Virus record (IMG/VR): IMGVR_UViG_3300010885_038765
Coordinates: 1-26,293 of that record
Strand: one strand, 5' to 3'
From: a virus
DNA length: 26,293 nt
Shown here in pieces: positions 1 through 26,293 of this stretch (the stretch's first letter is position 1; each line of letters opens with the position of its first letter). A model generated the notes under the pieces. It made no database searches. It had not been told where the DNA came from and was given only the letters and a program-made list of their open reading frames with translations. The position numbers were made by a program, and so were the translations under genes.

Positions 1-2
1 AG

Positions 3-8
3 TAGACT
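3..8 (+). promoter_or_regulatory. -10 hexamer of a putative leaderless promoter for the first gene
   Basis: TAGACT fits the actinobacterial -10 pattern TAnnnT and ends 6 nt before the ATG at 15. Transcription would therefore start at or within a base of the ATG. No Shine-Dalgarno sequence is visible. The -35 region lies outside the window. The same geometry recurs at 2961, 7778 and 24704, which strengthens each case. Confidence 0.4.
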
Positions 9-14
9 AAACGT

Positions 15-1193
15 ATGAGGTTCACACGCGACATCCCAGCAGCATCCGTCGGCGACCTGATAATCGCCGTCCGCCGTATCGCCCGACGCTCCGAGCGGCT
101 CGGCCTGCCAGCCCCAACCGTTGAGATCGGCGACCTGTTCGAGATCGTCACCGACACTGGCGACGGCTACGCGACCGTGCAGACACGAGTGACCGTCACT
201 GTGACCGGCGAGGCGCCCACCCTCGACGGCTGGACGATGCGGGCAGTCATCCATCGAGAGCTGCCTCCGAACGGCGACGCTCCGCACCTCGTCCACGCCG
301 TGGACGGCCAGATCGAGTTGGCGTGGCGGACGTTGCCCGACCGGTGCGATCATTGCGGTCTGGACGGCAAAGGACGCAAGACGCTGATGGTCCTGCGGCA
401 TACGGACGGCACCTGCAAAATCGTCGGCAGCACCTGCCTCGCAGACTTCTTGGGCGGCACCCTCAGCCCGCAGGATGCCGTCGCTGCGCTTGCGATCGTG
501 GACGACTTCGCCGAACTGTTCGATGAGGAGGACGGATTCGGGAGGGAACAGTGCGGCCAGGGCGAAGTGCGGCTGAAGCTCGACCGGTTGCTCATCCTCA
601 CGGCTTGCGAGATCCGACACAACGGCTGGCTGAGCATCAGCAAAGCCAGCGAGGAGGGTGGCCTGTCCACGAAAGAAAGAGTGATGCTGCGTATCGCCAG
701 GCCGGCCGACGACCATCCAGACGTGTTGCCGGAGGATCAGTTGACGGCGCTCGCAGCTATCGCCTGGGCGGCGTCGCTCGACCCGATGGACGGTGACTAC
801 ATCGCCAATATCCAGGCGCTCGCTGTGCGAGAAACGGTTACGGACCGGCAGACCGGGATGGCGTGTTCCATTGTGGGTGCGTTCCTGCGCCATGTCGGCG
901 AGCAGGCTGCGAAGGATGTTCAGTCGTCCAGCGTGCATGTCGGCCAGGTCGGGAAACGTGACCTGTTCGCAGGCACCGTCGCCGCCGCTTTCGCGGTTGA
1001 CAGCCGGTTCGGTGTCGCCGTCTGGTTGACCGTCGTCGATGCCGTCGGCAACGTCCTGCGGTGGCGCTGCTCTGGCGGGAGGGCTCCGAAGGTCGGTGAC
1101 ATGATCGCTGGCAAGGCGACCGTCAAGGCTCACGACATCTGGCAGGACACCGCACAAACTGTCCTCACCCGGTGGGCATGGGAACTGGCTTAG
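15..1193 (+). CDS. Hypothetical phage/plasmid protein with a four-cysteine zinc-knuckle-like motif
   Basis: This 392-aa soluble protein has no signal peptide or membrane segment. Around residues 110-145 it carries a CDHCG knuckle followed about 30 residues later by a second cysteine pair in a CKIVGSTC context. That arrangement suggests a structural zinc site. I recognise this Cys-rich core followed by a conserved GSTC-x-DFLGG stretch from hypothetical proteins of mobile elements, but I know of no established function. The ATG at 15 has no Shine-Dalgarno sequence and appears leaderless. The gene is monocistronic or leads the early region, with a 59-nt gap to the next gene. DNA or RNA binding is a plausible inference from the zinc site only. 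Confidence 0.75.
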   Translation: MRFTRDIPAASVGDLIIAVRRIARRSERLGLPAPTVEIGDLFEIVTDTGDGYATVQTRVTVTVTGEAPTLDGWTMRAVIHRELPPNGDAPHLVHAVDGQIELAWRTLPDRCDHCGLDGKGRKTLMVLRHTDGTCKIVGSTCLADFLGGTLSPQDAVAALAIVDDFAELFDEEDGFGREQCGQGEVRLKLDRLLILTACEIRHNGWLSISKASEEGGLSTKERVMLRIARPADDHPDVLPEDQLTALAAIAWAASLDPMDGDYIANIQALAVRETVTDRQTGMACSIVGAFLRHVGEQAAKDVQSSSVHVGQVGKRDLFAGTVAAAFAVDSRFGVAVWLTVVDAVGNVLRWRCSGGRAPKVGDMIAGKATVKAHDIWQDTAQTVLTRWAWELA

Positions 1194-1221
1194 TCACCTG
1201 CATCCGGCCGACTCGCAGCGA

Positions 1222-1241
1222 TACGCTAAACCGACGGTTAG
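1222..1241 (+). promoter_or_regulatory. Promoter -10 with overlapping inverted repeat (candidate operator)
   Basis: TACGCT at 1222-1227 fits the TAnnnT -10 pattern. It overlaps an imperfect inverted repeat at 1226-1241, CTAAACCG / A / CGGTTAG (one extra A in the left arm). A transcription start about 7 nt after the hexamer would fall at the centre of the repeat, so a bound protein would block initiation. No convincing -35 box is seen. The site lies in the 59-nt gap before the small-gene operon starting at 1253. Confidence 0.35.
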
Positions 1242-1252
1242 AAGGAGACCAG

Positions 1253-1402
1253 ATGGCGTTGGACCGCAATCAGATCAGCAGACGGTCGGCAGCGGCTCGC
1301 CGTATTGTGCTGTCACAGCTCAAAACCGAGCTGCCCGAGGTGTACGCGACGTGGATGGCGGCGGCATACACGTCGCTGGACGACGATGGGCGGCGCAAAT
1401 GA
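1253..1402 (+). CDS. Small hypothetical protein, first of a coupled run of small genes
   Basis: This gene encodes 49 aa, basic at the N-terminus (about residues 5-17) and acidic near the end. The ATG at 1253 is chosen because GAAGGAG at 1241-1247 gives an ideal ribosome binding site at 5-nt spacing; the same frame stays open upstream but without a better start. Its stop overlaps the next start (ATGA at 1399-1402), so translation is coupled. I recognise no family. The charge pattern would suit a small helical DNA- or protein-binding factor, but that is inference. Confidence 0.6.
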   Translation: MALDRNQISRRSAAARRIVLSQLKTELPEVYATWMAAAYTSLDDDGRRK

Positions 1403-1551
1403 TGGAGGTGGGGCTCGGCCTGGTGGCGCTCGCTTTCGGCGGCTTGTGGTGGGCTGAGATCACGGGCCGAGCTTGCGAGTGTCCGGGCTGCGGTACGGCG
1501 GTTGCCGGCGATGACGACTCGACGTTGCCTGATCGTGAGCAGCTCCGATGA
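1399..1551 (+). CDS. Small membrane-anchored protein with a cysteine knuckle
   Basis: This 50-aa protein has a hydrophobic N-terminal segment (about residues 4-19), long enough for one membrane pass. A short tail follows with a C-x-C-x2-C pattern (ACECPGCG) and ends in charged residues. The cysteine cluster may bind a metal. The start overlaps the preceding stop and the stop overlaps the next start (ATGA at 1548), so it is translated within a coupled operon. The family is unknown. Two adjacent ATG codons (1399 and 1402) are both possible starts. Confidence 0.55.
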   Translation: MMEVGLGLVALAFGGLWWAEITGRACECPGCGTAVAGDDDSTLPDREQLR

Positions 1552-1889
1552 AGCCAGGCACGGCCAAGGCTAAAGGGAGAGACACCGAGGCTGCGCTGGT
1601 GCGTTGGCTGCGTGTCAACGGCGTGCTGCACGCCGAACGGCGACGGCTTGCCGGCCGTGACGATCAAGGCGACATCGCCGGCTGGCCTTGGGTGTGCGTC
1701 GAGGTGAAGTCTGGGGCCCGGGTGGATGTGGCGGGATGGCTCGCCGAGCTGGCCGTCGAGAAGCACAATGCGATGGCCGCCATCGGTTTCGTTGCGGTGC
1801 GGCCGAAAGGCAAACCTGACCCGGCCGGCTGGTGGGCGGTCATGCCGTTGCCTGACATGGTGGAGCTGATCGCTGCGGCCCAGAAGTGA
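1548..1889 (+). CDS. PD-(D/E)XK nuclease-like protein, possible Holliday junction resolvase/VRR-NUC type
   Basis: This is a 113-aa protein. The visible motif order fits a small PD-(D/E)XK endonuclease: a glutamate in an RDTEAALVRWL helix near residue 14, an aspartate in a QGDIAG turn near residue 42, and a VEVKSG strand near residue 52 giving the E-x-K pair. Phage proteins of this size and pattern act on branched DNA or trim ends during replication and recombination, which fits the YqaJ/RecT/SSB set downstream. The start at 1548 overlaps the previous stop. Alternatives are a restriction-like or archaeal Hjc-like nuclease. The fold assignment is fairly secure; the substrate is not. Confidence 0.7.
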   Translation: MKPGTAKAKGRDTEAALVRWLRVNGVLHAERRRLAGRDDQGDIAGWPWVCVEVKSGARVDVAGWLAELAVEKHNAMAAIGFVAVRPKGKPDPAGWWAVMPLPDMVELIAAAQK

Positions 1890-2050
1890 TCGAGGTGGAG
1901 TTTGCTCTCCTTTCGGATGGGAGTTGCCGTGGGGCGGTGCTGATCGACGGCAAACCGAGGTTGTGGACCGTCTGGCACGCAACGCAGGAGGCCGCTCAAG
2001 CCGATGTGTGGCAGGTTATGGACCTGCTCGGCTGGCAGCGTCACCTGTGA
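1886..2050 (+). CDS. Small hypothetical protein (GTG start)
   Basis: This 54-aa gene fills a gap that would otherwise be unexplained. A GTG at 1886 overlaps the previous stop (GTGA), and its own TGA at 2048-2050 overlaps the next GTG start at 2047 in the same way. The product is acidic to neutral and rich in tryptophan, with an N-terminal beta-like stretch and a C-terminal amphipathic helix (about residues 34-52). I recognise no family. The perfect stop/start coupling on both sides is the main support for a real gene. Confidence 0.6.
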   Translation: MIEVEFALLSDGSCRGAVLIDGKPRLWTVWHATQEAAQADVWQVMDLLGWQRHL

Positions 2051-2328
2051 CCCTGGAGGACCTGCGTCGGATCGCTCGGCTTCACGGCTGGCAGGAGATG
2101 AGCGACGATCCTGACATTTCGTTGTGGGTCATGGCCGGCGACCACGAAACGACGGTCGTTCACGCCATCCAACGGCAGGCCGACGTGCAGGTTCGTGCGG
2201 TGACGCGAGCCCGGCCACGTAAGCGGCTGAGGTGGGATGAGTTCCCGCCCGCACCTGCGGCTGCCCGAGCTGCCACAATGGACGCTGACGGTGCCGCCGT
2301 GGTGCTGCGCGGAGGCTGGCAGACATGA
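2047..2328 (+). CDS. Hypothetical protein in the coupled small-gene run
   Basis: This 93-aa gene has a GTG start at 2047 overlapping the preceding stop. An N-terminal helical part (EDLRRIARLHGWQE) precedes a strand-rich middle (about residues 25-55). The tail is low in complexity and rich in Ala, Arg and Pro. The frame is open farther upstream, but that would overlap the 54-aa gene heavily, so the GTG is preferred. The stop overlaps the next ATG (ATGA at 2325). No family recognised. Confidence 0.55.
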   Translation: MTLEDLRRIARLHGWQEMSDDPDISLWVMAGDHETTVVHAIQRQADVQVRAVTRARPRKRLRWDEFPPAPAAARAATMDADGAAVVLRGGWQT

Positions 2329-2657
2329 CCGACAGCGACAGCGACGGCGAGGCTGGCGACTGCTGGTGGTGGCTTGACGGCACCGTCGACTGGGACGCCA
2401 ACCCGGCCGGGCAGACGATCGAACTGTCGTTTGACGGGCTGCAATGGACGGTGGCGGTGTGGACCCCGTTCGCGCCGACACGCGAGGCGATTGTCATCAG
2501 GACGGTGTGCGGCGATCGGGCCCGTCTGCTGTACGGCCGGCTGGCGGTCCTCGATGCGCCTGCGCCTGCTGCGGCTTTGGATCGCTGGCTGCGGGAGGAG
2601 TCGCGCTACCGGCCGATGGGCGGCCGAGGCGACCATCCAGCCGGTGGCGGCGCGTAA
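2325..2657 (+). CDS. Tryptophan-rich acidic hypothetical protein
   Basis: This 110-aa protein starts with an Asp/Ser/Glu-rich leader (about residues 1-12). A CWWWLDGTVDWD stretch and beta-like strands follow, up to about residue 70, and it ends with a Gly-rich tail. The start is coupled to the upstream stop. Its 3' end overlaps the likely GTG start of the WhiB-like gene by 14 nt. No known family comes to mind; it could be a small protein-protein interaction module. The long open frame in the same place on the minus strand was judged a shadow. Confidence 0.55.
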   Translation: MTDSDSDGEAGDCWWWLDGTVDWDANPAGQTIELSFDGLQWTVAVWTPFAPTREAIVIRTVCGDRARLLYGRLAVLDAPAPAAALDRWLREESRYRPMGGRGDHPAGGGA

Positions 2658-2940
2658 ACCGCTGGCGCGGCTGCGGCTCGACGGATCGGAGCCGTGCCGC
2701 GGCCGGCATGACCTGTTTTTCCCTGATCGCACCAAACCGGCGAGCCGCAAACTGATCGCCCAGGCCGTGGCAATGTGCGAGGCGTGCCACCAGATGGACG
2801 CCTGCCGGGAGGTTGGCGTCGCTAACCGGGAGCCCGACGGTGTTTGGGGTGGTGTTGACCTGTTCCAGATGAACGGACCGGAGGCGTGGCAGGCGAGACG
2901 ACGCGCACGTGACAGGGCAGCCAGAGCAAAGAAAGACTAG
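2644..2940 (+). CDS. WhiB-family iron-sulfur transcription regulator-like protein
   Basis: With the GTG at 2644 the protein is 98 aa. It has the four WhiB cysteines: C18, then C45 and C48 (C-x2-C), then C54 after five residues. The GVWGG turn follows at residues 66-70, with a basic tail (about 84-97) suited to DNA or sigma-factor contacts. WhiB proteins bind a [4Fe-4S] cluster and contact the primary sigma factor of Actinobacteria; phage members such as TM4 WhiB are known to interfere with host WhiB2. The start is not certain: no strong ribosome binding site precedes 2644, and the overlap with the upstream gene suggests coupling. Family assignment is strong. Confidence 0.85.
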   Translation: MAARKPLARLRLDGSEPCRGRHDLFFPDRTKPASRKLIAQAVAMCEACHQMDACREVGVANREPDGVWGGVDLFQMNGPEAWQARRRARDRAARAKKD

Positions 2941-2948
2941 ACCATCCG

Positions 2949-2966
2949 ACCTATTTAGGTTAGTAT
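2949..2966 (+). promoter_or_regulatory. Leaderless promoter with palindromic operator-like site
   Basis: TAGTAT at 2961-2966 is a TAnnnT -10 hexamer ending 6 nt before the ATG at 2973. TAGACC at 2938-2943 matches four of six bases of TTGACA at 17-nt spacing. Directly upstream of the -10, ACCTA-TT-TAGGT (2949-2960) is a perfect 5-bp inverted repeat in an unusually A+T-rich patch. It sits where a repressor or activator would bind. No Shine-Dalgarno sequence precedes the ATG. Confidence 0.5.
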
Positions 2967-2972
2967 ACGCGG

Positions 2973-3071
2973 ATGTTCCGTAGAATCTTCCAACCTGAAG
3001 TCGTGTTCGCGTGCCTGGCCGGCGCACTGTTTCCGCTCATGGCGGCATTCGTCGTGGCGGTGCGCTACTGA
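2973..3071 (+). CDS. 32-aa single-pass membrane peptide
   Basis: The ATG at 2973 opens a 32-aa frame. A basic N-terminus (MFRR) is followed by a hydrophobic stretch (about residues 10-30) that would span the membrane once. The stop overlaps the next ATG (TGATG at 3069-3073), consistent with coupling. It directly follows a promoter with leaderless geometry and is therefore the first gene of its transcript. No family is recognisable at this length. It could be a true membrane microprotein or a leader peptide driving translation of the gene behind it. Confidence 0.5.
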   Translation: MFRRIFQPEVVFACLAGALFPLMAAFVVAVRY

Positions 3072-3814
3072 TGGCTACGCTGCCGCTCGAACATCGCCGC
3101 TATGCGGCCGTGCTGATCGCAGACGACCACAGCGGCATCCACGCTGCCGACGTGTCCTGGTGGCTGTGCCGGGCTGGGGTGACCGACTCGGCACGGCTCG
3201 CTGAGCTGCTCCCGATGCCCAGCGTGTACGCCCACGACGCCAAGCAGCATCTCAGCATCGTTCGGTCTGAGATCGAAGCAACGAGACATGACGCCTTCCG
3301 GGCGGCTGCCCGCTGGCTTGCCCGCATGCAACTCGCTGCGACCAGCAGGCATGTCACCGACCTGCCGGCCGATAGCGAGTTTCCGTCCGGGACGCTTTCG
3401 CAACGACCTGGCTGGCTTCACATCGAACCGCTTGTCGTGCAACCGTGGCAAGTCCAGATCCGCATGGCGGAAACGCTCGACGGCCGTGGGATGACCGCTT
3501 GGACTCCGAGGATCTGTCACGGCCGGTCTGTCGGCCGGGCAATGTCCGCCGGGGCATCCACGGCGACAGCGTGCCCGGTGTGCGGGCAGATGGACTATCC
3601 GCTGCACGCAAGCGAGCCAGTGAACGAAGCTCAGACTGCCGTCGAGGCTGCGGTCCGTGCTGCGTGGCGGGTTGGGCAAGCCGTCGGACGGCTGCCGTAT
3701 CCGACGTGCTGGGAGCCGACGTGGGGGCTCGGTTTCGGGCCGGCCGCAGATGGACTGGCAGCCGACCCGATAACGAGCAGCTCCGCCAACCACCACAGCA
3801 GCGAAGCACGATGA
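3071..3814 (+). CDS. Hypothetical protein with C-terminal CPVCG knuckle
   Basis: This 247-aa protein is soluble. The N-terminal half is mostly helical, with HAADVSWWLCRAG near residue 25 and an SEIEATRHDAFRAAARWLARM helix near residues 75-95. The second half has a single CPVCG knuckle (about residue 175) and an Ala-rich helix after it. It ends in a low-complexity Ser/His tail. The start overlaps the stop of the 32-aa peptide, and the end overlaps the next start (ATGA at 3811). I do not recognise the family. The helix-turn-helix-like first 40 residues hint at DNA binding, but weakly. Confidence 0.65.
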   Translation: MATLPLEHRRYAAVLIADDHSGIHAADVSWWLCRAGVTDSARLAELLPMPSVYAHDAKQHLSIVRSEIEATRHDAFRAAARWLARMQLAATSRHVTDLPADSEFPSGTLSQRPGWLHIEPLVVQPWQVQIRMAETLDGRGMTAWTPRICHGRSVGRAMSAGASTATACPVCGQMDYPLHASEPVNEAQTAVEAAVRAAWRVGQAVGRLPYPTCWEPTWGLGFGPAADGLAADPITSSSANHHSSEAR

Positions 3815-3972
3815 ACGCTACCAGCCGCCGAGTGCGACTTGCGGCCGGCCTGTTGATGTTGGCCGGTTGGGCGGTCTGCGTGGCGACGGAACCGGACCTG
3901 ACGCTCGCCGTGACCGCTGTCGGAGGGCTGACGCTCGCCGTCCGCTGGCATCGTGCCGGAGGCAGCCGATGA
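3811..3972 (+). CDS. Small two-pass membrane protein
   Basis: This 53-aa protein has a basic start and two hydrophobic segments (about residues 10-25 and 29-44) separated by a short acidic turn (TEPD), then a basic tail. It is predicted to form a membrane hairpin. Start and stop are both coupled to neighbours by 4-nt overlaps. The small size and hairpin resemble a holin, but it lies far from any lysis gene and inside the early operon, so I do not call it one. Confidence 0.55.
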   Translation: MNATSRRVRLAAGLLMLAGWAVCVATEPDLTLAVTAVGGLTLAVRWHRAGGSR

Positions 3973-4361
3973 CCGAGCCGAGGTTATGGCCTGATGCTGC
4001 CTGTCGCAACAGGCCGGTCGAATGGTGGTTCCCGCCTCGCCGGCCGGGCCCGGGAGGCATGACAGGACCGTATCTGCAAGGCATTGCGACGTGCGGCATC
4101 TGCCCGAGGCAGGAGCAGTGCATCAACTGGTCGCTCACCCAAGATGATCTGCTCGACGGCATTTGGGGAGGGCTCAGGCCCGGGGAGCGGGTGCGAGAAC
4201 GAGAATGGCGTCGCGTCAACGGGCAGCCTGCCTGCGAGCTTTGCGGCGAGCCGTTTCTGCATCTGGTCGCATTACGTCGGCACGTCAGGACCGTCGATCA
4301 TCGCTGGCTGTCACACCCAGCGCAGACAATGTCACCACCACAAGAAAGAGAGACAGCATGA
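3969..4361 (+). CDS. WhiB-like protein fused to a C-terminal C2H2 zinc finger
   Basis: This 130-aa protein has two metal modules. The WhiB module has C12, C42, C45 and C51 (C-x29-C-x2-C-x5-C) and a GIWGG turn at 64-68. After a basic linker (about 70-82), residues 89-111 read C-x2-C-x12-H-x5-H, a textbook C2H2 finger spacing. WhiB proteins normally act by binding sigma factor region 4 and nearby DNA. The finger could give added DNA specificity or bind a partner; that part is inference. The ATG at 3969 and the stop at 4361 both overlap neighbours, placing the gene in the same transcript as the exonuclease that follows. Confidence 0.85.
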   Translation: MTEPRLWPDAACRNRPVEWWFPPRRPGPGGMTGPYLQGIATCGICPRQEQCINWSLTQDDLLDGIWGGLRPGERVREREWRRVNGQPACELCGEPFLHLVALRRHVRTVDHRWLSHPAQTMSPPQERETA

Positions 4362-5341
4362 CTGTCATCGAACCAATCCCCTACGCTCCGGGCGATCCTG
4401 CTTGGCATGAGTCGAGACGCTCGTTCATCGGAGCATCTGACGTGCCGGCCGTCCTCGGCCTGTCGCCGTGGCGCACCCCGCTTGACGTGTGGGCTGAGAA
4501 GGTCGGGCTGATCGTCCAGCCGGCCGGGTCGGGCAGTCTCGCCACCCGGCTCGGCCATGAGCTCGAAGGGCTGATAGCGAGGCTGTGGGCCGACGAACAT
4601 CCCGACGCCGAGGTCACCCACAACGAGATCACGCTCCGCGATCCGGCGAGGGCCTGGCTTGCCGCTAGCACCGACCGCGAAGTCGGAGCCGACGGGCTGC
4701 TGGAATGCAAGCTGGTCGGCGCGTCGACTACGTCGCTGTGGGACGACGGTGTGCCTGACCACGTTCACGCCCAGTGCGTCGCACAGCTCGCCGTGACCGG
4801 CCGGCAGTGGGTCGACGTGTGTTCGCTGCACGCCGGGCGCCGGTGGGAGCATCGCATCGACCGGATCACCCGAGACGACATCGAGATCCGGGACATGGTC
4901 ACCCACCTGGAACGCTGGTGGTTCGGGCATGTCGTCACCGGCATCCGGCCGAGGCTCGACGGCGACCCGCATCGCATCCGCCAAACGCTGGACGCCCTCC
5001 ATCCAGGTGAAACGAGACTGGCCGTCACCGTCGCAGCGCAGTTCGGCGCAGACATCGCCGACCTGAAGCACGCCAAGGCGGTCGTAGCGTCGCTGAGGAA
5101 AGACATTGAGCGGATGGAAAACCATCTGATCGCAGCGATCGGCGACGGCACCGACGCACACATCGACCCGGACGAACCGCCGGTGTACACCTACCGGGCG
5201 CAGATCCGCACGTCCCACGACCTGAAGGCGATTGACAGCGGCAAAGTTGACGGCTGCGACAGCGACGAGATCGCAGCCGCTCGAAAGGTCCTTGACGCTG
5301 TCACCCGCCACACCCGCTTCCGCACCCTCCGCATCCGCTGA
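4358..5341 (+). CDS. YqaJ-family viral recombinase (5'-3' exonuclease)
   Basis: This 327-aa protein has the YqaJ/lambda-exonuclease core: an IGASDVPAVLG segment at residues 24-34 followed by PW-x-TP, a GHELEG helix near 66-71, D106 in ASTDRE, the E116-x-K118 pair in LLECK, and a helical Q-x2-LAVTG segment near 142-148. Such nucleases resect double-stranded DNA ends and hand single strands to a RecT-type annealase, which is the next gene. The C-terminal third (about 220-327) includes a likely helical Ala/Lys segment. The ATG at 4358 overlaps the preceding stop. The family call is strong. Confidence 0.9.
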   Translation: MTVIEPIPYAPGDPAWHESRRSFIGASDVPAVLGLSPWRTPLDVWAEKVGLIVQPAGSGSLATRLGHELEGLIARLWADEHPDAEVTHNEITLRDPARAWLAASTDREVGADGLLECKLVGASTTSLWDDGVPDHVHAQCVAQLAVTGRQWVDVCSLHAGRRWEHRIDRITRDDIEIRDMVTHLERWWFGHVVTGIRPRLDGDPHRIRQTLDALHPGETRLAVTVAAQFGADIADLKHAKAVVASLRKDIERMENHLIAAIGDGTDAHIDPDEPPVYTYRAQIRTSHDLKAIDSGKVDGCDSDEIAAARKVLDAVTRHTRFRTLRIR

Positions 5342-5363
5342 ACTAGAAAGCCGAGATCCTGTT

Positions 5364-6119
5364 ATGACCACCAGCCAGCCGCCTGCTGTCGTTGATACGC
5401 AACCGTCGTCAACGCCGGCGAGGCTCACCGCTAAGCAGCTGATTCGCAGTGCCGTTGACATCAACCGGCGCGAGATTGAAGCAGCCCTGCCCGACGGCTA
5501 CGTCGGCGGGCCGGAACGATTCGCCCGCACCGTGCTCACGTGCGTTTCCAGGGACCCGGGCCTCCTCAAGTGCACCCCTCAGTCCATCATCGGCGCCGCC
5601 ATGCAAGCCGCCCAGCTTGGGCTTACACCCGGCGTGCTCGGCGAAGCCTGGCTGATCTCCTACAACGACCAGTGCACTTTCCAGGTTGGGGTGCGGGGAC
5701 TGATCGCACTTGCCGCCCGGTCAGGGCTCGTGATTCGGGCGCACACCGTCGCCGAACGCGACACGTTCGACTACGAACTGGGTTTGCGGCCGATCCTGCG
5801 GCATATCCCGGCGCACGGCGACCGTGGCAAGTCAACGGCTTGGTATGCGGTCGCGACTGACAGGGCGACCGGCGACGTGATGGGCTTCGCTGTTCTCGAC
5901 AGGGAGCAGGTCGAGAAACGACGCAAAGCCAACCGAGGCAAGTCGCCGGCCTGGGAAAACTGGTATGACGAGATGGCGCTCACCAAGGCCGTGCGCGAGG
6001 TGTGCCGGTTCCTGCCGTTGTCGGTGGAACTTGCTACCGCCATCGCATCCGACGGCACGGTGCGCACCGAAGTCGCCGGGCACGCCGACGAATATGTCGT
6101 CGAGGAGATGTCGGAATGA
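5364..6119 (+). CDS. recT: RecT-family single-strand annealing protein
   Basis: This 251-aa protein matches the RecT layout. A disordered N-terminal 20 residues is followed by a segment with TVLTCVSRDPGLLKCTPQS and then the signature AAQLGLTPG (about 76-84). The QVGVRGLIALAARSG core and the KSPAWENWYDEMALTKAVR helix come last. RecT proteins coat resected single strands and anneal them to complementary DNA without ATP. The ATG at 5364 lies 22 nt after the exonuclease stop; the frame is open upstream but only through exonuclease coding sequence. The stop overlaps the SSB start (ATGA), so recombinase and SSB are co-translated. Confidence 0.9.
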   Translation: MTTSQPPAVVDTQPSSTPARLTAKQLIRSAVDINRREIEAALPDGYVGGPERFARTVLTCVSRDPGLLKCTPQSIIGAAMQAAQLGLTPGVLGEAWLISYNDQCTFQVGVRGLIALAARSGLVIRAHTVAERDTFDYELGLRPILRHIPAHGDRGKSTAWYAVATDRATGDVMGFAVLDREQVEKRRKANRGKSPAWENWYDEMALTKAVREVCRFLPLSVELATAIASDGTVRTEVAGHADEYVVEEMSE

Positions 6120-6541
6120 CCACCACCGTCGTCGGCAACACCACACGTGACCCTGAGCTGAGGTTCACGAAGAACGGGCTCGCCATGCTCACCGTCGGGG
6201 TGGCAGTCAACCGCAAACGAGGCGACGAGGAAACCACCTCGTTCTTTGATGTGGTGGCGTTCGGGTCGCTCGCCGAGAACGTCGCCGAATCCTGTCCGAA
6301 AGGCTGCCGGGTTGTGGTCACCGGCCGGCTGGAGCAACGCAGTTGGGACACCGACAACGGCGAACGCCGATCCAAGGTCGAGATCGTCGCCGACGAGATC
6401 GGGCCGTCGCTCCGCTGGGCGACCTGCACCGTGACCCGCAACGTTGGCGAACGGACTTCCGCAGCCGCATCAGGCGTCCAGCACGCGTGGGACAAACCGA
6501 CCGGGCAGAGCACCGTCCAGTACGGCGAAGAACCGTTCTGA
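6116..6541 (+). CDS. ssb: Single-stranded DNA-binding protein (SSB)
   Basis: This 141-aa protein carries an N-terminal OB fold typical of SSB: VGNTTRDPELRFTKNG at residues 6-21, FFDVVAFGSLAENVA near 43-57, and GRLEQRSWDTDNGERR near 70-85. A flexible linker leads to a C-terminal EEPF, matching the acidic-hydrophobic tip with which SSBs recruit partners. It would protect single strands made by replication and by the YqaJ nuclease. The start overlaps the recT stop. A strong hairpin lies 11 nt after its stop. Confidence 0.93.
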   Translation: MTTTVVGNTTRDPELRFTKNGLAMLTVGVAVNRKRGDEETTSFFDVVAFGSLAENVAESCPKGCRVVVTGRLEQRSWDTDNGERRSKVEIVADEIGPSLRWATCTVTRNVGERTSAAASGVQHAWDKPTGQSTVQYGEEPF

Positions 6542-6552
6542 AGGTCGAGCAC

Positions 6553-6583
6553 GGCCGCATCAGGGCATGATCCTGGTGCGGCC
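6553..6583 (+). terminator. Strong 12-bp hairpin after ssb (terminator or processing site)
   Basis: GGCCGCATCAGG (6553-6564) pairs with CCTGGTGCGGCC (6572-6583) through a 7-nt loop, with one G-U pair and no other mismatch. No U-run follows, as is common for actinobacterial hairpins. It lies between ssb and the next gene's ribosome binding site. It could end or attenuate transcription, or stabilise the 3' end of the recombination mRNA. Confidence 0.5.
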
Positions 6584-6611
6584 CTCCCGGCCGTCACAAC
6601 AGGAGACACGC

Positions 6612-6848
6612 ATGGCGCAACGTCCACTCATCCCGAACCGTCGAGGATCGGCACCCCGCTTGTCGGTGCGCGCCACGCAGGATCTCATCGACGCCCTCGA
6701 CCACCTCGCCGCCGTCGAAGGCCGACGGCGGTCGGAGGTGCTGCGCGACGCGCTTGAGCTCGGCGTGCGGGCCCGGCTGGATGCGGCCATGACCGCAGCC
6801 GCACTCGATGTCGGGCAGCAACGCCCGTCAGCCGGCCCCGGCCGATGA
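6612..6848 (+). CDS. Ribbon-helix-helix (CopG/Arc-type) DNA-binding protein
   Basis: This 78-aa protein has the pattern of a ribbon-helix-helix regulator: a short strand (APRLSVRATQDL, about residues 14-25), then two helices (IDALDHLAAVEG and RRSEVLRDALELGVRARL) with the S-x-V-x-R-x-A-L signature. Such proteins bind DNA as dimers and often autoregulate. AGGAGA at 6601-6606 gives a good ribosome binding site for the ATG at 6612. Its stop overlaps the start of the replication gene, so it may control replication or act as the repressor of this transcript. Confidence 0.8.
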   Translation: MAQRPLIPNRRGSAPRLSVRATQDLIDALDHLAAVEGRRRSEVLRDALELGVRARLDAAMTAAALDVGQQRPSAGPGR

Positions 6849-7603
6849 CCTGGGTCAAGCTCGACGACGGATTCTTCATGCACCCCAAAGCGCTCGCAGC
6901 AGGGCGAGACGGCCGCGACCTCTATCTGGCAGGTTTGTGCTGGTCGGCCGGACAGGAAACGGACGGGCTGATCCCGGCGCACGCGTTGGCGTTGATAGCG
7001 ATGGTCGCCGGGGTGGCAGACGCCGACCAGGCGGCATCCCGGCTCGCCGAGGTCGGCCTGTGGATAACCGACGTGGACGGCTGGCAGATCCGTCGTTACG
7101 GCGACTGGCAGACCACTCGCGCCGAGCGTGACGCCTGGCGGGCCAAAGAACGGGAGCGGTCCAAGAAGAACCGAAACGGACCGAAACAGACTGACACGGA
7201 ACCCAACGTACGCGAAACGTACGCGCGTACTACGCGCGTAGTACGCGACCTAGATGTAGATGTAGATGTAGATGTAGAACTGTCATCATCAGGCGACAGT
7301 TATCCACAGTCCGGCCGGCAGCCTGCCGATGACGATGACAGACCGAAACAAGCCATGCAACACGTCGCCTCAGCCCTCGCCGCCAAACACAAAGCCCGCA
7401 GTCCCGCCTACGCCCGCACCGTCATCCGAACCGGCGACCAGCTCCCAGAACTGCAAACGCTCGCAGCAGCACACCCCGACGACACCCCCAGCGCACTCGC
7501 CCTCCGATACCTCGACCACCTCGACCAGCCTCCCCCACCAACCGTCCGCTGCGCCCGCTGCCACGCAATCAGCCACCCCACAGAAAGATGCCCCACAACA
7601 TGA
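6845..7603 (+). CDS. Replication initiator-like protein (DnaD/replisome-organizer type) with embedded origin
   Basis: This 252-aa protein begins with MTWVKLDDGFFMHPKA, a start shared by actinophage replication proteins whose N-terminal winged-helix domain (about residues 1-100) resembles replisome organizers. A charged linker (about 95-160) contains DV repeats encoded by hexamer DNA repeats. A C-terminal part follows and ends with a Cys/His cluster (CARC then H and C) that may bind zinc. The DNA encoding the linker has a palindrome, direct repeats and two DnaA boxes on either side, as in lambda, where the origin lies inside the O gene. The start overlaps the preceding stop. Family call is moderate because initiator domains diverge quickly. 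Confidence 0.7.
   Translation: MTWVKLDDGFFMHPKALAAGRDGRDLYLAGLCWSAGQETDGLIPAHALALIAMVAGVADADQAASRLAEVGLWITDVDGWQIRRYGDWQTTRAERDAWRAKERERSKKNRNGPKQTDTEPNVRETYARTTRVVRDLDVDVDVDVELSSSGDSYPQSGRQPADDDDRPKQAMQHVASALAAKHKARSPAYARTVIRTGDQLPELQTLAAAHPDDTPSALALRYLDHLDQPPPPTVRCARCHAISHPTERCPTT
7059..7067 (-). promoter_or_regulatory. DnaA box (perfect 9-mer, minus strand)
   Basis: TGTGGATAA is the reverse complement of TTATCCACA, the consensus DnaA-binding 9-mer. It lies inside the initiator-like gene, about 230 bp before a second perfect box in the opposite orientation. Confidence 0.55.
7205..7225 (+). repeat. Tandem direct repeat AACGTACGCG (two copies, 11-bp period)
   Basis: AACGTACGCG occurs at 7205-7214 and again at 7216-7225. 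The 11-bp period puts both copies on the same face of the helix, as expected for an initiator-protein binding site. The second copy runs into the 24-bp palindrome. Confidence 0.6.
7224..7247 (+). repeat. 24-bp perfect palindrome in the candidate origin
   Basis: CGCGTACTACGC (7224-7235) is followed without a gap by its exact reverse complement (7236-7247). Two shorter palindromes, GTACGCGCGTAC (7219-7230) and TACGCGCGTA (7231-7240), are nested in the same patch. This could be an operator for a dimeric regulator or a cruciform-forming part of the origin. Confidence 0.7.
7251..7274 (+). repeat. Iteron-like hexamer repeat TAGATG x4
   Basis: TAGATG is repeated four times in tandem (7251, 7257, 7263, 7269) and a partial unit follows. 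It is A+T-rich compared with the surroundings and encodes alternating Asp-Val in the initiator linker. It may be a duplex-unwinding element or iteron array; it may also be only a low-complexity linker. Confidence 0.55.
7300..7308 (+). promoter_or_regulatory. DnaA box (perfect 9-mer, plus strand)
   Basis: TTATCCACA matches the consensus DnaA box exactly. It is 26 bp after the hexamer repeats and inside the initiator-like gene. With the inverse box at 7059-7067 it frames the palindrome and repeats. Confidence 0.6.
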
Positions 7604-7767
7604 CCCAGCCCACCACCTGGCGAGTCACCGCATACGACCCGACCGCCGACAGCGCCACAGTCGACGTGTTCAGCAGCGAAGACGAAGCCCGCCGCTTCGC
7701 CGGCATCCTCAAAGGCAGACACCCCACCTGGGAATACGACATCCGCCCAACCCGCCTCGCCCGCTAA
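7600..7767 (+). CDS. Small hypothetical protein after the initiator gene
   Basis: This 55-aa gene has an ATG at 7600 overlapping the preceding stop (ATGA) and ends with TAA at 7765-7767. The sequence alternates strand-like WRVTAYDPTADSATVDVFSS with a helix (EDEARRFAGILKG) and a final strand, so a small alpha/beta fold is likely. The family is not recognised. It fills the space between the initiator and the HNH gene. Confidence 0.6.
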   Translation: MTQPTTWRVTAYDPTADSATVDVFSSEDEARRFAGILKGRHPTWEYDIRPTRLAR

Positions 7768-7777
7768 CCGCCACTGA

Positions 7778-7783
7778 TACGCT
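7778..7783 (+). promoter_or_regulatory. -10 hexamer of a putative leaderless promoter before the HNH gene
   Basis: TACGCT fits TAnnnT and ends 7 nt before the ATG at 7791. No Shine-Dalgarno sequence lies in between. No clear -35 box is seen. It would start a new transcript at the boundary between replication genes and the HNH/modification/packaging genes. Confidence 0.45.
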
Positions 7784-7790
7784 CCCGGCC

Positions 7791-8186
7791 ATGACCTCGA
7801 CCACCACCGGCAGCACCAGGGCATACCGCACCGCCCGAGTCGCCGTCCTCGACCGCGACCACTGGATCTGCCGATGGTGCAACCGCACCGTCCACCCCAC
7901 CTGCCGTAGAGGGTGCGATGACTGCGCTACCGTCGACCACATCCGACACCAACGAGACGCCCCACACCTCCGCACCGACCCCACCAACATGATCGCCGCC
8001 TGCCGCTGGTGCAACCTCACCCGAGGAGTCGGCGAACGGCCCAGACCGCGGCCCGTCGGCAGCCGGCGACCCCCAGGGGCACCTGAAAGTCCGAGCAAAA
8101 CCGAAGGGACAGGGCCCGATCGGGAGAATCCCCCCCCCAGGTCGCCGGGACGTTTCCGGCCGGCGAGGGAGTTGCCGCAATGGTGA
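7791..8186 (+). CDS. HNH endonuclease
   Basis: This 131-aa protein has a clear HNH core: CRWC at 27-30, a second Cys pair near 38-45, the DH catalytic pair at 49-50, N66 in TDPTNMIAACRWC, and the closing CRWC at 71-74. Phage HNH proteins next to terminase genes are known to assist DNA packaging by cutting concatemers. Here two modification genes separate it from the terminase. The C-terminal 55 residues are Arg/Pro-rich and low in complexity and include a run of nine C bases (8130-8138), where a sequencing error could change the reading frame. The ATG follows a leaderless-type promoter. Confidence 0.9.
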   Translation: MTSTTTGSTRAYRTARVAVLDRDHWICRWCNRTVHPTCRRGCDDCATVDHIRHQRDAPHLRTDPTNMIAACRWCNLTRGVGERPRPRPVGSRRPPGAPESPSKTEGTGPDRENPPPRSPGRFRPARELPQW

Positions 8187-8998
8187 CCAGTAACGCCGGC
8201 AAGTCCACGCCCCGCATCGTCATCGGCCTGGAGCAGCTTCTTGTACCGGTTGGCGACCTGGCCTTGCTCGACGGCAACCCGCGCCGAGGCGACGTTGACG
8301 CGGTCGCCCGCAGCCTTGACGCCTTCGGCCAGCGCAAGCCGATCGTCGTCCGTCGCGCCGACCGCACCGTCATCGCCGGGAACCACACGCTGCGGGCGGC
8401 GCGCCAGCTCGGTTGGCCTGACGTCGCCGTCGTCTGGGTTGACGATGATGAGGTGACCGCCAAGGCGTTCAGCCTCGCCGACAACCGCACTGGGGACCTT
8501 GCCCGCTACGACGACGAGCTGCTGGCCGAGATGATGGGCGAGGTGCAGATCGACCCGGCGCTGTTCGCCGTGACTGGTTGGACGAACGACGAGCTGGCAT
8601 TGCTGCTCGCCCCAGTTGAGCTGCTGCCTCCTGAGCCAAGCGCCGAGCGATACATGCTCTCGGCCAAGTCTCCGGTCTACGAGCCGACCGGCGCGCAGCC
8701 GGCAGTCAGCGACCTGTACAACCGGGCGTGGGCCGACGAGCTGATCGCCGAGATCGACGCGACCGAGCTGCCAGAGGAGGTGGCGACGTTCCTGCACGCC
8801 GCCGCTGAGCGCCACGTCCGCTTCAGCTTTAGGGATGTTGCCGAGTTCTACGCCCACGCCGATGCTGACGTCCAGCGGCTGATGGAACGCTCGGCGCTGG
8901 TCATCATTGACTTCCATCAGGCACTTCAGCTCGGCTACGCCCAGCTGAACGAAACGGTGGCGGCGCTGTACGACGAGGATTACGGCAACGATGCGTGA
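8180..8998 (+). CDS. ParB-like nuclease/DNA-binding domain protein of a DNA modification cassette
   Basis: This 272-aa protein has an N-terminal ParB/Srx-type domain (about residues 15-115). NPRRGDVDAVARSLDAFG is near 33-50, GNHTLRAARQLG at 67-78, and LADNRTGDLARYDDELL near 99-115. The second half (about 155-270) is a helical domain with FLHAAAERHVRF and ERSALVIIDFHQALQLGY stretches. I recognise this combination as one that occurs next to the glycosyltransferase family found here. ParB-like folds bind DNA and in some families hydrolyse nucleotides. A role in guiding or preparing bases for modification is inference. The start overlaps the HNH stop, and the end overlaps the glycosyltransferase start by 8 nt. 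Confidence 0.8.
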   Translation: MVTSNAGKSTPRIVIGLEQLLVPVGDLALLDGNPRRGDVDAVARSLDAFGQRKPIVVRRADRTVIAGNHTLRAARQLGWPDVAVVWVDDDEVTAKAFSLADNRTGDLARYDDELLAEMMGEVQIDPALFAVTGWTNDELALLLAPVELLPPEPSAERYMLSAKSPVYEPTGAQPAVSDLYNRAWADELIAEIDATELPEEVATFLHAAAERHVRFSFRDVAEFYAHADADVQRLMERSALVIIDFHQALQLGYAQLNETVAALYDEDYGNDA

Positions 8999-9854
8999 CG
9001 ACTTCGCTGCGTTCATCCTCACGCACGGCCGACCCGACCGAGTGTTTACCCTCGACTTGCTGGAGCGCACCGGCTACACCGGCCGGGTCTATCTTGTCAT
9101 TGACGACGAGGACGCAACCGGCCTGGACTACCGGCGGCGCTACGGCAATCAGGTGCTGACGTTCTCGAAGGAGGAGATCTCCAAGACGTTTGATGAGGGC
9201 GACAACTTCAACGATCGCCGGTCCATCACCTACGCCCGCAACGCCTGCTGGCAGCTCGCCCGTCAGGTCGGCGTGGAGTGGTTCGTACAACTTGACGATG
9301 ACTACACCAGATGGTCGCATTCGTACGATTCGGCAGGCGAGTACTTGCCAGCCTGCCCGCAGATTCGGAACCTTGACACGTTGTTTGAGGCGATGGTGCG
9401 GTTCATGAAAGACGTCCCGTACTGCACCACCGTCGCATCAGCGCAGTACGGCGACTTCATCGCCGGTGTCGGCAACTTCAAGGCTCAAGGTCCGTTGACC
9501 CGCAAGGCGATGAACACGTTCGTTTGCCACGTCGACCGGCCGATGACGTTCGTCGGCAGGATGAACGAAGATGTCAACACTTACACTGCGAAAAGTCGCA
9601 CCGGCGAGGTCGTGGCGTTCACTTTCTCCAGGGTGCGAGTCCAGCAGATGCCGACGCAGTCAAACGCTGGTGGCATCACGGAGCTGTACCAGGAGGTCGG
9701 TACCTATACGAAATCTTTCTACACGGTGATGATGGCCCCGTCAGCAGCGACGGTCAGAACGATGGGCGTTTCCGAGCGTCGGCTTCATCATCGCATTGAC
9801 TGGAACGCCACGGCGCCGCTCATCCTGCACGAAAGGCACCGCAAGAGTGCCTGA
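8991..9854 (+). CDS. GREB1/TAGT-like glycosyltransferase (putative DNA-base glycosyltransferase)
   Basis: This 287-aa protein has features of the phage TET-associated glycosyltransferase group. It shows FILTHGRPDRV at 8-18, VYLVIDDED at 33-41, DEGDNFNDRRSITYARNA at 68-85, the metal-binding LDDDYT at 101-106, NEDVNTY at 192-198, GGITELY at 227-233 and RLHHRIDWN at 264-272. The DDD motif and overall order fit a GT-A nucleotide-sugar transferase. In related phages these enzymes are thought to add sugars to oxidised pyrimidines in DNA. No TET/JBP oxygenase or hydroxymethylase is visible in this window, so the acceptor is unknown. The ATG at 8991 overlaps the ParB-like gene by 8 nt. Confidence 0.82.
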   Translation: MRDDFAAFILTHGRPDRVFTLDLLERTGYTGRVYLVIDDEDATGLDYRRRYGNQVLTFSKEEISKTFDEGDNFNDRRSITYARNACWQLARQVGVEWFVQLDDDYTRWSHSYDSAGEYLPACPQIRNLDTLFEAMVRFMKDVPYCTTVASAQYGDFIAGVGNFKAQGPLTRKAMNTFVCHVDRPMTFVGRMNEDVNTYTAKSRTGEVVAFTFSRVRVQQMPTQSNAGGITELYQEVGTYTKSFYTVMMAPSAATVRTMGVSERRLHHRIDWNATAPLILHERHRKSA

Positions 9855-10164
9855 GCCCGGGCGTTTCCTCGCTGCCGAGGGTCGGGCGTTCTGGGACCGG
9901 GTGTGGACGGCTGCCGTGTTTGAGGCGGCCTCCCCGGTGGCTGTTGAGATGGTGCAGACGCTGGCCGAGCAGATTGACGAGCGTCTGCGCCTGCGCCAAG
10001 TCGTCATCAGAGACCAAGGATGGCGCGACCGCACCGCACTGCGGGCGCTAGACGGGCAGGTCATGGCCGGCTTGGTCTTGCTCGCTGAGCGACTGGAAGG
10101 AGGCGTCAGTGATTTCACCTCCTCGCTCAGCGATCTGCTCGCCGAGATGGATGACCCCGCGTAA
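9847..10164 (+). CDS. Terminase small subunit-like protein
   Basis: With the GTG at 9847 the protein is 105 aa and almost wholly helical. GRAFWDRVWTAAVF lies near residue 12, a long helix with EMVQTLAEQIDERLRLRQ near 35-52, and a helix rich in Leu and Ala near 65-85. This matches the compact helical small terminases of actinophages, which recognise phage DNA and load the large subunit. GAAAGG about 11 nt upstream gives a ribosome binding site for the GTG, which overlaps the glycosyltransferase end by 8 nt. The next gene starts within its 3' end. Confidence 0.7.
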   Translation: MPEPGRFLAAEGRAFWDRVWTAAVFEAASPVAVEMVQTLAEQIDERLRLRQVVIRDQGWRDRTALRALDGQVMAGLVLLAERLEGGVSDFTSSLSDLLAEMDDPA

Positions 10165-11563
10165 CCCAGACCGACGCACCTACGGCGCCCAGGTTGCTCA
10201 GATCGCCGAATGGCTCGGGCAGCCGTTGATGCCGTGGCAGCGAGACGTGGCTGACGTGGCGCTGGAGATCGACTCGGACACCGGCCAGCTCCACTACCGC
10301 ACCGTCGTCCTAGCTGTCATGCGGCAGCAAGGCAAAACGTCGCTCACGTTGCCGGTTTGGTTGCAGCGTGCGATCCGCTGGCCCGATCAGCACATCGCCT
10401 GGACGATGCAAACAGCGAAAGACGCCCGAGACAAGTGGGCCGACGAGCATCTGCCGCTCATCCAGCAGTCACGCATCGCCCAGTCGCTCGCCGGTTCGGG
10501 CAGTATCCGCCGTCAGAACGGCTCGGAGCATTTGCGTTTCGCGAACGGCAGCATTCAGACGTTGATGGCGTCGAAAACGTCGAGCGGTCACGGCAAGGTG
10601 CTGGACCTGGGGATCGTTGACGAGGCGATGGCGCAGCCCGACGACCGGCTGCATCAGGCGCTCAGACCCGCAATGAAAACCCGCAACCGTCCCGGTATGC
10701 CCGGCACCCAACTGTGGATCATTTCGACGGTCGGGCCGGTCGGCGAGTCCGAATGGTTCCACGGCTGGATGATGGCAGGACGCGCCGCAGTAGAAGCTGG
10801 CACCGCTGACGACGACAGGATTTGTTACGTCGAGTATTCCGCCGACCCCGACGCCGACCCGGGCGACCCTGCCACATGGTGGGGGTGTATGCCTGCGCTC
10901 GGCATCACGATCAGTGAGGACACCATCCGGGCGGAGTACCGGGAGGCTCTGCTCACCCCCGACGGCCTCGCCGGGTTCCGACGGCAGGCGCTCAACCAGC
11001 GCACGTCGCAACGCCAGGACCCGGTCATTCCGGTCGACCTCTGGGAAGCGTGCATGGCCGACGTCGAGCGGCCGGCTGGCGTGCCGCTCATCTGGGCGGT
11101 GGATGTCGCCCCGAATCAGGCGTCAGCGTCGATCGTGGTTGGATGGCTTCGTGTTGACGGCGTCCCGCAGATCCAACTGGTCGACGCTCAGGACGGTGTC
11201 GGCTGGCTTCCCGCCCGGGTGGTCGAGCTGCGCGCCAGATGGGGTGGGGACTGGCTGCTCGACCCTCGCGGCGCGTCAGCGTCGCAGGCGGCAGGCTGGC
11301 CCGGCCGGTTCGTCAGCGCGAAGGACGCAAAGGTCGCCTGCTCGGTGCTGGAGGCGACCGTCAAGGAGTCGAAGCTCGGCCATTACGGTCAGCCTGAACT
11401 GCGTGCGGCGCTGGATGGTGCGGTGAAACGGCCGTCGGAGGATGGCGGATGGACGTGGGCGCGCCGAGGATCGCACGTCGACATTTCGTCGCTGGTCGCA
11501 GCGTCAACGGTCGTGCATCAGCTCCTCGCCGGCCCGGCAGCGTCAGCGCCGTCGCTGTGGTGA
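10151..11563 (+). CDS. terL: Terminase large subunit (packaging ATPase/nuclease)
   Basis: This 470-aa protein shows the packaging motor motifs. RQQGKTS at residues 58-64 is the Walker A variant usual in actinophages, preceded by the LMPWQRDVADVALE adenine-binding segment. IVDEA at 155-159 is Walker B with catalytic Glu158. ISTVGPVGESEWF near 200 is the coupling region. In the C-terminal half, WAVDVAPN (about 312-319) and LLDPRG (about 371-376) supply the nuclease acidic residues. The ATG at 10151 lies inside the small terminase end; an in-frame upstream ATG at 10109 would add 14 residues but is less likely. Confidence 0.92.
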   Translation: MTPRNPDRRTYGAQVAQIAEWLGQPLMPWQRDVADVALEIDSDTGQLHYRTVVLAVMRQQGKTSLTLPVWLQRAIRWPDQHIAWTMQTAKDARDKWADEHLPLIQQSRIAQSLAGSGSIRRQNGSEHLRFANGSIQTLMASKTSSGHGKVLDLGIVDEAMAQPDDRLHQALRPAMKTRNRPGMPGTQLWIISTVGPVGESEWFHGWMMAGRAAVEAGTADDDRICYVEYSADPDADPGDPATWWGCMPALGITISEDTIRAEYREALLTPDGLAGFRRQALNQRTSQRQDPVIPVDLWEACMADVERPAGVPLIWAVDVAPNQASASIVVGWLRVDGVPQIQLVDAQDGVGWLPARVVELRARWGGDWLLDPRGASASQAAGWPGRFVSAKDAKVACSVLEATVKESKLGHYGQPELRAALDGAVKRPSEDGGWTWARRGSHVDISSLVAASTVVHQLLAGPAASAPSLW

Positions 11564-11724
11564 CCGCACCGGCAGCGTCCATCGTCGGCGGGATTTCCGC
11601 TGTCGTTGTAGCGTTGTGGGTTGGTGTCGGCGAACAGGCAGGCTGCGTGGTTCTCGGTGTGGCAGGCGTTGCGATGATCGTGGTCGGGGTGGCAGCAGTG
11701 CTGCCGGACAGGCGCAGACGATGA
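11560..11724 (+). CDS. Small two-pass membrane protein between terminase and portal
   Basis: This 54-aa protein is mostly two hydrophobic segments (about residues 5-23 and 30-48) and ends in a basic DRRRR tail. The GTG at 11560 overlaps the terminase stop (GTGA), and the stop overlaps the portal ATG (ATGA at 11721). An adjacent GTG at 11557 is equally possible. Small membrane proteins are often found here in actinophages with no assigned role. It could be a membrane anchor or have a late lysis-linked role. Confidence 0.6.
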   Translation: MTAPAASIVGGISAVVVALWVGVGEQAGCVVLGVAGVAMIVVGVAAVLPDRRRR

Positions 11725-12956
11725 GATGGGCCGAACGGCTACTGACCCGCAACGCAGAGGACCCCACCACACCGTTGACGGCCGGCGACTTCAACGCATG
11801 GTGGGAGACCGGCCTGCCCGGCGGGTCGGGTGTGCCGGTCACCGAAAACACGGCGATGGGACTCACCGCCTATCTCCGGGCAGTGTCGTTGATCGCCTCC
11901 TCGATGGCCGGCCTGCCGATCCGGGTGTTCTACCGAAACGAACGTCGCCGAGTGTTGCAGCGCACCGTCCTGGACAGCCCGAGCTCCGAACAAACACCTT
12001 TCGAGTTTTGGCAGACGTGGTTCATGCACCAGCTGTCTTGGGGCAACGCCTACGGCCGCAAGGTTCGCGACGGCGCCGGGACCGTCCGCCAGATCCAAAT
12101 CATCCACCCGTCGAGAGTGTCGGTCAGGATGCAAGACGGCCAGAAACTGTTTACGGTCGCCGGCGCTGACGGGACGGTCACCCTCACCAGCTTCGACGTG
12201 GCTCATCTGCCGTTCCTGTCACCCGACGGGGTGACCGGCCTGTCGCCGCTGCAAGCGTGCCGCACCGCTCTCGGCACAGCTATCGCAACGGAAGCCGTTT
12301 CCGAATCGTTCTACCGGCAGGGAACCAAGCTGTCGGGGATCGTGCAGACCGACGCTGCGCTGACCTCGCAGCAGGCTGAGGCGATCAAAAGTCGTTGGCG
12401 CAGCCTGTTCTCCGGGCCATCGAAAGCTGGCGAAGTGGCCGTGCTCGACAGCGGCGCAACGTACACGCCGCTGTCACTGCCACCCGGCGACGCTCAGCTC
12501 CTCCAGTCGCGCAGTTTCACAGTGTCTGAGATCGCCCGCATGTTCGGCGTTCCGAGCCATTTCCTGAACGATCAGGAGAAAGCGACAGCCTGGGGTAGCG
12601 GCATCGAGTCAATGGGCATCGGCTATGTCGTTTACACCCTCCTGCCAAGAGTGAAGGCGACTGAGCAGCGCATCACCCGAGAACTGCTGCCCGGCGGATG
12701 GGAGTCCGGCGCATGGGAAGCTCGCATCGACCTGAAAGGTTTGCTGCAAGGCGATAGCGCCAGCCGCAGTGCGTTCTACCGGGCGATGATGGACATGAAG
12801 GCGATGACGAACCACGACATCGCCCGGCTGGAGGACATGGATCTCCCGGCCGGCCCTCCGGTGTTCGTGATGCCATCGAACCTGGCGCTTGTCGACGAGT
12901 TCAGCGCAGTGCAACCGTTGACCGGCGCACCCAGCCAACCAACAAGCGGAGGATGA
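11721..12956 (+). CDS. Portal protein, HK97 family
   Basis: This 411-aa protein has the HK97 portal pattern. It includes the TAYLRAVSLIASSMAGLPI helix (about 50-68), FEFWQTWFMHQLSWGNAY (about 95-112), IHPSRVSVR, and HLPFLSPDGVTGLSPLQ near 165-181. FTVSEIARMFGVPSHFL (about 270-286), in the stem and clip region, and a GSGIESMG segment follow. Twelve copies would form the ring at the capsid vertex through which DNA is pumped. The C-terminus is a Pro/Ser/Thr-rich tail. Start and stop are coupled to the neighbours. Confidence 0.93.
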   Translation: MRWAERLLTRNAEDPTTPLTAGDFNAWWETGLPGGSGVPVTENTAMGLTAYLRAVSLIASSMAGLPIRVFYRNERRRVLQRTVLDSPSSEQTPFEFWQTWFMHQLSWGNAYGRKVRDGAGTVRQIQIIHPSRVSVRMQDGQKLFTVAGADGTVTLTSFDVAHLPFLSPDGVTGLSPLQACRTALGTAIATEAVSESFYRQGTKLSGIVQTDAALTSQQAEAIKSRWRSLFSGPSKAGEVAVLDSGATYTPLSLPPGDAQLLQSRSFTVSEIARMFGVPSHFLNDQEKATAWGSGIESMGIGYVVYTLLPRVKATEQRITRELLPGGWESGAWEARIDLKGLLQGDSASRSAFYRAMMDMKAMTNHDIARLEDMDLPAGPPVFVMPSNLALVDEFSAVQPLTGAPSQPTSGG

Positions 12957-12959
12957 ACG

Positions 12960-13077
12960 TTGCCGAACCCTAAGGGAACCAACCAATACAGCAAGGGTGG
13001 GGCAGGCGTCGGGACGGAAAAAGGCTGACAAGGCAGCGATGAAGGCTCACACGAAAGCAACCGGCAAGAACTACTAG
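12960..13077 (+). pseudogene. Frame-disrupted small conserved phage protein between portal and protease
   Basis: A TTG at 12960, 7 nt after GGAGG (12948-12952), starts MPNPKGTNQYSKGG and stops at 13026-13028. A +1 shift near 12996-13023 would instead continue into KADKAAMKAHTKATGKNY and stop at 13075-13077. The two halves together look like one roughly 40-aa basic protein of a type I recall at this place in actinophages (NPKGTNQ at the start, KAHT near the end). The break falls between GGGG (12998-13001) and AAAAA (13018-13022) runs. It may be a sequencing or assembly indel, a decayed gene, or a programmed +1 frameshift. Confidence 0.5.
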
Positions 13078-13094
13078 CCCAGAAGGAGGACCGC

Positions 13095-13892
13095 ATGGAC
13101 ATCACCGGCGACGAGGTGCGCGACGCACTCGCAACGCACCCGACCACTGAACACGTCTGGGTGCGTTTGGAAGAACGTTCCGTCAGCGAAGTGGACGGGG
13201 CACCCCATCTGTCTGGGCTCGCCAGCGTGTTCGACGTGCGGGCCCGGGTCAAACTGCCGGACGGCCGGGTCGTCTCCGAGGAGGTCGCCCGCAGTGCCTT
13301 TTCTAACACGTTGGAGCGCAGCGACATCTTCCTGTTGTGGCAGCACGACTGGGCGACGCCGCTCGCCCGCACCGGCGCCGGCAACCTGCAACTGAGGCTC
13401 ACCGACCGCGGCTTGTCATTCGACGCGCAACTACCCGACACGCAAGCCGGGCGTGATGCCGCCGAACTGGTCCGCACCGGCGTCGTGTCGCAGATGTCGT
13501 TCGGTTTCACGTTGCCGGCCGGCGGCGACCGGGTGACCGTTCAGCCCGACGGCACCATCCTGCGAACCCTCACCGACGTGCGACTCCACGAAGTGTCGTT
13601 GGTGTCTCGCGCCGCCTACGGCGCAGCCACGAACGCTGCGCTCCGCTCCGATGCGTTCGGCCTGCTGTGCCGGTCGCTGTCCATCGACGAGGACGAGATC
13701 CTGTCGGCCGTCAGCGGCATCGAGGAGAGCCGTGCTACCGTCCCGCTTGTTACCACGACGGGCCCGGGGGTCGGAACCACCTCGGAGAGCGTCGAGCGGG
13801 CCGGAACCACCGCAACAGGTATCCCAGCATCGACATTGCTCGCCCAGCTTGCGCTTCAGCAGCACGCCGAGCGAGCCGGCATCCGAAAGTGA
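13095..13892 (+). CDS. Prohead protease, HK97 family, with C-terminal extension
   Basis: This 265-aa protein has the herpesvirus/HK97 assembly protease features. LSGLASVFD is near 39-47, LWQHDWATPLA at 81-91 supplies the catalytic His84, VVSQMSFGF at 130-138 the catalytic Ser (probably 135), and LHEVSLVSRAAY near 165 the last acidic/structural element. It trims the scaffold region of the capsid protein during maturation. The C-terminal 70 residues, rich in Thr, Gly and Ala, may serve as scaffold. AGAAGGAGGA at 13081-13090 is a strong ribosome binding site for the ATG at 13095. The next gene is the major capsid protein. Confidence 0.92.
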   Translation: MDITGDEVRDALATHPTTEHVWVRLEERSVSEVDGAPHLSGLASVFDVRARVKLPDGRVVSEEVARSAFSNTLERSDIFLLWQHDWATPLARTGAGNLQLRLTDRGLSFDAQLPDTQAGRDAAELVRTGVVSQMSFGFTLPAGGDRVTVQPDGTILRTLTDVRLHEVSLVSRAAYGAATNAALRSDAFGLLCRSLSIDEDEILSAVSGIEESRATVPLVTTTGPGVGTTSESVERAGTTATGIPASTLLAQLALQQHAERAGIRK

Positions 13893-13897
13893 CACTT

Positions 13898-15154
13898 ATG
13901 TACGACGCACAGCGACTGGTTGACCAGCGTGCTGCGGTCTACGGCGAGGCCAAAGAGATCCTCGTTCGCGCCGCAGCCGAAAACCGTGAACTGACCGGCG
14001 AGGAAACCGCGACGCATAACCGTGCGCTCGGCGACATCGACCGGCTCACCGACCAGCTTGACGCCATCGGCCGGCAAGCCAAGCTCGACAGCCGTTTCGA
14101 GGCGATCGACCACGCCAACGCTGAGCAGCGCCAGCGCACCGCACCGCTCGGCACTTCCATCGAGCAGATCGTCGACGAATCCCGCAGCTACGCCGATGCG
14201 TTCAGTGCGTTCATCGTCGGCGGAGCCTCGTCGCTCAACGGCGAGCAGCGCACCCAGCTGGAGTCCCGACTCGTCGAGCAGCGCGCCCAGGGCGTCCTCA
14301 CCGGAGCCGGTGGCGGTTATGCCGCACCTGAAGGGTTCTGGGCCAAGATCACCGAGACGATGGCCTTCTACGGCGGGATGATGGAGGTCGGCGTCGAATC
14401 CGTCACCACCGCCAGCGGCAACCCGCTCGCCTGGCCGACAAACGACGACACCGGCAACACCGGATCGTGGGTGGGCGAAAACGCCGACCTTGGGACCGCC
14501 ACCGACCTGTCGTTCGGTGCCAAGACCCTGTCGGCGCACATCCTCACCAGCGGCGTGCTCAAGGTGTCGCTGTCCTACCTTCAGGACGTTGATGCCGTCG
14601 CCGGCGAAGCGTTCCTGACCCGAGCGCTCGCCACCCGGATGGGTCGCACGCTGAACACGGCGCTGACGGTCGGCAACGGCGTGTCGAAGCCGCAGGGCAT
14701 CATCACCGGGCTTAGCACCGGCAAGACCACCGCCAGCTCCACCGCTATCACCGCCGCAGAGCTGGTCGACCTGGAGCACAGCGTCGACCGGGATTACCGT
14801 CAGGCTGGCAGCTACATGCTGCACGACTCGATCCTCGCCTACCTCCGCAAGTTGCAGGACCTCAACGGAATGCCCATCTTCCAGGTCTCGTATCGGGTCG
14901 GCGAGCCGAACACCATCAACGGCCGTCCGTTCGTCGTCAACAACGACATGGACTCCACGGTCGCCACGACCAAAAAGACGATGGCCTTCGGCGACTTCCG
15001 AGCCTGTTACGTCCATCGGTCGGTGGCCGGCGGCCAGTTGATGCGGCTCACCGAGCGTTACGCCGACTACGCCCAGGTCGGTTTCGTGTCGATGGGCCGT
15101 CACGACGGTCTGGTGCAGGACACCAGCGCCTGCAAGCTTCTGGTTCAGGTCTAA
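13898..15154 (+). CDS. Major capsid protein, HK97 fold
   Basis: This 418-aa protein has two parts. The N-terminal delta/scaffold domain is a coiled-coil-like, Glu/Ala/Arg-rich helix (about 1-90) that the protease would remove. The mature HK97-fold region starts near 110. Typical elements are LTGAGGGYAAPEGFWAKI, the Gly-rich loop SGNPLAWPTNDDTGNTGSW (E-loop region), a VSLSYLQDV helix, and GNGVSKPQGI. NTINGRPFVVNNDM and FGDFRACYVHRS close the domain. It forms the icosahedral shell. The ATG at 13898 lies 5 nt after the protease stop. Confidence 0.95.
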   Translation: MYDAQRLVDQRAAVYGEAKEILVRAAAENRELTGEETATHNRALGDIDRLTDQLDAIGRQAKLDSRFEAIDHANAEQRQRTAPLGTSIEQIVDESRSYADAFSAFIVGGASSLNGEQRTQLESRLVEQRAQGVLTGAGGGYAAPEGFWAKITETMAFYGGMMEVGVESVTTASGNPLAWPTNDDTGNTGSWVGENADLGTATDLSFGAKTLSAHILTSGVLKVSLSYLQDVDAVAGEAFLTRALATRMGRTLNTALTVGNGVSKPQGIITGLSTGKTTASSTAITAAELVDLEHSVDRDYRQAGSYMLHDSILAYLRKLQDLNGMPIFQVSYRVGEPNTINGRPFVVNNDMDSTVATTKKTMAFGDFRACYVHRSVAGGQLMRLTERYADYAQVGFVSMGRHDGLVQDTSACKLLVQV

Positions 15155-15164
15155 AGGAGTCGAC

Positions 15165-15551
15165 ATGGCATTTCGTAATGATCTCAACAAGGACCTGGCC
15201 TCGGCGACGAGTTTGGCGCCAGCCGCCCGGACGGCGACCGCCAACGGTACCGGCGTCGACCTTCAGGGCTTCGGCGCTGCGATGGTCGTTTGGAACGTCG
15301 GAGCGATCACCGATGGCACCCACACGCCGAAGCTGCAAGAGTCGGACGACAACTCGACTTTCACGGACGTGGCGGCGGCGAATCTGAGCGGCACCCACGC
15401 TGCGCTGACCGCCAGCACCAACCAGGAGATCGGCTACATCGGCCGCAGCCGATACGTCCGCCCTGTTATCACCGTGACCGGTTCACCGGCGACCGGTGGC
15501 GTCTATGCGGCTTTGGTGGTTCGCGGTCAGGCGAGGGTCCTGCCTCAGTGA
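15165..15551 (+). CDS. Capsid-associated protein, possible head decoration/stabilisation protein
   Basis: This 128-aa protein directly follows the capsid gene and has an excellent ribosome binding site (AAAGGAG at 15153-15159). The sequence is strand-rich, with SLAPAARTATANGTGVDLQGF near 16-36, ITDGTHTPKLQESDDNSTF near 48-66, and IGRSRYVRPVITVTG near 93-107. I recognise it as a common actinophage virion gene found next to the capsid protein. A decoration or minor head role fits position and fold type; direct evidence is absent. Its stop overlaps the next GTG. Confidence 0.75.
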   Translation: MAFRNDLNKDLASATSLAPAARTATANGTGVDLQGFGAAMVVWNVGAITDGTHTPKLQESDDNSTFTDVAAANLSGTHAALTASTNQEIGYIGRSRYVRPVITVTGSPATGGVYAALVVRGQARVLPQ

Positions 15552-15811
15552 TAGTGCGGATGGTCCGTCAGATCACCGGCTTGCGAGACGGTTTGCGGTG
15601 GCCGGCGGCAGGCGGGGAGATCGACCTGCCCGACTGGGAGGCCAAGGCGCTCGTCGGCAACGGCGACGCCAAGTCTGCTGTCGGTGGCGGACCATCCGAC
15701 GATCACGGCGATTCGGGCGGTGTCGCCGTAACGCCCTCCGGCGAGGCGAGCACCTCGTCGGAGGGCTCCCCGCAACGCACCCGCACCCGCACCCGCACCC
15801 GCAGAAGCTGA
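15548..15811 (+). CDS. Small head/neck-region protein with low-complexity tail
   Basis: This 87-aa protein starts with GTG at 15548, overlapping the preceding stop. Residues 1-40 have a pattern common just after the capsid gene in actinophages (ITGLRDGLRWPAAGGEIDLPDWEAKALVGNG). The rest is a Gly/Ser/Thr/Asp-rich tail ending in four RT dipeptides encoded by CGCACC repeats. The tail DNA also encodes a 14-bp hairpin (15733-15766). Function is unknown. The folded part may be a small virion subunit and the tail a disordered binding arm. Confidence 0.65.
   Translation: MIVRMVRQITGLRDGLRWPAAGGEIDLPDWEAKALVGNGDAKSAVGGGPSDDHGDSGGVAVTPSGEASTSSEGSPQRTRTRTRTRRS
15733..15766 (+). other. 14-bp hairpin inside the coding region
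   Basis: GCCCTCCGGCGAGG (15733-15746) pairs with CCTCGTCGGAGGGC (15753-15766) across a 6-nt loop, with one G-U pair as the only imperfection. It lies near the end of the 87-aa gene, 49 nt before the connector gene start. It could attenuate transcription or set relative expression of capsid and connector genes. Confidence 0.55.
15776..15803 (+). repeat. CGCACC tandem repeat (four copies plus a partial)
   Basis: Four in-frame CGCACC hexamers (15776-15799) and a partial fifth encode alternating Arg-Thr at the end of the 87-aa protein. Slipped replication here would change the tail length in 2-residue steps without shifting the frame. Confidence 0.7.
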
Positions 15812-15814
15812 CCG

Positions 15815-16435
15815 ATGGCTTACGCAACGCTCGCCGACGTGCGGTCATGGCTCGGCGTTCACGACACTGTGGACGACACGCAACTGGAGCTGTCCCGGAA
15901 TGCTGCTAGCGACGCGGTGTCAGCCTGGTGCGGCACAAACTTCGACCTGGCAGCGTCCGCTAGCGCCCGAGTGTTCGCGCCGGTCAACCGTTATCTCCTC
16001 GACCTGTCTGCGTTGAGTTCCACGATCGGTACCACCGCCGGCTTGACCGTAGCGGCCGACGACGACGACGACGGCACGTTCGAGGTGACGTGGGCCAGCG
16101 CAGACTGGCAGGTCGAGCCGCTCAACTCGGCTGGCGTCGGCAGTATCTCTTGGCCTGGCACCCATCTGCGGGCCGTCGGCGACTACCGCTGGCCTGTCGG
16201 CGGCTCGGGACGCGCCCGAGTGCAGGTGACAGCCCGCTGGGGCTGGCCGGCTGTCCCAACAGGCGTGAAGATGGCGACGATCATGCTCACCGTCGCCTGG
16301 CATCAGCGCCGGGCGACGATGACAGGCCGTTCCGGCGTCGACGGGTTTTTCTCTGCTGCGATCACCGATGACGAAGCCGTGCGAGATTTGCTCGCGCCGT
16401 ATCGGGCGGGCACGACGATGACCGGGATCGGCTGA
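15815..16435 (+). CDS. Head-tail connector/adaptor protein (HK97 gp6-like)
   Basis: This 206-aa protein has the layout of the connector that sits under the portal. The N-terminus is helical (YATLADVRSWLGVHDTVDDTQLELSRNAASDAVSAWCG, in two helices). A strand-rich insertion with an Asp run (DDDDD near residue 71) and DYRWPVGGSGRARVQVTARWGWPAVP follows. A final helical part contains MATIMLTVAWHQRR and RDLLAPYR. The VTARWGW-PxVP followed by a helix is typical of this family. The ATG lies 3 nt after the previous stop. Confidence 0.8.
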   Translation: MAYATLADVRSWLGVHDTVDDTQLELSRNAASDAVSAWCGTNFDLAASASARVFAPVNRYLLDLSALSSTIGTTAGLTVAADDDDDGTFEVTWASADWQVEPLNSAGVGSISWPGTHLRAVGDYRWPVGGSGRARVQVTARWGWPAVPTGVKMATIMLTVAWHQRRATMTGRSGVDGFFSAAITDDEAVRDLLAPYRAGTTMTGIG

Positions 16436-16436
16436 C

Positions 16437-17012
16437 GTGTCCGTCAGACCGACGTTCAGTTTCGAGATGCAAGGGCTGATCGACGCGCAGCAGGCGCTAC
16501 GCCGAGCTGGCGGCGACTCGGACGCAGCAGCGAAACTGAACCGGATGATTGTCGAGCAACAGCTGATTCCGCCGAGCAAGACGCTCGCCCCAGTGCGGTC
16601 CGGCAGGCTGCGAAACTCGATTTTGGCTAAGTCGTCGCCGCAGTACGGCTACATTCTCGCCGGCAAGAAGGTGGGTGTTCCGTACGCGGGTGTCATCCAC
16701 TTTGGATGGGCGACGCGCGGTCTCGGCGCAGGCAGGCTGACAGGCGGATCACGGACACGCGGCAAGCAGTTGGTGCTTGCGAGCCGTCTGGTCGGCACTG
16801 CGGGCATCGGAGACAAGGCACTGAAACGTGCAGGGACGCGCAGCCTCGCAGCGAAACGCAAGGACGGCTCGCTGAAACGGCACGCGATTCGTGGCGGGCC
16901 GATCAAACCGAACCCGTTTATCTATAAGGCGATCGACGCTCGCCGGAGCGACGTGATCGACGCGTACAACCTGGCGATCCAAACGAAGTACGAAATCGAA
17001 GGCCTGCTATGA
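16437..17012 (+). CDS. Head-tail joining/tail completion protein (HK97 gp10-like)
   Basis: This 191-aa protein uses a GTG start 1 nt after the preceding stop. It has an N-terminal helix (about 8-40) with LRRAGGDSDAAAKLNRMI. The TLAPVRSGRLRNSI segment (about 50-63), then VPYAGVIHFGW near 83-93 and NPFIYKAI near the end, are hallmarks of gp10-type neck proteins. The middle (about 95-150) is unusually basic and looks like an insertion compared with shorter homologues. The stop overlaps the next start. Confidence 0.82.
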   Translation: MSVRPTFSFEMQGLIDAQQALRRAGGDSDAAAKLNRMIVEQQLIPPSKTLAPVRSGRLRNSILAKSSPQYGYILAGKKVGVPYAGVIHFGWATRGLGAGRLTGGSRTRGKQLVLASRLVGTAGIGDKALKRAGTRSLAAKRKDGSLKRHAIRGGPIKPNPFIYKAIDARRSDVIDAYNLAIQTKYEIEGLL

Positions 17013-17440
17013 ACCTGGCAGCGATCCGCCAGGGCATCGCCACCGTGCTCAATCAAATCGACGGATGCCGCGTGTTCGCGTCAATCCCTGACAGCCTCTC
17101 GGCGTCGGGCGTGACCGCTCTCGTCATCGCCCCAGACGACAGTTACGTCACCTACGCCGAGGCTGCCGGGCTCACCAACCGTAACGACGTGCGAATGCGA
17201 ATCCTGATCGTCCCGCCGCAGCAATCCGGGTCACAACGGGTGATGGACGAGATCGACGACCTGCTTTCGTGCGGGCCGACCGAACCTCGTTCCATCCGCA
17301 CTTTGCTCGGCGACAACATCAGCGCCAACGGCACGGCCTGTTCGGTCAGCGCCCAAACCGGAACGGTGCGGACAATGACCATCAACGACATGGAATGCGT
17401 CGTCGGCGAACTGTCCCTAAGAATCCTGGCGAGGTGCTGA
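17009..17440 (+). CDS. Tail terminator/tail completion protein
   Basis: This 143-aa protein sits between the gp10-like neck protein and the tail tube, where siphophages place the terminator that caps the growing tube. It starts with a helix (LAAIRQGIATVLNQI), then strands with VTALVIAPDDSYVTY and VRMRILIVPPQQSGSQRVMDEIDDLL (about 65-90), and a closing beta-strand pair. This alpha-beta order fits the terminator fold. Assignment leans on gene order; sequence similarity in this family is low. Confidence 0.68.
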   Translation: MNLAAIRQGIATVLNQIDGCRVFASIPDSLSASGVTALVIAPDDSYVTYAEAAGLTNRNDVRMRILIVPPQQSGSQRVMDEIDDLLSCGPTEPRSIRTLLGDNISANGTACSVSAQTGTVRTMTINDMECVVGELSLRILARC

Positions 17441-17443
17441 AGC

Positions 17444-17638
17444 ATGGCTTTGAAGCAAGTAAAAAACGTGCATCGGACTGGAGCAGCCCGAGAGATCGAG
17501 CATCCTCCCGGCCGATGGATCACCGTCGAGCATGGCAGCACTGTCGACCTGCCGTCATCCCTCGCCGAGTCGCTCGCCGAGCAAGCGAGCTGGGAGCTTG
17601 TCGACCTGAAGGCGGCCACGGCCGCGAAGGAGTCCTAG
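17444..17638 (+). CDS. Small conserved protein upstream of the tail tube gene
   Basis: This 64-aa protein has a strand-rich first half (VKNVHRTGAAREIEHPPGRWITVEHG) and a C-terminal helix with LAESLAEQASWELVDLKAATAAKES. Small proteins with this pattern often sit between tail terminator and tail tube in actinophages. The role is unknown. Its 3' end carries the AAGGAG (17627-17632) that serves as ribosome binding site for the tail tube gene. Confidence 0.7.
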   Translation: MALKQVKNVHRTGAAREIEHPPGRWITVEHGSTVDLPSSLAESLAEQASWELVDLKAATAAKES

Positions 17639-17642
17639 TCCA

Positions 17643-18671
17643 ATGCCGATGAACACCCAGCTGGGCGTGAAAACCGAATCGACCTGGGGCACCCCGGTTG
17701 TCGTCGACACGTTCTTCGAGTTCGAAAACGAATCGGTCGTCGCAGAGGTCTCTCTGATCGAACCGCCCGCCATGCGGACCACGACCCGAACCCAACGGCA
17801 GGACCGCTGGGTTCGAGGCATAACCGGCCATGCGGGCAGCGTCAGTGTTCCGGTGATGACCAAAGAATGGGGCTTGTGGTTGGAGCACCTCGTCGGCGGG
17901 ACTGTCACCACCTCGTCCATCGTCGACTCGACTTACACGCACTCCGCTGACGTCGGATCGTTGTGCGGTAAAGGCTTCACACTGCAACTCAACCGGCCGT
18001 ACGGGGCGTGCGGCGACACCAACGCGCCGTTCACCTACGAAGGCGGGAAGATCGGCAACTGGTCGCTCACCCAGGAGCAGGGCGGCATCGTGATGATGTC
18101 GGCGGACATGTCGTTTGAGGCGATGCTGCAAACCACGTCGCTTGCCAGCGCCAGCTATACCGCAGGCATGGAGTTTCTGCCGTGGGGCGCAAGCTCTATT
18201 ACGGTCGGCGGGCTGAGCCTGCCGGTCACCAACTGGACTGTGTCGTGCAACAACGGGCTGAAAGACGACCGTCTGATGATCCGCAGCAGCTACGCCCGAC
18301 GCGAACCGGTCGAAGCGTCGATGCGCGAGATCATGTTTGAGGCGACGTGCGACTTTGAGGCGCTCATCGACGGCACTCCGGCTGCGACAGTCGGTTTCGC
18401 CCAGAAGATCTGGACGACTGCCGGCCTGGCCGCCACCGCTGCCGATTCGGTGGAAGCGGTGGTCATCACATGCAACGGTCCGACGCTGCTCGGCGCCACC
18501 ACCTATCCTGGCTTGACGATCACCATGAGCGCCGTCCGCTTCGACGAGGCCAACCCGAACGTTTCGGGCCCGGACATGACGACCATTAGCGTCAAAGGCA
18601 GGGCGCTGGTCCCCACCAGCGCCGGCAGCACCTGCGGTCTCGCCTACCGCACGGCCGACGCCACCCCGTAA
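17643..18671 (+). CDS. Major tail (tube) protein
   Basis: This 342-aa beta-rich protein has an N-terminal LGVKTESTWGTPVVVDTFFEFENES segment that is characteristic of actinophage tail tube subunits. FTLQLNRPYG, NWSLTQEQGGIVMMSADM and LPVTNWTVSCNNGLKDDRLMIRS strands follow, with a C-terminal region about 275-342. Stacked hexamers would form the tail tube. The length suggests one extra domain beyond the core tube fold (usually about 200 residues), possibly Ig-like. The gene is followed, as expected, by the tail assembly chaperones. Confidence 0.85.
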   Translation: MPMNTQLGVKTESTWGTPVVVDTFFEFENESVVAEVSLIEPPAMRTTTRTQRQDRWVRGITGHAGSVSVPVMTKEWGLWLEHLVGGTVTTSSIVDSTYTHSADVGSLCGKGFTLQLNRPYGACGDTNAPFTYEGGKIGNWSLTQEQGGIVMMSADMSFEAMLQTTSLASASYTAGMEFLPWGASSITVGGLSLPVTNWTVSCNNGLKDDRLMIRSSYARREPVEASMREIMFEATCDFEALIDGTPAATVGFAQKIWTTAGLAATAADSVEAVVITCNGPTLLGATTYPGLTITMSAVRFDEANPNVSGPDMTTISVKGRALVPTSAGSTCGLAYRTADATP

Positions 18672-18686
18672 ACGAAACGAGATTCA

Positions 18687-19046
18687 ATGCCACCGCCTCG
18701 CCTAGCAAAGCAGACCGTTAGCAAGGCCATCACGTTCCGCCTTGAAGGAGTGACCTACCGGTTCGACATGGGCGCGTTGAAAGGCGCGCAGGAGCGAGCC
18801 TTGTGGGCTGGCGCCGGGATCACCGTCAACGACGCGTTGCAAGCGTTGCAGCGTGGGGCGATGTTCGGGGTGTCGGCAGTCATGTTCCTCGCCCGACTCC
18901 AAGCCGGCGAAACCGTTGACTATGCGACCGTTGAAAACGACTTGGATCGGGCATGGTCCGAGAACGACGGCGACCTGGCTGCGGAGCTGATCGCCGAGGA
19001 GGACGCCGGCGACCCTTTCCCGGCACAGCCCGAGATGCCCTCGTAG
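18687..19046 (+). CDS. Tail assembly chaperone, short form (gpG-like)
   Basis: This 119-aa protein lies between tail tube and tape measure genes, where lambda places G and GT. The N-terminus is strand-like (SKAITFRLEGVTYRFDMGALKG). A helical middle follows (VNDALQALQRGAMFGVSAVMFLARLQAG), and an acidic end (WSENDGDLAAELIAEEDAGD). It would bind the tape measure during tail assembly. The start has a weak ribosome binding site (AACGAG). A slippery heptamer at 19013-19019 allows a longer frameshift product. Confidence 0.82.
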   Translation: MPPPRLAKQTVSKAITFRLEGVTYRFDMGALKGAQERALWAGAGITVNDALQALQRGAMFGVSAVMFLARLQAGETVDYATVENDLDRAWSENDGDLAAELIAEEDAGDPFPAQPEMPS

Positions 19047-19192
19047 CTGTCGTGCCCGAGTTGGCGCACTGGTTCGGACTCCGCCCAGCCGACCTCGACG
19101 AGCTGACCCGCACGGAGATCGACCAGTTCCTCGGCCGACTCAAGAAACTGCCGCCGATCGGCGGGTCCGTGATGATGCAAAGCGCGAGGTGA
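18687..19192 (+). CDS. Tail assembly chaperone, -1 frameshift product (gpGT-like)
   Basis: Ribosomes slipping back one base at C CCT TTC (19013-19019) leave the short frame after Phe111 and continue at 19019 with PGTARDALVAVVPELAHWFGL up to the TGA at 19190-19192. The fusion is 168 aa. The -1 frame has no plausible independent start with a ribosome binding site near the junction. Its ELAHWFGLRPADLDELTRTE segment is typical of the T part of chaperones. Producing both forms from one start at a set ratio is conserved in long-tailed phages. Confidence 0.8.
19013..19019 (+). promoter_or_regulatory. -1 ribosomal frameshift slippery heptamer CCCTTTC
   Basis: The heptamer reads C CCT TTC in the chaperone frame, a perfect X-XXY-YYZ pattern. 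Both tRNAs keep first- and second-position pairing after the slip (CCT to CCC, TTC to TTT). ACAGC (from 19025) and GCTGT some 16 nt later can form a hairpin downstream that may stimulate pausing. Confidence 0.78.
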
Positions 19193-19195
19193 CCG

Positions 19196-21757
19196 GTGGC
19201 TAAAGAGCTGGTAATACGGATTACCGGCGACCAGTCCGGGCTCCAGAAAGCAACCGACGACTCGATCGGCACGCTCAAAGGTTTCGGCAGCAAGGTTTCC
19301 GCCCTGTCGGTCGCCGCCGGAAACCTTCTCGCCGACGGCATCAAAACGGGGTTCCGAGCGGCAGGTGGGTTCCTGAAGGATTCCATCGGCGCGGCATCTG
19401 ACATGTCCGAGACCGTGTCGAAAGTCAACGTACTGTTCGGCGATGCCGCTGGGCAGATCACCACGTTCGCATCAACGGCAGCCCTGGGGCTCGGCCAGTC
19501 CAAGCAGCAGGCGATGGACGCAGCGGCGACGTTCGCGACGTTCGGTAAGAGCGCCGGATTGACCGGCACGCCGCTAGCGAAGTTCTCCACCGACCTTGTG
19601 GGCTTGTCGTCTGACCTGGCGTCGTTCAGTAACACGTCGCCCGAGGACGCAATCCAGGCGATCGGGTCTGCGTTGCGTGGTGAAGCCGAACCGATGCGCC
19701 GTTACGGCGTGCTCCTCGATGACACGTCGATGCGGCAAGAAGCCCTAGCGATGGGCATTATCTCGTCCACTAAGAACGCGTTGACGCCACAGCAGAAAGT
19801 CCTCGCCGCACAGTCTCTGATTTTCAAGCAGACCGGCGCAGCGCAAGGAGACTTCGCGCGCACGTCGGATGGCCTAGCGAACAAGCAGCGCATCCTCTCA
19901 GCACAGTTCACAAACCTCAAAGAGGCGATGGGCACTGCGTTCTTGCCGTCGGTTCTTTCGGTCGCTACGACCCTCTCCACGAAACTGATGCCGATTCTGG
20001 AGAAGTTCGGGCCGATCATCTCGCAAGAGATTGCCGGCGGTATCACCGCTTTCGTGGCGTCGTTCAAGGCCGCAGATGGCGACATCACATCCTCCGGGTT
20101 CCCCGGTTTCATGGAACGCCTCGGGTTCGCAGCGTCGATCGCTTGGGATCTGATTACGCAGATCGCCGGCGGAGTAGCAATCGTCGTCACCGCATTCCAG
20201 ACCGGGACCGGGCCGTTTGAGGGGTTCAGCGGCACTCTGAGCACGCTGGGCGTTGACGCCCGCTACGCGTGGGAAGGGATCAAACTGGCGGGCGGCTGGA
20301 TTATGGACAACTGGAGCCAGATAAACCAGTTGCTGTTGATCTTCGGGCCTGCGGCCGCCGGTGCGTTCGGAGCGTTCCGAACAGTTGGGGCGGTCAACAA
20401 CGCGGTCACGGCCGTCAAAGGACTGGGCGTAGCGTTCAAGGTGTTGAACATTGCGATGCTTGCCAACCCGATCGGGTTGTGGGTCGCAGCTATCGCTGCC
20501 GTCGGTATCGGCCTGTACATGGCGTACAAGCATTCGGAAACGTTCCGCAATGCTGTCAATACTGTCGCCCGGGCGATCAAAGGTGCGTGGGACACCGTCG
20601 TCGGCGTGTTCCGCAGCGGAGCGATCGGCGATGCCTTCGCCAAAGTGTGGGACGGTGTTCAGAACGGGCTGGGCAAGTTGTGGGCTTTGATGCAGCAAGG
20701 ATTGAACGCTGTCGGGAACTGGATCACCGGCACGGCCCTGCCTTGGATCGGCGAGAAAGCCGGGCAGCTCGCAACGGTCATAGTGAAGAAGATCCCCGAG
20801 CTGGCTTCGGCGTTCGGCGACTGGGTTGCAACCGGGACCAAGACGTTGATCGACAAGTTGCCCGGATGGCTTGGAGCCCTAACTGAGTGGATCGTCGGCA
20901 CCGCTTTGCCGTGGCTGATTATTGAGGGCAACAAACTGGCATTCGGTTTGGTCGGCTGGGTTGTCGGCGCAGCGGCCGATCTTGTGGTCAATCTGGTTGT
21001 GTGGCTCGCCAAGTTTGAGTGGTGGCTGCTGAGCGAGGCGTACCCTTGGCTGATCGTCAAAGGCGCCGAACTGGCGGTAAAGCTCGCCGGCTGGGTGTTG
21101 GATTCTGCCGAATACCTCGCCGACAATCTGCCTGCCTGGCTCGCCAAGTTCGCTGTGTGGATAGTGACCGACGCGTTGCCGGCGATGTACAACTTCGGCC
21201 GGTCGGCCAGCGAAAAGGTTGGCGATGCGTTCATAGTGGCACTCAAGTGGATGGTCACAGATGCCATCCCGAAACTGGCGTCGTTCGGGCTTGATGCGTC
21301 GGTTGCGATTTACAACGCGTTCTCTGGGGCGATGAACTGGATGGGCGACATCGCCTTGGAGATCATCACCGGTCTTATCAGAGGGCTGGGCGATCTGGGT
21401 TGGAAGCTGGCCGCTGCCGTTGGGGATCTGGTGCGGGACAAGATAGTCGGGCCGATCAAGGACGCGTTACATATCAGCAGCCCGTCGAAGGTGACCGCAA
21501 AGCTGGGCATGGGAGTCGCTGAAGGTCTGATGGTCGGAATGGACCGAGGGCGAGCGATGGTTTCCGGGGCGTCCGGTCGGCTTGCGTTTGCGGCCGTGCC
21601 GTCGGTTGGGATGGGTGGGTTCACCCCGGCGCAACTCCCTGGCGCCGGCGGCGGCTGGAGTGCCAGCCCGATCGTCGTGCAGACCTATCTCGACGGCCGG
21701 CAGATCGCGACCAGCCTCGCTCCGCACTCGCGGAACCTCGAACGGAGCAAACGGTAA
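19196..21757 (+). CDS. Tape measure protein
   Basis: This 853-aa protein is the longest in the window and follows the chaperones, as tape measures do. The N-terminus (1-80) is helical and Ala/Gly-rich. LRGEAEPMRRYGVLLDD near 160-176 is a tape-measure signature. Hydrophobic segments near 375-400 and 420-445 could enter the host membrane at DNA ejection. A Trp-rich region (about 505-700) has five imperfect W-x4-A-x-P repeats. The C-terminus carries a HISSPSKV motif and VQTYLDGRQIATSL, usual tape-measure endings. At about 1.5 angstrom per residue the tail would be near 130 nm. GTG start, 3 nt after the chaperone stop. Confidence 0.92.
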   Translation: MAKELVIRITGDQSGLQKATDDSIGTLKGFGSKVSALSVAAGNLLADGIKTGFRAAGGFLKDSIGAASDMSETVSKVNVLFGDAAGQITTFASTAALGLGQSKQQAMDAAATFATFGKSAGLTGTPLAKFSTDLVGLSSDLASFSNTSPEDAIQAIGSALRGEAEPMRRYGVLLDDTSMRQEALAMGIISSTKNALTPQQKVLAAQSLIFKQTGAAQGDFARTSDGLANKQRILSAQFTNLKEAMGTAFLPSVLSVATTLSTKLMPILEKFGPIISQEIAGGITAFVASFKAADGDITSSGFPGFMERLGFAASIAWDLITQIAGGVAIVVTAFQTGTGPFEGFSGTLSTLGVDARYAWEGIKLAGGWIMDNWSQINQLLLIFGPAAAGAFGAFRTVGAVNNAVTAVKGLGVAFKVLNIAMLANPIGLWVAAIAAVGIGLYMAYKHSETFRNAVNTVARAIKGAWDTVVGVFRSGAIGDAFAKVWDGVQNGLGKLWALMQQGLNAVGNWITGTALPWIGEKAGQLATVIVKKIPELASAFGDWVATGTKTLIDKLPGWLGALTEWIVGTALPWLIIEGNKLAFGLVGWVVGAAADLVVNLVVWLAKFEWWLLSEAYPWLIVKGAELAVKLAGWVLDSAEYLADNLPAWLAKFAVWIVTDALPAMYNFGRSASEKVGDAFIVALKWMVTDAIPKLASFGLDASVAIYNAFSGAMNWMGDIALEIITGLIRGLGDLGWKLAAAVGDLVRDKIVGPIKDALHISSPSKVTAKLGMGVAEGLMVGMDRGRAMVSGASGRLAFAAVPSVGMGGFTPAQLPGAGGGWSASPIVVQTYLDGRQIATSLAPHSRNLERSKR
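20717..21268 (+). repeat. Five imperfect W-x4-A-[LYI]-P repeats in the tape measure
   Basis: Related blocks begin at 20717, 20885, 21020, 21155 and 21245: NWITGTALPW, EWIVGTALPW, WWLLSEAYPW, VWIVTDALPA and KWMVTDAIPK. Spacing is 56, 45, 45 and 30 residues, so two intervals are exactly equal and the last is shorter. The pattern suggests repeated duplication of a helical unit that sets tail length. Confidence 0.65.
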
Positions 21758-23079
21758 TGGCGATCCTCACAATCGGTCGGGCGTTTGATGGGGTCGACGT
21801 TGACGTGTCGGCGGCGAGCTGGTCCGGCCCGCAGCAACTCAGTTTGAGCGGCGACTTGTACCTCGGCGCCGTCGCCTCCGCTAGCCGTAGAGGCACGGCG
21901 GCTGCGGTCCGAGAGCGGCTCGTTTCGCTCGCCGGGTCGCTCGACGAGCCGTCGGTGGCTGTCACGTGGACTGAGGACGCCAGCATCAACGGGCATTATC
22001 GGGTACTCGGCGGCACCGTCGAATACACGGCGGTTTCCCTCAACGACGGTTATGCGACTTGGGCCGCCGACCTTGAGCGGGTCGGCGAAAGCTCGATGCC
22101 GTCGTTCGAGGTTGTCACCTCCTACGGTGCTGTCACCGGCGGCCCGACTGACGCCACGCTCAACGCCGCCGGGGACGCCAACGGGGCGATCTGCGGTGTC
22201 CCGGCCGCAGCGACCGACGTGGACAGCGGCGACGACACTCGTCGCGGCAAAGCGGTGGTCACCCGGGCGTCTGACTCTGGCAGCGTGCGTGTGCTGTGGG
22301 GCGACCTTTTCAGCAACATGCCCGGCACGCTCTACCACTATTTTGCGGTCGGCACGTCAGACGCCTACGACGGCGCCTGCACCATCAAAGGCACCTACGC
22401 TGGCGTCGCGGACACGCTTTGCCTCGGCCGGTCGATGGAGCCGAGCATCGACACCAACTTCCAGCTATCCAACGGCATCGTCCGGGCGCGGTTCAACGCG
22501 AGCGGCGTGCTGATCGTCCAGGCGTACGACACCAGCGCATGGGTCACCGTCGGGCCGGCCACCTGGGGGATCACCGGCACCATCGCAGCCAACTCGTTTT
22601 CGTGGTCGGCGAGCTCAACCACCTCAGCGATCACAGTCCTTGCAAACCGGCCGGAGATCGCCGTCGTGCGGATCGTCGGCGACGAGATCACCATAGGAGG
22701 GACCCGTCGGGGCAGATGCTGGCTGACGTTGACGGTGAAACGTGGCGGCCGGATCGTTGAAGCGTATGTGGACGCCGAGTTTGACGCTACGTGGGCGATC
22801 GCCCCGAGCTCAAGCTCTGCGGCCACCAACCTCACAAACTTCGCCCGGCAGACATCCAACGACGCGTCCGGCAACCGTTGGGTGGTCGCCACCACCGGCG
22901 CCCCGTCGATCAACGTCACCACCGGCGCAGTGACGGGCGGGTCAACGGCGGCAGCCCAGTTGTGGGGGATCGGCTCGGAGGTTGACGGCACCTCGGCTAC
23001 CACGCCGAACACGGCGCAATGCGTCGCCTACGAACTGTTCTGCGGGCGAGCCGAAACCGTGCGGGCAGTCCTCCGATGA
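21757..23079 (+). CDS. Minor tail protein (distal tail/baseplate position)
   Basis: This 440-aa protein directly follows the tape measure (TAATG overlap at 21755-21759), where actinophages place the distal tail protein. The first 110 residues are strand-rich with WSGPQQLSLSGDLYLG and RERLVSLAGSLDEPSVAVTW, fitting a Dit-like N-terminal domain. Residues 120-440 are a large beta-rich, Thr/Ser/Ala-rich region with paired cysteines, likely an inserted beta-sandwich domain facing the host. No enzyme motif is seen. The stop overlaps the next ATG. Confidence 0.75.
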   Translation: MAILTIGRAFDGVDVDVSAASWSGPQQLSLSGDLYLGAVASASRRGTAAAVRERLVSLAGSLDEPSVAVTWTEDASINGHYRVLGGTVEYTAVSLNDGYATWAADLERVGESSMPSFEVVTSYGAVTGGPTDATLNAAGDANGAICGVPAAATDVDSGDDTRRGKAVVTRASDSGSVRVLWGDLFSNMPGTLYHYFAVGTSDAYDGACTIKGTYAGVADTLCLGRSMEPSIDTNFQLSNGIVRARFNASGVLIVQAYDTSAWVTVGPATWGITGTIAANSFSWSASSTTSAITVLANRPEIAVVRIVGDEITIGGTRRGRCWLTLTVKRGGRIVEAYVDAEFDATWAIAPSSSSAATNLTNFARQTSNDASGNRWVVATTGAPSINVTTGAVTGGSTAAAQLWGIGSEVDGTSATTPNTAQCVAYELFCGRAETVRAVLR

Positions 23080-24662
23080 TCACCGAACGGCTCCAGGCGA
23101 CCGGGTCGTGGGATCTCACCCTGCGGGCCGACACCCCGAAACGTGTTCGCGATCTGATCGAACCGTTCTCGATGGTCGCAGTGTTCCCCACCAGCCGGCT
23201 GATCGAGGGCGGCACCGACTCGACGCTGCGAGCTGCGGCACGTTGGATGGGTGTGGTCACCTCGCCGGGAGCGCAACAGCTCACGATCAGCGGCTCCGGC
23301 CTGGCGCTCCTCCTCGGCGACGACGAGGGCCGCAGCTATCACATTGCTGCGTCGATCCTCCCGACCGCTGCGATCGAAACCGACGGCTACACCGCCAACC
23401 AGTGGCTCGACGCCATCCTCCAAGGCACCTACTTTTCGCGTGGGATCACCACAAGCATGGCCGGCACGATGCACGGCAGCTATCAGTACGTGACCCCCCG
23501 AGAGGTTCTTGAAGCGGCGACAGCGTACTGGGATGGCGAGTGGCGGATCGACCATCGCACCAGCACTATGACCCTCGACATGAGCACCGCCACCGCCATT
23601 TACGGTGGCATCAACTTCGCGTTGATCTCCCCCAAAGCGCAAGGTCGCGGTCTCAACAAGTACGGCTCATATCGTGGGATTACCGGAGCGTTGTCCGCAG
23701 CGGCCGACGTGCAGTCTTACGCGTCGAAAGTGGCGCTGCTCGGCTCGTCGGCGGCGGCAGTGGTCGGCGGCGCCAGTAGCTACTGCGGAGGCACGCTCAC
23801 CGTGACGCGCGTCATCGAAGCGAACGACGTACCTTTCGATGCTGCCGCAGACACAGCCGCAGCGTTCCTGGCGAGGTTGGACGGTCAACGCAACGAGATC
23901 AGCATTTCAAGCGCTGAGTACGACGTGAGCGGCAAGCTGGATGTCGGCGACGGTGTCTACATTTTCGACCCGGACAACGGGCTGGAGGACGTGACCGCTT
24001 CGCCGATCACGTATCACGGCGAGATCATGCGACCGATCTACGTCCGCTGCTACGGGCAGACATGGCCGGTGCGGTCCGGGATGGGCGTCGGGCTCAGGGT
24101 TGACAACGGCGCTAGCGGGATCGCGTGGCACGACATCACCCCGTACATCATGCCGGAGGACGGCGACGCCACTATCGAAATCGGCGCCAACCAGCGGTAC
24201 GTGTCCGGCGACGATCTCGCCCTCCGCACCGACCTCGGCCCTCGGCTCAACTGGTCGGCGTGGCAGACAACGGCGATCACCTGGGCGTCGACCGGCACGC
24301 AACCTGTCCTCGGGAACGGATCGTTGGACTGCCGTTTCCGCCGGCTGGGGACTTCGCTCGACCTCACGGTGAGCCTCACCGCAGGGTCCACCACCACTTT
24401 CGGCACCGGAAACTATGCGTTTCTTCTGCCGGCAAGCCTCGGTGGCGTCGGCCCGGTCGGCAGCATCCAGCGAGGTGTCGCCAGCTATTGGGATGATTCG
24501 TTCGGCGGTTGGAACTACGGCTCCTGCTACATCGACGCAGGGTTCGGGAACCTTTGGCTGACCGACGCCGCGTCGCCGTGGAACGCTGCGACATACGGCA
24601 ACCCGTTCATTTTCGCAGTCAACGACCGGATGTCGGTGTCGATCCGAGCTGAAGTCGCCTAG
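23076..24662 (+). CDS. Minor tail protein, tail-hub-like with C-terminal fiber-like domain
   Basis: This 528-aa protein has an N-terminal part (about 1-340) resembling the tail-hub proteins of actinophages (Gp37-like group). LRAAARWMGVVTSPGAQQLTISGSGLALLLGDDEGR appears in two halves near 50-85, followed by ANQWLDAILQG and a VTPREVLEAATAYWDGEWRID segment near 145-165. From about 405 the sequence changes to a Trp/Thr/Gly-rich beta region with SWSAW-like and LTVSLTAGSTTTFGTGNY stretches, which looks like a receptor-facing or fiber-tip domain. It could bind the host cell wall. The start overlaps the preceding stop. Confidence 0.72.
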   Translation: MITERLQATGSWDLTLRADTPKRVRDLIEPFSMVAVFPTSRLIEGGTDSTLRAAARWMGVVTSPGAQQLTISGSGLALLLGDDEGRSYHIAASILPTAAIETDGYTANQWLDAILQGTYFSRGITTSMAGTMHGSYQYVTPREVLEAATAYWDGEWRIDHRTSTMTLDMSTATAIYGGINFALISPKAQGRGLNKYGSYRGITGALSAAADVQSYASKVALLGSSAAAVVGGASSYCGGTLTVTRVIEANDVPFDAAADTAAAFLARLDGQRNEISISSAEYDVSGKLDVGDGVYIFDPDNGLEDVTASPITYHGEIMRPIYVRCYGQTWPVRSGMGVGLRVDNGASGIAWHDITPYIMPEDGDATIEIGANQRYVSGDDLALRTDLGPRLNWSAWQTTAITWASTGTQPVLGNGSLDCRFRRLGTSLDLTVSLTAGSTTTFGTGNYAFLLPASLGGVGPVGSIQRGVASYWDDSFGGWNYGSCYIDAGFGNLWLTDAASPWNAATYGNPFIFAVNDRMSVSIRAEVA

Positions 24663-24703
24663 CGAGCCTGATGCCGTCGGATAACGGGTGCCGGGCAGCG
24701 CTG

Positions 24704-24709
24704 TACGAT
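24704..24709 (+). promoter_or_regulatory. -10 hexamer of a putative leaderless promoter for the distal tail genes
   Basis: TACGAT matches TAnnnT and ends 6 nt before the ATG at 24716. The 53-nt gap after the hub gene is one of the longest in the late region, and no Shine-Dalgarno sequence precedes the ATG. This would give the last three genes separate transcription. Confidence 0.45.
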
Positions 24710-24715
24710 GTTCTG

Positions 24716-24859
24716 ATGGCCGAGCCGCAGATCATCACCGGCACCATGCAGGTGCAGTTGTCCGACGCAGACATCGTCGACCTGGCGCACGCGTTGGGTG
24801 TCGACATTGACGCAATGATCGCCGCCGATGGCGGCATGAAGGAGGCCAGCGATGGCTAA
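24716..24859 (+). CDS. Small acidic hypothetical protein in the tail-fiber group
   Basis: With the ATG at 24716 the protein is 47 aa and acidic. It is strand-like at the start (PQIITGTMQVQL) and then helical (SDADIVDLAHALGVDIDAMIAADGG). An in-frame ATG at 24671 would add 15 residues, but the -10 hexamer and lack of a ribosome binding site favour the shorter, leaderless form. It overlaps the next gene by 8 nt. Family unknown. Confidence 0.55.
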   Translation: MAEPQIITGTMQVQLSDADIVDLAHALGVDIDAMIAADGGMKEASDG

Positions 24860-25262
24860 CAACATAAAATTGTCCACCGCTGTGCGTAACGGGATGCTCG
24901 ACGCCATCACGACCGCCGCCGGCACGTCGGCAAAGTGGCGGATTTATGACGGCACCCAGCCCGCCGGGCCGGGGACCGCGATCACCACCCAGGTGCTGCT
25001 TGCCGAGCTGACCTGCAACGCGTCGCAGTTCGCTGCGGCGGCTGCCAGCGGCGTGCTTACCCTGAGCGCGATCACGCAGGACTCGTCGGCGGACAACACC
25101 GGCACGGCCGCGTGGTTCCGCATCCTCACCTCGGGCAGCGTTGCGTGCATCGACGGCACTGTCGGCACCAGCGGCGCAGACCTCAATCTCAACTCGGTGT
25201 CGATCACCTCGGCTGCGATCGTGCAGATCACTGCGGCGACGTTCACCGCTGGCAACGCCTGA
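24852..25262 (+). CDS. Tail-fiber-region protein
   Basis: This 136-aa protein is strand-rich. KLSTAVRNGMLDAITTAAG near 6-24 is followed by WRIYDGTQPAGPGTAITTQ and LLAELTCNASQF. SADNTGTAAWFRIL and GTVGTSGADLNLNSVSITS close it. I recognise this order from a widespread phage protein found in the tail-fiber region, thought to be a virion subunit of small beta fold. AAGGAG a few bases before the ATG provides a ribosome binding site inside the upstream gene. The function is not established. Confidence 0.75.
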   Translation: MANNIKLSTAVRNGMLDAITTAAGTSAKWRIYDGTQPAGPGTAITTQVLLAELTCNASQFAAAAASGVLTLSAITQDSSADNTGTAAWFRILTSGSVACIDGTVGTSGADLNLNSVSITSAAIVQITAATFTAGNA

Positions 25263-25323
25263 CGCATTCGGGCCCGGTGGCGTGCTGCGGGCGCAACGAC
25301 GGCGACGCTGAGGAGGTGCTGCG

Positions 25324-26293
25324 GTGGCGATAACGATTGACAGCACCAACACCGGCACGTCTGCGCTGTCGTTGGCGTCGGTGGTTGTCGCGTCCACCGC
25401 CCAGAAAATTGTCTTTGTCTCCGCGACGCGAGACACCAGCGACACGGAACGCGAGATCGCCTCGGTTGTTCGAGGAGTGCAAAACTTCACGCGCGTAGCG
25501 TTCGCTGATTTTCTGGGCGACACACGCGCCGAAGTTTGGTATCTCGACGCGCCGGCAACGGGCACGGTGAACATCACCATTGACTACGTTGGTGCCAGTC
25601 CCGGGTTCGTAGGCAACGGCTGTTTCGTTTTGACGGGCGCAGCGACGGGCACCGCCGAAGCCACTAACACCACGTCCGCGGCGTCTGGAGCTAACCCGTC
25701 GCTGTCGGTGACAGCCACCGCTGGCGCTCTTGTCGTCGACGTGGCGATGTTCAACAACAGCGACGCCGGGTGGGCGCTCGGCGCCGGTCAAACGCAGCTG
25801 TTCAACGCTGCGGCCACCCGCCGTCGTGCCAGCAGTTACAAGGCCGGGGTGTCCGCCGGGTCTGTGACGATGTCGCAAACCAACACCACGACCGACCGGT
25901 CGTATGTGGTGGCGTCGATCGCCGCCACCCGGTTCACGGGCACCACTGCGGTCACCCTCGCCGCCACCACCGGATCGGCGACCGGCACCAGGTCGACCAC
26001 CGGCACCACGGCGGTCACCCTCGCCAACACCACCGGGTCTGCGACAGGCACCAGGTCGACCACCGGCACCGTTGCGGTCACCCTCGCCGCCACCACCGGA
26101 TCTGCGACAGGCAACACCGGCTCTGCGAGCGGCACCGTCGCGGTCACGCTTGGCGACACCACCGGATCTGCCACCGGGTCGATAGCGTCCGCCTCGACCA
26201 CCGGCACCACGGCCGTCACCCTCGCCGACACCACCGGGTCGGCGACTGGCAGCACAGGCTCGGCTAGCGGCACCGTCGCCGTCACCCTCGCCG
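25324..26293 (+). CDS. Partial tail-fiber/adhesin-like protein with Thr/Gly/Ser-rich tandem repeats, open at the window edge
   Basis: The GTG at 25324 follows GAGGAGG (25310-25316) at 7-nt spacing, and the frame stays open to the last base, giving at least 323 residues. Residues 1-205 form a strand-rich domain (QKIVFVSATRDTSD, EVWYLDAPATGTVNITIDYVG, LSVTATAGALVVDVAMFNN) resembling beta-sandwich domains of phage tail proteins. From about residue 206 the protein is a tandem array with the core AVTLAxTTGSATG, at least five full copies. Such arrays could form an elongated stalk. The repeats are long, G+C-rich and near-identical, so assembly errors are possible. The C-terminus is missing. Confidence 0.72.
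   Translation, partial: MAITIDSTNTGTSALSLASVVVASTAQKIVFVSATRDTSDTEREIASVVRGVQNFTRVAFADFLGDTRAEVWYLDAPATGTVNITIDYVGASPGFVGNGCFVLTGAATGTAEATNTTSAASGANPSLSVTATAGALVVDVAMFNNSDAGWALGAGQTQLFNAAATRRRASSYKAGVSAGSVTMSQTNTTTDRSYVVASIAATRFTGTTAVTLAATTGSATGTRSTTGTTAVTLANTTGSATGTRSTTGTVAVTLAATTGSATGNTGSASGTVAVTLGDTTGSATGSIASASTTGTTAVTLADTTGSATGSTGSASGTVAVTLA
25939..26293 (+). repeat. Coding tandem repeats of 63-72 bp (six starts seen)
   Basis: The block encoding AVTLA begins at 25948, 26011, 26074, 26140, 26212 and 26278. Periods are 63, 63, 66, 72 and 66 bp, always multiples of three. The unit encodes AVTLA-x-TTGSATG plus a variable linker (TRSTTGT or a GSASGTV type). The array continues past the window. 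Confidence 0.85.

What the first reader, a model, noticed from the sequence alone, without database searches (positions are those of the whole stretch)
7059..7308. Candidate replication origin embedded in the initiator gene
Within 250 bp the initiator-like gene holds two perfect, inverted DnaA 9-mers (7059-7067 and 7300-7308). Between them are two 11-bp-spaced AACGTACGCG repeats, a 24-bp perfect palindrome (7224-7247) and four TAGATG hexamers. DnaA boxes are A+T-rich and unlikely by chance in this G+C-rich sequence, and both lie in this one gene. The arrangement recalls lambda, where the origin is inside gene O.
Basis: partly seen in the sequence, partly recalled or inferred. Interest (0 to 1): 0.7.

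Follow-up and report, generated by a model that had tools for sequence, protein, structure and literature searches.

The report
Phage replication origin inside initiator gene
The middle of this phage's replication-initiator gene carries a second, DNA-level message, a probable replication start site built from initiator binding repeats, an easily melted short tandem repeat, a hairpin and a host DnaA box, and relatives keep the same layout even where it is no longer protein-coding.

Summary
The observed sequence elements are all present at the stated coordinates and are far from chance. The gene (6845-7603) is an actinophage replication initiator (phrog_2447). I read the region as a compact origin, about 7205-7308: iterons (four GTACGCG cores; the 24-bp palindrome is an inverted iteron pair), then (TAGATG)4, the lowest-GC 30-bp stretch of the record, then a 7-bp-stem hairpin, then one DnaA box (7300-7308). 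The other DnaA box (7059) overlaps codons of a conserved Gly-Leu-Trp motif and is probably incidental. Of 93 homologs picked by their N-terminal domain alone, 78 have a short tandem array or G-quadruplex motif at the same place; where arrays exist, iterons commonly lie just upstream and a hairpin just downstream. In split initiators the module lies in non-coding DNA. A different initiator family (Microbacterium phage vB_MoxS-R1) has the same order of parts. (TAGATG)n arrays also follow iterons in unrelated phage initiators, whereas arrays writing the same VDVDVD peptide with GTT do not. GC skew gives no support, DnaA boxes are rare in relatives, and nothing has been tested experimentally. Verdict: origin inside an initiator gene (a known kind) in a new, widespread variant.

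The parts
6845..7603 (+). replication initiator gene (252 aa), winged-helix-type N-terminal domain (about aa 1-111), linker, C-terminal helical part
   Evidence: phrog_2447 replication initiation protein E 1.8e-26; 153 actinophage records with N-terminal homologs, several annotated replication initiation protein; AlphaFold2 N-terminal domain pLDDT about 95; viral fold matches to actinophage initiators, replisome organizers and DUF1376 proteins
7205..7214 (+). iteron 1 AACGTACGCG (core GTACGCG 7208-7214)
   Evidence: p = 0.003 for four GTACGCG/CGCGTAC cores given the protein
7216..7225 (+). iteron 2 AACGTACGCG (core GTACGCG 7219-7225), 11 bp from iteron 1 and in another reading frame
7224..7247 (.). 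24-bp perfect palindrome; carries the core inverted at 7224-7230 and direct at 7241-7247, so read as an inverted iteron pair
   Evidence: only palindrome of 18 bp or more in the record
7251..7278 (+). (TAGATG)4 plus TAGA tandem array; candidate unwinding element / helicase entry site; encodes DVDVDVDV
   Evidence: lowest-GC 30-bp stretch of the record lies here; starts at gene nt 406, the modal array position in homologs
7278..7301 (.). hairpin, stem AACTGTC/GACAGTT, 10-nt loop
   Evidence: stems of 7 bp or more occur in 12 of 547 48-bp tiles of this record, but in 55% of 77 homologs directly after the array
7300..7308 (+). perfect DnaA box TTATCCACA, 22 bp after the array end, overlapping the hairpin foot
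   Evidence: TTATCCACA also follows the array in L221 and L237 and in the vB_MoxS-R1 module
7059..7067 (-). second DnaA 9-mer (TGTGGATAA on +), probably incidental: lies on Leu-Trp-Ile codons of the conserved GLW motif
   Evidence: none of 102 homologs has a strict box in the N-terminal region
6116..6541 (+). single-stranded DNA-binding protein gene, replication neighbour
   Evidence: phrog_44 E 3e-37
5232..6119 (+). RecT-like annealing protein gene, replication/recombination neighbour
   Evidence: phrog_148 E 1e-56

Best explanation
Positions about 7205-7308 are the phage's replication origin, overlapping the linker-coding part of its own initiator gene. Inferred mechanism: the initiator's winged-helix-type N-terminal domain binds the GTACGCG iterons (7205-7247) next to the place where it is encoded; strain from the complex, helped by host DnaA at TTATCCACA (7300-7308), opens the low-GC (TAGATG)4 array and hairpin (7250-7301); the C-terminal part and/or DnaA then bring in the replicative helicase, presumably the host's since no helicase or loader gene was recognised next to the initiator. 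Shown here: presence, non-randomness, DNA-level constraint and conserved order of parts. Inferred: protein binding, melting, helicase loading and direction.
For: 1. Anatomy: iterons, lowest-GC stretch, hairpin and DnaA box packed in about 100 bp. 2. In 93 homologs chosen by N-terminal domain only, perfect short tandem arrays occur at 2.28/kb in the linker versus 0.05-0.10/kb elsewhere; 78/93 have an array or a template-strand G-quadruplex motif; modal start nt 380-460, window 406. Synonymous resampling is significant (p<=0.05) in 64/93 linkers versus 6/93 N-terminal controls. 3. The 100 bp upstream of the array hold at least 3 copies of a 7-mer in 51% of 76 homologs versus 1-12% in other bins; a stem of 7 bp or more follows the array in 55% of 77 versus 0-5% in distant bins. 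4. Iteron class follows the motif at the end of the DNA-binding domain (0 of 20,000 permutations, not corrected for phylogeny), and iterons lie on both strands and in several frames. 5. In split initiators (L011, L189, L192, L194, L195, L228, L005) repeats and array are in non-coding DNA after the stop. 6. A different initiator family (vB_MoxS-R1, L033, L092, L125, L128, L459) has iterons, inverted TAGATG array, hairpins, TTATCCACA. 7. VD-frame (TAGATG)n: 28/48 have upstream iterons and PHROG hits are dominated by replication-initiator and DUF6291-type families; (TTGATG)n, same peptide: 4/38 and no initiator family among the hits shown.
Against: No experiment, and no mapped origin in any of these relatives was found. 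Cumulative GC skew has no turning point at the gene in six complete relatives nor in the window. Only 3 of 102 homologs have a strict DnaA box in the linker/C-terminal part, so DnaA use is not general. Most homologs carry a G+C-rich (CCCGA)n array, so a simple melting role for the array cannot be family-wide; there the low-GC dip is the 25 bp after the array (GC 0.49). The only near-identical relative (L003/L018) gives no independent evidence. TAGATG followed by TTATCCACA in the window's own orientation is not enriched in viral contigs: of 7 hits, one is the relative L018 and none of the other six looked initiator-like (control 2 hits).
Confidence: 0.82

Rival explanations
1. The repeats are a protein-level feature: a low-complexity acidic (DVDVDVDV) or Pro-rich (PDPTRPDPTR) linker spread by replication slippage, with no function for the DNA.
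For: The window's hexamer is in frame; low-complexity linkers between domains are common; slippage alone homogenises codons.
Against: The family array has a 5-bp period, not a codon multiple; iterons 11 bp apart are read in different frames; iterons lie on both strands and in several frames; repeats and array persist in non-coding DNA in split genes and in vB_MoxS-R1; the same VDVDVD peptide written with GTT is rarely next to iterons.
Confidence: 0.06
2. The repeats are an operator: the initiator or a neighbouring ribbon-helix-helix protein (6612-6848) binds them to control transcription.
For: Initiators often autoregulate through iterons (general knowledge); a ribbon-helix-helix-like gene lies directly upstream.
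Against: The site is mid-gene, about 360 bp downstream of the start codon; the array-plus-hairpin layout is not expected of an operator; the repeat class follows the initiator's own DNA-binding motif.
Confidence: 0.05
3. A recombination junction: the repeats promote exchange of N-terminal and C-terminal initiator modules among phages.
For: C-terminal parts differ widely among homologs sharing the N-terminal domain, and the array sits at the boundary.
Against: Iterons specific to each initiator class and class-specific array units would not give homology between lineages; the hairpin is unexplained. It may be a by-product rather than an alternative.
Confidence: 0.03
4. A partition (parS-like) centromere for the ParB-like protein encoded at 8180-8998.
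For: A perfect palindrome 0.9 kb from a ParB-like gene (phrog_620).
Against: No ParA was recognised among the neighbours scanned; the palindrome is built of iteron cores; array, hairpin and DnaA box are unexplained.
Confidence: 0.02

Closest known systems
phage lambda ori within gene O (and Stx-phage relatives)
   Same: Origin in the middle of the initiator gene; initiator-binding iterons next to a low-GC tract (PMC7466680).
   Different: Window initiator is phrog_2447 with no significant Pfam match, not shown to be an O homolog; the low-GC tract is a perfect hexamer array; a hairpin and a DnaA box follow; no lambda P-like loader gene was recognised next to it.
SPP1 oriL within gene 38
   Same: Direct repeats bound by gp38 plus an AT-rich unwinding element, inside the origin-binding-protein gene (PMC6316719).
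   Different: SPP1 has a second origin and its own loader and helicase; no short-period array, hairpin or DnaA box is mentioned there.
Actinophage 'replication initiation protein' / 'RepA-like replication initiator' genes (phrog_2447, phrog_3926)
   Same: Homologous N-terminal domain, similar gene neighbourhood (RecE/RecT, SSB), tandem array at the same place.
   Different: Relatives mostly carry (CCCGA)n or (CCCGT)n, G-quadruplex capable on the template strand; the window has (TAGATG)4 plus a DnaA box. Origins of these genes are not described in the papers found.
Microbacterium phage vB_MoxS-R1 initiator region (phrog_3171)
   Same: Iterons, TAGATG-type array, hairpins, TTATCCACA in that order.
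   Different: Different initiator family; array inverted; module lies after the stop codon (in frame in L459).
Prophage RepA origins of Miko/Rachaly/Jeeves
   Same: Phage-encoded initiator; the authors suspected the origin might lie within repA as in lambda (PMC7157519).
   Different: Those authors saw no repeated motifs in the region they examined near repA; they are extrachromosomal prophage replicons.

Membership tests
Initiator-gene-embedded iteron origin (lambda ori / SPP1 oriL kind) | Repeated initiator-type binding sites inside the initiator gene | tested here: met
   Four GTACGCG cores in 7205-7247, p = 0.003 given the protein; family-wide iteron enrichment at this position
Initiator-gene-embedded iteron origin (lambda ori / SPP1 oriL kind) | Adjacent easily melted (low-GC) tract | tested here: met
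   Lowest-GC 30-bp stretch of the record at about 7250-7289, 33% versus 65% mean
Initiator-gene-embedded iteron origin (lambda ori / SPP1 oriL kind) | Initiator protein binds the repeats; fragment replicates autonomously | not testable with these tools
   Only indirect: iteron class covaries with the end of the DNA-binding domain in homologs
Initiator-gene-embedded iteron origin (lambda ori / SPP1 oriL kind) | Helicase-loader gene next to the initiator | tested here: inconclusive
   None recognised among the neighbours scanned; not all ORFs were scanned and the record is a fragment; some homologs have DnaC-like/DnaB-like genes next door
Lambda O protein family | Sequence membership in a phage O family | tested here: not met
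   No significant Pfam match; PHROG hits are phrog_2447/3926/1882, not the O-like PHROGs
phrog_2447 replication initiation proteins | Profile match over the protein | tested here: met
   E 1.8e-26, residues 1-250
DnaA-assisted origin (DnaA box next to iterons and low-GC tract) | Perfect DnaA box at the origin | tested here: met
   7300-7308; TTATCCACA also follows the array in L221 and L237 and in the vB_MoxS-R1 module
DnaA-assisted origin (DnaA box next to iterons and low-GC tract) | Host DnaA needed for replication | not testable with these tools
   Needs binding assay and DnaA depletion
Bidirectional theta origin with GC-skew switch | Cumulative GC skew turns at the site | tested here: not met
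   No turn at the gene in six complete relatives or in the window; skew is confounded by one-directional gene blocks

The most novel reading that the evidence does not exclude
Phage initiators with winged-helix-type N-terminal domains share an undescribed origin grammar: initiator-specific iterons followed at once by a short-period tandem array (TAGATG, TAAATG, AATAAC or CCCGA types), in actinophages plus a hairpin, written inside or just after the initiator gene. The array would be a dedicated element, for example a strand-opening or helicase-entry platform, with TAGATG arrays recurring in unrelated initiator families and CCCGA arrays acting through a template-strand G-quadruplex.
Probability: 0.45. 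Interest if true: 0.75.

Novelty: new variant of a known kind. Interest (0 to 1): 0.62.

Why it matters
Origins of most actinophages and metagenomic phages are unmapped. If this layout is right, an origin can be read from sequence in many phage genomes by looking in the linker of the initiator gene. It gives initiator-iteron pairs for building replicons in Actinobacteria and poses a testable question: why a perfect short tandem array, G+C-rich in one lineage and A+T-rich in another, sits beside the iterons.

Tried and rejected
GC skew as an origin marker: no turn at the gene in Shoya, Footloose, Anatole, Appa, Xula, Melba or the window. DnaA box at 7059 as an origin part: lies on the conserved GLW codons. 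DnaA boxes as a family-wide feature: rare. The window's own orientation TAGATG-array then TTATCCACA as a virome-wide signature: 7 hits, only L018 initiator-related, control 2 hits. Hairpin after TAGATG arrays in non-actinophage initiators: not enriched (6% versus 7%), so the hairpin is a feature of the actinophage set. Solved-structure search: no significant match for the model. Searches with the window protein in viral and bacterial contigs found one near-identical phage and no prophage. An alignment of nine N-terminal domains was too diverse to scan with; five closer ones worked. Paper searches for TAGATG/VDVDVD arrays, for G-quadruplex origins in phages and for origins inside initiator genes found no prior description of these arrays; many subscription papers are not held.

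Full report
OBSERVATION. The two DnaA 9-mers (7059-7067, 7300-7308) are the only ones in the 26,293-b record, against 0.027 expected. The four TAGATG hexamers and both AACGTACGCG copies occur nowhere else in it, and the 24-bp palindrome is its only perfect palindrome of 18 bp or more. The record is a viral contig, linear and possibly a fragment.

THE GENE. ORF 6845-7603 matches phrog_2447, replication initiation protein (E 1.8e-26), between RecE/RecT/SSB genes and HNH, ParB-like and terminase genes (the HNH assignment is from reading the ORF, not from a profile hit). Its N-terminal 110 residues have homologs in 153 phage records, all phages of Actinobacteria. The AlphaFold2 model is confident in that domain. 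It resembles actinophage initiators, replisome organizers and DUF1376 proteins among viral models, but nothing significant among solved structures; a small winged-helix domain was among the weak hits there (E 2.8), so 'winged helix' is an inference.

RE-READING THE PARTS. GTACGCG occurs at 7208, 7219 and 7241 direct and at 7224 inverted, so the palindrome is largely an inverted iteron pair. The two direct copies are 11 bp apart and encode different amino acids, which argues for selection on DNA. The TAGATG array encodes DVDVDVDV with GTA (3% of valines in this phage) and GAT (17% of aspartates). About 7250-7289 is the lowest-GC 30-bp stretch of the record. A 7-bp inverted repeat (7278-7284/7295-7301) joins array and DnaA box. 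The 7059 box overlies Leu-Trp-Ile codons in a motif nearly invariant across homologs, so I do not count it.

FAMILY TEST. Homologs were collected by the N-terminal domain only, giving 102 distinct genes, 93 of them long enough to analyse. Perfect short tandem arrays: 2.28/kb in the linker versus 0.08 in the N-terminal part, 0.10 in the rest of the gene and 0.05-0.06 in flanks. G-quadruplex motifs on the template strand: 2.28/kb versus 0.00-0.44. 78/93 have one or the other. Units are mostly CCCGA or CCCGT, a 5-bp period. Synonymous resampling at p<=0.05: 64/93 linkers versus 6/93 controls. Just upstream, 51% of 76 have at least three copies of a 7-mer, versus 1-12% in other bins. Just downstream, 55% of 77 have a stem of 7 bp or more, versus 0-5% in distant bins and 25% in the bin just upstream. 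The repeat class follows the motif at the end of the DNA-binding domain: AG..GG..S with GAAGCA 11 of 13, ARERM with GTTCG 10 of 10, GNHxRWH with CCGATC 4 of 4, RQR-type with GTCAC or GTAAC 21 of 22, counting only genes whose repeats could be classed (0 of 20,000 permutations; shared ancestry is not removed). In four of six complete phages the array is the longest short tandem repeat of the genome, and in Anatole the second longest.

NATURAL EXPERIMENTS. In seven loci (L005, L011, L189, L192, L194, L195, L228) the initiator ORF stops early and the repeats and array lie in the gap after the stop; L011, L189, L192 and L194 are one phage group, so these are about four lineages. Protein function cannot explain them. 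In Microbacterium phage vB_MoxS-R1, whose initiator belongs to another PHROG (3171), repeats, (TACATC)n, hairpins and TTATCCACA follow in that order at and after the stop codon; L033, L092, L125 and L128 are alike, and in L459 the module is in frame.

TAGATG BEYOND ACTINOPHAGES. A scan for (TAGATG)3 found it in linkers of DUF1376, DUF6291, Phage_rep_org_N, Lin1244_N and other replication proteins, with phage-specific repeats directly upstream. As a control, (TTGATG)3, which writes the same peptide with GTT, was found in tail, portal and other proteins, with upstream repeats in 4/38 versus 28/48. In 62 DUF6291 genes chosen by N-terminus, linker arrays are 4.67/kb versus 0.01-0.02 in flanks, with units TAGATG, TAAATG, AATAAC and AAGGAT; part of the repeat counts given there comes from the arrays themselves.

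MECHANISM. Most likely: the initiator binds its iterons, the adjacent low-GC array and hairpin open with help from host DnaA at 7300, and the helicase enters. This follows lambda and SPP1, where origins sit inside the initiator gene and combine repeats with an AT-rich unwinding element. Binding, opening and loading are inferred.

LIMITS. GC skew gives no support. DnaA boxes are uncommon in relatives: TTATCCACA follows the array within 80 bp in 2 cases against 0.05 expected. The G+C-rich arrays of most relatives cannot melt easily; there the low-GC segment is the hairpin just after the array. No origin of this family appears in the papers found.

VERDICT. The kind (origin inside an initiator gene) is known; the recurrent short-period array with flanking iterons and hairpin looks like a new, widespread variant.

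Noticed in passing
L452 2530-3216; L033, L092, L125, L128, L459: Microbacterium phage vB_MoxS-R1 and relatives: probable origin directly after (or, in L459, inside) a different initiator gene, with inverted TAGATG array, hairpins and TTATCCACA.
   Followed up: partly
L366-L445 (DUF6291 family genes): DUF6291 proteins, listed by Pfam as of unknown function, look like phage replication initiators: GAAGCAAA-type repeats followed by TAGATG, TAAATG or AATAAC arrays in the linker.
   Followed up: partly
homolog linkers, e.g. L166, L133, L178: (CCCGA)n arrays in actinophage initiators form strong G-quadruplex motifs on the template strand and encode PDPTRPDPTR.
   Followed up: partly
L005 (Mycobacterium phage Dori) 1995-2372; L011 (Propionibacterium phage Anatole) 2001-2366: Initiator genes that stop early, with the repeats left in the intergenic gap; in Anatole and its relatives the repeat itself (GGGTAAGC) contains the stop codon.
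   Followed up: partly
window 15776-15803: A 28-bp CGCACC tandem repeat among the structural genes, as long as the origin array; no iterons looked for.
   Followed up: no
window 2922-3008: A second low-GC stretch (42% over 80 bp), of unknown role.
   Followed up: no
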